NCBI GenBank assembly: GCA_019192545.1
Contig: JAHCMI010000052.1
Location: 1-64,000, forward strand
DNA from: Rivularia sp. MS3
Lineage (GTDB): Bacteria; Cyanobacteriota; Cyanobacteriia; Cyanobacteriales; Nostocaceae
Direction: 5' to 3'
Length of the DNA: 64,000 nt
The translations under genes were made by a program, and so were the position numbers. Every line of letters starts with the position of its first letter. Positions within the stretch are counted from its first letter, which is position 1. The notes below the pieces were generated by a model. That model did not search any database. It was not told the origin of the DNA and worked only from the letters and a program-made list of their open reading frames with translations. Positions 1 through 64,000 of the stretch are shown here, piece by piece.

Positions 1-628
1 AGAGATTATCGCCGATTAATTCTAATATTTGCTTTAAGTGAAATGGTGCGAGTCCATTACCGCAGTGTTGTGGTTTAATTTCTCGGGTACAGTAATGCGT
101 TAACAAGTGCATAGAAAAAGCATTAAACAAAGATTCAGCGTAAAGCTTGTCATAAGCTCCCGAATCTAAATTTGCTTTTAAACTAAACGCAATACTGTGA
201 ATTAAAGCGTCAGGTTTTGCAAAAGTTGGTAATAATTCAACGCTATCAGGATTTACCGTTTCGCGAGAAATGTGGGAGATTATATCCGGTTCGATGGTTA
301 TCGCAATACCTTCAGCTACTGGCGTATCGATTCTTTGCCAGTGATTAACATTGGCAGGAATAATTGCAATATCCCCGACATTAACGTTTTCAACTTCTAC
401 CGAATCACCCATCCGTCTAAGGGAGTTATACTCAGGTTTAAGATGAACGAAAATTCCATGCTGCTGATATGAATGTTCGTTATATTCGCAAGCCGAATGA
501 GATGCGTGTATTAATCCTTTTCCTGGTAATCCTGTTTCATAAACTTTGACAAATGACTCATTTGGATAAAATTTTAAATAATCTTCTTCTTTAGTACAAT
601 TAATTGAAAGTGTTTGTTGATTATTCAT
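1..628 (-). CDS. AraC-family transcriptional regulator, 3' end outside window
   Basis: The frame is open on the minus strand from an ATG at 628-626 to the window edge, about 209 codons without a stop. It begins MNNQQTLSINCTKEEDYLKF and reaches the stretch LAPFHLKQILELIGDNL, which is identical at DNA and protein level to the same stretch in the next gene (about 1054-1110). That places it just inside the AraC DNA-binding domain, so both helix-turn-helix motifs lie beyond the window. The visible N-terminal part is a cupin-like sensing domain, with the pattern NVGDIAIIPANVNHWQ expected of AraC N-termini. It is the first of three AraC genes in tandem on the same strand and is probably a duplicate of the next one. 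The ligand and targets cannot be read from sequence. Confidence 0.88.
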   Translation of the reverse strand, partial: MNNQQTLSINCTKEEDYLKFYPNESFVKVYETGLPGKGLIHASHSACEYNEHSYQQHGIFVHLKPEYNSLRRMGDSVEVENVNVGDIAIIPANVNHWQRIDTPVAEGIAITIEPDIISHISRETVNPDSVELLPTFAKPDALIHSIAFSLKANLDSGAYDKLYAESLFNAFSMHLLTHYCTREIKPQHCGNGLAPFHLKQILELIGDNL

Positions 629-697
629 GTGTTTATTTTTGTTTGTTATTGATTATTGTTTGTGAGAAGGAGAGGGGGAGAATCAATTATTTATTAC

Positions 698-787
698 CAA
701 TTACTTGCAAATGGTGCGTGACGGTAAGTTTAAATTCTTTGGTTTTATTTGACAATTGTTTATAACCGTCACAGCACCCTACTCGCT
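698..787. repeat. 90-bp intergenic repeat, copy 1 (palindromic core)
   Basis: This 90-bp stretch is repeated almost exactly at 1714-1803, with about three differences. Its core is an imperfect palindrome: GGTGCGTGACGGT at 713-725 pairs with ACCGTCACAGCACC at 765-778. The ends of the core resemble the inner part of the 126-bp elements at 28669 and 47045, so it may be a deleted relative. It abuts the stop codon of the AraC gene that ends at 786. Confidence 0.85.
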
Positions 788-1676
788 ACCCATTTAATCG
801 ATACCTCCTCGGAGTAGTACCGGTATGCTGCTTAAAAACTCTTCCTAAATGACTTTGATTGGAGAAACCACATTCAACAGCAACTTCAGCTATAGATAAT
901 TTCTGCTGTTTCAAAACCTGCTTCGCCATCTTTACTCGTTGCTGCATAATATAGTGATGGGGAGTTACACCAACTGACTTTTTAAATTCTCTGCAAAAGT
1001 GGAATTGACTCATGTCTAAATACTTTGCTAATTCCAATAAACTAATTTCTTCGGAGAGATTATCGCCGATTAATTCTAATATTTGCTTTAAGTGAAATGG
1101 TGCGAGTCCGCTGTATTCTTTTATTTGGGGTTTGGAAGTTGCATATTTTCCAAGTAAATAAACCGCAAGTTGATTAAATAGGCTTTCTAGCTGAAGTTTA
1201 CAGCTACTAACATCAGTCACTAATTCATGTTTAATCGCTGAAGCAATACCAGAAACAAAGTAATCTGGTTGAGCAAAGGTAGGAATTAGTTCTACTTTGT
1301 CTGGATTTACAAACTCGTAGGCAGTGTTAGCGAGAAAATTGGGATGAATAGAGATAACGGCAAATTCTGTGGTTTTTTTCCACACACACCAATGTTCTAC
1401 GTTTGTAGGAGCAATACTTACAGAACCGAAAACTTGTTCCTCGGTTTGTAAAACACCGTCTAATATACGTTCTGTTTGAATTGTTTCAAAAGCAACACTA
1501 ACAATATGATGAGCATTAAGAGGCTTGGGAGTTTCACAGTCGCCAAAGTTATAATAATCAAACTTTACTTGCTCTAATTTAAGATTTTGAGTAGAAATCA
1601 AAGGTGAGTGGGGAAGAATTTGCTTGCGCGATTCCGATTCAAAATGACTTGCTTCTAAAATTTGTGTTGTTTTCAT
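786..1676 (-). CDS. AraC-family transcriptional regulator
   Basis: The 296-residue protein has an N-terminal cupin-like half and a C-terminal AraC DNA-binding domain at about residues 195-294. The first helix-turn-helix is around ISLLELAKYLDMSQFHFCREF, and the second is around LSIAEVAVECGFSNQSHLGRVF followed by the family signature GTTPRRYR. Length is normal for the family. It is paralogous to the partial gene at the window start, with an identical stretch at the domain boundary, and less close to the gene at 1871-2785. The stop codon touches the 90-bp repeat. The first nine codons are duplicated as a fragment upstream (1806-1830), which records a past rearrangement. The effector molecule is unknown. 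Confidence 0.92.
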   Translation of the reverse strand: MKTTQILEASHFESESRKQILPHSPLISTQNLKLEQVKFDYYNFGDCETPKPLNAHHIVSVAFETIQTERILDGVLQTEEQVFGSVSIAPTNVEHWCVWKKTTEFAVISIHPNFLANTAYEFVNPDKVELIPTFAQPDYFVSGIASAIKHELVTDVSSCKLQLESLFNQLAVYLLGKYATSKPQIKEYSGLAPFHLKQILELIGDNLSEEISLLELAKYLDMSQFHFCREFKKSVGVTPHHYIMQQRVKMAKQVLKQQKLSIAEVAVECGFSNQSHLGRVFKQHTGTTPRRYRLNG

Positions 1677-1852
1677 GATTTAAAAGATTCCCGATTTTAT
1701 AATTAACAATTAACAATTACTTGCAAATGGTGCGTGACGGTAAGTTTAAATTCTTTGGTTTTATTTGATAATAGTTTATAACCGTCACAGCACCCTACTC
1801 GCTGACTTCTAAAATTTGTGTTGTTTTCATGATTTAAAAGATTCCCGATTTA
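1652..1852. repeat. Direct duplication of the AraC gene start around the 90-bp repeat
   Basis: Positions 1652-1698, holding the first codons and leader of the AraC gene, recur at 1806-1852 with an offset of 154 bp. The copy still has an ATG followed by MKTTQILE, then runs into the 90-bp repeat and stops after about 11 codons. This looks like a scar from unequal recombination or deletion of an extra AraC copy. Confidence 0.8.
1714..1803. repeat. 90-bp intergenic repeat, copy 2
   Basis: Near-identical to 698-787, in the same orientation and also in an AraC-AraC gap. The palindromic core is at 1729-1794. Confidence 0.85.
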
Positions 1853-1870
1853 ACAATTAACAATTACCAA

Positions 1871-2785
1871 TTACCCATTACATTGATAAACCTTCGGTGT
1901 TACTCCCATAACCTTACGAAACTGTCTGATAAAGTAGCTGGGATTGCTATAACCGCAAGCTGCTGAAATTTGATTGATACTTATTTGCTGTTGCTCTAAT
2001 AATCTTTTGGCTTTTTCAACCCGGCATTGATTGACGTAGCGATTTGGTGAAACACCTACCGATTCTTTAAATATCCGCGAGAAGTGAAACGGACTCAAAC
2101 CGGCTATTTCAGCCATTTGTGCTAAAGTAATTTCTTCAGTAATATGAGCTTGAATATAATCCATAACTAACTTCAACTTCCGCTTACCCAATCCTCCCTT
2201 TGTTTCGTCTACAGCAAAACTAGCGCTATAGTTGCGTAACAAACGAGCTACCAAAGCATTAGTCAAAGTATCCCGATACAGTTCCCCTCCACTACCTCCA
2301 GTTTCCAATTCTTCCTTAAAAGCTAGAGCAATATTGGCAATTAATCCGTCTGACTGTGCTTGAGCGCCAATTATTTCGATGTTTTTTCCTTTTGATGCTT
2401 CCGGTGCAACTTGATTAATTAAATCCGGCTCCAAAGCTATAACCAATAACTCTCCCGCTTCCTGCCAGCGAGCAGCATGGGAAGCACCATCGGGAATCAG
2501 AAATAAATCTCCCGGTTTCATCAAACAATTATGCCACTTACTGTTTTGCTGATAATCTACCCATAAAGCCTTGCTCAAATGAACGCAAAGCAAATGACCA
2601 ATACTAGTCATTTCCGGAGTTTCGGAAACAGGTAAATATTGCTGTTCCACCCGTAAACCTTTCCAATGCTGCACTTTGCTCGATAAAGTTACAATTGCAT
2701 CATTACAAATCTGCTCTCTAATTTTACCGGTGGGATTGTCTAGAACGGATATATCACTTTTGTAAGCAGCTACTTGTTTTTTCAT
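1871..2785 (-). CDS. AraC-family transcriptional regulator
   Basis: The 304-residue protein has an N-terminal cupin-type sensing half (a GDLFLIPDGASHAARWQ-like motif) and a C-terminal AraC domain from about residue 200. The two helix-turn-helix motifs are around ITLAQMAEIAGLSPFHFSRIF and ISINQISAACGYSNPSYFIRQF, and the end is GVTPKVY as expected. It is third in a row of AraC genes on the minus strand and more diverged than the first two. No target operon is adjacent on the same strand, so its regulon cannot be inferred. Confidence 0.92.
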   Translation of the reverse strand: MKKQVAAYKSDISVLDNPTGKIREQICNDAIVTLSSKVQHWKGLRVEQQYLPVSETPEMTSIGHLLCVHLSKALWVDYQQNSKWHNCLMKPGDLFLIPDGASHAARWQEAGELLVIALEPDLINQVAPEASKGKNIEIIGAQAQSDGLIANIALAFKEELETGGSGGELYRDTLTNALVARLLRNYSASFAVDETKGGLGKRKLKLVMDYIQAHITEEITLAQMAEIAGLSPFHFSRIFKESVGVSPNRYVNQCRVEKAKRLLEQQQISINQISAACGYSNPSYFIRQFRKVMGVTPKVYQCNG

Positions 2786-2957
2786 AGCAAGAATGTGAAA
2801 TAAATTCTGAACTCGTGAATGATTATAGGTAACTCAACTGCATCGCGATAATACTATTTTGCTACTTATGACATATTCTTGCTATTTGTTGTTCGTAGTT
2901 GCGCTTAAGCGCCAAAACAATGCAAACAAAAACCGAAAGCTTTTACATTAATTTTGA

Positions 2958-2983
2958 GGGACAGACTACTAGTGGTCTGTCCC
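2958..2983. repeat. Hairpin repeat, copy 1
   Basis: GGGACAGAC at 2958-2966 pairs with GTCTGTCCC at 2975-2983, a perfect 9-bp stem. A sister copy is at 3077-3102 and a shorter one at 11138-11157. Confidence 0.75.
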
Positions 2984-3076
2984 TAGTCGTTTTGATAGGG
3001 GAGGGGGGAGTGGGGAGTGTGGGGAGTGTGGGGAGAAAATGTTTTTTATATTTACGATATGCCCATCAGAACTAAC

Positions 3077-3102
3077 GGGACAAACTACTATTGGTCTGTC
3101 CC
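3077..3102. repeat. Hairpin repeat, copy 2
   Basis: GGGACAAAC pairs with GGTCTGTCCC with one mismatch. Same family as 2958-2983. Confidence 0.7.
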
Positions 3103-3636
3103 ATAAAATATGAGGGGTTGATATTTTCGCGGTGACTTGCTTGCGCTCACCATTTTTGGCGAGTCACCGCGCAATTACGAACAATGTAGAATGTCTAAAA
3201 GGTTAACTTTCACAAACAAAAATCAAACTTGATTGCTGTATCTAAATAATAATATCTGTGGTTAAATACCAAATAGAGGATACAGTATTAATAGATAAAA
3301 ATAGATTTCGCAGATTTGCGTTTAATTTTGCAAGCACAGTACTTAATAAATAGTAATTGCAGATAAAATTACCATAAAACAGCAATATTTACAAAAAAAT
3401 AGCAAGAATAGGGAAGACGAAATTATTTTGAAATTATATGATTAAATCTCATTGAACCAACACACAGACAAGACTTAATTAATTACTGCCTCTGTAATAT
3501 TTGAGTAAAACAAATTCAAATATCTTTACACTCTTATTGAATAAATTTAATATTTTTTAAGGATTTAATTTTTGCATATGGGGTATTAACAACCGGAATT
3601 ATTGTGCGAAGCGTTCATCTTAATTGCCCAAGGATT

Positions 3637-4389
3637 ATGAAATACAATCGAGCATTTACATGTAGTCTGATATCTATATTTCTCTGGTTTTTGCTGATAC
3701 CTTCAGCGAGTTTGGGAAAGCAAAAAATACAAGACGAACCCCCACCAAGAACCAACGGCAGGTCAGCAGGTTCTAGAGGATGCAGTAGTAACAGCCGCAT
3801 TTTACAAAATGCTCCACCGGCTTTAATTCTACTTTCACCTAATAAAAAACGAGCTACTACAATTTCGAGTAATCCGATTTTTGCATGGTTTGTCCGGGAC
3901 ACTCAAACTCGAAAAATGCAGTTTAGACTGTATCAAAAAGACCGCGCTACTAAAGAATACGAATTAGTTAAAGAAATCAAAGATAAAGACTTTGAAAGTA
4001 AAGCTGGAATAATGGTATTACCATTGCCAAAAACAGTTAAATTAGCTCGGGGAAAAAAGTATCTTTGGCAAGTGGAATTAGTTTGCGATCGCAATCGTCC
4101 ATCAGCTAATCTATTTGCCGAAGCAGAAATTGAAATAGCGACAATGCAGCCAACTCTGAAAAACAAGCTAAACCAAACAGCTAATCCAGACGACAAAGCC
4201 ATGTTATTCGCCAAACATGGTTTAGAGTATGATGCTTTAATGAGTGTATTAGCAGAAAATAAAACTTCTGTTGCCATGAAAAGAAGAATGAATAAATTAA
4301 AAGTTGCATTACTAAATCAAATTACATCAGAGCCATCCGAACTTAAAACTTTACAATCAAGTCGAATTCATTGGATGAAAATGGAATAG
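3637..4389 (+). CDS. DUF928 family protein, exported
   Basis: I place the start at the ATG at 3637 (MKYNRAFTCSLISIFLWFLL), because a signal peptide begins there and AAGGA lies just upstream; an in-frame GTG at 3604 would bury it. This gives 250 residues. After the signal peptide and a charged linker comes LILLSPNKKRATTISSNPIF, then FAWFVRDTQ, a beta-rich stretch, W-Q-V-E-L-V-C and a helical C-terminus. This is the pattern of the cyanobacterial DUF928 family, whose function is unknown. The next gene on the same strand, 117 bp away, encodes a CHAT protein; I recall DUF928 genes often lying beside CHAT and haemagglutinin-type genes in cyanobacteria. The location is inferred to be periplasmic or surface. 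Confidence 0.82.
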   Translation: MKYNRAFTCSLISIFLWFLLIPSASLGKQKIQDEPPPRTNGRSAGSRGCSSNSRILQNAPPALILLSPNKKRATTISSNPIFAWFVRDTQTRKMQFRLYQKDRATKEYELVKEIKDKDFESKAGIMVLPLPKTVKLARGKKYLWQVELVCDRNRPSANLFAEAEIEIATMQPTLKNKLNQTANPDDKAMLFAKHGLEYDALMSVLAENKTSVAMKRRMNKLKVALLNQITSEPSELKTLQSSRIHWMKME

Positions 4390-4506
4390 GAATTAGGGAT
4401 GCTCCGCAAAGGTTTGTAGTTGCGATGGCTGCGCCTCCGAATTCCGGAATATGAGACGAAGACGACGCAACTACAAACAACTCCTAACTCCTGACTCATA
4501 ACTGAT

Positions 4507-7149
4507 ATGAAATTACACCGCTTTCATTATTTAATATTTACTCTGAGTTTAATTTTGTGTTTGTGGTTTGATGGCAATATTCCGATAGTTGCAACTCCAG
4601 CACCAACAGCAGTTGTGAGGCAGGGCATCGAACTTTATCACGCTGGTGATTTTCGCGGTGCGATTGCTGTATGGCTCAAAAAACTTACTGAAGAAGGCAA
4701 AGCTAATCAGCAAGAAAGTGATATTCAAGTGCGTCAATATTTAGCGCGGGCTTACCAAAAAGTAGGTGAAGTTGATAAAGCGATAAATAATTTAAACAAA
4801 GTAGTTGAATATTATCGCACTAACAATAATATGCAGCAGGTAGGGCGAATGTTAACCGAAGTAGCCCAAGCATACAGCAATTTAGGACAGCACAAACGGG
4901 CGATTAATCTTTTGTGTGGAGATATGAATCAAGCGCAATGCAATCAAAATAGTGCTTTGGGAATTGCAAATCGTCAACAGGATAGTTTGGGAGAAGCAGC
5001 AGCAAATGGAAGTTTGGGAAATGCTTTGTATTTTTTGGGTGAATATGACAGAGCAATTCAAATATTAGGGGCAAGCTATAAAAAATCGCAAGAGTTGGGC
5101 AATTCGGGCTATTTAATGGCTGCTGCAAATAACCTAGGAAATCTTTATACGAGTTTGGCTCAAAGAAATTATCGCTATATTAACTTTGCTCGCGAAACTG
5201 ATGACTCCGAAGCAGTAGAGCGATTTACAAAACAAGCTAGTCTTTATGAGACTGAAGCGATACGCTATTTTGAAAACAGTCTACAATTTGCTCGGGTTGA
5301 AAATAATACACAAGGTGAAGTTTCGGCTTTATTAAATTTGGTTGTACCTTACTATCGCAATCGGGGAATGAAGCAGGATAGGAAATTTAATCAAAAAATA
5401 TTTCAGCAAATCGAAACGAAGATAGAAAATTTACCTCCATCTCGACAAAAAGCTTTCGCGCTGATTAAGTTAGCAAGGTTAATGCAAAAGGTAAATGGTG
5501 ATTCGAGAATTACTGCATCTGCTTATGAATGCTTTCAAGGTAAGTCTTCAGCCAAAGTTGTCAATTTATTTGAGCGAGGATTGCAAGTTGCTCAAAGTAT
5601 CGGAGATAAACAAACCCAGTCTTTTGCTTTGGGTTGGTTGGGACATGTTTACGAATGTAGCGGAAATTATCGACAAGCACTTAACTTTACCAACCAAGCT
5701 CAAATAGCTGCTGCAACCAAAGAAAGTCGTTATTTATGGGAATGGCAAGCAGGAAGAATATATAAAGCTCAAAATGAAGCACCCCAAGCAATCAAAGCTT
5801 ATGAAAGTTCGGCAAATACCCTTGAGGATATTGAAAAAGATATTGCGATCGCTAACCGAGATATACGTCTGGATTTTCAGGATAGCGTAGAAACAATTTA
5901 CCGCAATTTAGCAGAATTAAGAGTTAAAAGTGCTATCAAAGACAGCAAAACTTCCACAGAAAAACAACAGCAAAATTTAGAATCTGCCCTCAATACCCTT
6001 GATAAATTAAGATTAGCAGAATTACGAAACTATCTCGGAAGCGATTGCGATTTACAGTTAATCGATAAACCGATTGCTCAAGTAGATAAAAATACGGCTG
6101 TTTTTAGGTCAATTATACTTGAAGACGGTATTGCCATCGTTCTCATGTTGCCAGAAAGCGACTCAGTGAAATTAAAAATGCATTGGGTTCCCATTTCCAA
6201 ACAAGCTGCTGTGGAGACAGTAAATCAATTCCGCATCAACTTAGAAAAACTCTCCGATAGAAGAAACAGCTATCGTAAAAATGGCAAAGAAATTTATGAC
6301 TGGTTTATTACTCCCTTTGCCAAAGACTTAGAACAAATCAAAACATTAGTATTCGTTCAAGACGGAGTTTTATGGACTATCCCGATGGGAACTTTATACG
6401 ATGGAAAGCAATTTTTAATAGAAAAATATGCAATTGCCAGTACACCCAGTTTATCTTTAACTAGTCCCCAACCTTTAAACAGCAAAAATTTAAAAATTCT
6501 AGCTTTTGGATTAACCGACGCTAGCGCAATAGATAAAAATACATATTTTCCACCTTTGGGTGCGGTAAAAGCCGAAATGCAGGGGATAAATAAAGTTATA
6601 TCCAACAGCAAAATCCTTTTGAATGAAAACTTTACTTCCCAGCAGTTACAGCAAAAACTGCGTCAATATCAACCCGATATTCTCCACCTAGCAACCCATG
6701 CCCGATTCGGTTATGATTCGGCACAAACATTTTTAATTGCAGGAGAGCAAAAAAAGAATATCGATAAAACGCAAAAATACAACAAAACCATTAGTTTAGG
6801 GAATCTCTACCAAATCATCCAAAATACCCAGCAAGACGATAACGAAGTACTAGAATTACTAACGCTTACCGGATGTCAAACCGCAGTAGGCAGCCAAAGA
6901 GACGCTTTAGGAATTGCAGGTGTATCTCTGCAAGCAGGAGCAAGAAGTTCGGTTGCATCGTTATGGAATATCGACGACGAAGCCACAGCAAGAATAATTG
7001 TGCAGTTTTACGATAACCTGCGCCAAGGAATGAGTAAAGCCGAAGCCCTGCAAACAACTCAGAAAAACTGGCTCGCAGAAAATTCTCAAGGGCGTTACGC
7101 ACACCCCGGTTACTGGGCACCTTTTGTATTAATTGGCAATTGGTTGTAA
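4507..7149 (+). CDS. TPR-CHAT domain protein (caspase-HetF-associated protease family)
   Basis: The 880-residue protein begins with a signal-like hydrophobic segment (residues 8-22). A long array of tetratricopeptide repeats follows (about 30-470), with typical phrases such as ALGWLGHVYECSGNYRQALN. A C-terminal CHAT domain spans about 560-880. The His-Cys dyad of the caspase-like fold is visible: His731 in LHLATHARF and Cys790 in LTGCQTAVG. The family ending, AGARSSVASLWNIDD and then HPGYWAPFVLIG, is intact. TPRs normally bind protein partners and CHAT domains are cysteine proteases or protease-like. No substrate is known. It follows the DUF928 gene on the same strand and faces a convergent haemagglutinin-type gene, so a link to surface-protein maturation is possible but only inferred. 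Confidence 0.92.
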   Translation: MKLHRFHYLIFTLSLILCLWFDGNIPIVATPAPTAVVRQGIELYHAGDFRGAIAVWLKKLTEEGKANQQESDIQVRQYLARAYQKVGEVDKAINNLNKVVEYYRTNNNMQQVGRMLTEVAQAYSNLGQHKRAINLLCGDMNQAQCNQNSALGIANRQQDSLGEAAANGSLGNALYFLGEYDRAIQILGASYKKSQELGNSGYLMAAANNLGNLYTSLAQRNYRYINFARETDDSEAVERFTKQASLYETEAIRYFENSLQFARVENNTQGEVSALLNLVVPYYRNRGMKQDRKFNQKIFQQIETKIENLPPSRQKAFALIKLARLMQKVNGDSRITASAYECFQGKSSAKVVNLFERGLQVAQSIGDKQTQSFALGWLGHVYECSGNYRQALNFTNQAQIAAATKESRYLWEWQAGRIYKAQNEAPQAIKAYESSANTLEDIEKDIAIANRDIRLDFQDSVETIYRNLAELRVKSAIKDSKTSTEKQQQNLESALNTLDKLRLAELRNYLGSDCDLQLIDKPIAQVDKNTAVFRSIILEDGIAIVLMLPESDSVKLKMHWVPISKQAAVETVNQFRINLEKLSDRRNSYRKNGKEIYDWFITPFAKDLEQIKTLVFVQDGVLWTIPMGTLYDGKQFLIEKYAIASTPSLSLTSPQPLNSKNLKILAFGLTDASAIDKNTYFPPLGAVKAEMQGINKVISNSKILLNENFTSQQLQQKLRQYQPDILHLATHARFGYDSAQTFLIAGEQKKNIDKTQKYNKTISLGNLYQIIQNTQQDDNEVLELLTLTGCQTAVGSQRDALGIAGVSLQAGARSSVASLWNIDDEATARIIVQFYDNLRQGMSKAEALQTTQKNWLAENSQGRYAHPGYWAPFVLIGNWL

Positions 7150-7238
7150 TTGTTCGTAGTTGCTCTACTCTGCGACAATTACCAATTACCAATCACCAAT
7201 TACGAATTACGTAGCGAAGCGTGGCACGAAGTGACATA

Positions 7239-9770
7239 TTACGAATTATAATTACACCTTCTTCCTAAAACAACGCTACCATCTTCCAAAGTAAAAATAC
7301 CTTCCGACTCAATAACTAACGAACTGACTTTTTGGGAATTTAACGCTTGTTGTTGATTATTTTTAGGAACTGAATAAGTTGCAAAATTGGAAGAAGAAAC
7401 ACCGGTGGGAGTATTGGCTAAACCTCCGGAACCAGTAATAATAAATTTACCCCTATTTCTACTACTGGGAATAAGACAGCTAGTTGCAACTAAATTTTCT
7501 GTATCAATAATTCCTTCTGGTAGCTCGGTAATTTGCTGACTAGGATCGATATCGGGAGTATCAATCTGGATAACTCCATCTATTCCTAACTGGGAACTGG
7601 CATCAATGCGGGTACCGGGAGATTGAAATAGCCCTTGAGTTGTAATATTAATATTTCCTCCCCGCCCCTCTATTGCTTGAGCGACAATTTCGCTGTTTTC
7701 TACAAGTGCCAAAACACCAGTATCAATGTTGATGTTGCCACCCGTACCGTTATCGACATTAGTAGCAATTCGACTATTGCGTCGGAGTACCACATCTTGA
7801 GATTTTAGAGAAATATTTCCCTCCGAGCCTCCAGGGGTGACAGCGGTGAGACTACCTTGATTATCAAGCAAAATAGAATCAGCATTTATAGTTAAACTAC
7901 CGGCAGGAAATTGTCCTTTTCCACTTACACGTAATTCTCCTAAATTATCAACTATTAACTTATTCGTAATCACATCCAAGTTACCGGCGGCTCCTCCTTC
8001 GGATGCCCTGGCTGCAATAAAGCTGCCATTATCTACAGTCACCGAATCGGATGCTTGAATTTTTAAATCTCCACTATTGCCTATATTATTAGTTGAAGAT
8101 GTAATAAAAGCCTCATCGTTAAGACTCAATCTTCCCGTTTCTATAGTTAAATTTCCGGCATTTCCGATGGCATCGAGACTAGTTTGAGTAGAAATTGCAC
8201 TACCAATTCCATCTATATCAACACCGCTTAATTCTAATGTTTCAGAAGCGGTAATTTTCATATCATTACCATTTCCTTCGCCAAAAGTGCCGCTACCAAT
8301 CTGGGCACCATCGCGCAAAATTAAGTTTCGGGTAATTATAGTAAGAGTTCCCGAATCTCCAACACCACCGCGATTCACCTGAGAAAATATCCGACTGCTC
8401 AATCCATCTTCAGCAATACCAGCTAACTCTATAGATTCGGAAGCATTAAGAAACACATTCCCTCCATTACCATTACCGCGAGTTGTAGAAGTTATTTGCG
8501 CTCCATCATTAAGTCTTAACCGATTAGTGTTAACCGTTAATTCTCCTGCATTTGCTGTTCCTCCGGGATCTACTTGAGTTGAAATTGAACTACCACCTCC
8601 GAAAATATTTCCTCCATTTAACTCTATTGATTCGGAAGCATCGATATTTATCTTTCCTGCGTTTCCACTACTCAAGGTAGAAGATAATATCAGAGCGCCA
8701 TCATCGAGCAGCAATCTGCTGGTTTTTATACTGATATTAGCTGCATTATTCTCACCATCGGGATTAACTTGAGTTAACAATAAAGCTGGTAAACCAGTAT
8801 CACCAATGCCGCTAAACTGTACGGTATCCTTAGCTTGAATATTTATATTCCCCGTTCCCGGTATAGTATTGGTACCAGAAATTAATCCTAATAACGTACT
8901 TCCTTCGCTAAATATAATTGAATTTCCAACCATTTTTATCGAACCTGGATTAGCACTGCTAACATCCGCAGAAGCAATTTGAGAAAATTCGATATTTTGA
9001 AAATTATTTACTTTTTCATACCCTAGTTGCCAAATCTCATTTCCAGGAGTCAAACTAACATTACTATTACTTGCTACGCTACCAACTTCAATTCTTCCCC
9101 CCCCTGCCGTCAAATTACCACCTTCTACAATTACGTTACCTCCAACTAAAGCCAAAGTTTTTCCTTTTCTAACTTGCAAACCGACATTTCTATCGTCTAC
9201 TAATGCGATGGGGCTTGGTATAAGATTACTTCCCGTTCCTTTTACCGTAATACTCCCCGGATTTTGCCCGTACTGCAAACCCAAGGGAGTACTAATAGTT
9301 AATAACGGTTCTTGTTGAGTATCTAAAGCACTAAAAACAGTTCCATCGGCAAAATTAATACTGTCAGCAGTACTACCAAAAAAGGAACCACCAATATCTA
9401 ACTTTGCATCTTCACCAAAAACAATTCCACTGGGATTAATTAAAAATAGATTTGCGTTTCCCGTAGCTCTAATTAAACCGTTAATATTAGAAACATTACC
9501 CCCAGTTACCCGATTAATAATATTAACGACATCAGCAGGATTATTAAACACAGCCGAACCACCGCTAGGAACAGAAAACTCTTGGAAACTGTGAAATAAG
9601 TTATTTCCAACTCGATTTCCATCGTTAATATTAAAATTCAATTGGTCATTAGTAATTACATTAGTATTTAAACTTCCATCTCTAGATACTTGACTAGCTG
9701 CTATTTTAGGAAACATAAATAAACTAAGACAGTAACATACGGAATATAGGGAATGAGAGAAAGTTTTCAT
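7239..9770 (-). CDS. Filamentous haemagglutinin N-terminal (TPS) domain secreted protein
   Basis: The 843-residue protein has a signal peptide (residues 1-26) followed by the two-partner-secretion domain: QVSRDGSLNTNV, then NLFHSFQEFSVPSGGSAVF, the family motif NINGLIRATGNANLFLINPSGIVFG and LDIGGSFFGSTA. The remainder (about 200-780) is a repetitive beta-helix with many recurring phrases like LRLNDGAQITSTTRGNGNGG. The end, VATSCLIPSS then GRGKFIITGSGGL-type residues, is the usual tail of cyanobacterial members. Such proteins are exported through an outer-membrane TpsB (ShlB/FhaC) pore and act as adhesins or exoproteins. No TpsB gene is in the window. It is convergent with the CHAT gene, with 89 bp between them. 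Confidence 0.92.
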   Translation of the reverse strand: MKTFSHSLYSVCYCLSLFMFPKIAASQVSRDGSLNTNVITNDQLNFNINDGNRVGNNLFHSFQEFSVPSGGSAVFNNPADVVNIINRVTGGNVSNINGLIRATGNANLFLINPSGIVFGEDAKLDIGGSFFGSTADSINFADGTVFSALDTQQEPLLTISTPLGLQYGQNPGSITVKGTGSNLIPSPIALVDDRNVGLQVRKGKTLALVGGNVIVEGGNLTAGGGRIEVGSVASNSNVSLTPGNEIWQLGYEKVNNFQNIEFSQIASADVSSANPGSIKMVGNSIIFSEGSTLLGLISGTNTIPGTGNINIQAKDTVQFSGIGDTGLPALLLTQVNPDGENNAANISIKTSRLLLDDGALILSSTLSSGNAGKINIDASESIELNGGNIFGGGSSISTQVDPGGTANAGELTVNTNRLRLNDGAQITSTTRGNGNGGNVFLNASESIELAGIAEDGLSSRIFSQVNRGGVGDSGTLTIITRNLILRDGAQIGSGTFGEGNGNDMKITASETLELSGVDIDGIGSAISTQTSLDAIGNAGNLTIETGRLSLNDEAFITSSTNNIGNSGDLKIQASDSVTVDNGSFIAARASEGGAAGNLDVITNKLIVDNLGELRVSGKGQFPAGSLTINADSILLDNQGSLTAVTPGGSEGNISLKSQDVVLRRNSRIATNVDNGTGGNINIDTGVLALVENSEIVAQAIEGRGGNINITTQGLFQSPGTRIDASSQLGIDGVIQIDTPDIDPSQQITELPEGIIDTENLVATSCLIPSSRNRGKFIITGSGGLANTPTGVSSSNFATYSVPKNNQQQALNSQKVSSLVIESEGIFTLEDGSVVLGRRCNYNS

Positions 9771-10020
9771 ATTAGTTATTAGCTATCAATTTGTATCAAA
9801 CTTATTATTCATTCTGGGTATAAAGACCACTTAAAATAAATATTTATCCCAAGACACAGAATATGTATTACAAAATAGTCCCTTCAGGATTTTGGAATAC
9901 TACGTCATTATTTACTACCTACTTTTTCAAATGTGGATTCTTCTTTATTCAATCCTCTTCCTTCGGAAAAGCTTCTCAGAGTTTAGAGTGCATTATTGAT
10001 TTTTTTATATTTCATTCTAA

Positions 10021-10176
10021 AAGGATGGGCGGAAAAGTATAGTTTTTATCATAATTCTCGGATGATTCTCCCTTCCCTCTTTAAAAAGGGGGGTAACGGC
10101 TCCCTCTTTTATAACTTTTTTAAGGAGAATTTAGGGGGTTCTTGAAAGTTTTGAGTATCATTGATAGCGCATCCTT
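10021..10176. mobile_element. MITE-like element, short copy
   Basis: The ends are AAGGATG and CATCCTT. Reverse-complemented, its outer parts match the larger element at 39210-39620: GGATGCGCTAT-AATGATACT near one end and GAGAATT-GATAAAAACTATACTTT near the other. The middle consists of CCCCCTAAAT and TTTAAAAAGGGGGG stretches. It has no coding capacity, so a non-autonomous element is inferred. Confidence 0.65.
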
Positions 10177-10380
10177 ACAAAAAAGGCAGTCGGCAATCGG
10201 CAGTGAGTAAAAAGTATCAATTAAAACTTTAGTTCTGAGTTTAAAGCTCAGTGAAAATAAATAATTATACAGAGACTGCTTGCAGCGAGGTATAAAACGT
10301 CAATTCTACAATCTCACTCTTTTAAGTGTGAGTCCCTACTGCCTACTGCCCACTGCCTACTGCCTTCTGAAATCCTCTAA

Positions 10381-10740
10381 TAATTTTGGTACTTCAGTAC
10401 ATACTATGCTAAAACTATGACTTATTTGTCTAAAATTATTATCATACAAAGGTTTGGGGGTTTTATTAGTCGATTTTATTCATAAATAATATTTTTTATT
10501 ATCTGTTCCCTATTCCCTGTTTCCTGTTCCCTTTTTTTATAATTTTGGTTCTTCAGTACTTGGTATGCTATTAAGATAGTCGTTTTTAGGCAGTAGGCAG
10601 TCGGCAGTAGGCAGTAGGAATAAATTAGAGTAAAATCATAAAAAATTAAATATATAAAACCTGAAAATCTTATCTAGTAAGTATTTAAGGTAATTTTGCG
10701 CTTTAATTTAGCATACTAGAAACTGAAGAGCCATAATTTT
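10381..10740. repeat. Inverted-repeat element with TATGCTAAA ends
   Basis: TAATTTTGGTACTTCAGTAC then TATGCTAAA at 10381-10413 is mirrored by TTTAGCATACTAGAAACTGA then AGCCATAATTTT at 10708-10740. A second, degenerate copy of the right end follows in tandem (about 10739-10772). Related ends occur inside this region (10539-10608), at 23047-23235 and, inverted, at 34198-34247. Confidence 0.55.
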
Positions 10741-10953
10741 TTAGCATATTAACTCCTGATGAGCCATAATTTTTTATTTTGAAGATAGGGCTAATCATAT
10801 CTTTTTAATCAGCAATGACAGCACAATAATATTATTTTTGATAATATTTAAAATTTAGTTAATACATGTAATATTTTTTGATGTTAATAGTTATTTTCTA
10901 TCATAGATTGCTATTTTGACTATGACATAAATGAAAGTAATTTGATCGGGAAT

Positions 10954-11072
10954 GGCCGCAATTGTCACAACACTCGGGTGGTGCCGTACACTGATTGCCT
11001 TATTCCGTTCCTTAACAATTAGTCAGTGTACAAGCACCTTACAGCATAAATGTGCCGGTTGCGTAAATCCTA
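10954..11072. mobile_element. Diverged member of the 126-bp MITE-like family
   Basis: Outer parts match the elements at 28669 and 47045 (AATTGTCACAACACTCGGGT on the left, ATGTGCCGGTTGCGTAA on the right), but the middle is replaced by a different palindrome (GTACACTGATTG...CAGTGTAC). Confidence 0.65.
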
Positions 11073-11313
11073 TAGCTGAAAAAAAATTTCCCCCACTCTC
11101 CCCCTCCCCCTGCTTGCCCTAACCCGTCAACTTTTTTGGGACAAACCAATATGTCCCATTAATTTTGCTGGGTTGTAAGTTGCACAGTGACTTGGCTTTG
11201 GATGCCACATATTTGGCGAGTCACGGCGCAACTACGAACGAAATTAAAATTCAAACTGCATAAACTAATTTTCCTCACTCCTACTTAAGTAATGAAGGAA
11301 TAATTTAACTAGT

Positions 11314-11318
11314 AGGAG
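11314..11318 (+). promoter_or_regulatory. Ribosome binding site that decides a GTG start
   Basis: AGGAG lies five bases before the GTG at 11324. The next in-frame ATG (11336) has no such site, so GTG is the better start for the MFS-FHA gene. Confidence 0.7.
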
Positions 11319-11323
11319 CAGAC

Positions 11324-12940
11324 GTGAACGCATCGATGAAAGCAGAGCAGAAAAAGACACAAAATATTGCTCAAGATAAAAATCTTTACATCATTATTGG
11401 TGTCACCTTAATCTCAATTATGGGAGGGCAGACTGTAGCGCCTATATTGCCTTCATTAACGGAAGTATTTGATGTGTCTGCCAGACAGATTGAACTGGTG
11501 ATGACGCTTTTTGTGTTACCCATTGGTATTGCAACTCCCATTTTAGGAGTATTAGCAGACCGTATCGGGATTCGCAAAGTTTTGATTCCGGCACTTATTT
11601 TGTTTGCGATGGCGGGGGCTTCGATTGCATTTGCAAATACTTTCACTTCTGTAATCGGATTGCGTTTTTTACAAGGATTGGGTGCGGCTCCTTTGGATGC
11701 TTTATCTTTGACGATGATTGCCATGCTCTACCAAGGTAGAATGTTGGGCGCTGCGATGTCAATCAATGCTGCTGTAATTGGTATATCTTCAGCAATTTAT
11801 CCGTTGTTAGGTGGAGCATTGGGAAGTCTGAATTGGTCATATCCGTTTTTACTTTCGGTTTTGGCTTTTCCTTTGGTAATGCTGGTGATAATGGTTTTGA
11901 AATTACCAGTAAAACCCGCTACAGCGAAAAAGGAAAGTTTAAAGGTTTATCTTAAAGGTACTTGGAAGAGCGTTAATAACCGTTCCGTTTTGGGATTACT
12001 ATTTGCGGTGGGCACCATATTTATGATTCAATTCGGTGCTTTCATTACCTATGTACCAATTTATGCCGGGGTTGAATTGGGTTCCTCTGGATTCATGAAC
12101 GGGATTATTTTATGTGTAATGTCTTTGGCTGTTGCTATCAGTGCTTCTCAATTAGGATGGTTAATTCAAAGATTTTCGGAAATCACTTTAATTAAAGCTT
12201 CTTTTATTATCAGTGCCGTAGCATTAATCATGATTCCATTCATGACTAATCCTTGGATGCTGTTAATTCCTAATGTTTTATTTGGTATTTCATTAGCATT
12301 TGCTTTACCGTCATCTCAAGCATTATTAGCAGGGCTTTCCGCTCAAGATTCCCGTGCTGGATTTATGGCTGTAAATGCCAGCGTGCAGTCGTTAGGGCAA
12401 GCACTTGGCCCCATACTCGGAGCAGTGGCGATCGCCTTTGGTGGTATCAGATTTGTGTTCTTGAGTGGAGCAGTTTACGCTGTAATTGCGCTGCTAATAT
12501 TCAACATTCTCATAACTCCTGAAAAAACGAGATCGGGTTTACCCGTAGCCAGCAAAATCAGAGAACAAAAAACATTTGTTCCCATAACAGATTCACCCAC
12601 TATTTTACAAGCGCCAGTTGCTCAGTTAGTTCATACTCTGACAAATCGAGTTATTGATTTACCAGAAGTTCCTTCATTAATTAATATCGGCAAAAAAAAT
12701 AACAGCAATACAGAAATTATAGACGTTTCTAGTTTACCGAATTCCGAAATAGTTTCTCGAAATCACGCTCAAATTAAATTTGATGGAGAAGATTACTATA
12801 TTCAAGATATGGGAAGTTCTAACGGTACATATATTAATAAATATCCGCTGTTACCAGGTATTTGGTATAAGTTAGGACCGGGAGTCAAACTCGGTTTGGG
12901 TAAGCGTGAGATGATAGCATTTGTATTTGAGTTTAATTAA
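11324..12940 (+). CDS. MFS transporter with C-terminal FHA domain (fusion)
   Basis: The 538-residue protein starts at GTG with a good ribosome binding site. Residues 20-400 form a 12-helix major facilitator domain: QTVAPILPSLTEVF in the first helix, the family loop motif GVLADRIGIRKVLIP between helices 2 and 3, and LQGLGAAPLDALSLTMIA in helix 4. It resembles drug or small-molecule efflux carriers. After a linker, residues 430-538 form a forkhead-associated domain, with the phosphothreonine-binding signature S-R-N-H-A-Q at about 477-482 and SSNGTYIN at about 499-506. FHA domains bind phosphothreonine peptides, so transport may be gated by Ser/Thr kinases. I know of no commonly described MFS-FHA fusion. 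The substrate is unknown. Confidence 0.88.
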   Translation: MNASMKAEQKKTQNIAQDKNLYIIIGVTLISIMGGQTVAPILPSLTEVFDVSARQIELVMTLFVLPIGIATPILGVLADRIGIRKVLIPALILFAMAGASIAFANTFTSVIGLRFLQGLGAAPLDALSLTMIAMLYQGRMLGAAMSINAAVIGISSAIYPLLGGALGSLNWSYPFLLSVLAFPLVMLVIMVLKLPVKPATAKKESLKVYLKGTWKSVNNRSVLGLLFAVGTIFMIQFGAFITYVPIYAGVELGSSGFMNGIILCVMSLAVAISASQLGWLIQRFSEITLIKASFIISAVALIMIPFMTNPWMLLIPNVLFGISLAFALPSSQALLAGLSAQDSRAGFMAVNASVQSLGQALGPILGAVAIAFGGIRFVFLSGAVYAVIALLIFNILITPEKTRSGLPVASKIREQKTFVPITDSPTILQAPVAQLVHTLTNRVIDLPEVPSLINIGKKNNSNTEIIDVSSLPNSEIVSRNHAQIKFDGEDYYIQDMGSSNGTYINKYPLLPGIWYKLGPGVKLGLGKREMIAFVFEFN

Positions 12941-12963
12941 TTTTCAATAATTCTTAAATTAAC

Positions 12964-13082
12964 TAAGTAAGTCAGCAAAAATAAATCGAGCTATGTAATA
13001 TTCAGATAAATTACTCTCAAAGCCTGATTGCTACTTGCTACTTGGAAAGTACTAATTATAATTTTCAACACCGACCTATTTA
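12964..13082. mobile_element. MITE-like element, TAAGTAAGTCGGC family, copy A
   Basis: Left end TAAGTAAGTCAGC and right end CCGACCTATTTAA form imperfect terminal inverted repeats. Internal matches to the other copies include TAAATTACTCT, GCTACTTGCTACTT and ATAATTTTCAAC. It supplies the stop codon of the neighbouring minus-strand gene. Other copies are at about 22787, 29669-29784 and 61883-62017. Confidence 0.65.
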
Positions 13083-13949
13083 ATTAAACAAACGCACTGG
13101 TTTAGAGTCAACATTTTGTGAAATAGTATTAACTCTTTCAACCACACTAATCATATATTTATAATCGGGAGGTGATGCATTAGGAATATATCTAGTTTCT
13201 TGAATCAAAGAAGTAGGAGCTTTTTTCAAATGATTGCGAATTAAATCGGCACGTTTTCTTTCTACAAGCGGACTGCATAAAAGAGAACCAGAAGGTACTT
13301 GATGAGAATCGCGAAATAAAATCTTAAATCTTGAAGCATTGAGTTTTGTTCTATATAAATTAAACTCTGTTAATGAAAGAGCCGCAGCATCAACTTCACC
13401 TGCTGACAACCATTCTAAAGCTGATAAAGGAGTGGCAGCAAACTTAACGGAAGCTAATGTTAAACCATAAAGATTGAAAAGTGGTAAATAGTATCCAGTC
13501 GCAGAACCCTGTTGTCCTAAAGCAACTCTTTTTCCTTGTAAATCTTGCAATTTATTTAAACCACTGCCTTGATTTACAACAATTATAGAACGGGAATTAC
13601 TGCCTAATTGTAAAGGAAACATCGTCCAATATTGATATTTATCAATACCAATTGCAGCTAAACCAGGAGTAGCAAAAACTAAAGACCAAGATTTACGTTT
13701 CATACGTTCGATGGCAATTCTCTCATTAAAAGCTGGCTCAATTTCAATCATCGCCTTCATTTTGTCACTTAAATACTTATGGAAATCTTTAAATCTTTCT
13801 ATAGTTTGCTTACCCTGCCCATAAGTTATTACACCAATGACTAACCGTCGATTAATTGGTGGTTCTGTAGTACAAGCTGCGATAGCAAACAGCATTTGTG
13901 AAATAAATATACGACGAGATAATTTAGATTTCATTTCATTGCCATGCAA
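13080..13949 (-). CDS. PhnD-like periplasmic substrate-binding lipoprotein, orphan
   Basis: The 289-residue protein has a Tat- or lipoprotein-type N-terminus: SRRIF, then hydrophobic residues ending in FAIAAC, a lipobox with Cys near residue 26. An internal ATG at M6 is an alternative start. The body matches phosphate/phosphonate-type binding proteins: RRLVIGVITYGQGK, FAT-PGLAAIG, LQDLQGKRVALGQQGSATGY, then a GEVDAAALSLTEFN segment. No permease or ATPase gene is nearby, so it may act as a ligand sensor rather than in import. It is divergent from the haem-sensor gene at 14067 (117 bp between starts), which suggests a shared promoter region. Its stop codon sits at the edge of a MITE-like element. 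The ligand is unknown. Confidence 0.82.
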   Translation of the reverse strand: MHGNEMKSKLSRRIFISQMLFAIAACTTEPPINRRLVIGVITYGQGKQTIERFKDFHKYLSDKMKAMIEIEPAFNERIAIERMKRKSWSLVFATPGLAAIGIDKYQYWTMFPLQLGSNSRSIIVVNQGSGLNKLQDLQGKRVALGQQGSATGYYLPLFNLYGLTLASVKFAATPLSALEWLSAGEVDAAALSLTEFNLYRTKLNASRFKILFRDSHQVPSGSLLCSPLVERKRADLIRNHLKKAPTSLIQETRYIPNASPPDYKYMISVVERVNTISQNVDSKPVRLFN

Positions 13950-14066
13950 TAAAGAACACTGATATTATTCAAATCATATCAAGGTATTGTTAAACCCTAA
14001 ATAAATCTTTACAGTCAAAGATTTATCAGATTCGTAACTAACAATTAGCAGATAATAACTAAAATC

Positions 14067-14963
14067 ATGAAAATCGGAACTAAAGTTACTTTAACCCTGA
14101 TATTTGTTTTTGCTATTGGCATTTTAATTAGCGGACTTTCGCTGTCAAATGTATTAGATAGAAAAGCTCAAAATGAAGTCAACGCAAAAGCTTTAGCCTT
14201 GATGGAAATGAATGATTCCGTAAGGAACTATACAAACGACCGAGTACAGCCTTTATTATTACCAAAAGCAGAAAGCCAAGAAAGATTTATTCCCGAATCA
14301 ATACCAGCTTTTTCCGTCAGAGAAATCTTTGAATATTTTCGTAACGATCCAGAATACGCCAGTTTTTTATTCAAAGATGCAATGTTAGACCCTACTAATT
14401 TACGAGATAAAGCTGATAATTTCGAGACTCAAATTATTAACAAATTTCGCAATCAGTCTAATAAGAATACTATATCCGGTTATCGCAACATTTCCGGTGC
14501 AGAACTTTATTATACTGCCAGACCTTTTCAGGTGGAAAACGAAAGTTGTTTGAGATGTCATAGTACTCCGGAAAAAGCTCCTAAAAGCCAGTTAGCAACT
14601 TATGGAAAAGACAATGGTTTTGGATGGGAGTTAAATGAAGTTATCGGAACTCAAATAGTTTACGTACCTGCCCAAAATATTCTCAAAAATGCCTATGACT
14701 CATTTGTATTAATTACAGGGATTGTAGTAGCAATTTTTACCATAGTAGTTGTGCTGATGAATTTATTGTTGAAAAAAACCGTATTGCAGCGAATTAAGGG
14801 GATTGCCAAAGTCGCGGAAGAGGTTAGCGTTGGTAATATGAATGCGGATTTCGGCAGACAAAAGAAAGATGAAATTGGGGATTTAGCCGAAGCTTTTAAC
14901 CGAATGAAATATAGTTTAGAGATTGCAATGAACATGTTAAATAAGAAAAGAAAGGGAGACTAG
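14067..14963 (+). CDS. c-type haem HAMP sensor protein (DUF3365/Tll0287-like), copy 1
   Basis: The 298-residue protein has an N-terminal transmembrane helix (about 8-28). A periplasmic DUF3365/Tll0287-like sensor domain carries one c-type haem motif, C161-L-R-C164-H165. A second transmembrane helix spans about 212-235, followed by a HAMP domain (TVLQRIKGIAKVAEEVSVGN to DEIGDLAEAFNRM). It ends after HAMP with no kinase, cyclase or methyl-accepting domain, so it would have to signal through a partner. The family is taken to sense redox state or gases through haem. A paralog follows at 15324 on the same strand, and a PhnD-like lipoprotein gene is divergent upstream. Confidence 0.88.
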   Translation: MKIGTKVTLTLIFVFAIGILISGLSLSNVLDRKAQNEVNAKALALMEMNDSVRNYTNDRVQPLLLPKAESQERFIPESIPAFSVREIFEYFRNDPEYASFLFKDAMLDPTNLRDKADNFETQIINKFRNQSNKNTISGYRNISGAELYYTARPFQVENESCLRCHSTPEKAPKSQLATYGKDNGFGWELNEVIGTQIVYVPAQNILKNAYDSFVLITGIVVAIFTIVVVLMNLLLKKTVLQRIKGIAKVAEEVSVGNMNADFGRQKKDEIGDLAEAFNRMKYSLEIAMNMLNKKRKGD

Positions 14964-15323
14964 TACTCGTTTTCATTAAAATTTACGGGTGAAGGCAGGC
15001 AGGGGGAGCAGGGGGAGAAAAGAATTTTGAGAAAAAGAAACACATCAAAACTTATGAAAAGGACTACTAATTATAGATGGATAGCAGCTATAAAAAATTT
15101 TCAAATTTCCAATCTTCCAAGTTAAACAGTTGTCAAAAATCATGTCAATTCATATCTGATGCTTGAGTCAATCAAGGCGCTAACTATAATTTTACGAATC
15201 ATTTTTAACTGTCATCATCTTAATTAAATGTGAGTATTTCTGAAAATACTAAATTAAGAATATAGAGCTAAGAATGATTGAACGACATTGCCAAAATCAA
15301 TTATTAAACCCCGTTATAGCATT
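14964..15323. other. Spacer between the two haem-sensor genes
   Basis: No gene. It contains a purine-rich run (GGCAGGCAGGGGGAGCAGGG near 14993-15012). The AT-rich end probably holds the promoter or leader of the second copy. Confidence 0.5.
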
Positions 15324-16220
15324 ATGAAAATCGGAACAAAAGTTACGCTAAGTCTGATAATTGTCTTTATCATTGGTATCTTGATTAGTGGGTTTGCTTT
15401 ATCAAGCGTATTAGAAAACAAAGCTGAAAGGGAGATAGATTCTAAAGCAGAAGCTTTAATGGCAATGAACAATTCAGTTAGGACTTATACAAACGATAAA
15501 GTACAGCCTTTATTGCTACCCAAACTACTAACTCAAGAAAAATTTATTCCCGAAGCCATACCAACTTATGCGGTGAGAGAAACCTTTGACTATTTTCGTA
15601 AAAGTCCGGAATTTACCAACTTTTTCTATAAAGACGCGGCATTAAATCCTACTAATTTGCGGGATAAAGCCGATAGTTTTGAAACTAAAATCGTTAACAG
15701 ATTTCGGCAAGAGCCAGAAACAAAATCTATATCAGGTTTTCGCACTATGTCTGGAACAAAACTGTACTACACTGCTAAACCTTTCCAAATCAAAAATGAA
15801 AGTTGTCTTCGGTGTCATACTACATTAGATAAAGCGCCAAAAAGTCAAATAAATACTTATGGTAAAGAGAATGGTTACGGATGGAAATTAAATGAAATTG
15901 TAGCCGCTCAAATTGTTTACGTACCTGCCGAAAGAATTTTGAGCAATGCTCGTAGCTCTTCTGTTTTAGTTATTTCGATTGTAGCCATGATTTTTGCCGC
16001 TGTAGTTATCATAATGAATCTATTGTTAAAAAGAACTGTGCTTAAACGAATCACAAAAATTGCCACAGTAGCCGAACAAGTTAGTGTTGGTAATATGGAT
16101 GCAAGTTTTGGCAGACAAAATAAAGATGAAATTGGCGATTTAGCAGAAGCATTTAACCGAATGAGGTACAGTTTAGAAATTGCAATGAATATGTTGAATA
16201 AGAAGAATAAATCTGATTAG
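15324..16220 (+). CDS. c-type haem HAMP sensor protein (DUF3365/Tll0287-like), copy 2
   Basis: I start at the ATG at 15324 because MKIGTKVTLSLI aligns with the first residues of the neighbouring paralog. The TTG at 15288 only adds 12 unmatched residues. The result is 298 residues, the same length as copy 1 and collinear with it: N-terminal transmembrane helix, DUF3365-type sensor with the haem motif CLRCH at 161-165, second transmembrane helix, then HAMP ending NRMRYSLEIAMNMLNKK. The two copies are strongly similar but clearly diverged, especially in the sensor domain (for example EPETKSISGFRTMSGTKLYY against NKNTISGYRNISGAELYY). This suggests a tandem duplication with different tuning. No output domain is present. 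Confidence 0.88.
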   Translation: MKIGTKVTLSLIIVFIIGILISGFALSSVLENKAEREIDSKAEALMAMNNSVRTYTNDKVQPLLLPKLLTQEKFIPEAIPTYAVRETFDYFRKSPEFTNFFYKDAALNPTNLRDKADSFETKIVNRFRQEPETKSISGFRTMSGTKLYYTAKPFQIKNESCLRCHTTLDKAPKSQINTYGKENGYGWKLNEIVAAQIVYVPAERILSNARSSSVLVISIVAMIFAAVVIIMNLLLKRTVLKRITKIATVAEQVSVGNMDASFGRQNKDEIGDLAEAFNRMRYSLEIAMNMLNKKNKSD

Positions 16221-16367
16221 GGAATTGGTAATTGGGGATTGGGCATAGGGCATAGGGAGGAGTAGTGAGTTATGAGTTATGAGTTATGAGTTTTATTCCC
16301 CCTCCCTCACTTCACTAGCTATTTCGCTTTAGTAACCAATCCCCAATCCCCCATGCCCAATTCCCAA

Positions 16368-18533
16368 TTACCCATCACCCAATATCCGCTGTTTATATTC
16401 GGCAGCTATTCCAGAGTCGGGAATATTCTGCGCTAGTTTGTTAACGAACTCGTCTGGAGCAATGTGGGGATTAGACTGTAATATCTCCTCAACAATAAAA
16501 TTCGCTATTGGGCCAATTAAATAAGTTAAATCTTGTTCGCATCTGCTGATAAAATGTTCGTCGATGGTTGGAATAACAACGGGTGGAGATTTGGCTAGCT
16601 CCAACTGAGTGTTAATGCTTGGTATTTCTAAGATAGCTGTTGCTTGATTTTTGAATTGAGTTTTTTGTTGCAGCGATATATATTCAGTTAATTGCTCGAT
16701 TAGCTCTTGAATGTTGGCTGCTTTTTGAATAGATTGTTGTAATAATGCCGGTGCAATAATACCAATAGAACGTTTGAGTAAATTTTCTAGTTCAGTATAT
16801 AGCTCGGGATTTATAATAAATTTGGCTTGGAGTGCGGATGGTGTTTCGAGTTTAGTAACTGGTTTTACCGGTGTGGAATTTTGAGGTACTTTGAGTGCTA
16901 TGTGAGATGCTGGGGTTTCGCGAGCTTCTGCAAATCTCTGACTAATACCACCAGGTAAAATATCAATGATTGCTTGGGTACCGGAAAACCAACTTTGTAG
17001 ATTTATACCTTGATTTTGCAAAGGTTTTTGCAATTGAGTCAGCCATTGAGCAACCGGTAATCCAAATTGAGGATTTGCCTCTTCTAAACTTTCGAGCAAA
17101 TTTTGAGCAAAAATTTCCGATTTATTGATGGATGTTTGCGTAACTATTAAACATTGTCCGTATTCGGCAGCGCACTGTAAATCTTCTATCCAATTTTGTG
17201 CGACATCAACTTCCGAATCCGGGCTGACTAAATTTAAAATAACTATTTGCTGTGTTTTTTGAGCTTTACGCAATATTTTTCTTAAAAAACAGCGGCTTAG
17301 ATGTACTCCATCACCTAAAATTAATTTACCGTCTCCATCTTCAGTTTCCTTAACACAACCCCGTAAATAAAGTAGGCAGGTAGATATCTTGTCAACTGCT
17401 CCTGTTTTTTTACTTTGTTGCGCGATTAAATTTTGACTGGTTTGAGTAAATTTTTGAATTGCTCCTCGAATATCCGCCCAGTTTTGATTTTGCTGATGAA
17501 AACATTCCACCTCAAAATCACCAACACTAGCCAACAGTTGACTTATTTTGTTGCTCGAATCTCGATTAATTAAACCGTCAGCAATGAAAGCCCGTCTTAA
17601 CTTTTGACGATTAACTTTCTTGGGCTTATATCCGACAATTAATTCTCCTACACCTTCAACAATTCTTTTAGGTGTTTGCTGAGGATACTTTGGATAAAGT
17701 TTCTTATCACCGCGTTGCAGCTTTTGCTGATTGATTAATTCTACTTGAGAATTTAATTTATTTATATATTGGGTTGTTTGTCGATAAACGTATTTATATA
17801 ATCCGTCAGCATCAATAAAACCACTGTTATCGGCAGCTTCCCCCGACAACCCCTTCATTAAATAATAGGTAAACACCCCATGCCCCAACTCGGGAAATTC
17901 CCAGGATTTTTGTCCGCGATCGCAACTAAGTAAAGCACAAAAACCTTTGCTTTGAGAAGCCCGCTGTCGCAAAACGCTCATTAATTGCCCGGTGGAATTA
18001 GTCACGGGAGTTTCTGCATCCCTAGAGCTACCAGCACCCAGTAATGCCATATCACCACTATGACAAGTATCCAAACATAATAACTGTTGCTTGGCAGGAC
18101 TTTTACTTAACATTTCTACTAATTCCTGCATGGGCAAACCAGTATTTAACAAATTATCTTTATCAGTATCTGAAAAACATAATACAGCTTCTTGAGTCCC
18201 CGGCTCTAACATTCCATGTCCGGAGAAATAAAGCATTATCGAGTCGTTAGGCTGAGAATGCAAGATAATTTTCTTTAAACTATCGCGAATATTCTTTAAA
18301 TTAGGGGTTTTTGAAGCAAAATCGTGATGTACCACAATTTCTTTACTGGGAAACCCTTCGGTAGCTTTAATAAGTGACTCTTCTAAGCCCTGACAATCTA
18401 GCGCTGGATAACGCAAAGAAGGTAAGCCAACATCTTGGTATTCGTTGACACCTACCAACAATAGCCAAAGTTTGGCTTCTCCTGATTTTAATGTATAACA
18501 CGAATCGCTAGAACCTATGCCTAGTGGAGTCAT
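16368..18533 (-). CDS. Orthocaspase-type protein (peptidase C14) with C-terminal helical repeats
   Basis: The 721-residue protein has an N-terminal caspase-like p20 domain (about residues 20-270). Catalytic His106 is in YFSGHGML and Cys157 in CLDTCHSGD, so both dyad residues are present. Residues 300-530 form a region (GELIVGYKPKK, then LYLRGCVKE...LILGD) of the kind that accompanies bacterial caspase homologs. The C-terminus holds two copies of a helical module: L-K-R-S-I-G-I-I-A-P-A near 590 and DLTYLIGPIANFIVEEIL near 680. I recall similar modules at the end of cyanobacterial Ser/Thr kinases. Orthocaspases cleave after Arg or Lys and are linked to stress or cell death. No signal peptide is seen, so it is probably cytoplasmic. 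Confidence 0.88.
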   Translation of the reverse strand: MTPLGIGSSDSCYTLKSGEAKLWLLLVGVNEYQDVGLPSLRYPALDCQGLEESLIKATEGFPSKEIVVHHDFASKTPNLKNIRDSLKKIILHSQPNDSIMLYFSGHGMLEPGTQEAVLCFSDTDKDNLLNTGLPMQELVEMLSKSPAKQQLLCLDTCHSGDMALLGAGSSRDAETPVTNSTGQLMSVLRQRASQSKGFCALLSCDRGQKSWEFPELGHGVFTYYLMKGLSGEAADNSGFIDADGLYKYVYRQTTQYINKLNSQVELINQQKLQRGDKKLYPKYPQQTPKRIVEGVGELIVGYKPKKVNRQKLRRAFIADGLINRDSSNKISQLLASVGDFEVECFHQQNQNWADIRGAIQKFTQTSQNLIAQQSKKTGAVDKISTCLLYLRGCVKETEDGDGKLILGDGVHLSRCFLRKILRKAQKTQQIVILNLVSPDSEVDVAQNWIEDLQCAAEYGQCLIVTQTSINKSEIFAQNLLESLEEANPQFGLPVAQWLTQLQKPLQNQGINLQSWFSGTQAIIDILPGGISQRFAEARETPASHIALKVPQNSTPVKPVTKLETPSALQAKFIINPELYTELENLLKRSIGIIAPALLQQSIQKAANIQELIEQLTEYISLQQKTQFKNQATAILEIPSINTQLELAKSPPVVIPTIDEHFISRCEQDLTYLIGPIANFIVEEILQSNPHIAPDEFVNKLAQNIPDSGIAAEYKQRILGDG

Positions 18534-19209
18534 ATTTTTTAACCTCTTGATTTATTCTTCTATAATTAATTGGGATTTTTACGGTTCTATTTATTGACTA
18601 TAATGTGTATCATTTGTCAACTTGCGACAACAAATATTTAACTAATTAATTTATACAATCTAGTTTAGAAATAGTCCATACACAAAAGTGGCGTAATACC
18701 AATAAGTCAAATTGACTTAACGTTTCTACAACTGTTTTCTAAGAAGTTTGGTGAATATTTGGGTAAATTTGCAGTTCACTTTAAGATAATCTGCAATCGA
18801 GAAGAACTAGAGAAGAATAGTGTTGAATTTGATATGGCTCGTAGCATCGCTTGTAAATTACAAGCAAAAAGCAATTTATAAAGACTAAGAACAAAAATTA
18901 AAGATTTTTTAAGCAATTACATCAAGCATCCTCAAACAAGATTTTTCCCTACTTTATATATAGGACATAAAACCAGAGATTATGCACTCAAGTAATATTT
19001 TCTTCTTGCTTGGAACAAAAATTTTATACTATTTATATACCCAGAAGTATTGACAAAATTGATTAGTTCGTAACAGCTTAGTCATAATTAATCGTAAATA
19101 CATCAAAAAAATATTTTGAGAGCAAATAATTTATTTTTATTAAGTACAGCGTAAAAACAGCATTTACTATATTAGTAGCAGTATTTATGATGTCGATATG
19201 TATTTGTGA
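18534..19209. other. Intergenic region with a possible coding remnant
   Basis: Mostly AT-rich with no full gene. On the plus strand, about 18716-18880 reads as an open stretch (KKFGEYLGKFAVHFKIICNR, then EELEKNSVEFDMARSIACKL) ending in TAA. It has no start codon except a late ATG and no match I recognise, so it may be a gene remnant or chance. The region must also hold the divergent promoters of the orthocaspase and sigma-like genes. Confidence 0.4.
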
Positions 19210-20418
19210 GTGGTAAAGTTTATGCGTTCTCGTAAAGGAATTACCGAATTATTTGCAACTTTCTTGCAATTTGATGCCGATAGAGTAATTGGTTGGGCTA
19301 CCGATGCCAGACTGCGTAGAAATATTAATAATTGTCAAAGCAAATTATCAAAACCAGAAGAGTCAGAAGATTTCTGGGTTTCTTACTGGTATAAAGAATG
19401 GCAGTCGAAAACGAAAAATCTTGCAAGCGGACATTTATCGGCTTATTTGCAAGAAGTTTGTTACTGGGCTGCGAATAAGACAGCTACTAATTTTGCTTCG
19501 GGGCAATTTACTTTGTCCGATTGCTTTCAAGCGATTGTCACCAAAACTGACAAAGTGTTGCAGGGTTTCAAGCCCAATATGGGTTTTAATATCAAAAATT
19601 ATGCAAGTGCAATTTTCAGTAGCGAACTCAAAGAATTACTCAGACAGCAGAAAGAAGTTGATATTTCTACCGATTGGCGACTTTTACGTAAATTAACTCA
19701 AAAACGTCTGGTAGAATCTTTAGAAAATGCGGGATTGAATGCTCAAAAAGTTGAAAGTTACGTACTGCTTTGGAAATGCTATCAAGCCTTGTATGCTCCC
19801 CGCAAAGAAAAGGGTACTCGCAAACTAGCAAGACCGGATGATACAGTATGGGAAAGTATTGCTCAGCTTTATAATCAAGAGCGTCAAACTCAGATTTCTC
19901 AACCGGGGCCAGAATGTAGCGCTCAAGCAGCAGAAAAATGTTTACTTTCTTGCGCTAAAGCCGTAAGGGCTTATCTTTATCCCAACATGGCTTCCTTGAA
20001 TGCAACCACGGGAGATAATGGAGGAGAATTTCAAGATATTTTACCCCAACTCCGGCAAGATTCTTTACTTTCAGAAATAGTTGTTCAAGAAGAGATTCAA
20101 GAAAGAAAATCGCAGCAATCTCAAATTAGCGATGTATTAGTCGCCGCCATCGGTGAATTAGACGAGGAAGGGCAAAAGATAATTAAATATTATTATCAAG
20201 GAAATCTTAAACAATCCCAGATAGCAAAGGAATTGGGAGTTAAACAATACACCATATCTCGCCGTTTGAGTAAATGTAAAGAAGCATTATTAATAAAGCT
20301 GGCTACTTGGACAAAAGAATCGATGCATATTTCTTTAGACTCGCCGGTACTAGATTATATGAGTACAGTTTTGGAGGAATGGCTGCAAAACTACTACAAA
20401 CCTGAAGATTCAAATTGA
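19210..20418 (+). CDS. Sigma-70-like transcription factor of the cyanobacterial DUF1822-linked type
   Basis: The 402-residue protein begins at GTG 19210, with an in-frame ATG at 19222 as alternative. The C-terminal third holds a sigma-70 region-4-like helix-turn-helix: IGELDEEGQKIIKYYYQGN, then LKQSQIAKELGVKQYTISRR. The N-terminal part is helical (FATFLQFDADRVIGWATDARLRRNI) and unlike housekeeping sigma factors. In the middle, QAIVTKTDKVLQGFKPNMGFNIKNYASAIF resembles region 2 of divergent sigma factors. The DUF1822 gene follows on the same strand after 52 bp, probably as one operon. I infer an alternative sigma or sigma-like regulator whose targets are unknown. Confidence 0.78.
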   Translation: MVKFMRSRKGITELFATFLQFDADRVIGWATDARLRRNINNCQSKLSKPEESEDFWVSYWYKEWQSKTKNLASGHLSAYLQEVCYWAANKTATNFASGQFTLSDCFQAIVTKTDKVLQGFKPNMGFNIKNYASAIFSSELKELLRQQKEVDISTDWRLLRKLTQKRLVESLENAGLNAQKVESYVLLWKCYQALYAPRKEKGTRKLARPDDTVWESIAQLYNQERQTQISQPGPECSAQAAEKCLLSCAKAVRAYLYPNMASLNATTGDNGGEFQDILPQLRQDSLLSEIVVQEEIQERKSQQSQISDVLVAAIGELDEEGQKIIKYYYQGNLKQSQIAKELGVKQYTISRRLSKCKEALLIKLATWTKESMHISLDSPVLDYMSTVLEEWLQNYYKPEDSN

Positions 20419-20470
20419 CTGTTAAAGAAAATCGCATTAATCTTATTATTCTCAAGGGGAAGCCAAAAGT

Positions 20471-21652
20471 ATGACATTTGATTTAGAAACGCTAAGCCTA
20501 AATAGCCCTACAAACCTATGGTTAGAAATTCCTGAAAACCAGCAAACAAAAATATGGGAGAAAAGCCAAGCTTTTTCTACAGATAATCGTCGCTGGATGG
20601 CTTATCTCAACCGCTTGAGTTTAAACGCATTTTTACCTTGGTTTAAAGAAGAGTATGCAATAAACGCCAAAGTATTTCCGAATGCGGCGACTTTACCCAG
20701 CATTTGGGAAGTTACCAACGGTACCGGAATTTCTTTCAACGGTAAAAAATTGGTATTGATTCCCAGTGAAGCTTTAGATATATCGGAATTACGAGTACCC
20801 CAAGAATGGGTTGATATTCCTAACTGGAGCGCCGATTATTATGCAGCAGTACAGGTAAATATAGAAGCAGGATATATCAGAATTTGGGGTTATACATCCG
20901 CAGTAAACTTAAAAGAAAAAGGTACCTACGACGCTAACGAAAGAACTTATTGCTTGAATAAAGAAAATTTGATTGCCAACTTTAGTATTTTAGGGATAGC
21001 AGCACAACTTTGTCCCGAAGAAATCACCAAAACCCAAACTGTTCCGTTAACGGAATTGTCTGCAACTCAAGCAGAAAATTTAATTACTCGTTTAGGAAAC
21101 TCTCAATTAATTAACCCCCGTCAAGCAGTACCTTTTACCATGTGGGGAGCGCTTTTAGAACATGGAGGTTGGAGACAGGGATTATACGAAAAACGTCAGG
21201 GAATGCCAAAACAATGGTCAATTCGTCAGTGGATGCAAGCTGGAGTTTCAGAATTCGCCCAGCAATTTGGTTGGGGAAGCATAGATTTGCAACCTAGTTT
21301 GGCAGGCTTTAGAGGTACCGAAGCACCAACCCAAGAAACAACTTTAATCAAAAAGATTAGTATATCCGGTTTGGAATATCATTTATCGGTAAAACTCAAA
21401 AATAGTGATACTCTGCACAGAATTTGGCGCTTTGAATTGCGAAGAGCCACCGTAGGAGAAATGATTCCCGTCGGCGTAAAATTAATGCTATTAACCGAAG
21501 ACTTGCAGCCATTCGACGGCAACCAAGCCCAAGCCAGAAAACCCGCAGAAAGAATTTATGTAGATGTCGCCTTGGGTGAAGAAGAAGAAGGTTTGGTATG
21601 GAAAACCGAACCAGTATCCGATGATTTTGAATATGAAACTTTGTATTTGTAA
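20471..21652 (+). CDS. DUF1822 family protein
   Basis: The 393-residue protein has no signal peptide or membrane segment. It starts MTFDLETLSLNSPTNLWLEI with AGGGGA about 12 bases upstream. Features of DUF1822, a cyanobacterial family of unknown function, are visible: RRWMAYLNRLSLNAFLPWF, LVLIPSEALDISELRVPQEW, YYAAVQVNIEAGYIRIWGY, WGALLEHGGWRQGLYEKRQG. The C-terminal beta-rich part (GMPIPVGVKLMLL-like) ends in an acidic tail. Because it directly follows a sigma-like gene, a role as a sigma-binding or anti-sigma partner is plausible, but nothing in the sequence proves it. Confidence 0.82.
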   Translation: MTFDLETLSLNSPTNLWLEIPENQQTKIWEKSQAFSTDNRRWMAYLNRLSLNAFLPWFKEEYAINAKVFPNAATLPSIWEVTNGTGISFNGKKLVLIPSEALDISELRVPQEWVDIPNWSADYYAAVQVNIEAGYIRIWGYTSAVNLKEKGTYDANERTYCLNKENLIANFSILGIAAQLCPEEITKTQTVPLTELSATQAENLITRLGNSQLINPRQAVPFTMWGALLEHGGWRQGLYEKRQGMPKQWSIRQWMQAGVSEFAQQFGWGSIDLQPSLAGFRGTEAPTQETTLIKKISISGLEYHLSVKLKNSDTLHRIWRFELRRATVGEMIPVGVKLMLLTEDLQPFDGNQAQARKPAERIYVDVALGEEEEGLVWKTEPVSDDFEYETLYL

Positions 21653-21895
21653 TAGTTGAATTTTGATCAGAAGTTAAAGGCGGGCAGGGATGCTCCGTTA
21701 ACCGCACCTTACGGTGAACAAGCGAAGCGTGCGGCTTACTTTGACGGTGAAACACTTGCGGTGGTGAGGCAGCGTTAGCGTTCACGGAGTGAGTCGTCAG
21801 ACTAAAATGCCTATTTTTGAATAAATTTAGAGCTACCGTCAGGCGATCGCCCCACGCTCGAAATTCTCAAAGTCCCTGCTTCCGGATAGCTTTAA

Positions 21896-22408
21896 CTATT
21901 CCGACATCGGATTTGACGCTTCGTATTTGCGATAAATTCTTTGAGCAATTTTCAAATACCTATCTAACAAAAGATGATTATCACCATCTGGTAATGATAA
22001 TTCCACAGCCATTTCAACTTCCGTTACTCCACCAATCTCTTCTCCATCTTTAAAAGCTTGAATCGACCACCAAATTCGAGCAATCGCAGTTTGAGCATCT
22101 TCCCTTTGGGAGGAATACCAGAGTCTTTTAGCAATTTGTGTACATTCACAGGAAGTTAAAGCATTTTGATTTAATTCTTCCGTTGCTTGCTGCAAATATT
22201 TCTCCAGTTTCGCAAAGTTGTTCGATTCGCACTCAACCGTAAATATCTCCACGCATTCCACAGCCCATTTCACAGCTAAACGATAATCATATTTTTGAAG
22301 CTCTAATGCGATTGGATAAGCCCAACGAAATTCAAAAGCCGCTATATTCTCCTTGATATCATCAATTGTTTTTGAGTTAGCTATAAATTCATAATCATCT
22401 TTAAGCAT
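21896..22408 (-). CDS. Hypothetical helical protein
   Basis: The 170-residue frame has normal codon use and an acidic, mostly helical, soluble product with no signal peptide. Phrases such as YDYRLAVKWAVECVEIFTVE and ARIWWSIQAFKDGEEIGGVT suggest a helical-bundle or TPR-like fold. I do not recognise a family. It lies alone between the convergent DUF1822 gene and a repeat-rich gap. Immunity proteins and small helical repeat proteins can look like this, but there is no toxin gene nearby to support that. Confidence 0.6.
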   Translation of the reverse strand: MLKDDYEFIANSKTIDDIKENIAAFEFRWAYPIALELQKYDYRLAVKWAVECVEIFTVECESNNFAKLEKYLQQATEELNQNALTSCECTQIAKRLWYSSQREDAQTAIARIWWSIQAFKDGEEIGGVTEVEMAVELSLPDGDNHLLLDRYLKIAQRIYRKYEASNPMSE

Positions 22409-23348
22409 AATTTGAAAAAAGCGGTGGGTAATCCTCTATCGGAATAGTTACTAATTGCAAAATGTTTTATAAAACAAAATTATTAAAACAACTTTATTCT
22501 CTCAATCTATTTGGTATAGAAGCAAAAAAATCAATGTTAGTTAACGTAATTATAATAATTTTATACCGAATCAAAGTATTTTCAGTATTATTATTGATAA
22601 ATATCCGGGATTATATAAACAGCTAAAGTTTTAATTAATACGGATTGCGCTTTAGTGAACCCTCTGCTGTTATTGTTAATTTCGCATATTTTCATTGCTG
22701 TGCTTGTCTACCATCCACCGTAAGTATAGATAATAAGAATGGCAATTATCGCAACATTTGGGTGCTGTATGACACTGAAAACATTATTAAGTAAGTCGGC
22801 ACGAATAAAGTATAGCTAAACATGCAGGTAAATTCTCTTTAAACCCGAAGGGCTACTTACTACTGCAATTCCTCATTGCTTAAATTAGAAATTTTCTGCA
22901 ATAATCCTTCAACGGAATAGTTTTCTGGCATGATTCAATTATTCCGATAAGGTTTTTCGGTGCTTATGCCCAGATTACTTAATATTTTATTGAGTAAGGC
23001 AGTGTAATTACTGATTATATATATTTATAAGTAATTTATGATTGTTCAATATGGCTGTTCTGTACTTACTATGCTAAAAATGCTCAACTAAACCTTGAAA
23101 TTCATACTACATAATAGATGTAGACTTTTTCCCTATTAATATATTTTTTGAATTTTTAAGCTTTGAGCGATAAAACCCAGATTTTAGTTTTGAACTAATT
23201 CATGGGTATACATAAGTACTGAAGCACCTGAAATATTATTAAATTTCAATCTGGCGAGCATTTAGCTTTGCCTATGTGGTAATACCTAAATATTTAAAGT
23301 AATATCCACAAAATGATTGAAAAATTTATTTGTTGAATTATTGAATTA
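22409..23348. other. Repeat-rich gap with decayed mobile elements
   Basis: No gene. It contains a decayed match to the 126-bp family (GGCAATTATCGCAACATTTG near 22741), immediately followed by the left end of the TAAGTAAGTCGGC family (about 22787-22900, right end lost), then an inverted-repeat pair around 23047-23235 (ATGGCTGTTCTGTACTTACT then ATGCTAAA against AAGTACTGAAGCACC). The missing 5' half of the next gene should have lain here, so this gap may be a deletion or insertion scar. Confidence 0.6.
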
Positions 23349-25490
23349 GTGTGTGAGGCTAGATTCGTTATGTTGAAATCATTAGCATTAAGAAATGATG
23401 CTATTGGATTTATAGCAATGCAGTTGCAAAAATTACCGCAGGAAACACAAGAGGTATTGAAAATTGCAGCTTGTATTGGCAATAAATTTGATTTAGAAAC
23501 TTTGGCGATAGTTTGCCAAAAATCTACAAACAAAACTATTTTCGCTTTGCAAAAGGCACTGCAATATGGTTTAATTTCGGCTGATAATAAAGCTTATAAT
23601 ATTGATTTTGAATTAACAACACGAGAAGCTGATTCGGCTCTTCCTTATATTCCCAACTATCATTTTTCACAAAATCAATTTCACGAAGCTTTTTATGCAG
23701 CGATTCCCGATGCAGAAAAACAAGTAATTCATTATCAAATAGGTAGATGTCGGCTGCAAAGAATACCGACAGAGCGGAGAAAATTCCGCATTTTTGAATT
23801 AGTTAATCAATTAAATTACGGAAAAGATTTAAATCTAATACCTACAGAAAAGAACGAACTTGCTGAACTAAATTTAATTGCTTGCTTAGAAGCAAAAAAC
23901 ACAACTGCTTATGAAGCAGGACTTAAATATGCCAACATTGGATTATCTTTGTTAGAAGAAAATGCTTGGCAAACTCAATATTCAATTAGTTTATCATTTC
24001 ATGAATTAGCTGCTGAATTTGCTTGGCTGTGTGGTGACTATGAGGCAATGGAGCAATTTTCTGATATTGTCATAGCAAGAGCTTATACAGTACTAGAACA
24101 AGTTAATATTTATAGAATTAAAATTCAATCACTTACTTCCCAAGGTAAACTAAATCAAGCTATTAATATTGCTCAAGAGATTTTACAACAGTTGGATATA
24201 GAGTTTCCGGAAGCACCCACCCAAGAAGATGTTCACCAAGCGATCGCCGAAATTGACAAAGTGCTTGGAGACAGGAAGATTGAAGATTTGGTTAATCTCC
24301 CAGTCATGAAAGATGCGGAAAAAATGGCTATTGTTGAGATTGCCTGTAGCGTTATGCCAGCCGCTTATATATCTGGTTCCCCCTTGTTTCCATTACTGGT
24401 TGCCTTGTCAGTTAAGCTGTCTATTCAATATGGAAATACATTATTTTCAGGCTCAGCTTATGCTCCCTTCGGCATCATTGCTTGCAATATGAAAAAAGAT
24501 GTAGAAAAAGGAGTAAAATTTGGTCAGTTGGCACTTGAACTTGTATCTAAAATGGATGCTAAAGTTGTAAAGCCAGAAGTAATCAATGTAGTTGGCTCGT
24601 TTATCTTACATCGTCAATTACATATCACAGAAACATTACCGCTTTTAAAAGAAGGATATTCCAGTGGACTAAAAGTTGGAAATTTAGAATTTGTGGGATA
24701 TATTGCTCATAATTTTTGTTTAAATTCTTTTTGGAGCAGTCAGCCATTAAGTAGCTTGGAGCAAGAAACTCGTACTTATTGTAACGAACTGGTGCAATTG
24801 AATCAATTGACAACAGCTAATTGGTGTAGAATCTATTGGCAATCTATTTTAAATTTATTAGGGTTTTCACACAATAGCAGTATTTTGTCTGGAGAAGCTT
24901 TTCAAGAATTAGAACTTTTACCGCAAATACTTGAATCTCATGACTTAGCCGGGTTGTATATATTTTATTTATATAAACTTATGCTTAGTTACTTATTTGG
25001 AGAAGTGAAACCAGCTCAAAACTATACAACTGAAGTTAGGCGTTATTTTATGGCTACTCCTGGTACTGTCCTTGAACCTGCCTTTTATTTGTATGATTCT
25101 TTAACAGCTTTAAGTTTACAATCAAAAGATAAAGCAGACATGCTACAACAGATAGACCAAAACCAAGCACAGTTACAACAATGGGCAAATTATGCTCCTA
25201 TGAATCACCAACATAAGGTTGATTTAGTAGAAGCGGAAAAATACCGGGTTTTAGGGCAACAATCAGAAGCAAGCGAAAAATATGACAAATCAATTTCTGG
25301 AGCTAAAGCTAATGAATATATACAAGAAGAAGCTTTAGCTAACGAACTTGCAGCTAAATTCTATCTTAATGGTGGTAAAGAAACAATTGCAGCAGTTTAT
25401 ATGAAAGAAGCCTACAGTTGTTATGCCCGTTGGGGAGCTAAAGCTAAAACGGATGATTTGGAAAAACGCTATTTGCAGCTAATTAGATAA
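23349..25490 (+). pseudogene. Truncated hybrid Ser/Thr kinase: AAA-TPR middle region only
   Basis: The 713-residue open frame matches only the central part of the large cyanobacterial PknB-AAA-TPR-GAF-histidine kinases. It starts inside the ATPase region at IAMQLQKLPQETQEVLKIAA, followed by CIGNKFDLETLAIVCQKS. It runs through the long helical repeat region and ends at SCYARWGAKAKTDDLEKRYL. In intact relatives that last phrase is followed by GAF and histidine-kinase domains. The kinase domain, the ATPase P-loop and the C-terminal output domains are all missing. The frame has no internal stops, so it may be recent debris or a retained stand-alone domain. The start (GTG 23349 or ATG 23370) has no clear ribosome binding site. 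Confidence 0.75.
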
Positions 25491-25538
25491 AGATATATAT
25501 GCATGGTTAAAATGAAATTAAGAAGTTGAAAAGTTTGC

Positions 25539-26633
25539 CTATATTTTGATATCAGCCAACGGATTAGTTCCTAATGCGACTTTTCCCCAACGCATCACAT
25601 TAGCTGCCGCAACACCTGCTCCACCCATGCCATAAATTAATACCAAATCGTTTTCTTTTATTTTTTCAAGTTGGGCAGCATAGTAAAGATTAGCTACAGT
25701 CAAAACTGGGCCACAATTACCATAATGAGGATAAAGATTAATTGTTTGCTCGGGATTAATATCTAAAACCCGTGCTGCGAAGTTAGCAAACCAGGCAGAA
25801 AGGGTATGAAAAATAAAAAAATCTATCTGGTCAAGCCTTACTCCAGCAACCTCACAAGCTCCTTTGCAACAAGTTTTAAGAAATTCTTCGGCTAATGTAT
25901 TGGCAAGCTTATTAGCATCATTTGATATTTGTATATGCACTTGTGGGTTACCATGAGAATTATTAACTGGTCGAGCAGAAACAACATCCATTATTCCTGT
26001 ATGTATAACCTTAGTACCAAGAACACCTTGTGATGGCTCAAGCGAACTAACTAAAAATGCACCTGCGGCATCGCTCGTAAACCAAGACATAGTATCTGCT
26101 TCATCGAAGAAATGAGCATAAGTACAAGAAACAACTACCAAAACCTGATTATATTGTCCGCTTTGTACTAATGCTGATGCCGTTTGTAGTGCAATTGGAG
26201 TACTACCAGTTCCTCCATTGATATTCCATGCTGCTCCTTTCAAACCCAACCGATTAGCAAGAAATGTAGCATTACCTAAAATAATTTGTTCTGGCCATAC
26301 AGACGCTACAAGCATGAGATCGATTTCATCTATAGTAATTTGTGACGCTGCCAATACATCACAAGCTGCTTGATACTCTAAGGTTAATGAAGATTCATCA
26401 GGACTTAAAACCCATCTATTAATAGTCCCTCGAAAAGGGTCTGACAGATAAGGTTGCATTTCTTCTTCAAACACATTTCTCGGTACAGAATTACTAGGTG
26501 ATAAAAATCTTGCTAAACTCTGTTCTTCTATTTTTTCAAATAACTCTGGATATCTTTGTCTATAATAATCATTTGTTCGCCGAATACTTGGAAAACTAAC
26601 TGCCATAGCTCGGATTCCTACAGGTTCGTTCAC
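25539..26633 (-). CDS. KAS III (FabH)-like protein lacking the catalytic Cys
   Basis: The 364-residue protein has the thiolase/KAS III fold: LTLEYQAACDVLAASQITID, DLMLVASVWPEQ, a middle nucleophile loop, YNQVLVVVSCTYAH, and DFFIFHTLSAWFANFAARVL. The active-site His276 and Asn306 (HYGNCGP) are present. At the nucleophile position, where FabH has A-A-C-S-G, this protein reads G-G-T-G-S, so Thr142 replaces Cys. Ordinary decarboxylating condensation through a Cys thioester is therefore unlikely. It may act as an acyltransferase, a non-condensing partner or an evolved enzyme. It lies 57 bp downstream of the ThDP-enzyme gene on the same strand, so the two are probably co-transcribed and used in one pathway, perhaps for a specialised metabolite. 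Confidence 0.85.
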   Translation of the reverse strand: MNEPVGIRAMAVSFPSIRRTNDYYRQRYPELFEKIEEQSLARFLSPSNSVPRNVFEEEMQPYLSDPFRGTINRWVLSPDESSLTLEYQAACDVLAASQITIDEIDLMLVASVWPEQIILGNATFLANRLGLKGAAWNINGGTGSTPIALQTASALVQSGQYNQVLVVVSCTYAHFFDEADTMSWFTSDAAGAFLVSSLEPSQGVLGTKVIHTGIMDVVSARPVNNSHGNPQVHIQISNDANKLANTLAEEFLKTCCKGACEVAGVRLDQIDFFIFHTLSAWFANFAARVLDINPEQTINLYPHYGNCGPVLTVANLYYAAQLEKIKENDLVLIYGMGGAGVAAANVMRWGKVALGTNPLADIKI

Positions 26634-26690
26634 AACTTTAAATTTCCTTTATATTTTTATAGTTAGCTAATAATTTAATTTTCAGTTTAT

Positions 26691-28430
26691 TTAAGAATTT
26701 AAAGTCTCAATACGACTACCAATTGGTGCAATTTGATTTGAATCAACCGAAACATCTATTACAAAAGGTTTATCTGAGTTCATAGCTGTTTCTAGTGCTG
26801 CCTGAATATCAGATTCTTGTTCCACACGCATAAATTCAGCACCCAGGCTGTGGGCTAATTGAGAAAAATCAGTCTGAGGAACTTTTGTATCTACTTCTTG
26901 CAATTTTAATAGTGTCATGCCCTGACTGCACATATTATAAAGCTGGTCATTCAGAACAATCCAAACCGCAGATATATTGTATCTAACGGCAGTGCTGACT
27001 TCATTGTTCATCAACATAGAACCATCTCCGACGATAGCAACAGCTTTACGCATATTTACCATCCCTGCACCTACAACACCTGTAGTGAAATGTCCCATAC
27101 TACCAAACCAAGTACTTACCCGAAAACGTTCTGAGTCGTTGAATTGTAAGTGATTAATAGCCCAAGCAAAAGAATTTCCAGCTCCTGCCATAACAACAGC
27201 ATCACTATTTTCTACAATGTGTTGTTGAATTGCTTGCATAAGAAATTGAGGACGAATCAAACCTTCTGTTTTTGGTGCGATCGCCTTGCGTTTAGGAGTT
27301 GGTAAATCTATATTTGACAACTGTTTTGGATGCTCTGGAAAATATTTTAGGATAGCTCTAACAAAAGCTTCTATGTCAGATTGAATACCAACAGTTTCAG
27401 CTTCAGGGTAGGCAATTCCTGGTACTTTTGGGTCAATATCAACATGAATAAAGCCACGAGAAGGAACCATTACAGGATTATAAAATGAGGTGGCTTCACC
27501 TAAACGACTTCCTAAAACCAACGTGCGTAGAGGGCGATATTCTTGCATATATTGTAAAACAGACTCATGCCCTGCAAAGCCTGTAACCCCAACAAATTGA
27601 GGATGATTTTCGGGAAAGATACCTTTGCCACGAGGGGAACACATTACTGCTGCACCGGTTTTCTCAGCTAGTTGGCGAATTGCTGCTGCTGCTTTCCTTG
27701 CTCCAAAACCAACCCAAATAGCAAAGGGAGCCTCAGATAATAATTTGGCACATTCTGCTACAGTCTGCTCGCTTGCTGTAGCTAAAGACTGGGATAAAAA
27801 AGTTTGTGACAACGGATTTTCAGTTAAACTGCTTTGAATTGCACTAGGAATACTAATATGAGCAACAAAACCACCAGGTTGCGTTAAACCTAAAGCTAAT
27901 CTCCGAGCAATCTCTGGAAGCTGGTCGCTATTTTCAAGAGTGGTTGCATAATCAAATATAGTTCCTGTAGTAAATATGTCTGCATAGGGCATGGTATTAG
28001 CTCCAGTTTCTTGTACTGCCCAACGCCCGCGTTGTGCGGTTGAGGTCATGCCCGATAACAAAATCACCTTTGCACCTTCCCAGCGAGCAGCCATCAATCC
28101 TGTCAAGGCATTGGTAATACCCGGTCCTGTGGTGGTAAATACCACGGTGGGACAGTCATTAGCAAAATAAGCTTCTGTGGCAGCAAAGGCGGCACCTGAT
28201 TCGTGACGGCAGTGAATTACTTCAATCGAACTTTGTTGCAAGCTGTGCCATAAACGAGCGATCGCACCTCCAGAAACCCCAAAAGCATGTTTAATTCCTT
28301 GTTTTTCGAGTATTCTGACTATTGCTTCGGCAACTGATACAGACTTAGCAGACAAATTTTCCGCGTTTTTATCATCTGAAGCATTGTCTAAACCTTCAGA
28401 ATAGTTAGATGGATTAAATATTCCTGTCAT
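26691..28430 (-). CDS. ThDP-dependent enzyme, acetolactate synthase-like
   Basis: The 579-residue protein has the three-domain layout of the acetolactate synthase / benzoylformate decarboxylase superfamily. The N-terminal Pyr domain (about 30-200) carries the catalytic Glu77 in CRHESGAAFAA. A central domain spans about 220-370. The C-terminal PP domain has the ThDP-binding motif GDGSMLMNNE and the downstream NDQLYNM. The first 30 residues are a polar extension. There is no regulatory subunit gene and no ilv gene nearby, so a housekeeping role in branched-chain amino acid synthesis is unlikely. Paired with the KAS III-like gene, it could perform acyloin-type carboligation or 2-oxoacid decarboxylation for a specialised product. 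ScyA of scytonemin synthesis is another member of this superfamily, but no other scytonemin genes are present. Confidence 0.88.
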   Translation of the reverse strand: MTGIFNPSNYSEGLDNASDDKNAENLSAKSVSVAEAIVRILEKQGIKHAFGVSGGAIARLWHSLQQSSIEVIHCRHESGAAFAATEAYFANDCPTVVFTTTGPGITNALTGLMAARWEGAKVILLSGMTSTAQRGRWAVQETGANTMPYADIFTTGTIFDYATTLENSDQLPEIARRLALGLTQPGGFVAHISIPSAIQSSLTENPLSQTFLSQSLATASEQTVAECAKLLSEAPFAIWVGFGARKAAAAIRQLAEKTGAAVMCSPRGKGIFPENHPQFVGVTGFAGHESVLQYMQEYRPLRTLVLGSRLGEATSFYNPVMVPSRGFIHVDIDPKVPGIAYPEAETVGIQSDIEAFVRAILKYFPEHPKQLSNIDLPTPKRKAIAPKTEGLIRPQFLMQAIQQHIVENSDAVVMAGAGNSFAWAINHLQFNDSERFRVSTWFGSMGHFTTGVVGAGMVNMRKAVAIVGDGSMLMNNEVSTAVRYNISAVWIVLNDQLYNMCSQGMTLLKLQEVDTKVPQTDFSQLAHSLGAEFMRVEQESDIQAALETAMNSDKPFVIDVSVDSNQIAPIGSRIETLNS

Positions 28431-28668
28431 AATTACAATATTTTTGTGAATTGATAATACTTAGTAAAATTGGTTGCGGTAAAATTCTTCGGAATCAATC
28501 AAACGAAATAATAATAGACCTGTCCGATTTGTTTTAGCAGGTTCTTATTTTAGTCCGTAGTTGCGCTTATAGCGCGGGCATCGCAACTACAAACCCATCA
28601 ATTTCTATTGATTGATATTTCGGATTCTAGTACCCTACCACATTAATGAAAGCGGGGTTTGTGTAAAT

Positions 28669-28794
28669 CAGGACTTACGTAATTGTCACAACATTCGGGT
28701 GGTGCGTGACATTACAACCCTGATTAATACGTTAAAAATTTAATTAAGTGTCACAGCACCCTACAGCAGCAATGTGCCGGTTGCGTAAGTCCTG
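28669..28794. mobile_element. 126-bp MITE-like element, copy 1
   Basis: Perfect 11-bp terminal inverted repeats (CAGGACTTACG and CGTAAGTCCTG) enclose an inner palindrome (GGTGGTGCGTGACA against TGTCACAGCACCC). It has the same length and about 94% identity with the copy at 47045-47170. It has no coding capacity. Confidence 0.85.
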
Positions 28795-29668
28795 TAAATC
28801 TTAAAAATCCTCTTCTCCCCCTGCTTCCCCTGCTCCCCCTGCCTGTCCCACCCGGCATTTTTAATGTGGTCGAACACTAGCAGCTAGGGCACGCCATATA
28901 TGCTAGTAAGATTTCAGCCCTGCAAAAGATGAAAGCTAGTAGTCTATAAACTTAAAATTTCTAATGGGAAGCAAGTAAACAATAAAGACATTTTGTTTTT
29001 ACGATTAATTCGTAAATTTGAGTTCATGAATTCCTAATATAAATGTGTTATATACCAAATATAAATTCTTCACTTCTCATAATTAAACAGATTAACTAAT
29101 CTTAATTAATCTCATTAGTTTTGATAAGCAGTTGAATCTATAAAGGATGAAAGGTTTATAAAGACATACTCGATTATGTTTAAAAACCGAATCGAAACAA
29201 CATTAATATTTTCTTTATATTTACCTCTCTATGTGAAATCTTATATATTAGTTAACTTCAATTCAAGTGTTTTATTTAACAATTACATATTATTTTTAAG
29301 TAATTTATCATAACAATTAAATTTGAAATGAGTCATTAAGCTTAATTTCAATATGCTCTACCAAGAAAATATAGCGCTTTTCACTTGGGTGCAATACACT
29401 GCTGATTTACCTCACCCCCATCCCCTCTCCTTATTAAAGAGAGGGGTGTATTCTATTCAACTGAAAACTGCTATAATACATACCTCATATAGGAATCCGA
29501 TTTGAATATTCAAAAAAATTAGATGTTTGTAGGGTGTGTTACGACTTTAGTCTAACGCACCAAAACCCTTGTTTAATGGTGCGTTGCCCGCAGCAACCAA
29601 CATATTCTACGTACATTATGCCCTCTGGGCACGCTCCGCTAACAAAAATCAACGCCGCAATTCCTATA

Positions 29669-29784
29669 CAAGTAAGTCGGCAGAAAAACGCAACTATATA
29701 ACAAGATGTAAATTAACTTTAAACCCTTATTGCCACTGCCAACTGCTCTGTCCTAATTACAATTTTCAACGCCAACCTACTTAA
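29669..29784. mobile_element. MITE-like element, TAAGTAAGTCGGC family, copy C
   Basis: Left end CAAGTAAGTCGGC and right end GCCAACCTACTTAA. The interior shares AACAAGATGTAAATTA, TTTAAACCCTTAT and CAATTTTCAACGCC with the copy at 61883-62017. Confidence 0.7.
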
Positions 29785-29797
29785 TTACGAATTATAC

Positions 29798-30277
29798 TCA
29801 CTCCACCCGACAACGATTTTTATCATCGCAACCAAGTCTTTCGGCTCGTTGCTTAATTACAGTTTCTAAATTAGGTCTTCCAGTGAGACGCAAACGCAAA
29901 TCCGCCCAAATGCCGTAAATAAAGTTGGCGATCGCTCCTAAAATCGGCAGCTTTGTAATCGCGTAAACCCAACCCATTCCTAAAGCTTCGTAGACTCTCC
30001 GGAATACTTCAACGTTTTTAATTACCGTACCGTCGGGTAATATACCGTGAATTCTTCCCATTGCGGTTTCAAAATCGATGCCAGCATTTTCCTCTGGGTT
30101 GTAATCGTCTGCTGCAATATCAACAAATGCAACTTTTCCTCTACCAGCATCTTTTTTCTGCAAAAAATTAACTTCTCGCAAACAAAGGGGACATTCACCA
30201 TCGTAAAGAAGTTTGATTTCCCAGGTTTGATTAAAATTTTGGTGGGAATTATTTATCGTACTTGTTGAGGAAGACAT
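29798..30277 (-). CDS. DCC family thiol-disulfide oxidoreductase (DUF393)
   Basis: The 159-residue protein has the family signature at its start: KLLYDGECPLCLREV, giving the D-x-x-C-x-x-C motif with Cys29 and Cys32. This is followed by FVDIAADDY, HGILPDGTVIKNVEVFRRVY and the helical segment GWVYAITKLPILGAIANFIY. DCC proteins are predicted thioredoxin-like redox proteins, and their partners are unknown. It is a single gene upstream of the convergent repeat gap and downstream of the peroxidase gene on the same strand. The 193-bp gap holds a hairpin, so co-transcription is uncertain. Confidence 0.88.
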   Translation of the reverse strand: MSSSTSTINNSHQNFNQTWEIKLLYDGECPLCLREVNFLQKKDAGRGKVAFVDIAADDYNPEENAGIDFETAMGRIHGILPDGTVIKNVEVFRRVYEALGMGWVYAITKLPILGAIANFIYGIWADLRLRLTGRPNLETVIKQRAERLGCDDKNRCRVE

Positions 30278-30392
30278 AAAATTTTAACTTGATTTATATA
30301 AGTCGGATATATGGCTAATATATATATTGTGACAAAATATGAAGAAAAGTAAAGAAAATTAGGAATCTGTTTGTGGAAGCAACATAAAGAAA

Positions 30393-30451
30393 CCTCACCC
30401 CGCCCTTACGGGCACCCCTCTCCTTATAAAGGAGAGGAGATGGGAGTGAGG
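30393..30451. repeat. CCTCACCCC hairpin repeat
   Basis: CCTCACCCCGCC at one end and GGGAGTGAGG at the other enclose a smaller stem, CTCTCCTT-ATA-AAGGAGAG. It is a common cyanobacterial intergenic palindrome and lies just past the stop of the peroxidase gene, where it could help end transcription. Related pieces lie near 29410, 47030 and 54013. Confidence 0.7.
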
Positions 30452-30470
30452 TTAATAAGTTACATGCAAA

Positions 30471-33400
30471 TCAAACGAAACTAAATCCTTGGTCAAAGTT
30501 AGATATATTTTGAGTTACCACAGCAATCAAATCATCAACTCCGGCTGTAAAATCTCCAGATTTATTGGCATCGAAATACAAACCTGTTCCTCTAGGTAAT
30601 TCAGCGTCGTTAATTTCTTGTAATAGATAATCGGATGCTTTACCTTTTAGTACAATCGTATCCTGACTTACTTGAAAATCTGTAATTAAGGCGTAGTCAA
30701 AGATTCCTTTCCCGTGGTAGAAGACGTTGTTTTTATCTCCTAAACTAAAAGTATCTTTTCCGAATCCCCCGGTTAAGCTGTCAATTTCACCCATACCGAA
30801 TTGATTGCCGACACCGGTTAATTCATCGTCGCCGAAGCCACCGTTAAGGGTGTCGTTACCGTTTCCACCAATTTGGACATCATCGCTATTAAGAAAACCA
30901 GAACCAAATTCAATATTTCTAGGTTTACTAACTAAATTTGAGAGGTTGTTTTCTTCAATTTGTCTATTTTGTCGATTTTGACGAGAATTATTTCGACTAA
31001 ATCCACCAAATTTAAAATCCCCATTCAAAACATCGTTACCGTCTCCACCGAGTTGAGTGTCTTTACCGAAGCCACCGTTAAGGGTGTCGTTACCGTCTCC
31101 ACCAAGTTGAGTATCATTGCTATCCAATCGGCTAAAGCGATTTTGACGGATGTCATTGTTGCTTAACTCGGTAGAAAAACTTTGGCGATTTAGCTGACTT
31201 CTTCTACCAAAGTTGGAATCACCGTTGATTTTATCGTCACCTTCTCCACCATCGAGATAATCGTTGCCAAATCTACCAAAAATTTTGTCGTTACCGCTCA
31301 AACCTTTAATTAAATCGTTACGAAAACTGCCCTTTAAATAATCGTTAAACTCAGTACCTTTAATTTCACGATTTATGTTTGGTTTAGATACGGCTAAGTT
31401 ATCTGCAATATTTTCGTTACTAGCATTACCTATCTTCACTAAAACGGTTTCGTTATCTTCTAATACAGAATCATTCAGAAGATTTACGGTGATTGTTTTG
31501 CTGGTTTCACCGGGATTAAAAGTCAACTTACCTTTACTTTGGGCGTAATCTTCCCCCTTGGTTGCCGTACCGTCGATAGTTTCAAAATCTACCGTCACAA
31601 TCGAACTGCTAACATCTGACAAGTTAACAACAAACTCTAACAATCCTTCCTTAGAACTGTTTGCGTCGTCAATACTAAGGTTGGGAACAATAAAAGCATT
31701 GTCTGGAATAATGTAATCCGGGTCTGTATTGCGACTAATAATGTCCGAAAGCGTGGTGGTTTGTAAATCTGGATCGAGAACTAATAAATCCTCAAGCTGA
31801 TTCAAATAAAAGAAGCGATCGCCGTCTCGGAGCCGAGTAAATTGGTCGATAAGAACTTTACTAAATAGTTCGCCAACCAAACCACCGTTTACGGGGTCTT
31901 CGGATATTCCACCAATCCAAAAATCAACTTGTTCTACCGATTCGTAAATTGATGCAAATCTAGCTGCAACTTCTGGATCGGAAGTAATTCCTTGCTGTCT
32001 ATCGGTTGTCAAAAAAGCGGTAGCGGGTCGCAATCCCAAACCCCTACGAGCATCGTTATAGCTGGGAAGTCCAACATCTCTCCCCCTTTGAATATTCACC
32101 GCTGCTAAATCAAAACCACCAGTTGCCGGGGCATCGGTACCAACTCCAAATAAGAAGTTTCGCACGCCATCGACTACCAAATTATCAACTGCTTGGGATT
32201 GTTGGGTAGTTAATCCAGCAAGCACAGAATCGGCACCATTATTAATAATTTTGTCTGTGGTGAAAAAGGCTTCCCCTAACGGAATAGTTCCGGCGGAAGT
32301 ACCATCGGCATTAACGCGCCGCAATTCTGGAGAAAGTTGGGAATGTCCCAAACGAAAACTGACGTTGGCAAATTCTTGACTAATTCTAGGGTCAATATTT
32401 GGCTTGTAGCCAGAATAATTTTCGACTAAATTCTTACCAATTAACAACGGCAGATAATCGTTATAGGTAATTTGCTGAATTTGAGCGCCGATGACTTTAC
32501 GAGCCGATTCATAGATAAAATCGTTTTTCGACAATCCCGAATGCTCTAACAAATTTAAAATGTCAGAGTCTCCAGCTTCGATTCTACGAGCAATATCTTC
32601 GGCAACAGAATTATGTTCTCTAACAAATAAGGTATGAGCGGCGGTTAATCCAATTTGTTCGTTAGCCCTGGGGTCTCCAGCTATAAACAATTCTTCTTGT
32701 GGCAATCCCAAAGGATTCCCATTAGGGAAAGGAGGATTAGCAGTATTAAACGGTAGCAATTCCTCACCATTAATATTCTGGCTTTTCAACTCCCCACTAC
32801 CATCATTAGCTCTTAAAAAATCTGCTCGGTCTTTTTCGGAGCCATATACCTGGGAACCATCAATAAAAGAAGTTATCTCATTAACCTGCTGGCGAGGTTT
32901 TCCTTCTATTCCGGTACCGGAAGCGGCAGTAATTCGAGTCAACGGAATAAATGGAGTACCTGCTTGACGCTGGCTCGGAGCTTCTAATTGAGCAATTGCA
33001 ATTTCTCCATTTTCGGGAGCAACTTCAGCATTAGAAACAAGGCTATCAACTGCTGGTAAACTTTCGGGTGCAGTATTGCCTAAAAAGGGAAGAATCAATC
33101 CTGAAGGTTGTAGGGAAGATGCCGAACTAGCTTGTCTTACGTTTACATTTAGTTGCGATTGAGCAACACCCAAGCGAGGAAGATTCTTGGCAATTGGATC
33201 GTCAGCATCCACCGGAATAAAAAACGCTTCATTGCCTCCTTCATTCAAATCTAAATCGTGGTCGAGAAACTGCCCCCATTGCCAAATCCAGTCGCTGGCA
33301 CCAATTGCATTGGGTACGGATTTAGTTTGTGCGGAAATCGCATTACTAATTTTACGAGGGTTAGGAAGTTTCGATGGACCGATAAATGGATTATTTGGCT

Positions 33401-33536
33401 GACTTTTGGTAATACCTCTAGGTAAATTGAACCCGTCTTCATAAGCTGGTTTGAGCAGTCTTCTTAACAGCGAACCAGCTTCACCTAAATTATCTGGATG
33501 ATTATCAGAACCATTAATAGTTCGGAATTTAATCAT
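30471..33536 (-). CDS. Secreted animal-type haem peroxidase with Calx-beta and RTX repeats
   Basis: The 1021-residue protein has AAGGAG seven bases before the ATG. Residues 1-600 are an animal-type haem peroxidase: distal His93 in WQWGQFLDHDLDL, the catalytic Arg in TLFVREHNSVA (Arg306) and proximal His398 in SFRLGHSQLSPEL. Residues 635-705 match a Calx-beta domain (LLEFVVNLSDVSSSIVTVDF, then TATKGEDY). Residues 730-960 hold RTX calcium-binding nonapeptides (GGDGNDTLNGGFG and variants). There is no N-terminal signal peptide, so type I secretion through the C-terminus is expected. Peroxidases of this group oxidise halides or phenolics and may serve in defence or matrix cross-linking. No type I transporter gene is in the window. 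Confidence 0.93.
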   Translation of the reverse strand: MIKFRTINGSDNHPDNLGEAGSLLRRLLKPAYEDGFNLPRGITKSQPNNPFIGPSKLPNPRKISNAISAQTKSVPNAIGASDWIWQWGQFLDHDLDLNEGGNEAFFIPVDADDPIAKNLPRLGVAQSQLNVNVRQASSASSLQPSGLILPFLGNTAPESLPAVDSLVSNAEVAPENGEIAIAQLEAPSQRQAGTPFIPLTRITAASGTGIEGKPRQQVNEITSFIDGSQVYGSEKDRADFLRANDGSGELKSQNINGEELLPFNTANPPFPNGNPLGLPQEELFIAGDPRANEQIGLTAAHTLFVREHNSVAEDIARRIEAGDSDILNLLEHSGLSKNDFIYESARKVIGAQIQQITYNDYLPLLIGKNLVENYSGYKPNIDPRISQEFANVSFRLGHSQLSPELRRVNADGTSAGTIPLGEAFFTTDKIINNGADSVLAGLTTQQSQAVDNLVVDGVRNFLFGVGTDAPATGGFDLAAVNIQRGRDVGLPSYNDARRGLGLRPATAFLTTDRQQGITSDPEVAARFASIYESVEQVDFWIGGISEDPVNGGLVGELFSKVLIDQFTRLRDGDRFFYLNQLEDLLVLDPDLQTTTLSDIISRNTDPDYIIPDNAFIVPNLSIDDANSSKEGLLEFVVNLSDVSSSIVTVDFETIDGTATKGEDYAQSKGKLTFNPGETSKTITVNLLNDSVLEDNETVLVKIGNASNENIADNLAVSKPNINREIKGTEFNDYLKGSFRNDLIKGLSGNDKIFGRFGNDYLDGGEGDDKINGDSNFGRRSQLNRQSFSTELSNNDIRQNRFSRLDSNDTQLGGDGNDTLNGGFGKDTQLGGDGNDVLNGDFKFGGFSRNNSRQNRQNRQIEENNLSNLVSKPRNIEFGSGFLNSDDVQIGGNGNDTLNGGFGDDELTGVGNQFGMGEIDSLTGGFGKDTFSLGDKNNVFYHGKGIFDYALITDFQVSQDTIVLKGKASDYLLQEINDAELPRGTGLYFDANKSGDFTAGVDDLIAVVTQNISNFDQGFSFV

Positions 33537-34499
33537 TATTTTCTCCTTTTTACGAGTGTGGATGCTATTTCTACACCCCGAACAATGCCTTCATTAATTT
33601 TTTGAGTTTCTAAGTTTTTGAATTAATGATGGTCGTATAAATACTCTTCAGCTTTCTACTACAAAATTATTATTTGGATTACAGATTAATATTTCACGTG
33701 AATTCAAACACCAGAACAAAGTTACTCTTGAAAAAGCCGGATGAAAGTAATTATTTTCACCCTTTTCCCTTTGCCTTATGCCCCCTGCATTCTTATAAAC
33801 CAATAAATTCGTAGTTTTATTCAGTTTTTCCCTATGTTATGCAATATGATTCTTGATAGCTCTTTATACCCATGATAGTTAAATTATTTCTTAATGAATT
33901 AACTAGAAGACATTTTAAGATTAAAATTTCATTAACTAAAATTATGTGTTTTTAATTATGAGAAACCAATGAATAAATTATTTATGAATCAAGCAGCAAT
34001 TGCCGCTGTAAAGAGTAGGGGAAGAAAACTATTTTAAGTCAAAAAAACCCCATCGAAATAAACTTTAAAATTTGGGTTGAATTCCCCATCGTCACACGGT
34101 GAAAGAATTGGGTTGGGATAACAGCCCCTTCCCAATTCCAGCCTTCTTCCTTCTTCGGCTCAAACCTTCTTCCTTCGTTTTAATGTGATGGGTTCCCTGC
34201 CGACTGCCTAAAAACGACTATCTCAATAGCATACTAAGTACTGAAGATGCCCAGTTGGCTTGGCGCACCAGGCTGCCTAAGTCCTATGAAGTTTTATAAA
34301 TATTTTGATGATGATCGAAAGGGGAGGAGAGGGGAGATATTAATTTTCGGCTTTAAAAAACTAGCTCTGAGACTTACGATATAAAACTTTCTAGAAAAAT
34401 CTCTATGATTACCCTAAATAAAAATTTATTTAAAAAATGTTACAAAGTTTAGTAAAATGACCTTAATAATAAAATAAGTATTTCTTACTATTGATAATC
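33537..34499. other. Intergenic region upstream of peroxidase and ndhD
   Basis: No gene in 0.96 kb. It must contain the divergent promoters of the peroxidase and ndhD genes. It carries short repeats: an inverted copy (34198-34247) of the sequence at 10539-10608, and a run of CCTTCTTCCTTCTTCGGCTC-type repeats near 34140-34175. Confidence 0.55.
34198..34247. repeat. Inverted copy of the TATGCTATT-GTCGTTTTTAGG repeat
   Basis: CTGCCTAAAAACGACTATCT then CAATAGCATACTAAGTACTG is the reverse complement, with few changes, of positions about 10545-10606. It shows a dispersed repeat of roughly 50-60 bp. Confidence 0.7.
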
Positions 34500-36182
34500 A
34501 TGGCGGAACATTTTCCTTGGCTAACCGCGATAGTTTTATTTCCACTTATTGCTTCAGCATTCATTCCATTGATACCGAGTAAAAGTGGTAATCGCGTCAG
34601 ATGGTATGCCACCGGGGTGGGGATGGCAGATTTTGTATTAATGTGTGTCGCCTTTTGGCGGAATTACGATGCAAGTAGTGCAAGTTTTCAACTAGCGGAA
34701 AGTTATGCTTGGGTGCCTCAGTTAGGTTTTAACTGGGCTGTTTCCGTCGATGGTTTATCCGTTCCTTTGGTATTATTGGCTGGTTTTGTAACGACTCTTG
34801 CCATGTTTAGTGCTTGGCAAGTTGACCGCAGGTCGCATTTATTTTACTTTCTGATGCTGGTGCTGTATTCGGCACAGATTGGGGTATTTGTGGCTCAGGA
34901 TTTAATGTTGTTCTTTATTATGTGGGAAGTTGAATTAGTTCCCGTATATTTACTGATTAACATTTGGGGTGGTAAAAACCGACGTTATGCAGCAACCAAG
35001 TTCATACTCTACACCGCAGCCGCTTCGATATTTATTTTAGTCGCTGGGATAGCAATGGCTTTGTATGGCGGCGATAATGTAACTTTTGATATTGCGGCTT
35101 TGGCAACGAAGGATTATTCGTTAGGCTTCGAGTTGCTGTTATATGCGGGATTATTAATAGCATTCGGCGTTAAGTTAGCAATTTTCCCTTTACATACATG
35201 GTTGCCAGATGCCCACGGTGAAGCTAGCACTCCGGTATCGATGATTTTGGCTGGTGTATTGTTGAAAATGGGTAGTTACGGATTAATTCGACTCAATTTA
35301 GAATTACTTACCGAAGCACACATTTACTTTGCACCAGTTTTAGCCACCTTGGGAGTAATTAATATAATTTACGGTGCTTTAAATTCTTTTGCTCAAACTC
35401 ATATGAAACGACGTTTGGCTTATTCGTCAGTTTCTCACATGGGATTTGTACTTTTAGGAATCGCTTCGTTTACAGATTTGGGAATCAACGGCGCAATGTT
35501 ACAGATGATTTCCCACGGTTTGATTGCCTCGGTATTATTCTTCTTGGCTGGGGTAACTTACGATAGAACTCATACCATGAAAATGGATGATATGGGTGGA
35601 ATTGGTAAAGTAATGCCTAAAGTATTCGCTTTATGTACGATGGCAGCAATGGCTTCTTTAGCGCTTCCAGGCATGAGCGGATTTATTAGCGAGCTTTCGG
35701 TGTTAGTTGGCGTAACCACAAGCGATATTTACAGTTCAACTTTCTGTACCGTAACGGTTTTCCTAGCTTCAGTAGGGATTATCTTAACTCCGATTTATTT
35801 ACTTGATTTATTGAAACAGGTATTTTACGGAGAAGGAAAAGTTGTTTGCGACATTGGCAATAAGAAATACGAAAATTTAGAAGCAGAAGGAACAGCTTGT
35901 TTCGGTACCGATTGCGTTTTACCGGGTGAATCAATTTACAGAGATGCAAGCGCTCGGGAAGTTTTTATAGCAGCTTGTTTCTTGGTGTTAATTATCGGAA
36001 TTGGCTTTTATCCTAAAGCTGCAATGGGGATATATGATGCCAAGACAGTAGCTGTGAATGCTCAAGTTAGGGAATCTTATACCCGAATAGCTGAAAGCAA
36101 TCCCGGTGTTTACGCAAGAGGAAATGCGACACCTAAAATTGCTAAAGCTGAAGTTGTTCCGGTTTTGGGGACAGTGAAGTAG
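34500..36182 (+). CDS. ndhD: NAD(P)H-quinone oxidoreductase (NDH-1) subunit 4
   Basis: I take the ATG at 34500 ([16 protein letters not shown]), since the TTG at 34491 only adds three residues. The 560-residue protein has about 14 transmembrane helices and the antiporter-like core of complex I subunits: [20 protein letters not shown] with the conserved membrane Glu, [20 protein letters not shown] with the conserved Lys, and [14 protein letters not shown]. It translocates protons in thylakoid NDH-1. The C-terminal loop ([19 protein letters not shown]) and the general sequence suggest a respiratory/cyclic NdhD1/D2 type rather than the CO2-uptake NdhD3/D4 type. No ndhF partner is next to it, so it stands alone. 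An intrinsic terminator follows. Confidence 0.95.
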
Positions 36183-36220
36183 TGATTCGGTAGTACGGGA
36201 AAATTGAATAAATAATTTAG

Positions 36221-36252
36221 AGACGTTGTGTAATGCAGCGTCTTTGTTTTTT
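36221..36252 (+). terminator. Intrinsic terminator of ndhD
   Basis: AGACGTTG and CAGCGTCT form an 8-bp stem with one G-T pair and a 7-base loop, followed by TTGTTTTTT. It begins 38 bp after the ndhD stop codon. Confidence 0.75.
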
Positions 36253-36418
36253 GGTTGTAACTCCAATCGTTTTTTAGGAAGATTATTAGTAAAAAATAAC
36301 CGCAGAGACGCAGAGAGCGCAGAGGAAACAGATAAAGAGAAATAGGTGATAGTAACGTAGAGATGTTACAGCACAACGTCTTCATGTAAATCACGTCTGA
36401 GGTGAATTAATATACAAG

Positions 36419-36481
36419 GGTGTGTTACGGCACAAGAAATGTAGTTGAAAGTCGATCTGTTTGAAAATGCCGTAACGCACC
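36419..36481. repeat. Palindromic element with GGTGTGTTACGGCA ends
   Basis: GGTGTGTTACGGCA at 36419-36432 and TGCCGTAACGCACC at 36468-36481 are inverted repeats with one mismatch around a 35-bp middle. A related sequence, GGTGTGTTACGACTTTAGTC then TAACGCACC, occurs at about 29533-29561. Confidence 0.7.
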
Positions 36482-36875
36482 ATTATGTGTAAAAAATTAT
36501 GTTTAATATACAATAATTGGTTAAAAAATAAGTGATTTGCAAGATATACAGCAGTTTGCAGTTAAATAAGGTACATAACTATATTCTAAAACTCTTGTGA
36601 GATGGAGAGAAGTTGCAGCGCGGAGGTTCCCACAGTACGAGCAAACTAAGTCGCACCTCAATAATTATTACCCTGGTTTATGGCATTTTTTGCTGCCTTG
36701 ATATCTATAACCATGTGGGTCTAAATTCATGCAATACTACGTTATATCTATCATGCCAATTATAAATGTCTTGTTCTACATATTCCTAAGATAATACTAC
36801 TTGGTTATGAGTCCAGGATTATTCTAATTGGACAGTACATCTTTCTTCTACAATATAGTTGTGGAGTGAATTTTT

Positions 36876-37805
36876 ATGAAGCCTACTAATAACGGTTCTG
36901 ATATCATTATCGAAGAACAAAATAGTTTCGCGCAGGCTACAGCTTCAGCAAGTGCTGCTAGTTTTCTGGAACAATTATTCGACAACCAAACAGTTGATCT
37001 GCCTCTAAGTGCTAGTGCTGATGCAATAGCAAGCGCCTCTACCACAACTATTGGTTTGTATAATTCAACACCTATAAAAACCGCTAATGGGGCAGATGTT
37101 ATTAAAGGGATTGGCAAAGCTGAAAGTATTGCCAGAGCCATAGCTTCAGCCAAAGTGGAGGCAATAATTGAAGCTATTAACAACTCTAATATTGATGTTA
37201 GTGCTGCTGCTACTGCATTTGCTAAAGCAGTTGCCAACGCCACTGCTGTAGGCATTGATAGCTCAAGCACTATCTCTACAGGTAATGCAAAGGATATTGT
37301 TGTTGGAGAAGCAACTGCCATTGGCATAGCAGAAGCTATTGCAGAAGCCTCAGCAAATATTTCATCCATTAACGATGAGTCTAGTACTGTGAAACTTGAT
37401 ACCTTCGCCGAGGCACTAGGAACTGCTGTAGTCAATGCAGAAGCCATTGGTATCAGGGGAGGCAAATACGACTTAGGAAATGGTAGTGACATAATCAGAG
37501 CCAGTGCCACGGGTGTTGGTCTCAATATGGGTGTAAAAGACGTTTTGATCGATGGTGGAAGAGGCAGTGATACATTCGATCTTCAGAGTGGCACGGGTGA
37601 AGTAATTGGCGGAAAAGGAAATGACCTGCTCGTTTTAGAGGGCAGCATGACTGATTACACTTTTACTACTTTAGATTTGAAGCTTGGGGTTAATATCCAA
37701 GATAGTAACAACAACACCGATCTATTCGTCAGTGGGGTTGAGGAATTTAAATTTGTTGCGGACTCTGACATCACTTATAAATACGCCGACTTGGTATTTA
37801 CCTAA
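36876..37805 (+). CDS. Ala-rich repeat protein with RTX-like C-terminus
   Basis: The 309-residue acidic protein is built from about three degenerate repeats. Each pairs a glycine/aspartate turn (TANGADVIKGIG; STGNAKDIVVGE; LGNGSDIIRASA) with an alanine-rich amphipathic stretch (IARAIASAKVEAIIEA; IAEAIAEASANI). The C-terminal 80 residues, with IDGGRGSDTFDLQSGTG and VIGGKGNDLLVLEG and then YTFTT, resemble RTX calcium-binding repeats and the cyanobacterial 'GKGNDLL...Y.F' ending. There is no signal peptide, so type I secretion is possible. I do not recognise the Ala-rich part as a named family. It has its own ATG with a purine-rich GTGGAG upstream and stands alone. Base composition is more GC-rich than its surroundings, as expected for Ala-rich coding DNA. 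Confidence 0.8.
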   Translation: MKPTNNGSDIIIEEQNSFAQATASASAASFLEQLFDNQTVDLPLSASADAIASASTTTIGLYNSTPIKTANGADVIKGIGKAESIARAIASAKVEAIIEAINNSNIDVSAAATAFAKAVANATAVGIDSSSTISTGNAKDIVVGEATAIGIAEAIAEASANISSINDESSTVKLDTFAEALGTAVVNAEAIGIRGGKYDLGNGSDIIRASATGVGLNMGVKDVLIDGGRGSDTFDLQSGTGEVIGGKGNDLLVLEGSMTDYTFTTLDLKLGVNIQDSNNNTDLFVSGVEEFKFVADSDITYKYADLVFT

Positions 37806-37878
37806 CTGCGATTTAGCCATCATATTGCTGGGATTAGTTCAGTTTTAATTCATTTTTTAAGGTTTCATTTCGTGACAT

Positions 37879-37923
37879 AATCCCACGGTTCCACTTCGTT
37901 TATGTCGTCTCAACCGTGGGATT
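37879..37923. repeat. Hairpin with 12-bp perfect arms
   Basis: AATCCCACGGTT and AACCGTGGGATT pair perfectly around a 21-base loop, 74 bp after the stop of the Ala-rich gene. No T-run follows, so it is at best a weak terminator on its own. Confidence 0.7.
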
Positions 37924-38634
37924 CTGGGGTAAAACAGAAATTGCAGTCTGAGACTGTCTTACATTTCATAACCTAAAATACAGTTGCTGCCGGGAGCAAT
38001 ATTCTCTCCCCTTGTCTGAACAGATCGATTTGTTAACTGAACCGTATTGTTTCATAACCCAGCGGGTACCAAAAAGTTTTTCTATAGCTGCGATCGCGAA
38101 TCAAAATCGCCGCTATGGAAAGATTAGAAAAAAGGTTTAAAGCTGATGTCACAAGAGTTACCGCAGACAAGAAAGTCCAAAACTTACCAACAACTTTGAT
38201 ACTTTTATAACTTGAATAAATATAAATTATCACATAATACTTGATTAAAAGTGCAAAGTAGCATAATATTATCCGCCTTTTAGCTGTTATTTAACCTTAT
38301 TGTTAAGGCATATATTCTTTCTTTAAAAAATATTAGGAATTGAATGAATAATTTATTTCTTGTCTAGAATTTTGGGGAGGGATTATGTAATTACATCGCA
38401 TGGTCTTTCTGCATCAGAATAATTAAGGGGACATGTTGTACGAGAGTGCGATTAGCCCGACTCGGGAAGAACCTCAAGTAGTCTAGAGCTAATCTTCCGC
38501 AACCTGTTACCGATAAGTTGATAGTTTTGATAGGTTCGGTTCCCATTTAGAAGTATTTCCTACAGCAGCAGGCTGCGTACAGTCTGGTAGTTATACCTGT
38601 CAACAGTTAACATCTGATAATCAATTTTATTATT

Positions 38635-38639
38635 AGGAG
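38635..38639 (+). promoter_or_regulatory. Strong ribosome binding site of the RiPP precursor
   Basis: AGGAG six bases before the ATG at 38646. This is the best-placed site in this region, in keeping with a precursor needed in high amounts. Confidence 0.75.
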
Positions 38640-38645
38640 AAAATA

Positions 38646-39068
38646 ATGTCTTTGCAAAATGTCAAAGCTTTTTACAAAAGACTAGCGACTGATGAAGCTT
38701 TACGTACTCAATTGCAAGCAGTAGGAAGTAAAGATGAATGTAGCCAAATTGTTAGAAATGCTGGCTATGATTTCACTTCTCAAGAATTTGAAGAATATAC
38801 GGCTCAGTTGTTAGAGTCAAATTCTGATAACGGCGAAATAACCGACTTAGACGGGGTAACCGACTTAAATGAAAAAGAACTAGACGCTGTTTTTGGTGGA
38901 GCTTCGTCAATTGTTGGTAAGCCTATTATACGTCCTCTGTATGGGGTTGTTGAATATCCGTGGCCAAGACCACAGCCAATGTATGGAATAGTTGTGAGAG
39001 ACGACTTACCAAAGCTTGACAAAAGAGAAGATAACAGAAAACCATCAAGGAAAGCCGACTTATTTTAA
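38646..39068 (+). CDS. Nif11-type RiPP precursor with two XYG splice motifs
   Basis: The 140-residue protein has a Nif11-like leader (residues 1-85): MSLQNVKAFYKRLATDEALR, then GYDFTSQEFEEY, ending in the acidic stretch NEKELDAVFGG. The double glycine at 84-85 is the expected leader cleavage point. The 55-residue core contains two related blocks, PLYGVV (97-102) and PMYGIVV (111-117), each with an X-Y-G triplet at 98-100 and 112-114. In Pleurocapsa-type precursors of this leader class (PlpA, PcpA), a radical SAM 'splicease' removes tyramine from such X-Y-G sites to leave an alpha-keto-beta-amino acid. The remaining core is rich in Pro and charged residues. A radical SAM gene follows on the same strand. 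No dedicated peptidase or ABC transporter is adjacent. Confidence 0.88.
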   Translation: MSLQNVKAFYKRLATDEALRTQLQAVGSKDECSQIVRNAGYDFTSQEFEEYTAQLLESNSDNGEITDLDGVTDLNEKELDAVFGGASSIVGKPIIRPLYGVVEYPWPRPQPMYGIVVRDDLPKLDKREDNRKPSRKADLF

Positions 39069-39668
39069 GGGTAAGATGGGCAAAAAGCACTTTGCCAGTG
39101 CCTATATCTTTTCCTTTTTCAAGGAATCTATTAAAGATATCAAAACAGCAACGAGTGCAAGTGCATTCCAAATGTCAACTCAAATAAACTGAGATTTCAG
39201 GCTCGATTTCTCAGAGGATGTAAGGATGCGCTATAAATGATACTCGAAACTGTTGAGATCCCCCTAAATCCACGCCATTTGCTACAACGGGGGGAACCCC
39301 CCTTCGGGTATCTCCCTTCGGGAGACGCTCCGCGAACGCTAGTTTGGGGGACCCAAACCGACACCCCCAACTAGACTCACCGCAACGCAATGGCTCCCCT
39401 TTAAAAGGGGGACTTTAACCCACGCCACTTGCTACAAGTCGGGGAACCCCTCCGGGTATCTCCCTTCGGGAGACGCTCCGCGAACGCTAGTTTGGGGGAC
39501 CCAAACCGACACCCCCAACTAGACTCACCGCCCAACGCAGTGGCTCCCCTTTATTAAGGGGGGCAGGGGGGATAATCCGAGAATTGCGATAAAAACTATA
39601 CTTTCCAAACATCCTCTCAGTTCACATATATTTCTCCTTTCCTAAATAATTTAGTTGAGTGTGCATTA
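39069..39668. other. Gap between precursor and maturase, mostly a mobile element
   Basis: No gene. After the precursor stop comes a weak hairpin, GCACTTTGCCAGTGC (39087-39101), with a T/C-rich tail that might attenuate transcription. The 411-bp inverted-repeat element (39210-39620) follows, then 48 bp of AT-rich sequence before the radical SAM start. Confidence 0.65.
39210..39620. mobile_element. 411-bp MITE-like element with internal tandem duplication
   Basis: Terminal inverted repeats CTCAGAGGATGT (39210-39221) and ACATCCTCTCAG (39609-39620), one mismatch. Inside, about 140 bp is tandemly duplicated: GGGTATCTCCCTTCGGGAGA and GACGCTCCGCGAACGCTAGT, then the stretch starting TTTGGGGGACCCAAACCGAC, occur in both 39313-39400 and 39450-39530. 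A 156-bp relative in the opposite orientation is at 10021-10176. It has no coding capacity and separates the RiPP precursor from its maturase. Confidence 0.75.
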
Positions 39669-40934
39669 ATGAATAAGTATCGCAGGATTAGTTATGCAGT
39701 TTGGGAAATCACTTTAAAGTGTAATTTAGCTTGTCAGCACTGTGGTTCTCGCGCTGGGCATACAAGAGCGAAAGAACTTTCTACGCCGGAAGCCCTTGAT
39801 ATGGTCAAACAGTTGGCAGAAGTCGGGATTACAGAAGTTACTCTGATTGGAGGCGAGGCTTTTCTGCGCCCTGATTGGTTAGAAATTGCTCAAGCGATTA
39901 CTCAAGCCGGAATGGTTTGCGGTATGACTACTGGTGGTTATGGTATCACTCTTGACACCGCACGCCGGATGAAAGAAGCTGGAATTAAAGTGGTTTCTGT
40001 ATCGGTTGATGGCTTAGAAGCTACTCACGACCATCTGCGTGGTAGAGAAGGTTCCTGGCAATGGGCGTTTAAGACTATGAGTCATCTTAAGGAAGCTGGT
40101 ATTCCTTTTGGTTGCAATACTCAAATCAATCGCCTTTCTGCACCGGAATTCCCCTGTATATATGAGCGTATCCGCGATGCTGGTGTTTTTGCATGGCAGA
40201 TTCAGTTAACTGTACCGATGGGGAATGCTGCGGATAATAACGACATTCTGTTGCAACCTTATGAATTACTGGATGTGTATCCAATGATTGCCCGTGTTGC
40301 TCAAAGAGCTTTGCAAGAGGGAGTCCAAGTACAGCCAGGGAATAATATCGGTTACTATGGCCCCTACGAGCGATTGCTACGGGGAGGAGATGCTTGGTCT
40401 TTTTGGCAGGGATGCAACGCTGGATTATCTACTTTGGGGATTGAAGCAGATGGTGCAATTAAAGGTTGTCCCTCATTACCGACTTCAGCCTACACGGGAG
40501 GAAACATCCGCGATTATTCACTGCGGACAATAATTGAAGAAACAGAAGAATTGCGGTTTAATCTCGGCGCTGGTACTCCCAAAGGAAACCAACACTTGTG
40601 GGGTTTCTGCAAGACTTGCGAATTCGCCGAACTCTGTCGTGGTGGTTGTTCTTGGACTGCTCATGTATTCTTTGATAAAAGAGGAAACAATCCTTACTGT
40701 CACCATCGAGCCTTGACTCAAGAAAAGCGCGGTATTCGCGAGCGAGTGTATCTCGAACATAAGGCAGAGGGGAATCCCTTTGATAATGGCGAGTTTGCTT
40801 TGATTGAAGAACCGATTAATCAACCATTACCAGAGAACGATCCACTTCATTTTACATCTGAGAAGATTCAATGGCCAGATGGTTGGGAGTTTGAAGAGGA
40901 ATCAGTCGCATCTTTAGTAAGTTCGGTTGGTTAA
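39669..40934 (+). CDS. Radical SAM/SPASM RiPP maturase, splicease type
   Basis: The 421-residue protein has the radical SAM cluster motif C18-N-L-A-C22-Q-H-C25 (CxxxCxxC) near the N-terminus, the glycine motif IGGEAFLRPDW and VSVDGLEATHDHLRG. The C-terminal SPASM region (about 255-360) carries further cysteines for auxiliary clusters: WQGCNAGLSTLGIEADGAIK, G-C-P-S, FCKTCEFAELCRGGCSW and NPYCHHRAL. It belongs to the Nif11-peptide-associated maturases. With a precursor bearing X-Y-G sites upstream, I infer that it is a splicease of the PlpX/PcpX kind, cutting out tyramine. It is cytoplasmic and needs SAM and iron-sulfur clusters. The precursor lies 600 bp upstream, across a mobile element, and a small accessory-like gene lies 138 bp downstream. 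Confidence 0.88.
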   Translation: MNKYRRISYAVWEITLKCNLACQHCGSRAGHTRAKELSTPEALDMVKQLAEVGITEVTLIGGEAFLRPDWLEIAQAITQAGMVCGMTTGGYGITLDTARRMKEAGIKVVSVSVDGLEATHDHLRGREGSWQWAFKTMSHLKEAGIPFGCNTQINRLSAPEFPCIYERIRDAGVFAWQIQLTVPMGNAADNNDILLQPYELLDVYPMIARVAQRALQEGVQVQPGNNIGYYGPYERLLRGGDAWSFWQGCNAGLSTLGIEADGAIKGCPSLPTSAYTGGNIRDYSLRTIIEETEELRFNLGAGTPKGNQHLWGFCKTCEFAELCRGGCSWTAHVFFDKRGNNPYCHHRALTQEKRGIRERVYLEHKAEGNPFDNGEFALIEEPINQPLPENDPLHFTSEKIQWPDGWEFEEESVASLVSSVG

Positions 40935-41072
40935 CTCCCGTCTTTACAGAATTTCAAACCTTCACCAACCTTCGGATTTGAGGATTTGTTTTAATGTGCC
41001 AGTTGCATTGGGAGCAAGGCATTTTAATAGATACAAACCTTTAACCTTTGACCTTTAACCTCTAACCTTATT

Positions 41073-41249
41073 ATGTCTACAGAAAATGATTTAGTGTCAT
41101 CCGTTGATGATTCCCAGACAACGCTTTTACCTCGCACTGCTTGGAATAGTCAGGTTGCTTATTTGCGAGTTCTTTTTCGAGCTAAGAAGGCTTTGGATCG
41201 AATCGAGAAGGAAACAAACCCCCAACTTGAAGCAAGAGATAAATCTTAG
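41073..41249 (+). CDS. Small ORF, candidate splicease accessory protein (58 residues)
   Basis: ATG at 41073 to TAG at 41249. The product begins MSTENDLVSSVDDSQTTLLP and continues with WNSQVAYLRVLFRAKKALDR, an amphipathic helix, then a charged end. Known splicease loci (plp, pcp) encode a small protein (PlpY/PcpY) needed with the radical SAM enzyme. This ORF has the right place, strand and small size, but I cannot confirm homology from memory. There is no clear Shine-Dalgarno sequence. Overlapping longer frames in other registers look like noise. Confidence 0.55.
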   Translation: MSTENDLVSSVDDSQTTLLPRTAWNSQVAYLRVLFRAKKALDRIEKETNPQLEARDKS

Positions 41250-41493
41250 ATGGGGTTGTATAAATTCTGTTTCTAAAATCTTGAATTGAAGTATAGCCAT
41301 CAGTATTTCCCACTTAACACTTTGTCGTTGATACTACGGGTGTGTTGGGACTGGTAGCTATCTTTTTTTATGGTTGAATTTAATTCGCGAGATTGTCTGG
41401 CGAATCAGTTTTTTTGTCCAAAGTCCAATATTTTATCTGGTAGTATTTAATTCATATTGACTTTAAATATAAATTAGAAGCAATAGATAAAAT

Positions 41494-42726
41494 ATGGGTG
41501 TAAATCAACAAGCCGTTAGTTCAATCAAGTCAAATATATGGAAGCTTTATATATTAAAAGGATTAGAGTTTGCTTGGTTTCCCATTCCTGTAATTATTCT
41601 TTTTTATGAAAATAATGGTTTATCGTTTGAGCAATCTTTACTTTTAAAGACGATTTTATCGTTATCAGTATTTATATTTGAAATACCTTCTGGTTATTTT
41701 GCGGATATTTTTGGTAGAAAGGCTTGTTTAGTTTTAGGGGGATTAGTTTGGATAATAGGATTGCTATTTTACTGCTTTCAAAATAGTTTTTTCGCATTTG
41801 CGATCGCGGAAGTTTTATCGGGTTTGGCTGCTAGTCTTATATCTGGTGCAAATACGGCTTTGGGATTCGATAGTTTAGTCAAAATTAACCAAGAGCAAGA
41901 TTACCGTCATATAGAAGGAAGACTAGGAGCTATAGCGGGAATTGCGGAAGCAATCTGTGGTTTGTTAGGGGGTTTAGTAGCTGCTCGCAATTTGGTTTAT
42001 CCTTTCTATTTACAAACGATTTGTATATTGTTGTATTTCCTAATTGCTTTAACTTTAGTTGAACCAAATTTACATCAATCTTCAACTAATTCTTCTCAAG
42101 CCGGGAATAATAAAAGTACTAGACAAGCAATAAACCATCGGGAAATATGGGAAGCAATCCGTTTATCGTTGTTAGTAAACAAAAAAGTGAGATGGTTAAT
42201 TTTATTTTCAGCAAACTTTGGAATTATAACCTTTCTTGCCGTTTGGTTATCTCAAGCGGATATGCAAAGTCGTGGTTTAGCAGTTTCTAGTTTTGGATAT
42301 GCTTGGGCTGCATTTCATTTTATACTCAGCTTTGCTTCTTTTAAGGCAACATCAATAGAAAATATCTTTGGTACAAAAAAGGTATTGTTGGGTTTAGTTA
42401 TATCATTAGGTTTATCTTATATATTTCTGAGCTTGATAAACCAAACATGGGGAATTATATTTATTGCCTTAATTTATTTTAGTCGAGGGGTTCGCAATCC
42501 ATTAACATTGAATCTGATAAACCAAAATCTCCCCTCATCAATTAGAGCTACAGCGCTTTCTATAAGTAGCTTTATTTTTCGCTTAGGTTTTGTTGCGATC
42601 GCGCCAGTGGTTGGGTGGATAACAGATACCTATAACCTAGATATAGCTTTATTTTTAGTTGGTGTTATTTTTATTATTTTTGGAGTCTTTTGCTGGCAAA
42701 AGTTGGTGGAAGCAGAAGTTTTTTAA
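41494..42726 (+). CDS. MFS transporter
   Basis: The 410-residue protein has about 12 transmembrane helices. It carries the MFS loop motif GYFADIFGRKACLVLGG between helices 2 and 3, and SRGVRNPLTLNLINQNLPSS in the second half. It is about 12 helices without extra domains, so a simple secondary carrier. It lies 244 bp after the small ORF in the RiPP locus on the same strand. It could export the mature peptide, as MFS carriers do in some RiPP clusters, but the link rests only on position. It is not related in detail to the MFS-FHA protein at 11324. A convergent M48 gene follows. Confidence 0.85.
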   Translation: MGVNQQAVSSIKSNIWKLYILKGLEFAWFPIPVIILFYENNGLSFEQSLLLKTILSLSVFIFEIPSGYFADIFGRKACLVLGGLVWIIGLLFYCFQNSFFAFAIAEVLSGLAASLISGANTALGFDSLVKINQEQDYRHIEGRLGAIAGIAEAICGLLGGLVAARNLVYPFYLQTICILLYFLIALTLVEPNLHQSSTNSSQAGNNKSTRQAINHREIWEAIRLSLLVNKKVRWLILFSANFGIITFLAVWLSQADMQSRGLAVSSFGYAWAAFHFILSFASFKATSIENIFGTKKVLLGLVISLGLSYIFLSLINQTWGIIFIALIYFSRGVRNPLTLNLINQNLPSSIRATALSISSFIFRLGFVAIAPVVGWITDTYNLDIALFLVGVIFIIFGVFCWQKLVEAEVF

Positions 42727-42796
42727 ATAATGATGTCAGATTTTACCTAACATCATTATTTAAGTATATTTTCTCAATTTATGTTTATTTCAACTA

Positions 42797-44704
42797 TCAC
42801 TTTGTTTGATAAATCAATGCATTATGTACTTTACTTAATGGTTTATCAAAGTGAGAATATTCGCCAGTTATGACTAAGATAAATATTCTGCCATCAAATT
42901 CTATATTATTTGAAAGTTGGTTTTCCAGATGGGAATTTTTTGGTTGAGTATCAGTTTCATTCCACCAGTTAACTTTTCGTGTTACTCCTAAAACATACAA
43001 CGGTTTTTCTGGAAAATATTCTAATACCTTCTGAACTAAATAAACTTCTTTAATTTCGGTGTAACATGATAGCTGTTGGCATAAACTATGTAATTGTGAT
43101 TTGGATAAACCATGAGGCTGATATTTATCCTTAGGTTTAATATATTGGCGTTCTTCTTCTGCTCGTACAAGTTTATCGTAGTGTTCTTCCGCACGTTGTT
43201 TATATGAATTAGCTGTATTTATATCATTTTGCCCGATTAAAAAAGAATAAATTACTTGGCATCCATCAATTACTATTTGTATATCTTTAGCCATTGCCTT
43301 TTCAATATATTTTATACCGGCTGGATTTTGCTGATTTAGCAATATCTCACCCATAAAATAATTGGCTAAAGCATGATTTTCATTTGTATCTAAAAAATCC
43401 TTCAATAACGGTAATGCTGAAGAATTATCTTTAAAATTCAAAGTTAATTGAATTCTTTGCCAAGCTTCCTCAGTATTTAATTTGTCTTCTAAAGATTTGT
43501 TTTCTAATTCATTGAGTGCAGTAAGTGATTCTTGAACTTGTGCGTATTTCTGCCGCCAAGGTGTTGCTGTTTTGTCATACCAAACTTGATTGAAATAGTC
43601 AATTAACTTATCTAAAGCAGTCCCTAAAACTTCTCTTGCCGCACTAACTTTTGTGGTAGTAGGTAAAGATATTTGTTCCTGATTTTTAGGAAGACATTGC
43701 AAAGCATTTAATCTGTCGCTTAAACATGGATGAGTATCATGATTATCCGTTTTTTCTGCTAAAGCTTGTGTTAAGTATAAGCTACTTTCTGTAGAATCAA
43801 TTTGCTTGCTGAATGCTGCTTTCATCTCAGTAAAAACTGATTTTGGTGCTTCAATCTCTGTGTTTACTTGTTTGTATATTTTAGAAAAAAAAGAATTTTC
43901 TAAAAATCTAGCTTTAATTTCAACATTAATCAAGGCTGAAGCGGTATTTTTAGCTCCTGTCAATTCTAAAGCACATTGGTCAGCTTCGTATTCGTTCATC
44001 CGTGCAAGTACAAACGAATAAGCATTAAAAAACGGCACGTACCAATTCAAAAACCTTTCAAAAATAAACCATGAAACTTCATTTCCACCTTCCCCTAATT
44101 CTTTCGCAATTCGCTGCCATGTTGAACGTTGACGATAAATCCAAGCACTAAAGCGACTATGATTTCCTGATAAATGACCAAGTTCATGAGCCAGTACTGC
44201 ACGAAACTCTTCTGTTGAAAGTGCTAACATTAAAGGCAAGCCAATAATCAGGTAATTTTGCTGCCATCCTAACAAACCTAAACGCGGTCTTTGCATTACA
44301 GCAGCATTAAAATCGTCTGTAATTAAAATTGAATGAAAACATGGAGCTTGTAGTTTTGATGATAATTCATCAACAAAAGCATATAACCTAGGCAATTCTT
44401 TTCGTTTTAAATATAAACCTGTAGGTGGTGGAAAAGATACCCACAAAGAACGCAGCAAAATCAATCCAAATGCTAGTAGAAAAATAGTAACTTGTATTGC
44501 TCTAGCATTAAATCTCCTACTAGTAAGCATTAACCAAATAATACCTGTTAACAAAGCCGCAGTTGCAGCTAGTATTACAAAGATATAGGCATAACCTAGT
44601 GTTGCTAATATTGCAGTGCGGAATTTATACGCACTTGGCTGCTTGCGTCCAAAAGCCTCTAACTTCTGAACAAGTCTATCAAATTTTTCTTGATTGAGAG
44701 TCAT
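42797..44704 (-). CDS. M48 family membrane metallopeptidase with helical C-terminus
   Basis: I start at the ATG at 44704 (MTLNQEKFDRL), since the TTG at 44734 only adds ten odd residues; this gives 635 residues. Two transmembrane helices (about 35-60 and 68-88) precede the peptidase domain. The zinc motif is AVLAHELGHLSGNH, with His173, Glu174 and His177, and the third ligand is Glu238 in NEYEAD. The C-terminal 250 residues are TPR-like helices (DNSSALPLLKDFLDTNENHA, NYFMGEILLNQ). M48 peptidases (Ste24/HtpX) degrade membrane or misfolded proteins. It is convergent with the MFS gene and has no clear operon partner. Confidence 0.9.
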   Translation of the reverse strand: MTLNQEKFDRLVQKLEAFGRKQPSAYKFRTAILATLGYAYIFVILAATAALLTGIIWLMLTSRRFNARAIQVTIFLLAFGLILLRSLWVSFPPPTGLYLKRKELPRLYAFVDELSSKLQAPCFHSILITDDFNAAVMQRPRLGLLGWQQNYLIIGLPLMLALSTEEFRAVLAHELGHLSGNHSRFSAWIYRQRSTWQRIAKELGEGGNEVSWFIFERFLNWYVPFFNAYSFVLARMNEYEADQCALELTGAKNTASALINVEIKARFLENSFFSKIYKQVNTEIEAPKSVFTEMKAAFSKQIDSTESSLYLTQALAEKTDNHDTHPCLSDRLNALQCLPKNQEQISLPTTTKVSAAREVLGTALDKLIDYFNQVWYDKTATPWRQKYAQVQESLTALNELENKSLEDKLNTEEAWQRIQLTLNFKDNSSALPLLKDFLDTNENHALANYFMGEILLNQQNPAGIKYIEKAMAKDIQIVIDGCQVIYSFLIGQNDINTANSYKQRAEEHYDKLVRAEEERQYIKPKDKYQPHGLSKSQLHSLCQQLSCYTEIKEVYLVQKVLEYFPEKPLYVLGVTRKVNWWNETDTQPKNSHLENQLSNNIEFDGRIFILVITGEYSHFDKPLSKVHNALIYQTK

Positions 44705-44929
44705 TTTTAATGCACCAGTTCCCCAAAACACCAACTTAGCTGATGCACTACTCCCATAGCTTGCGTAAAACCTACGAAAGTTTACTATTCAATAAGAATT
44801 GACAACATTTATCAGTGGAGCAATAATATTAATTTTTACTGCAATTGCTGATAAATCTTGTTGATTCAAAAGAAAACCTCCGGCGATCGCTGCATTAATA
44901 TCCCTTGTGTGATTTAATTAATCCTCAAA

Positions 44930-45313
44930 ATGGAATTTAACCCATCCCTAACCGGAATAGTTATCGGAACAATTACTGTAATTACGACTGTAGCTATAAT
45001 TTGGTTCACAATAATCATCAGACAATCAAATTTATACGTTCCCGTAAGCTGGTTATTAACTATTCCGACTATCGGAATAGTATTTCTGCTTTCATATGTT
45101 TATGGTTTTGAAGTCACTACTGGTTTTGTGACGGCTTATCTTGCTCTATCGTGGATTCCCTTATTCCTTGGTTTACATGCGGGAATGGAGGCTCAATCAG
45201 TTTTGAACATCACTTCAATAGTAATTACAGTTGAATTTATTTTTATATTTATATTTCAACTTATCTCAAAATTAATAGACTTCTCTACCGCTATGGGAAC
45301 AGTAAATTTATAG
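44930..45313 (+). CDS. Small integral membrane protein, unknown
   Basis: The 127-residue hydrophobic protein has about four predicted transmembrane helices (approximately 8-30, 38-58, 62-82 and 94-117). I recognise no family. It is the only plus-strand gene in a 20-kb run of minus-strand genes, and it ends 13 bp from the convergent IcfG-type phosphatase gene. Codon use looks normal, which supports it being real. Nothing shows its role. Confidence 0.6.
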   Translation: MEFNPSLTGIVIGTITVITTVAIIWFTIIIRQSNLYVPVSWLLTIPTIGIVFLLSYVYGFEVTTGFVTAYLALSWIPLFLGLHAGMEAQSVLNITSIVITVEFIFIFIFQLISKLIDFSTAMGTVNL

Positions 45314-45326
45314 TCAAACTAAAAGC

Positions 45327-46994
45327 TTAATTTTTCCGCTGTAAAGCTAATAAGGTAATATCGTCAAATTGCTCGGAATCCCCAGTATGCTCTTTGATAG
45401 CAGTAGTAATTTGATTTAATAATTCCTTTGCAGAATCAATTGGTTGTTCCAATAAAGAAATAAGCTTTTTATCGGTGAAGAATTCACTATTACAATTGCG
45501 AGCTTCTGTTACACCATCTGTATAACCAATTAAAATTTCTCCTGGGTGTAAGAAAATTTGATTGATGGGGAAACTAATATTTGGTAACATTCCGACGGCA
45601 GGTGCAGTTGATTCAAGCTGATGAATTATTTTACCATCGGAGGAAATTATAAATAAAGGTTCGTGTCCGGCATTAATATATGTTAAAAGTCCGGTATCTG
45701 GTTCTAAAACTCCAAAAAATAAAGTAGCGAACATACCCAATTCGCCGTGTAATTTAGACACATATTCGTTAGTTAAACAAACGGCTTGTAATGAATTCAG
45801 ATGAGCTAAATTAGTCAATGGCGATTCACCAATCCACCCTTGTTGAGGTAAATGTTGTTCTAATATTAATTTAGCTTGTCCTCGTAATTGAATTTTACCG
45901 GAAAAAATACGAATTAAGCTGCGGAAGAGAGCCATGAAAAGTGCTGCTCCTACTCCTTTGTCACATACGTCGGCAATGACAAATCCGACACTACCATTAT
46001 CTAATTCAAATATATCGTAAAAGTCCCCAGCGACTTGTCGAGCGGGTTGGAAAAAAGAAGCAATTTCCCAATTATATTCATCAGCAAAACATTTAATTCT
46101 CTCGTCAGCAGGCAAAAAATTAAGCTGCATTTCTCGCCCTTTTTCCAACTCCTGATTAAGAGCTTGTGAATAATTTTCGACTTCAGTTAAACTAACTTGT
46201 AAAGCTGCTTCAGCACGTTTTCGTTGTAAATAGGCCGTACTAATTTGATGATACATCGTATCAAAAGCAGTAATTACATCTCCTAATTCATCTTTACGTT
46301 TTATTGGAGCCGAAGCAAAATTCTGCGATGGTTTATCTTTACTGATTGCTTCTCCTGCTTTGATTAAATCATTTCTCAAGCAAAGAATAGGACGAATTAC
46401 AATTGGTTCTAATGCAATCCATACACCACCGGTGACAAATATAGAAATTAGTACGACTAAACCAGCAATACGTAAAATATAAGCGTTTATTTCTGGCTGT
46501 AGCGAAGCAGTATTATGACGAACTATTAGAAAAGTATCTCTTCCCATCTGTTTTGCTGTCCAACCTACATCGTACCTGGTACCATCTTGGCTGCGAAAGC
46601 TTTTCTTCGGATTGCGTTTAAAGTTTAAAAAAGAAAGTTGGGGTTTTTCTCCAAAGCTGCCAATTAATTTTCCATCAGAAGTATAAAACGAACCTCCAAC
46701 AATTATATGTTTGAGTTCGTCGGTTATCTTAATTTCTTTGAGTTTAACTAAGTTAGATAATTGTTCGTAAATTTCTTCGTCGCTTTCTTCTATACCACTA
46801 GGAACGGAAATTTGTGTAAGTACGGAAACTTTTCCTTCTGTTATTTCTTCTATTTGATTCAAAAGCTGTTTTTCTCTTCTAATAATTGAAGGAATAAGCA
46901 GAATGACCTCAATTATCAAAATGCTGACAAAAGCAACAGATACAACAAGAAAGGATAGACGTGATTTCCTGATTTTTAAAAACTTTAATAACAT
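45327..46994 (-). CDS. icfG: PP2C-type SpoIIE phosphatase, IcfG-like
   Basis: The 555-residue protein has an N-terminal transmembrane helix (12-35), a periplasmic sensing region (about 36-165), a second transmembrane helix (about 168-190), a HAMP domain (about 190-250), a short coiled coil and a C-terminal PP2C/SpoIIE phosphatase. Metal-binding Asp residues stand in GDFYDIFELD, ADVCDKGVGAA, GYTDGVTEARN and FDDITLLAL. In Synechocystis, IcfG (Slr1860) removes phosphate from two STAS proteins and is needed for proper glucose and inorganic carbon use. Here the matching kinase, two STAS proteins, glgX and the same accessory genes lie upstream on the same strand, so the assignment is by family and synteny. 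A 126-bp MITE sits before it. Confidence 0.88.
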   Translation of the reverse strand: MLLKFLKIRKSRLSFLVVSVAFVSILIIEVILLIPSIIRREKQLLNQIEEITEGKVSVLTQISVPSGIEESDEEIYEQLSNLVKLKEIKITDELKHIIVGGSFYTSDGKLIGSFGEKPQLSFLNFKRNPKKSFRSQDGTRYDVGWTAKQMGRDTFLIVRHNTASLQPEINAYILRIAGLVVLISIFVTGGVWIALEPIVIRPILCLRNDLIKAGEAISKDKPSQNFASAPIKRKDELGDVITAFDTMYHQISTAYLQRKRAEAALQVSLTEVENYSQALNQELEKGREMQLNFLPADERIKCFADEYNWEIASFFQPARQVAGDFYDIFELDNGSVGFVIADVCDKGVGAALFMALFRSLIRIFSGKIQLRGQAKLILEQHLPQQGWIGESPLTNLAHLNSLQAVCLTNEYVSKLHGELGMFATLFFGVLEPDTGLLTYINAGHEPLFIISSDGKIIHQLESTAPAVGMLPNISFPINQIFLHPGEILIGYTDGVTEARNCNSEFFTDKKLISLLEQPIDSAKELLNQITTAIKEHTGDSEQFDDITLLALQRKN

Positions 46995-47044
46995 AGTTTC
47001 GGTTTCCTATTCCCGAAATAACCTCACCCTTAATCCCTCTCCTT

Positions 47045-47170
47045 CAGGACTTACGTAATTGTCACAACACTCAGGTGGTGCGTGACACTACAACCCTGAT
47101 TACTACGTTAAAAATTTAATTAAGTGTCACAGCACCCTACAGCACAAATGTGCCGGTTGCGTAAGTCCTA
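47045..47170. mobile_element. 126-bp MITE-like element, copy 2
   Basis: CAGGACTTACG and CGTAAGTCCTA ends, same length and about 94% identical to 28669-28794. It lies within the icfG cluster between the phosphatase and kinase genes. It may have created or removed a promoter or processing site there. Confidence 0.85.
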
Positions 47171-47189
47171 TCCTTATTAAGGGGAAGAT

Positions 47190-47612
47190 TTATTTAGTAT
47201 TTACGATAAAAATATTACGATTTACATTTCCATGACGCTCGTAAATATATTTATCAACTCCATTAATTGCTAAATATATTCCTAAACCACCTATATGTCT
47301 TTCTTCTAAAGGTTTATTTAAGTCGTCTGGTTTTGCTTCTAAAGTTGCGTCATACTGCATTCCCCTGTCTTCAAGGTAAATACTTAAATTTTCTTCGCCA
47401 AATTCTGCCTGACATTTTATATTACCTTGAATTCCTGCTGCTTCATAGCCATGAATAACAATATTAGTTGCAATTTCATCCACAGCTAAACGCAATTTAT
47501 ATGTTCTTTTGCTATCTAAATTTACTTTTTTCGCTGCTGTCGTTACATAGTCGGATATTACATCTAAAGATTTTAAGTCACCAGGTACTTTTATTGATTC
47601 TATTGATTCCAT
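47190..47612 (-). CDS. Anti-sigma-type serine kinase (RsbW/SpoIIAB-like), Slr1861-like
   Basis: The 140-residue protein is a single HATPase domain of the RsbW type. The N-box is LRLAVDEIATNIVIHGY, the G1 region is EDRGMQYD and the late glycine box is HIGGLGIYLA. In partner switching, such kinases phosphorylate a Ser on a STAS antagonist and bind a target. In Synechocystis the equivalent (Slr1861) phosphorylates the two STAS proteins of the icfG group. The gene lies 6 bp after the STAS gene on the same strand, so translation is probably coupled. No partner sigma factor is encoded next to it. Confidence 0.9.
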   Translation of the reverse strand: MESIESIKVPGDLKSLDVISDYVTTAAKKVNLDSKRTYKLRLAVDEIATNIVIHGYEAAGIQGNIKCQAEFGEENLSIYLEDRGMQYDATLEAKPDDLNKPLEERHIGGLGIYLAINGVDKYIYERHGNVNRNIFIVNTK

Positions 47613-47618
47613 GTAACT

Positions 47619-47954
47619 TTACGCTTCGACTTTATCGTTATCGTATTCATCCATAATTTTTACACTGTGATGAAACCCGGTTTTCTTAATGGTATCCATC
47701 ACCATTTCTTGAGGACTAATTATATAAATATCGACGTTAGCTCCCATCTTTTGTTTGGCAAAAATTAATACTCGCAAACCAGCACTGGCCATATAAGTTA
47801 AATCTTTCATAAAAATGACTAATCGTTGTGGATTTGTCGCGGCTGCTTTCTCAACTTCGGTTTTAAATGTTGGTGCTGTCGAAGCTTTTAGTTCACCGGA
47901 TAAAATAATTTTAGCGGTGTTTTTTGTGGTTTCTAAAAGTGCGTTAAATTCCAT
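47619..47954 (-). CDS. STAS-domain anti-sigma antagonist, Slr1859-like
   Basis: The 111-residue protein is a single STAS domain. The phosphorylation loop reads LTYMASAGLRVLIF, with Ser57 as the likely phosphorylated residue by alignment to SpoIIAA-type proteins. It is directly upstream of the kinase gene (6 bp) and downstream of glgX (123 bp). Its phosphorylation state, set by the kinase and the IcfG-like phosphatase, would control binding to the kinase. Confidence 0.9.
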   Translation of the reverse strand: MEFNALLETTKNTAKIILSGELKASTAPTFKTEVEKAAATNPQRLVIFMKDLTYMASAGLRVLIFAKQKMGANVDIYIISPQEMVMDTIKKTGFHHSVKIMDEYDNDKVEA

Positions 47955-48077
47955 AGTTTTCTCCTGTTGCTTATTAGTTGTTAGTGGTTATTTATAGCAT
48001 TAAGTAATTGCTTGAGGACATTAATTAAATCTGAAACCTGCTGATTATAACTTTTAACCTTTAACCTTTAACCTTAT

Positions 48078-50189
48078 TCATCTTCCTACTAAAATAACTA
48101 CCGAACGAGAACCTACTAAAATTTCTTGCTGATTGTCTAATAAAGGTTCAACACCGGGTTGCCAACTATCTTGGGGGGAAGAAACTCCTGTATTCACAAA
48201 AACATGCCATTTTATAGAATTATTTAACTTGGGAATTTCAAAGCCGTGAGTTTCCCAATGCATGTTCATTGCGACATAAATATAATCATCTTTTTGATGT
48301 TGATTAGTTTTTCTACCGCATAACATAAATGCAGTTGTGCGACTAGAATCGCTAAAGTCTGGATTCCAAGCTCGAACACCGTGCCAAGTTATATCTGGAT
48401 AACCATTACTACTTTCTTGATTTAAGAAAGTTTTCTGTCTTAAAATTGGATGGGCTTTACGAAAGGCAATACAGTTTTTAACAAATTTGAATAAATCGGC
48501 ATTTTTTTCTAACAGCGTCCAATCGAGCCAATTGAGTTCGTTGTCGTGACAATAAGTATTATTATTACCTTGTTTAGAACGTCCAATTTCATCACCCATT
48601 AATAACATGGGCACACCCTGGCTAATCATTAAAATCGCCAGTGCATTTCGTATTTGTCGCTGTCGTAAACTATTTACCGATTGATTTTGTGTCCATCCTT
48701 CTATGCCACAATTCCAACTGTTATTACTGTTCTCCCCATCGTTATTATTTTCACCATTAGCTTGATTATGCTTGTCATTGTAAGAAACCAAATCGGCTAA
48801 AGTAAAACCATCGTGAGCGGTAATAAAATTAATTGATGCCGAGGGAGTGCGACAAGTATGTGCGTACAAGTCTGGGGAACCCTGCAATCTCAATGCCATA
48901 TCTTGAACGTTGCCATCACCTTTAATAAATTTACGGATGCGATCGCGATATTTTCCATTCCATTCAGCCCAGCGTCCATAATCGGGAAATGAACCAACTT
49001 GATAAAGTCCACCGGCATCCCAAGCTTCAGCAATCAGTTTACATTTAGCTAAAACTGGATCGAAAGCTAAAGTTTCTAATAAAGGTGGATTCGATAATGG
49101 TGCCCCCCAAGGGTCCCTTCCTAATATGGAAGCTAAGTCAAATCGAAAACCATCAATATGATATTCGCTTACCCAGTAACGCAAGCAATCTAAAACCATA
49201 CCGCGAACGATGGGATTATTACAGTTAAGTGTATTTCCGCAGCCACTAAAGTTGTAATAATAACCCTCTGGCGTAAGCATATAATAAGTCTGATTGTCAA
49301 TTCCCCGGAAGGAAATATAATGCCCTTGTTCGTTTCCTTCGGCGGTATGGTTGAAAACTACATCTAAAATTACTTCGATACCGTTTTGATGCAGGGCTTT
49401 AATTAAAGCTTTTAATTCGTCGGCTTGCATCCCTAATTTACCAGTGGCAGCATAACCGGCTTTAGGAGCAAAAAAACCTAAAGTACTGTAACCCCAATAA
49501 TTGTATAATGTTTCTCCGGTTTCTGTATTTAAACGAGAATTTTCAAATTCATCAAACTCGAAAATTGGCATTAATTCAACAGCGTTAATTCCTAATTCTT
49601 TTAAATAAGGAATTTTCTCGCTGATTCCGGCAAAGGTTCCGGGATGTTTAACATTAGAGGAAGGATGTTGTGTAAAACTACGAACGTGCATTTCGTAGAT
49701 AACTAGTTCTTCGGAAGGAATTTCTAAAAGACAATCGTCTTCCCAATCAAAATCTTCAAAGGCTATTTTAGCTCGGTGTTGATATATATCATCCCAATTA
49801 GGTTGTACTCCCCAAACATCGCGACCACCGATAAGTTTGGCATAGGGGTCTAAAAGTATTTTACTACTATCAAACCAATGACCTTGCTTAAAATTATTTG
49901 GCCCATTCATACGATAGCCATATTCAATATTTTCATAGTCTAAATCAAATACTACCATACAATAAACATTACCAATACGAAATTCTTTAGGAAAAGGAAT
50001 TTCCGCTATTGGTTCTGAAACATGTTTTTCAAATAATACTAAAGTACAAGAAGTAGCATGACGAGAAAATATTGAAAAGTTAACACCTCCCGATATTAAA
50101 GTAGCACCGAAAGGAAACGGTTTTCCGCAACGTAATTTAAATTTATCTTTGGTATGAGTAGGATGAATATCAATTCTTTCTATAAACAT
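48078..50189 (-). CDS. glgX: Glycogen debranching enzyme (isoamylase type)
   Basis: The 703-residue protein has an N-terminal CBM48 module (about 10-110: GATLISGGVNFSIFSRHATS) and a GH13 catalytic barrel. The conserved regions are visible: DVVFNHTAEG, HIDGFRFDLASILGRD with the nucleophile Asp, CKLIAEAWDAGG with the acid/base Glu, and NFITAHDGFTLADLVSYNDK. A C-terminal beta domain ends IFVGSRSVVILVGR-like. It hydrolyses alpha-1,6 branches of glycogen. In Synechocystis the matching gene (slr1857) also sits inside the icfG cluster, between the two STAS genes as here. Confidence 0.95.
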   Translation of the reverse strand: MFIERIDIHPTHTKDKFKLRCGKPFPFGATLISGGVNFSIFSRHATSCTLVLFEKHVSEPIAEIPFPKEFRIGNVYCMVVFDLDYENIEYGYRMNGPNNFKQGHWFDSSKILLDPYAKLIGGRDVWGVQPNWDDIYQHRAKIAFEDFDWEDDCLLEIPSEELVIYEMHVRSFTQHPSSNVKHPGTFAGISEKIPYLKELGINAVELMPIFEFDEFENSRLNTETGETLYNYWGYSTLGFFAPKAGYAATGKLGMQADELKALIKALHQNGIEVILDVVFNHTAEGNEQGHYISFRGIDNQTYYMLTPEGYYYNFSGCGNTLNCNNPIVRGMVLDCLRYWVSEYHIDGFRFDLASILGRDPWGAPLSNPPLLETLAFDPVLAKCKLIAEAWDAGGLYQVGSFPDYGRWAEWNGKYRDRIRKFIKGDGNVQDMALRLQGSPDLYAHTCRTPSASINFITAHDGFTLADLVSYNDKHNQANGENNNDGENSNNSWNCGIEGWTQNQSVNSLRQRQIRNALAILMISQGVPMLLMGDEIGRSKQGNNNTYCHDNELNWLDWTLLEKNADLFKFVKNCIAFRKAHPILRQKTFLNQESSNGYPDITWHGVRAWNPDFSDSSRTTAFMLCGRKTNQHQKDDYIYVAMNMHWETHGFEIPKLNNSIKWHVFVNTGVSSPQDSWQPGVEPLLDNQQEILVGSRSVVILVGR

Positions 50190-50265
50190 AGAAAATAGTT
50201 ATCAGTGAACAGTGAGCAGTGAGCAGTTATCATTATATTTATAATTTTTAATCATTAAGTCACGA

Positions 50266-50607
50266 TTATTTTTCTAGAAATAAAGCTAAACCGGTTGTGG
50301 CGTTTTCAGAATAATCAAAAAAATCTAGAAATCCGGTTATTGACATGGTATCTTTAATTTCTTCTGAAAGACCTACTACAACTATTTTGCCATTTTTAGC
50401 GGTTACTTTGCGGTAGGAAGATAGCAGCATCCGCAAACCAGCGCTAGACATATAAGAAACTTGCGATAAATCAATTATTAGCTGATTGCTAGATTCAATT
50501 AGTGGAAATATTTCTTGTTGAATGTCGGGAACGGTTCTAGAATCTACGCTATTATCTGCTATCTCTATAATATTTACACCTGCAACCGTTTTAGTATTGA
50601 TAGTCAT
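50266..50607 (-). CDS. STAS-domain anti-sigma antagonist, Slr1856-like
   Basis: The 113-residue single STAS domain has the loop LSQVSYMSSAGLRMLLSSY; Ser55 (next to Ser54) aligns with the phosphorylated Ser of such proteins. It is a second substrate for the same kinase and phosphatase pair. It lies 76 bp upstream of glgX and 6 bp downstream of the peroxiredoxin gene, all on the minus strand. Two STAS proteins with one kinase and one phosphatase is also the Synechocystis arrangement. Confidence 0.9.
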   Translation of the reverse strand: MTINTKTVAGVNIIEIADNSVDSRTVPDIQQEIFPLIESSNQLIIDLSQVSYMSSAGLRMLLSSYRKVTAKNGKIVVVGLSEEIKDTMSITGFLDFFDYSENATTGLALFLEK

Positions 50608-50613
50608 TTGCTT

Positions 50614-51177
50614 TTAACTATTGCTTACCAATTCTTCAGCTATATTAGATTGCGATATTGCTACTGTTCCTCTAACGGGATAATCATTAGTAGTAACGTA
50701 TTTGATTCCCGAGATTAAATCATCTATAGGAGGGCGAGCAAAAGGGGCGTTATTAACTCCAGCAAAGAATAAAGTTTTGTCAGATTTAATTAAGAAGATT
50801 CCGGGTTCGTTAAATAAATCTGGTTCGCTGGTAAAAGCTCCTTGGGATATATATAATCCCCATTTCGCCATTGATTCTACTGCGTGGTTGTACCCGATTT
50901 TAATTTCTTGTAAATTCCATTTAGCTTTTGTTAGTTTCGCTTTTTCTTCGCTGTCACCACTAATTGCAATAACATCTATATCTAACTGAGCAAATTCGTT
51001 TATCTTTTTATCTAATTCACCGACATAAGCTTTACACAGCGGACAATGTAAACCACGATAAAATACTATTAATTTCATGTTTGTAAAAGCATCTTCAGAA
51101 AGTTTCCAATCTTCCTCATTTAAGATGCTTACTTCTAATTCAGGAACTTTTTGTCCCGGCATAAGTTTGTGAGTCAT
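50614..51177 (-). CDS. Peroxiredoxin-like (AhpC/TSA) protein
   Basis: I start at the ATG at 51177 (MTHKLMPGQKVPELEVSILN), giving 187 residues. A longer frame to 51240 would run into a dispersed CGCAGAG repeat. The thioredoxin-like fold is shown by LIVFYRGLHCPLCKAYVGEL, with Cys45 and Cys48, and by DIDVIAISGDSEEKAKLTK. The C-x-x-C arrangement resembles the AhpC/TSA-like family more than classical 2-Cys peroxiredoxins. It probably reduces peroxides or acts as a disulfide reductase in the cytoplasm. It ends 6 bp before the STAS gene, so the two are likely co-transcribed. I do not recall this gene in the Synechocystis icfG cluster. Confidence 0.87.
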   Translation of the reverse strand: MTHKLMPGQKVPELEVSILNEEDWKLSEDAFTNMKLIVFYRGLHCPLCKAYVGELDKKINEFAQLDIDVIAISGDSEEKAKLTKAKWNLQEIKIGYNHAVESMAKWGLYISQGAFTSEPDLFNEPGIFLIKSDKTLFFAGVNNAPFARPPIDDLISGIKYVTTNDYPVRGTVAISQSNIAEELVSNS

Positions 51178-51220
51178 GATAATTTTTGATTTTTCTATTA
51201 TTAATAAAGTTCTGAGAGGC

Positions 51221-51256
51221 AAAAACCGCAGAGGACGCAAAGAGCGCAGAGAAAAG
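51221..51256. repeat. CGCAGAG-type dispersed repeat
   Basis: AAAAACCGCAGAGGACGCAA then AGAGCGCAGAG. Relatives lie at 36301-36328 and 56941-56975. This is a common cyanobacterial intergenic repeat. Confidence 0.65.
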
Positions 51257-51364
51257 AGATTTAGAGGAGAGAATAATTTGTATTTGTTTTATTTCCTAGG
51301 TTTAATTTCGTAACTAATAGTCTACCCCCTCTTCCCTCTCTACCCCCTCTTCCCCCTATCTCTA

Positions 51365-53188
51365 TTAAGTAGGCACAATTGTTACTTTTACTTTGACTCT
51401 TTTAGTGGTTTGAGGTAATGTTACAGTTAGCTTTTCTGCATCAAAATTACTGTAGCTATTCCCGTCTATTTCTACAGAATCAATTTTGATACTACCTGGT
51501 GGCAAGATGTCAGGAGAAACCCGCATGATATTATCGGGGAATCCTGATGGCATTGGTTTAAAGTAGAAATCCATCGGCTGTTTGGTTATCAATAAGTTGG
51601 TATAAACTGCTGCTAAATAACACAATTCGATGGAATGATAACCGCTCATGGCATGACTTCCTTTACCGCGCTCGTTACCGCTAGCAAGGAAGGGAATACC
51701 GTTAGCGAGGACGTTATAATAAACACCGCCATCTTCAGTATCTAAAAACCAAGCATTATAAAAGGATGCTGCTTCCCTAGCTAAACGCTGATAGTCATCT
51801 TTGCCAAGGATACCGTTCAATATCAAATATGCCAGAATGCATTGTTCCTGCTGCCACCAAGCTTTGCGATCGTGCCATACAAATCGGTAAACGCTTTCAC
51901 CTTCATCTAAAACACGTTCCATTACGTCATACCAACCACCCCGCTGTAAATCGCTGCCAAATCTAGGCATGATTTCGCCTATTTTTGTTGCTAAATCGAC
52001 GTATTCTTCCTTTAACTTCAGTGAAGACATCCGCATCAAATTCCAGGCTATTTTCAGGTTATGCCCAACTACAGCCCGATTTTGCTGCCATCCCCAGGTG
52101 GTATCGTGAGACCAGTCTGCAAAAAAGCGTTCCTGTACGAAAGGACTATTTTCATAATCGGGAAAACGTTTAACAATAGTGTCGAAGGTATACTCCAACA
52201 TATCTGCATATTCCTGTTTTCCAGTGGCTAACCATAGATTAATTAAATAAGCTGGAGCATGGTCGCCGACGGAGTTCCAATTTTTAGTACCCTTGTTCCT
52301 TCCCAAGGAATCGCTCATGGGATCGAGAGTTACCGGATCTATATGAGAGAAATAACCACCATGTTCCCCTTTATCTAGGAAAAAATCGTTAAACAGCTTA
52401 ATAGTAAGTTCGGTATCCTGCATAATCCGGGGGTCCCCGGTAACGCGATAGGTTTGAACTTGACCGGCTAACGCATAAATTTGTTCGTAAGCAGGAATAG
52501 CATCATAATCATCGCCAAATTCGGAAGCAAAGATTTTATGCTCTCGCTCTCCCTCTACATCAATTCCGTGATACCAATAAACTATACCTTCGTCTAAATC
52601 TAGAAACCGCATATGTTCGCGAAGATATTCGGTTCCTTGTTCGGCAGCTTCGAGAAACCTTTCTTCCCCGGTAAGCATATAAGAAGTCGCGAAACCATAT
52701 ACCAAACGGGAGATAGTATCGGTTTCTTGACGAAAACTAACAGTTGACTTTGCTCCCGATAAACTTATAGAAGTACGATAATGGCGGTAATTAATTTCTT
52801 CATCGCCAAACTGAGCTTTTAAATAAAAACTAGCTAAAGAGCGAGCTTGATCTACCCACCAATTTTGTTTTTCAAAAGCGAAATTATTCGACTTACGACC
52901 GACAAAGACTAAAGATTTGGCATCAAAAGCAGACTTATCGGGATAAAAGACTCCATAAGCGAACACATAGCGATTTTCTTCCGACAACATGGCTCGCATC
53001 GAACCAGTAGCATCAGGATAGCCTTCATCCAAATTTTGCAGCAGTTTAGCATAACTCATCGGACTGAGATTGCAATCAAACTCTCTACCATCCGATGTTT
53101 TTAAACCAAAACTATCGTTTTTTTCATCAAAATACGTTACGTATCCAGCAATTAAATCAGAAAATGTAAAATCTAACGTAGTACCCAT
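51365..53188 (-). CDS. AGE-family epimerase/isomerase, Slr1855-like
   Basis: The 607-residue protein has an N-terminal beta-rich extension (1-110) and an (alpha/alpha)6 barrel typical of N-acylglucosamine 2-epimerases: ETDTISRLVYGFATSYMLTG, EGIVYWYHGIDVEG, GGYFSHIDPVTLDPMSDSLG, WGWQQNRAVVGHNLKIAWNL, WWQQEQCILAYLILNG. His and Arg/Glu residues of the active site are in these segments. The true substrate is uncertain, since this cyanobacterial subgroup is longer than the classical 400-residue enzymes. In Synechocystis the corresponding gene (slr1855) is in the icfG cluster. Confidence 0.88.
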   Translation of the reverse strand: MGTTLDFTFSDLIAGYVTYFDEKNDSFGLKTSDGREFDCNLSPMSYAKLLQNLDEGYPDATGSMRAMLSEENRYVFAYGVFYPDKSAFDAKSLVFVGRKSNNFAFEKQNWWVDQARSLASFYLKAQFGDEEINYRHYRTSISLSGAKSTVSFRQETDTISRLVYGFATSYMLTGEERFLEAAEQGTEYLREHMRFLDLDEGIVYWYHGIDVEGEREHKIFASEFGDDYDAIPAYEQIYALAGQVQTYRVTGDPRIMQDTELTIKLFNDFFLDKGEHGGYFSHIDPVTLDPMSDSLGRNKGTKNWNSVGDHAPAYLINLWLATGKQEYADMLEYTFDTIVKRFPDYENSPFVQERFFADWSHDTTWGWQQNRAVVGHNLKIAWNLMRMSSLKLKEEYVDLATKIGEIMPRFGSDLQRGGWYDVMERVLDEGESVYRFVWHDRKAWWQQEQCILAYLILNGILGKDDYQRLAREAASFYNAWFLDTEDGGVYYNVLANGIPFLASGNERGKGSHAMSGYHSIELCYLAAVYTNLLITKQPMDFYFKPMPSGFPDNIMRVSPDILPPGSIKIDSVEIDGNSYSNFDAEKLTVTLPQTTKRVKVKVTIVPT

Positions 53189-53340
53189 ATTAATTATTAG
53201 TTTATGATTTGTGAAAAAGGTGAGAGGTCAAAGGTTAAAGGTTAAAGGTTAAAGGTAGAAATTGAATTTAAGCTTCAAATAAATCCAATTTTTAATTATT
53301 CCCAATGCCCAATGCCCAATGCCCAATGCCCAACTACCAA

Positions 53341-53955
53341 TTACCCAACAGCTACCTTTTGTTTCTTTTCTAATTCTTGCAAAAATACCTGCATAAATTC
53401 TTCGACGACACCGGGATGTCTACCAGAAATTAAGTTACCATCAATATGAGTTGCTGCGGTTTCTTCACCTTCGTAAACAATAGTTGCTCCAGCATTTTCA
53501 ACATCACAAAGAATGTTGTGAGCGCAGGTAACTTTACGACCTTTGAGAAGTTCTTTATCAGCACAAAATAACCACATACTATGACAAATAGTGCCAATTT
53601 TTAAATTGCCAGCATCCATTGCTTTAACAGCTTTACGTAAAAAGTTTACCGCTGGTGCTTGATTGGGCTGTCCTGCTTTTACTGATGGCTGGAAACGCAA
53701 TCTATCCATTGCATAACCACCAATTAAAATAATGCCTTTATAATCCGCTAAATTAACATTATTAACTTCTACGCTAACTGTAGCTTCTGCTTGATGGTCG
53801 TTGCCATTAAACTTCAGACTTTCTTGATTCCACAGATGAGACATATAGTCTACTTCATACCCATTTTCGGGAAAGAATTCCTTGAAGCGAAAATATTCGG
53901 TTTCGTCGAAATGTTCTTCAATTAAAACGCCAATTTTTCCTTTATTTGTAGCCAT
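53341..53955 (-). CDS. DJ-1/PfpI family protein, Slr1854-like
   Basis: The 204-residue protein has the DJ-1/PfpI fold: KIGVLIEEHFDETEYFRFKE, GIILIGGYAMDRLRF, and the nucleophile elbow IGTICHSMWLF with Cys124. It ends NLISGRHPGVVEEFMQVFLQ as in PfpI-type members. These proteins act as deglycases, chaperones or hydrolases, and which applies cannot be read here. It lies 152 bp upstream of the epimerase gene, the same neighbour as in Synechocystis. Confidence 0.9.
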   Translation of the reverse strand: MATNKGKIGVLIEEHFDETEYFRFKEFFPENGYEVDYMSHLWNQESLKFNGNDHQAEATVSVEVNNVNLADYKGIILIGGYAMDRLRFQPSVKAGQPNQAPAVNFLRKAVKAMDAGNLKIGTICHSMWLFCADKELLKGRKVTCAHNILCDVENAGATIVYEGEETAATHIDGNLISGRHPGVVEEFMQVFLQELEKKQKVAVG

Positions 53956-54030
53956 GATTATTTCCTTGTTGATAGTTAACCTTAAAACTTTTCTTTTCCT
54001 TGTTAAGGGAAAACCTCACCCCTGCCCCTC

Positions 54031-54198
54031 TCCTTAACAAGGATACTGTTGGCGAATAGTAGGTCAGACCCCTCATCCCAACGAATTAATAGGGATTTTA
54101 AGTTATCAGCAGGAGTGCGATCGCACTCCTCAAACCCTCATTTTTTTGGTTATTCAGGGGTGTCACCCCTGAATAACCAGCAGTATCCTTAACAAGGA
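54031..54198. mobile_element. 142-bp MITE-like insertion with 13-bp target duplication
   Basis: TCCTTAACAAGGA occurs at 54031-54043 and again at 54186-54198. Between them (54044-54185) is a 142-bp element with ends TACTGTTGG and CCAGCAGTA (9-bp inverted repeats, one mismatch). Inside are two perfect palindromes: AGGAGTGCGATCGCACTCCT (54111-54130) and GGTTATTCAGGGGTG paired with CACCCCTGAATAACC (54148-54178). The direct repeat looks like a target-site duplication made by insertion into a CTCTCCTTAACAAGGAGAG hairpin. Confidence 0.75.
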
Positions 54199-54209
54199 GA
54201 GGGGTAATA

Positions 54210-54575
54210 TTATTCAGCGGGACCGAGAATTTCATTTAACATGCCAAAACAACCGGCAGCTTTATTAAAACCAGCATAAACGCACATAAATAAAAGCAAT
54301 TCTTCGATTTCTTCGCGGGTAGCTCCCTGCTGCATTGCCATATTTACATGGGCACCGAAGGGATTTCCTGCTCCTGTTTGGTCTTGGTTGGCAACATCAA
54401 CGGCTATAGTAATTAAAGCTTTGGTTTTTTGGTCGATTAAAGGTAAACCCCAAGCTTCTCCAGCAACACGGGTACAAAAGTCACCAAATTTCGGATTAAT
54501 ACTGCTCAAACCCGCTTGCAATTCTTTATCATCTAAAACGGCATTTTTGTAATTCTTTGTTTCCATTGTTCCCAT
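54210..54575 (-). CDS. Carboxymuconolactone decarboxylase-like protein, Slr1853-like
   Basis: The 121-residue helical protein has the CMD fold: FGDFCTRVAGEAWGLPLIDQ, then KTKALITIAVDVANQ, GAHVNMAMQQGATREEIEEL, LLFMCVYAGFNKAAGCFGML. The C-x-x-C pair of AhpD-type members is absent, so a peroxidase role is unlikely. The decarboxylase reaction itself is not assured either. It is 5 bp after the SnoaL-like gene on the same strand, clearly an operon, and corresponds to slr1853 of the Synechocystis icfG group. Confidence 0.88.
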   Translation of the reverse strand: MGTMETKNYKNAVLDDKELQAGLSSINPKFGDFCTRVAGEAWGLPLIDQKTKALITIAVDVANQDQTGAGNPFGAHVNMAMQQGATREEIEELLLFMCVYAGFNKAAGCFGMLNEILGPAE

Positions 54576-54580
54576 AATAA

Positions 54581-55150
54581 TTACGCAGTTTTGATTAATT
54601 TCAATAGTTCATTTGGCGCAAAAACATCGCGGTAAAATGTCAATTGTTCTGTTTTCAAATAACAACCTCCTCGATGTCCGCGACGAACCCAAGTGACGTT
54701 TCCTTTAGCTATTGTTTCGTTGGTTTCATCATCTACACACTTCCATTCAAAAAAGGTATGTTCGCCGAAAAACATTACAATTGGCCATACCATTGTTACT
54801 CCCGGCTGTGCAATCAAAGCCCACCAATGTTGCTCTCTATCTTTTTGCTGTTCTAATCCTTGATAGGGGCCATCCTGGCAAAAATAAACCAAATCATCCC
54901 GGTATTCATCTGTTAAGATATCTCCTCTTCCCTGTCTCAAAGCTTCGCAATGAGTCGGCCACCATTCTTTATTTTCTTTTTCTATTTGTTGCAGCGTATA
55001 TGATGAATTAATTTCTGGTAATGTATCTTCTTTCTTAGAAATAATTTCTTCTGCCTGCTGAATTAATTTTTGTTTAAAATCCTTAGAAATTAATCCAGGT
55101 CTGGAATAGTCTGCGGATAATTCTTTATAATAGTTAATTCTTTTGGGCAT
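54581..55150 (-). CDS. SnoaL/NTF2-like protein, Slr1852-like
   Basis: The 189-residue protein has an N-terminal helical segment (1-60) and a SnoaL-like cone-shaped domain: NKEWWPTHCEALRQGRGDIL, then YRDDLVYFCQDGPYQGLEQQ, a middle HWWALIAQPGVTMV and the strand GNVTWVRRGHRGGCYLKTEQ. Such folds serve as polyketide cyclases, dehydratases or binding proteins; no specific catalytic set is clear here. It is the first gene of the cluster that continues through the CMD-like, DJ-1 and epimerase genes, matching the gene order slr1852 to slr1855 in Synechocystis. Confidence 0.8.
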   Translation of the reverse strand: MPKRINYYKELSADYSRPGLISKDFKQKLIQQAEEIISKKEDTLPEINSSYTLQQIEKENKEWWPTHCEALRQGRGDILTDEYRDDLVYFCQDGPYQGLEQQKDREQHWWALIAQPGVTMVWPIVMFFGEHTFFEWKCVDDETNETIAKGNVTWVRRGHRGGCYLKTEQLTFYRDVFAPNELLKLIKTA

Positions 55151-55354
55151 GGAAAATAACCTCCTGTATATTCATGAAGCTATACAAATAGTCTTGATGA
55201 CTATATTTATGTTGGTAAAAAACTCTAATACTGATAGGAGAAAACTATGGCTTTGTGGTTTTTAAGTCTTCAATCTTTTTCAATTTAAACCCGATATCAG
55301 ATTTGTATCAATGGAAAAAATATAGATATGGTGGAAGATTGTTGCGATATTTTT

Positions 55355-55411
55355 GTTCGTAGTTGCGCTTTAGCGCATCCGGGTAAGAGGCGCTAAAGCG
55401 CAACTACGAAC
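55355..55411. repeat. Perfect 22-bp-arm hairpin after the tyrosinase gene
   Basis: GTTCGTAGTTGCGCTTTAGC plus GC (55355-55376) is exactly mirrored at 55390-55411, with a 13-base loop. It starts 2 bp after the tyrosinase stop codon. No T-run follows on the minus strand, so it may stabilise or stop the transcript by structure alone. Half-related sequences (GTTCGTAGTTGCGCTTAAGC) occur near 2889, 7152 and 28556. Confidence 0.85.
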
Positions 55412-55413
55412 GA

Positions 55414-56745
55414 TTAAGATTTTGGCTTTAGTAATGCTTTTTCGCTACGGAGACGAGTTGTATCGTAGGTATACCCTAATTTACGAAAATCCAGCAGGTC
55501 TGCGGCAGTAATAATCCTATTAGTTTTAGGTAACATTGCCACTAAATCCGTATCGTTGAGATTTCCTGGTGTGGATTTGCCACCATCCCAAGGCCAAATT
55601 GGGTCTTTGAGATTATAGCCATAATCCATCCTTTTGGTGGGATAGAATTTTTCACCTGTATGTCCGTTGTCTTGCCACTGCGCCCATAAACGGTCTACGT
55701 TGGAATGAGTTAACCAAAAAGTAGGGTCGTAAGGGGAACTAAGGATACTCATCATTGTTCCTAGATTCCGAGCTTGGTTGGTGGGGAGGGCTGTTTTATC
55801 ATAATCTTTCAAAACCACTCCTCCAATCATTGCATGAGAAACAACATGAACGGCCCAATCTTCAATTATTTTGCTGTTCTCATCTAATCCAGTACCTCCT
55901 CCCTCTAACACTAAAGAGAAAATTTCATAGTCATCGAGATTCATCATGCGGTCGATGACTTCTTTAGGCATGGGATATTTATCGAAGGGAGGAATTCGCA
56001 AAAAGCGAATAATTTTTGGCCCTAATGATGTAAAGTTAATCGGTTCTATATGAATATCTTCATTCACAGTCCAGTCAGCGAAAGGCCCGGATTTAACTGG
56101 CCCTCCTTTAAAGGTTCCGACTCCGGGTATATCAACTGTTACGCCTTCACCATTCCCCCCCATAAAGTCATTGCTAAGCATGACATCCAAAGCTTTGGGA
56201 TCTGTCCAATCCCAGTACGGAATAGTAACGCTCGGATCTACCTTTTGCAAAGCATTTTCCAGGTCATCTAGCAACTGTCTATGCCAAGGTAAAAATGCCG
56301 GATGTCCGGGATGGGCGGGATTATAACCTGCTGCTGGTCCTTTCGATTTAAAGGGTTTCTCAAATCCAGCAACCATAACGTGCTGTAGAACAAGTTTGTC
56401 AAAAATACTGAGTTTACTTCCTTGGGGAATGGTATTTTTAACTTTTTTGAGAGCGTTAATGAATGCAGCTTTTTCTTCGGATGTTAAGTCTACAATACTT
56501 TTACGTACTGAAAGGTTCGCGTCTGATTTAGCCTCGGGATAGACTGGTGCCGGAAGAGAAGCCTTTGGCATAGGGGTCATTTCATAAGAAACACCATTAC
56601 GCATGGTTCCGGGTTGCGATATAGTCTTGGTATTTTTGGTGGAATTGCTCCATTGCGAACCGAACACAATTACTGTAGCTGTAATTGCCAGTATGAGGAC
56701 AAAGGCTAGAAGCGAAAATTTTTTGGTTTTTGTTAGATTTTGCAC
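55414..56745 (-). CDS. Tyrosinase-family type-3 copper protein
   Basis: The 443-residue protein begins with a signal or anchor helix (residues 10-28), so it is exported or membrane-bound on the periplasmic side. The CuA site is formed by His122, His145 or His148, and His155 in HPGHPAFLPWHRQLL. PYWDWTDP follows. The CuB site is His300 and His304 in WAVHVVSHAMIGG and His347 in SSPYDPTFWLTHSNVDRLWA. Tyrosinases oxidise phenols to quinones using dioxygen. It lies upstream of the SnoaL-like gene on the same strand, but 263 bp and a strong hairpin separate them, so it is probably its own unit. Confidence 0.93.
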   Translation of the reverse strand: MQNLTKTKKFSLLAFVLILAITATVIVFGSQWSNSTKNTKTISQPGTMRNGVSYEMTPMPKASLPAPVYPEAKSDANLSVRKSIVDLTSEEKAAFINALKKVKNTIPQGSKLSIFDKLVLQHVMVAGFEKPFKSKGPAAGYNPAHPGHPAFLPWHRQLLDDLENALQKVDPSVTIPYWDWTDPKALDVMLSNDFMGGNGEGVTVDIPGVGTFKGGPVKSGPFADWTVNEDIHIEPINFTSLGPKIIRFLRIPPFDKYPMPKEVIDRMMNLDDYEIFSLVLEGGGTGLDENSKIIEDWAVHVVSHAMIGGVVLKDYDKTALPTNQARNLGTMMSILSSPYDPTFWLTHSNVDRLWAQWQDNGHTGEKFYPTKRMDYGYNLKDPIWPWDGGKSTPGNLNDTDLVAMLPKTNRIITAADLLDFRKLGYTYDTTRLRSEKALLKPKS

Positions 56746-57060
56746 GGTATTGAGTGGGGTTAATTTATAAGTTGAAGGGAATAGGGAATGGGGAATGGGG
56801 AATAGGGAATGGGGAGTAGTTTCCGCAAACCCGGTTTCTTTTGTTGAAAGTATAATTTTTTCGTTGTACTACTAACAAGAAACCGGGTTTCTTTAGTCTT
56901 AAATAATTATTTCTTTCTGGGTAGATGATTACTGATTTCAAAAACCGCAGAGACGCGGAGGGCGCAGAGGAAAGAGGTAAAGAGAGTTAGTTAATCTTAT
57001 AACGGGATAAGAGTAATCATTTATACTTGATATTTTTAATTATTAGGATTACTTTTAAAG
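56746..57060. other. Intergenic region with hairpin and oligonucleotide repeats
   Basis: No gene. A GGGAATGGGGAATAGGGAAT-type run lies at 56778-56815, then the AAACCCGGTTTCTT hairpin (56827-56890), then a CGCAGAGACGCGGAG repeat (56941-56975). The region must hold the tyrosinase promoter. Confidence 0.6.
56827..56890. repeat. AAACCCGGTTTCTT inverted repeat
   Basis: AAACCCGGTTTCTT (56827-56840) and AAGAAACCGGGTTT (56877-56890) are perfect 14-bp inverted repeats. A related pair is at 62554-62602. Confidence 0.8.
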
Positions 57061-58446
57061 TTAAGAGCAAGGTATTACCATCGAATCATCTTTAAAAGAT
57101 ATTAAATCTAGATTTTTTGCATTACTTAATAAATCTTGTGCTGCTAATAAACCGGCAATTGTCCAAGTTTGAAACCACCGTGCTTCTTTACCAATTAAAC
57201 GTCCTTGTAATCCATCATAATATTCGGGATATTTATCTTTATGCAAGCGAGATGCAGCAATGGAAATAGCGCGTTCTGCTAAGTCATTTCTACCAGTTTT
57301 TTGAGCGGCAGCAGCTAATAGCCATAATAGAAAAGGCCAGTTACCACCGTTATGATAAGACCAAGGTATATTCTTAGCATCGCAACCGGTAACTAAACTC
57401 CAGTCTCTATTTTCCAGGGCAGGAAAACATATTTTTAAAGGCATTTTTCCGATTAAGGTGTCCCATTTCTGCTCAATCAAATCCATTATCTGTTGAGATT
57501 GTTCTTCACAAGCTAAACCAAAAATAATAGCGATGAGATTGCCTTGGGAGAAAAAGCGAAAATCCATTCTTCCCGGTCCTAAATTGCCGATAAAATAACC
57601 CCCTCTATCTGGCAACCAAACATTTAACCATTCTGGAATCGATTCTGGATAAACGTTAAATTGATTGATTACAGTTTCGCCAAATTCTTCTACTTTATAA
57701 CGATAAATTTCATTTAGATACTGATAGTCTAACCAATAATACTTGCGGATATGATAAGCTAAATGACCCAAACGTTCTTCAACAAGACTAATATAATCAT
57801 CGCCGGGTTCTAATAATTCTTTAGCTATTTTTAATGAACCGTAAAATAATGCTTGTATATCCAAAGGATAACCGTGAACTCCCATTCTACGGTCAATCAT
57901 AAACGAACCATCGGGAACCAGCAAAGTGGGAAACATATCAAACCTAGTGATTAAACACAAATCTAAAATTAGTTTGATACCCTTCTGAAATTCTATGGTG
58001 CGAGCCAAAGATAAATCCCCGCTCGCTTTTACATAAGCTCGTAAAATTATTAACCACCAAAAACCAGAATCAACAGGTGCTACGCTGGCGATCGCCAATT
58101 CACCGAAGTCGCCTTTAACTTTTTCTTTTCCATCTATATGCTCGATGATAAAGCTAGCTGGCATTAAACCTTTACCAGGCTTAAAGCAATCCATGACTTT
58201 ATCACTACTTTGCAGCTTGAGTGTTTCTACTAAGAAATTACGTACAATTTCAACTTCACCATTCATCAAAAATGCCATTGCAGAAACAGCAAAGTCACGA
58301 ACAAAGCAATGGTTATAGTTAAGAGCATCCATCTGCGAATCACAAGCTGCTACTGTTCCCACGGGGGTACCATGATAATAAATAATGGATTTTTTTAAAG
58401 CTTGTCTTGCTTCGGAATATAGATTATTTGGAAACATTTTATTCAT
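57061..58446 (-). CDS. GH100 neutral/alkaline invertase
   Basis: The 461-residue soluble protein matches the cyanobacterial and plant neutral invertases: [20 protein letters not shown], then [36 protein letters not shown] with the catalytic Asp in the PVDSG motif, [48 protein letters not shown] and a final [19 protein letters not shown]. It hydrolyses sucrose to glucose and fructose in the cytoplasm. Length is normal. It lies 87 bp downstream of the unknown 354-residue gene on the same strand. The same strand also carries glgX and the icfG group, so sugar use is a theme here. Confidence 0.93.
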
Positions 58447-58533
58447 AAAAGGTAAAACCTTACTGACATAACATGCATACTTATTACTTGTTACTTATTA
58501 CTCATTACTTATCCCCCACAGATATGATATTAT

Positions 58534-59598
58534 TCAATCCCAATCTGGACTAAACCACAGATGAGCTTTTGCATCTAATTTATTATCTGTATAGATTATT
58601 TCGACATGACTTACTTCCCTAACTAAAATACTTGATGCTCTATTTCCCAAAAAATCAGAAATCATTTTTAGATTAGCAGGCCAAGGCATGGAAGAATATT
58701 TTTCATAAGATAATCCCGTCCAGTTTAAAAGTGCTGCATATTTTTTTGGAGTACATAATTTATTTTCAATGAGAAAATCGAATAAAGGCTGCCAATAGCA
58801 ATCCTGATATAAATCTTGATATATAAAACAGTCAAAACTGATTTGAGGTGCAACTGTAATTCCTAGTTCTATTTTTAAAACAATCGTATCTACAATCTCA
58901 TTGAGAAAAAAAGCTAGTTTTTCTAATTCGACAATCGAACCTTGCCACCCAATCCGAGCTAAATATTTTGAGATATCTAAAGGAGACATACCACTAATAC
59001 TTAACTGAATAGAATCGAGTGGAGAAGGCTGCATTATTCCTAATTCTAAGACTTGCGCTTCGACAGGCAATGCAGTCAAAGACAATTCTAAATTGCGTTG
59101 TAAATAAGCGGAAATAGTACGATTATGCAACGGCTCTACAACTTTTTTAATCAACCAAGTACAAAAGGTTTTAATATCTCCATTTAAACACTGCAAATCT
59201 CCTTCTTTTAAATTAAAAAAAATTGAAGGAATAGGAATTTCTGCATTGTTCTTACTCAATTCAAAATCTAAAAAAATACTGCCAATTTCTTGACTCAAAC
59301 GAGACTGAGAACAATTACAATCCATGCATAGTTGCTGAATGCGCTGCCATATACATTGGGAGCGCATTTTGGAAGGTAATTTAATCGCATTATCTAATGC
59401 ATGAACGGAAAAATGCACCGTACTGTTATCTTCAGTTAAAGGACATTCTAAAAAAGCTCCCCATGTTGGTTTTAAGGTTTGAGAAATTTTTTTAATTCTA
59501 GCAATGGTTTTTAAACTAACTAGTTCGGAAGAAAGGTAAGGGGTAATTGCACTTAAATAGTCAACCAAATAATCATACATTAAATGTCTTTTCTTCAC
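58534..59598 (-). CDS. Unknown protein paired with an NHLP-like peptide
   Basis: The 354-residue soluble protein is not from a family I can name. It seems to be made of two or more alpha/beta units with repeated beta strands: WGAFLECPLTEDNSTVHFSV, EIGSIFLDFELSKN, VLELGIMQPSPLDSIQLSIS, and LKIELGITVAPQISFDCFI, followed by LFDFLIENKLCTPKKYAALL and W-T-G. The last phrase reminds me of hypothetical proteins found near RiPP-type peptides in other bacteria, but I cannot give a function. It starts 8 bp after the NHLP-like gene, so the two form an operon, and the invertase gene follows. No signal peptide or transmembrane helix. Confidence 0.7.
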   Translation of the reverse strand: MKKRHLMYDYLVDYLSAITPYLSSELVSLKTIARIKKISQTLKPTWGAFLECPLTEDNSTVHFSVHALDNAIKLPSKMRSQCIWQRIQQLCMDCNCSQSRLSQEIGSIFLDFELSKNNAEIPIPSIFFNLKEGDLQCLNGDIKTFCTWLIKKVVEPLHNRTISAYLQRNLELSLTALPVEAQVLELGIMQPSPLDSIQLSISGMSPLDISKYLARIGWQGSIVELEKLAFFLNEIVDTIVLKIELGITVAPQISFDCFIYQDLYQDCYWQPLFDFLIENKLCTPKKYAALLNWTGLSYEKYSSMPWPANLKMISDFLGNRASSILVREVSHVEIIYTDNKLDAKAHLWFSPDWD

Positions 59599-59606
59599 TT
59601 TTATAA

Positions 59607-59813
59607 TTATAGGTATGGCAACACAACATAGAGTACTTTCTTGTCTTCTTGCAAAACTTTAATTTCTATATCTACTGGTAGTTGAACCCCAAAATATTCA
59701 GCAATAGCCATTTTCGGATTTTCAATCAATTCTCTTCTGAAAGAAATATCTTGAAAGGCTTTAGTAATTAATAATTCTTCAAATCTTCTACGATTTTTGT
59801 TATTTAATATCAT
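59607..59813 (-). CDS. NHLP (nitrile hydratase leader)-like peptide without core
   Basis: The 68-residue protein matches the NHLP leader fold related to nitrile hydratase alpha: RRRFEELLITKAFQDISFRR, then ELIENPKMAIAEYFGVQLPV, DIEIKVLQEDKKVLYVVLP. In RiPP precursors of this class a variable core follows the V-L-P region, but here the protein stops two residues later. It may therefore be a binding protein or an escort for the 354-residue neighbour (8 bp downstream) rather than a product precursor. The amidohydrolase gene ends 43 bp upstream on the same strand. Confidence 0.78.
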   Translation of the reverse strand: MILNNKNRRRFEELLITKAFQDISFRRELIENPKMAIAEYFGVQLPVDIEIKVLQEDKKVLYVVLPYL

Positions 59814-59856
59814 TCTCTAAAACTAAATGGTTAAAAAATCTAACTAGAAAGCAAAT

Positions 59857-61824
59857 CTAAACAAAACAAGCGCAACCCATATTTCCCCACAAACTCGAAA
59901 GACTACCGACACTATTCAGAGATACAGGTGAATTTTTTGTATTCTGGCTCTGAAATGGAGAACAACAGCCTATATGAGCAGACATGCTAGAAACTGTAGA
60001 CATGGGTTGACTATTTTTATATCCTCCATAATGAATTACAGGGGACCAATTAGGACTAACTGGTAAGGGTGGTGGATTTAAATCTTTAAATTCTGAAGAA
60101 GCATAAACGGGTTTACCACCGACTATAGTTAAAACCGATTCTAAGCGTTTGATACTGTCTTCGGGAATAGAAAAATAATCTTCTGAAAGCACTACCAAAT
60201 CTGCTAACTGTCCCGGTACTATTGCTCCTTTGACTCCTTGTTGAGAAGTAAACCAGCCGGAATTAGCAGTATACATTCTCAAAGCTTCCATTCTATCGAA
60301 GCGATTTGCTTCAGGATACAGAGATGTACCACCCACTGTTTTACCGCTAACCAACCAGTAAATACCAACCCAAGGATTGTAGCTAGCAACTCTCGTACCA
60401 TCAGTACCGGCACTGACGGGTACTTGCATTTCCAATATTCTTTTAATTGGGGGAGTTCTTTGAGCTAACTTTTCACCGTAACGATTGAGAAAATATTCAC
60501 CTTGGTAAGCCATGCGATGCTGAATCGCGATTCCACCACCTAATGCTTTGACTCTTTCAATATTTTTATCTGAAATAGTTTCAGCATGGTCTAAAATCCA
60601 ATTCATCCCTTTTAAGGGAATATCCCGGTTGACTGTTTCGATAACGTTCAAAAACCGAGTAATAGATTCATCGTAAGTCGCATGAAGCCGAAACGGCCAT
60701 TTATTCTGTGCTAACAAACTCACCACATCTTTTAAATTTTCTTCCATTTTTTCTGGAAGCTGCGGCCTGGGTTCGGTAAAATCTTCAAAGTCGGCAGCGG
60801 AATAAACGAGCATTTCCCCAGCACCGTTAACCCGGTAAAAATCATCTCCTTTTCCGGGAGTGGTTATTTTAGTCCACCGCTGAAAATCTTCTAATTCCTT
60901 ACCGGGATTTTGAGTAAACAAATTATAAGCAATGCGAACTGTTAGTTCTCCATTGTCATGCAATTTTTCAATAATTTGATAATCATCGGGATAATTTTGT
61001 CCGCCGCCGCCAGCATCAATGACACTAGTAATACCCAGTCGATTCATCTCGCGCATATATTGGCGAGTCGAATTTACTTGATCGTCGGGACTGAGTTTTG
61101 GCCCTTGAGCAATGCTAGCGTAAAGTATGGCAGCGTTGGGTTGAGCAATTAATAACCCTGTCAAATTACCTTTAGTATCTCGTTGAAATGTCGAACCTTC
61201 TGGAGCTTTCGAGTTTTTGTTATAGCCAAGAGCGCGTAAAGCGGCTCTGTTTAAATATGCTCTGTTATACAGGTTAAGAACAAATACCGGAACGTCGCCA
61301 GAAACAGCATTAATTTCATTTAAAGTCGGCATCCTCCGTTCTTTAAACTGGAATTCCGACCATCCGCCAATCACTCTTACCCATTGCGGTGCGGGGGTTC
61401 GCAAAGCCTGTTCCTTTAACATTCGCAATGCATCAGCTAGAGACGGAACACCATCCCACCGCAGTTCCATATTATAGTTAAGTCCGCCGCGAATCAGATG
61501 GGTGTGAGTATCGTTTATACCAGGAATTACGGTACGTCCTCGGGCATCAATAATTTTGGTATTATCACCCTTATACGCCATCACTTCCTTTTCCGTACCC
61601 ACAGCAAGAAAGCGTCCGTTACTTATAGCAACTGCTTTCGCCAAGGAGCGACGGTTATCTTGAGTGGCAATATTACCGTTAGTTAAAATTAAATCTGCTT
61701 TTGTGGTTTCATCAACAGCAGCATTTTGAGGCTGACGACAAGAACTTAAAAAGTATGATGAGACTCCCGAAGCGGCAGCTAATTTTAGAAAATCTCTTCT
61801 AGAATGTCTAATTCTATTCATCAT
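59857..61824 (-). CDS. Tat-exported amidohydrolase (YtcJ-like) with Cys-containing tail
   Basis: I choose the ATG at 61824, which puts the twin-arginine signal SRRDFLKLAAASGVSSYFLS near the N-terminus; the frame is open further up to 61872. The result is 655 residues. The amidohydrolase metal site is visible: NDTHTHLIRGG (H-x-H), FRLHATYDE, NWILDHAETIS and SAGTDGTRVA. The closing beta domain (LADLVVLSEDYFSIPEDSIK) is present. After HYGGYKNSQP a 47-residue tail follows, with CCSPF near its start and GCACFV at the end. I think related bacterial amidohydrolases also end in a G-C-x-C-type motif, so the tail may be a family trait, perhaps metal-binding. The substrate is unknown. The first of three genes in a likely operon with the NHLP-like and unknown genes. 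Confidence 0.85.
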   Translation of the reverse strand: MMNRIRHSRRDFLKLAAASGVSSYFLSSCRQPQNAAVDETTKADLILTNGNIATQDNRRSLAKAVAISNGRFLAVGTEKEVMAYKGDNTKIIDARGRTVIPGINDTHTHLIRGGLNYNMELRWDGVPSLADALRMLKEQALRTPAPQWVRVIGGWSEFQFKERRMPTLNEINAVSGDVPVFVLNLYNRAYLNRAALRALGYNKNSKAPEGSTFQRDTKGNLTGLLIAQPNAAILYASIAQGPKLSPDDQVNSTRQYMREMNRLGITSVIDAGGGGQNYPDDYQIIEKLHDNGELTVRIAYNLFTQNPGKELEDFQRWTKITTPGKGDDFYRVNGAGEMLVYSAADFEDFTEPRPQLPEKMEENLKDVVSLLAQNKWPFRLHATYDESITRFLNVIETVNRDIPLKGMNWILDHAETISDKNIERVKALGGGIAIQHRMAYQGEYFLNRYGEKLAQRTPPIKRILEMQVPVSAGTDGTRVASYNPWVGIYWLVSGKTVGGTSLYPEANRFDRMEALRMYTANSGWFTSQQGVKGAIVPGQLADLVVLSEDYFSIPEDSIKRLESVLTIVGGKPVYASSEFKDLNPPPLPVSPNWSPVIHYGGYKNSQPMSTVSSMSAHIGCCSPFQSQNTKNSPVSLNSVGSLSSLWGNMGCACFV

Positions 61825-61882
61825 CTTTAATTCCGAGATGATAATTTTTCCTTCGTAAATAATAAATCGCAAACGATATTTA

Positions 61883-62017
61883 TTTAAGTTAAGTCAGCAC
61901 AAATAAAGTATCGCTATTTAACAAGATGTAAATTACCCTTAAACCCTTATCGCTACTTACTATTTACTACTTCCTACTCCCTAGTTTCAACTACTATTTT
62001 CAACGCCAATCTACTTA
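61883..62017. mobile_element. MITE-like element, TAAGTAAGTCGGC family, copy D
   Basis: Left end TTTAAGTTAAGTCAGC and right end GCCAATCTACTTA. The interior matches copy C (AACAAGATGTAAATTA, CTTAAACCCTTATCGC). Its right end supplies the stop codon of the ABM gene at 62015. Confidence 0.7.
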
Positions 62018-62350
62018 CATTGGCAACCCAAAGGTTAAATTATCAATATCATAAACTCTAACATTAGCTTCACCATCAGCTAATTCAGCAAATTCTTCTA
62101 ACAAAGGAGTTATGTAAGGTTGCTTAAGGTGTTCTACTAAAGCTTCTCTACTTTTCCATTCTTCAAAATATATAAAAGAGTTAGGAATACCAGTTTCTTC
62201 GTATAAACTATAGCTAATATTACCCGATTCCGCTCTGCTAGATTCTAAACCTAAGTTAGCTAATTCTAAAAATCTCTCTCGCTTTTGGGGTTTAATTTTA
62301 TATCTTCCCGAAAGTACTATTGGTACTTCTACAGTATTTTTTTGGTTCAT
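62015..62350 (-). CDS. Antibiotic biosynthesis monooxygenase (ABM) domain protein
   Basis: The 111-residue protein is a single ABM ferredoxin-like domain: VLSGRYKIKPQKRERFLELA, then ESSRAESGNISYSLYEETGI, FIYFEEWKSREALVEHLKQP. Family members include cofactor-free quinone-forming monooxygenases and simple dimeric binders. It is a lone gene. Its stop codon comes from the end of a MITE-like element, so the last residues may have been altered by the insertion. It stands between the amidohydrolase and an AraC regulator, all minus strand. Confidence 0.88.
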   Translation of the reverse strand: MNQKNTVEVPIVLSGRYKIKPQKRERFLELANLGLESSRAESGNISYSLYEETGIPNSFIYFEEWKSREALVEHLKQPYITPLLEEFAELADGEANVRVYDIDNLTFGLPM

Positions 62351-62553
62351 TGTGAGAATATTTGATTGATGTATGCGGATTTTCGATAATCAGCCAAAAG
62401 TTAATAATCGATGATTTAATTTAGCTTTTCTATAATTGCGATCGCAATGGTAATTTTGTAGATTTAGTTGGTAATTTTATCGATTTAAATTCATATAAAA
62501 TTACAAAGTTTTGTTAATTGAAAATCTTGTACAATTCGTAACAGGTTCTGCAT

Positions 62554-62602
62554 AAACCCGATTTCTATTCATCACCATCACGACTCAGCAAGAAACCGGG
62601 TT
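62554..62602. repeat. Imperfect AAACCCGATTTCT inverted repeat
   Basis: AAACCCGATTTCT (from 62554) and AGAAACCGGGTT (to 62602) are inverted repeats with one mismatch, of the same family as 56827-56890. It lies just past the AraC stop codon at 62609. Confidence 0.65.
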
Positions 62603-62608
62603 GATGAA

Positions 62609-63145
62609 TCAGCTATCAGAGGGAAAATGTTTCCAAGATTTAGGAGGCTTTTTATGAATTTGACGAAAATGCTTTACAAAATGTCCGGTATCGGGATAAC
62701 CTACAGCTTCGGCAATTTTACATACAGGTAATTCGGTTGATAATAACAAGCAACGAGCTTGAAACATGCGACGCTGTACAATCCATTGATATAAAGTTTT
62801 ACCAGTTAGACGACGTACTAAACTAGTTAAATATGAAGGCGTATAACTAAAAGCTTTAGCTACATCGTTGAGGGTAATAGGTTGATAATAATTAACTTCA
62901 ATAAAAGCAAATATTGCTTTTAATTGAGGATGTTCGGGAAATTGAAATTTTTCACCTTCACTATGTTCAACATGGGATTTAACATTGTAAATTATCTGTA
63001 CGGGTTGATCGATTACAAATTTTGGTTTCCTGTAGGTATCTTGAGTTTCTAATTCCGAAAGCTGTTCGAGTATTTGTGATTCAAGTTGACGGACAATTTC
63101 TAATTCTTGAATTAACTGTTTTTTCGTAATTGTTGTATCTTTCAT
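62609..63145 (-). CDS. AraC-type DNA-binding protein with coiled-coil N-terminus
   Basis: The 178-residue protein has a short N-terminal coiled coil (TKKQLIQELEIVRQLESQIL) in place of a cupin domain, then a complete AraC DNA-binding domain (about 75-175). Its two helix-turn-helix motifs are around ITLNDVAKAFSYTPSYLTSL and LPVCKIAEAVGYPDTGHFVK, ending KKPPKSWK. The unusual N-terminus suggests that control comes through a partner. The histidine-kinase gene lies 47 bp upstream on the same strand, so the two may form a kinase-regulator pair, although no receiver domain is present. Confidence 0.88.
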   Translation of the reverse strand: MKDTTITKKQLIQELEIVRQLESQILEQLSELETQDTYRKPKFVIDQPVQIIYNVKSHVEHSEGEKFQFPEHPQLKAIFAFIEVNYYQPITLNDVAKAFSYTPSYLTSLVRRLTGKTLYQWIVQRRMFQARCLLLSTELPVCKIAEAVGYPDTGHFVKHFRQIHKKPPKSWKHFPSDS

Positions 63146-63192
63146 AGATGTTCCCCCTTCTATGAATAATATTAAAAAAACTCGTTCTATAA

Positions 63193-64000
63193 CTATCTAG
63201 CTACGGGTAGCTCAACGTATACTGTGGTTCCCGTTGTCAAATTTGATTGAATTAATAACTTACCTCCATGAGCTTGAACAATTTTTTCTACAATCGCCAA
63301 ACCTAATCCAGTTCCATCAGGTTTTGTTGAATAAAAAGGTTGAGTTATTTTCGATAAACTAAAAGAGGAAATAGGAGTGCCACCGTTATTAATGCTAATA
63401 CGCACGTAATTCATATCGGGATAACAAACTCGCCATTTTATTGATTCACCATTTTCCACAGCTTCACAAGCGTTGCGAAGAAGATTGATAAATATCTGTT
63501 TTAGTTTATCTGCATCTCCAAAAATATTTATCGGTTGTGGAAAAGGAATAAATTCGATAATTCTTCCTCTAGATTGCGGCATTTGCTCGATGATAGCTAA
63601 AGATTTTTCAATCAAGCTATTAACATTTAGTTCGGCTAATTGTAAATTATTTGGTTTTGAATAAAATAAAATTTCTTGCAATAAACGTTCTAATCTTTTC
63701 TGTTCGCTTATTGATAATAATAAACGTTGTTCGGCATGTTGTGGTAAATTATCTACTTTACTAAAATATTCTATCCCCATTTTGACTATTGTCAATGAAT
63801 TGCGAATTTCATGAATAACTGAGGCAGTAAATTCGCCAACTTTGGCAAGATGATTGTTTCTATCTAACTTGGCTTTTATGACATTTAATTCTTTTGTATG
63901 GTTAACTATTTTAGTTTGAATCATGCTATGCATTTTTTGCTGCTGTTGATTCAAACGGTAATTATCTATTTTTGTTGCAGTTAATTCTGCAAACATTTCT
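63193..64000 (-). CDS. Sensor histidine kinase, 5' part outside window
   Basis: The frame is open to the window edge. The first visible residues, FAELTATKIDNYRLNQQQQK, look like the end of a GAF domain followed by a coiled coil. The His-containing dimerisation helix has VGEFTASVIHEIRNSLTIVK (H-box). The ATPase has INLLRNACEAVENG (N-box), ISINNGGTPISS, then FSTKPDGTGLGLAIVEKIVQ-like glycine motifs and ends VYVELPVAR. This is a PAS/GAF-type two-component kinase of which at least the N-terminal sensor is missing. It is followed by the AraC-type gene. Confidence 0.9.
   Translation of the reverse strand, partial: EMFAELTATKIDNYRLNQQQQKMHSMIQTKIVNHTKELNVIKAKLDRNNHLAKVGEFTASVIHEIRNSLTIVKMGIEYFSKVDNLPQHAEQRLLLSISEQKRLERLLQEILFYSKPNNLQLAELNVNSLIEKSLAIIEQMPQSRGRIIEFIPFPQPINIFGDADKLKQIFINLLRNACEAVENGESIKWRVCYPDMNYVRISINNGGTPISSFSLSKITQPFYSTKPDGTGLGLAIVEKIVQAHGGKLLIQSNLTTGTTVYVELPVAR

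What the first reader, a model, noticed from the sequence alone, without database searches (positions are those of the whole stretch)
38646..41249. Splicease-type RiPP locus with two XYG sites in one core
The Nif11-type precursor has a GG leader end (84-85) and two related core blocks, PLYGVV and PMYGIVV, each with the X-Y-G triplet that splicease enzymes act on. A radical SAM/SPASM maturase and a small ORF follow on the same strand. From the known Pleurocapsa plp/pcp systems, the product should carry two alpha-keto-beta-amino acid residues, one derived from Leu and one from Met, 14 residues apart. The rest of the core (Pro- and Trp-containing, then a charged C-terminal tail) is unlike a typical hydrophobic RiPP, so the final product and its trimming are open questions.
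Basis: partly seen in the sequence, partly recalled or inferred. Interest (0 to 1): 0.85.

Follow-up and report, generated by a model that had tools for sequence, protein, structure and literature searches.

The report
Ordinary two-site splicease peptide cassette
This is a genuine cyanobacterial gene set for a peptide whose backbone is probably cut and rejoined at two tyrosine sites; it is a new member of a known family in which two sites are the commonest arrangement.

Summary
The Nif11-leader precursor (38646-39068, GG at residues 84-85) carries LYG and MYG sites, followed by a radical SAM/SPASM maturase (39669-40934) and a small ORF (41073-41249). The maturase scores 845 bits on TIGR04103 (cut-off 725), is 77% identical to the maturase of the Pleurocapsa plp locus (PlpX; locus recognised here by its splice-tag sequences) and groups with it in a tree. 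The small ORF is the PlpY equivalent; a homologue lies downstream of the maturase in 79 of 79 fetched named loci.

Two sites are ordinary: of 128 precursor homologues, 61 have two YG sites, 49 one, 8 three, 2 four and 8 none. The Pro/Trp spacer is typical. The charged tail is a C-terminal extension; the nearest relative stops 16 codons earlier.

The cassette lies in a 5.1-kb stretch absent at the same place in a genus sibling, and the downstream MFS gene occurs without it. No C39-peptidase exporter was found on the contig.

Across relatives YG is kept while X changes more than its immediate neighbours, which fits, but does not prove, a ketoamide protease inhibitor with X as variable P1 residue. 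New member of a known kind; splicing itself is inferred.

The parts
38646..39068 (+). Nif11-leader splicease precursor, 140 aa; leader 1-85 ending GG, core 86-140
   Evidence: (TIGR03798 55.4 bits)
38937..38945 (+). first XYG site, Leu98-Tyr99-Gly100, context IIRPLYGVV
   Evidence: sequence
38979..38987 (+). second XYG site, Met112-Tyr113-Gly114, context PQPMYGIVV
   Evidence: sequence
39018..39065 (+). 16-residue C-terminal extension DKREDNRKPSRKADLF, absent from the nearest relative
39267..39562 (.). two tandem copies (about 148 bp, 91% identical) of a repeat with further matches in the genome; separates precursor and maturase
   Evidence: not in L035
39669..40934 (+). PlpX-type radical SAM/SPASM splicease, 421 aa
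41073..41249 (+). PlpY-type partner, 58 aa, LPRxxW...AYLR...KAKKALD motif
36328..41470 (.). approximate extent of the variable stretch holding the cassette; replaced by 34 bp in the syntenic genus sibling G006

Best explanation
A PlpXY-type splicease cassette. The precursor is made with a Nif11 leader. The radical SAM/SPASM enzyme, with its small PlpY partner, acts at both X-Tyr-Gly sites (Leu98 and Met112), excises a tyramine equivalent (C8H9NO) from each tyrosine and rejoins the backbone, leaving two alpha-keto-beta-amino acid (ketoamide) residues. The leader is then cut after Gly85, most likely by a C39-peptidase ABC exporter encoded elsewhere in the genome. The product most likely acts as an electrophilic peptide with two ketoamide warheads, probably a protease inhibitor. 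Family membership, gene set and retention of both sites are shown here; excision at each site, trimming and inhibitory function are inferred.
For: TIGR04103 845 bits. 77% identity to the plp maturase; that locus was recognised by cores PLFPIRPLYGLPI and AVAAMYGVVFP, which match splice tags printed in PMC10533398. Same clade as PlpX, 98/91. Of 13 Cys, 12 are conserved: 8 in all 81 rows, C18/C22/C25 in 79 with 2 gaps, C149 in 79. PlpY homologue downstream in 79 of 79 named loci. [quoted passage not shown] YG retained at 49 of 59 sites in 30 pairs (first sites 26 of 30, later sites 23 of 29) against 617 of 1104 other core residues. Maturase dN 0.032, dS 0.329 against L035. C39 peptidase domain: 12 matches in the genome, none on the window contig C122.
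Against: No chemistry can be shown by sequence. One site might be spliced and the other not; most tag placements tried in FtsZ were not accepted by PlpXY (table). Sites can be lost: 4 of 30 first and 6 of 29 later sites are not retained in the partner. Core divergence from L035 is near neutral (dN 0.33, dS 0.24, 38 codons). The 601-bp precursor-maturase gap with repeats (4th largest of 73, median 113) could uncouple expression. No exporter is linked. The protease-inhibitor role has no direct evidence here.
Confidence: 0.82

Rival explanations
1. The enzyme is a splicease but only one of the two sites is processed in the natural product; the other YG is tolerated or serves recognition.
For: 49 of 128 homologues carry one site, so one site suffices in many members; 8 of 30 pairs differ in site number: (2,1) 5, (3,2) 2, (4,2) 1.
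Against: Both sites have the family context (P-X-Y-G-V/I) and both are kept in L035 although the rest of the core diverged. Later sites are retained nearly as often as first ones, 23 of 29 against 26 of 30.
Confidence: 0.13
2. The cassette is a decaying or recently acquired remnant that makes no product: a separated precursor, an added tail, no linked exporter.
For: Repeats between precursor and maturase, C-terminal extension, a single Nif11 leader found in the genome, and none of the 23 other recurrent neighbour families listed was found near the window cassette.
Against: All three ORFs are intact; maturase dN/dS about 0.10 against L035, leader 0.34; the 12 conserved Cys are present.
Confidence: 0.1
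3. The maturase belongs to a different radical SAM/SPASM family with another reaction, for example the GDL-motif maturases.
For: TIGR03913 also matches, 416.8 bits.
Against: Below the TIGR03913 cut-off (591.75) and far above that of TIGR04103; 77% identical to PlpX; the precursor has YG sites in the splicease context.
Confidence: 0.02

Closest known systems
plp system of Pleurocapsa sp. PCC 7319 (PlpX, PlpY, PlpA2, PlpA3), read here as L126 (name inferred, see report)
   Same: Nif11-type precursors with LYG or MYG, maturase 77% identical, 56-aa PlpY with the same LPR..W..K..L motif
   Different: plp spreads its sites over separate precursors with one YG each; the window has one precursor with two. 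The 485-aa protein beside the plp precursors (the place of epimerase PlpD in PMC11002830) and a C39-ABC-like protein about 7 kb from PlpX (both by eye, no profile run) have no counterpart recognised beside the window cassette
   Same: Maturase 94% identical; two-site core PMYG...PQPMYG; PlpY homologue
   Different: Precursor stops 16 codons earlier, has a Y-to-Y distance of 16 instead of 14, lacks the repeat pair, and has PpiC, HlyD and ABC genes further downstream on the other strand
Nif11-class peptide radical SAM maturase 3 family (TIGR04103)
   Same: Above the family cut-off
   Different: No difference found
GDL-motif radical SAM/SPASM maturases (TIGR03913)
   Same: Same superfamily and partial similarity
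   Different: Below cut-off; the three plasmid-borne relatives so named are 48-49% identical

Membership tests
PlpXY-type splicease (spliceotide) systems | Maturase of the TIGR04103 family above its curated cut-off | tested here: met
   845.3 against 725 bits
PlpXY-type splicease (spliceotide) systems | Maturase groups with characterised PlpX and apart from other SPASM maturases | tested here: met
   77% identity; 80-row clade with PlpX 98/91, with paralogues L129-L131 and two distant radical SAM proteins outside; one fetched family member, L110, also falls outside it. PcpX was not located
PlpXY-type splicease (spliceotide) systems | Radical SAM CX3CX2C and SPASM-region cysteines | tested here: met
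   C18, C22, C25 (79 of 81 rows, 2 gaps) and C249, C267, C314, C317, C323, C327, C344 (81 of 81); Pfam Radical_SAM and SPASM
PlpXY-type splicease (spliceotide) systems | PlpY partner gene | tested here: met
   58-aa ORF; homologues downstream of the maturase in 79 of 79 named loci; L19 P20 R21 W24 K38 L41 invariant in 38 aligned of the 81 found, PlpY included
PlpXY-type splicease (spliceotide) systems | Precursor with Nif11 or NHLP leader and XYG site(s) | tested here: met
   TIGR03798 and two sites
PlpXY-type splicease (spliceotide) systems | Tyramine excision giving alpha-keto-beta-amino acid residues | not testable with these tools
   needs co-expression and mass spectrometry
PlpXY-type splicease (spliceotide) systems | Co-located radical SAM epimerase (seen in plp; accessory, not defining) | not tested
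   No epimerase profile was run; none was recognised by eye among window ORFs of 150 aa or more
RRE (PqqD-like) domain proteins, for the small ORF | Recognisable RRE profile match or full fold | tested here: not met
   No Pfam or NCBIfam hit at E 0.1; AlphaFold2 gives one confident helix, 27-48, the rest at low confidence, pTM 0.41. PMC11002830 calls PlpY a truncated RRE
GDL-motif maturases (TIGR03913) | Score above cut-off | tested here: not met
   416.8 against 591.75 bits

The most novel reading that the evidence does not exclude
Multi-site spliceotides are multi-headed ketoamide protease inhibitors in which X is the P1 residue, diversified between relatives while the Tyr-Gly signature and the flanking context are kept; the window product, with no linked exporter and a charged tail, is a two-headed inhibitor that may act inside the cell.
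Probability: 0.15. Interest if true: 0.6.

Novelty: new member of a known kind. Interest (0 to 1): 0.27.

Why it matters
It confirms a first-pass reading by direct comparison with the experimentally studied plp locus and settles what seemed odd: multi-site cores are common in the family, up to four sites. It also gives a context rule (QP[LM]YG[VI][VI]) and a measurable pattern (X varies more than its immediate neighbours) that makes a protease-inhibitor role testable.

Tried and rejected
MFS transporter 41494-42726 as the cassette's exporter: rejected. It occurs in 3 of 41 searched genomes, the window's own included. G005 and G006 have it but no TIGR04103 match at E 1e-60; G004 and G007 have TIGR04103 without it. 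In G006 it follows the NADH-dehydrogenase-type gene (window 34491-36182) directly.

Positive selection on the core: the window-L035 core shows dN/dS 1.37 on 38 codons, but 30 pairs, each precursor used once, pool to 0.48 for cores against 0.20 for leaders; core exceeds leader in 23 of 30, of which 3 had undefined core dS and were counted as exceeding. The pairs are homologous, not proven orthologous. So cores evolve faster but not above 1 overall, and the window value is compatible with neutrality.

Small ORF as a full RRE: not supported. A solved splicease structure: none found; best hits SkfB and PqqE. A second precursor in the genome: only one Nif11 leader at E 0.1. Viperin-like PADLOC hits to the maturase are radical SAM superfamily similarity only.

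Literature limits: Morinaka 2018, Lakis 2022 and Scott 2022 were seen only as reference entries; I did not read them. Whether multi-site precursors, X variability or the neighbour genes below are already described there is unknown. Searches were (listings); passages only were read in PMC10533398, PMC11002830, PMC9484694 and PMC9415263.

Full report
What is there. The window encodes, on one strand, a 140-aa precursor with a Nif11 leader (38646-39068), a 421-aa radical SAM/SPASM maturase (39669-40934) and a 58-aa ORF (41073-41249). The leader ends in GG at 84-85 and the 55-residue core has YG at 99-100 and 113-114, giving LYG and MYG sites 14 residues apart. Shuffling the core gives two or more YG in 0.6% of 200,000 trials and two P[LM]YG[VI] in none.

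Maturase identity. It scores 845.3 bits on TIGR04103 (cut-off 725); the nearest other family, TIGR03913, stays under its cut-off. To compare it with an experimentally studied enzyme I searched the family of Hyella patelloides (27 genomes). One of them, G165, holds a locus with precursor cores ending PLFPIRPLYGLPI and, directly after GG, AVAAMYGVVFP. PMC10533398 (passages) prints tags such as PLFPIRPGYGLPI and GAVAAGYGVVFPG, calls its ten-residue tag a minimal PlpA2 core, and uses a PlpA3-M5G mutant; Met is core residue 5 in the second precursor of G165. I therefore take this as the plp locus of Pleurocapsa sp. PCC 7319; that name comes from no record title. Its maturase is 77% identical to the window's over 413 residues. 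In a tree of 86 proteins the window pairs with L035 (99/87) inside an 80-row clade (98/91) that contains PlpX. Outside it lie three sub-cut-off paralogues, two distant radical SAM proteins, and one fetched family member, L110. Twelve of the 13 cysteines are conserved across 81 family rows.

The small ORF. All 79 named loci fetched with the maturase (216 relatives found, best 80 kept, 79 distinct) have a homologue of the 58-aa ORF downstream on the same strand, mostly directly after the maturase. The plp locus has a 56-aa ORF at the same place. The shared part is about 25 residues, LPRxxW...K...L; six residues are invariant in 38 aligned sequences, a selection from the 81 found. PMC11002830 (passages) describes PlpY as a truncated RRE. 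The AlphaFold2 model of the window protein shows one confident helix and little else (mean pLDDT 71, pTM 0.41), which does not look like a complete RRE.

Is two sites special? No. Of 128 Nif11 homologues (phmmer E up to 0.1) found in 74 of the 79 loci plus the window, 61 have two YG sites after the leader, 49 one, 8 three, 2 four and 8 none (duplicates such as L064/L066 and some partial ORFs are included, and the leader end was set by a simple GG rule). X is mostly Leu or Met (92 and 58 of 207 YG contexts), preceded by Pro (133) and, at -3, Gln (135); the residue after the Gly is mostly Val (135). Y-to-Y spacing ranges from 7 to 47, with 14 seen 3 times.

The charged tail. 26 residues follow the last YG, the fifth longest of 122, with the most charges (14); the median length is 8. 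The nearest relative, L035, ends DLRKF-stop where the window reads DLPKL and continues for 16 codons; the DNA after that point aligns only weakly. The simplest reading is an earlier stop lost or moved in the window lineage, or gained in L035's; other relatives mostly end soon after the last site. It is not a family feature.

Genomic setting. In G006, a sibling of the same genus without a TIGR04103 match, window 34401-36327 and 41471-42754 align to blocks only 34 bp apart. So about 5.1 kb (36.3-41.5 kb), with the cassette and an Ala/Ser-rich ORF, is present here and absent there; whether it was gained or lost is not settled. The MFS gene lies outside this stretch. The precursor-maturase gap is 601 bp, 4th largest of 73 loci with an upstream precursor (median 113), and holds two copies of a 148-bp repeat with at least 27 further, mostly partial, matches in the genome (40 of 92 candidates were scored). 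The genome has one Nif11 leader and 12 C39-peptidase matches, one belonging to an NHLM-type exporter above its cut-off, none on the window contig. Leader removal and export are assigned to an unlinked C39 exporter by inference only.

How it evolves. Against L035, dN/dS is about 0.10 for the maturase, 0.34 for the leader and 1.37 for the core (38 codons). In 30 homologous pairs, each precursor used once, pooled dN/dS is 0.20 for leaders and 0.48 for cores. YG is retained at 49 of 59 sites. At retained sites X is identical in 21 of 49, against 146 of 196 for the positions at -3, -2, +2 and +3 (Fisher p = 5e-5; the four flank positions were chosen after seeing the profile, and pairs are not independent in phylogeny). 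Positions further out (-5, -4, +4, +5) vary about as much as X, so X stands out only against its immediate neighbours. A variable residue inside a fixed recognition context is what a P1 position of a protease inhibitor would show, and PMC11002830 says the moiety has been leveraged for protease inhibition; relaxed enzyme specificity at X explains it equally well.

Verdict. A sound prediction of a known kind of system, now compared directly with its closest studied relative. Interest is modest. The chemistry at each site and the biological role remain untested.

Noticed in passing
L036, L038, L039, L040, L044, L047, L048, L049, L050, L054, L055, L059, L061, L064, L066, L071, L073, L078, L081, L090, L097 (flank beside the maturase): 21 of 80 splicease loci (79 named plus the window) carry both an APH-like kinase ORF and a HopA1-domain ORF within about 6 kb, often soon after the PlpY gene (domains confirmed by Pfam for one representative each; loci cut by contig ends make this a lower bound). 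From recall this resembles the dehydration pair of class V lanthipeptides, so hybrid or neighbouring pathways are possible. The window has none; its genome has two HopA1 matches on another contig.
   Followed up: partly
L035:5429-9751, L050:10932-11687, L062:8722-9477 and others: A PpiC-type prolyl isomerase family recurs near splicease loci (cluster of 46 ORFs in 44 of 80 loci, some of them HTH-only ORFs joined by fusion proteins such as L042:8650-9693; Pfam confirmed 4 of the 46), with HlyD (21 loci) and ABC genes (22 loci). Proline isomerisation beside very Pro-rich cores is suggestive.
   Followed up: partly
L050:4469-4909, L035:1143-1592: A roughly 146-aa Cys-containing ORF, without a Pfam match for the one copy scanned, lies upstream of the cassette in 37 of 80 loci.
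   Followed up: no
window 36876-37805: 309-aa Ala/Ser-rich ORF with hemolysin-like GGxGxD repeats near its end (by eye) and no NCBIfam or Pfam match; lies inside the variable stretch.
   Followed up: no
L129:2810-4015, L130 and L131: Paralogous radical SAM/SPASM maturases at 466-482 bits on TIGR04103, under the cut-off, form a separate clade; their precursors were not examined.
   Followed up: no
L031:426-1257: A locus with precursors whose leaders look NHLP-like (by eye) rather than Nif11-like but whose cores still hold a YG site (IYGAAPW, PYGLAPW) beside a TIGR04103 maturase.
   Followed up: no
window 25539-28430 and 53341-56745: A thiamine-diphosphate enzyme beside a KASIII-like protein, and a tyrosinase and a DJ-1/PfpI protein; from recall, some of these types are also seen in scytonemin gene clusters.
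   Followed up: no
PMC10533398: The paper prints the splicing loss as -135.0757 Da for C8H9NO; the formula calculates to 135.0684.
   Followed up: yes
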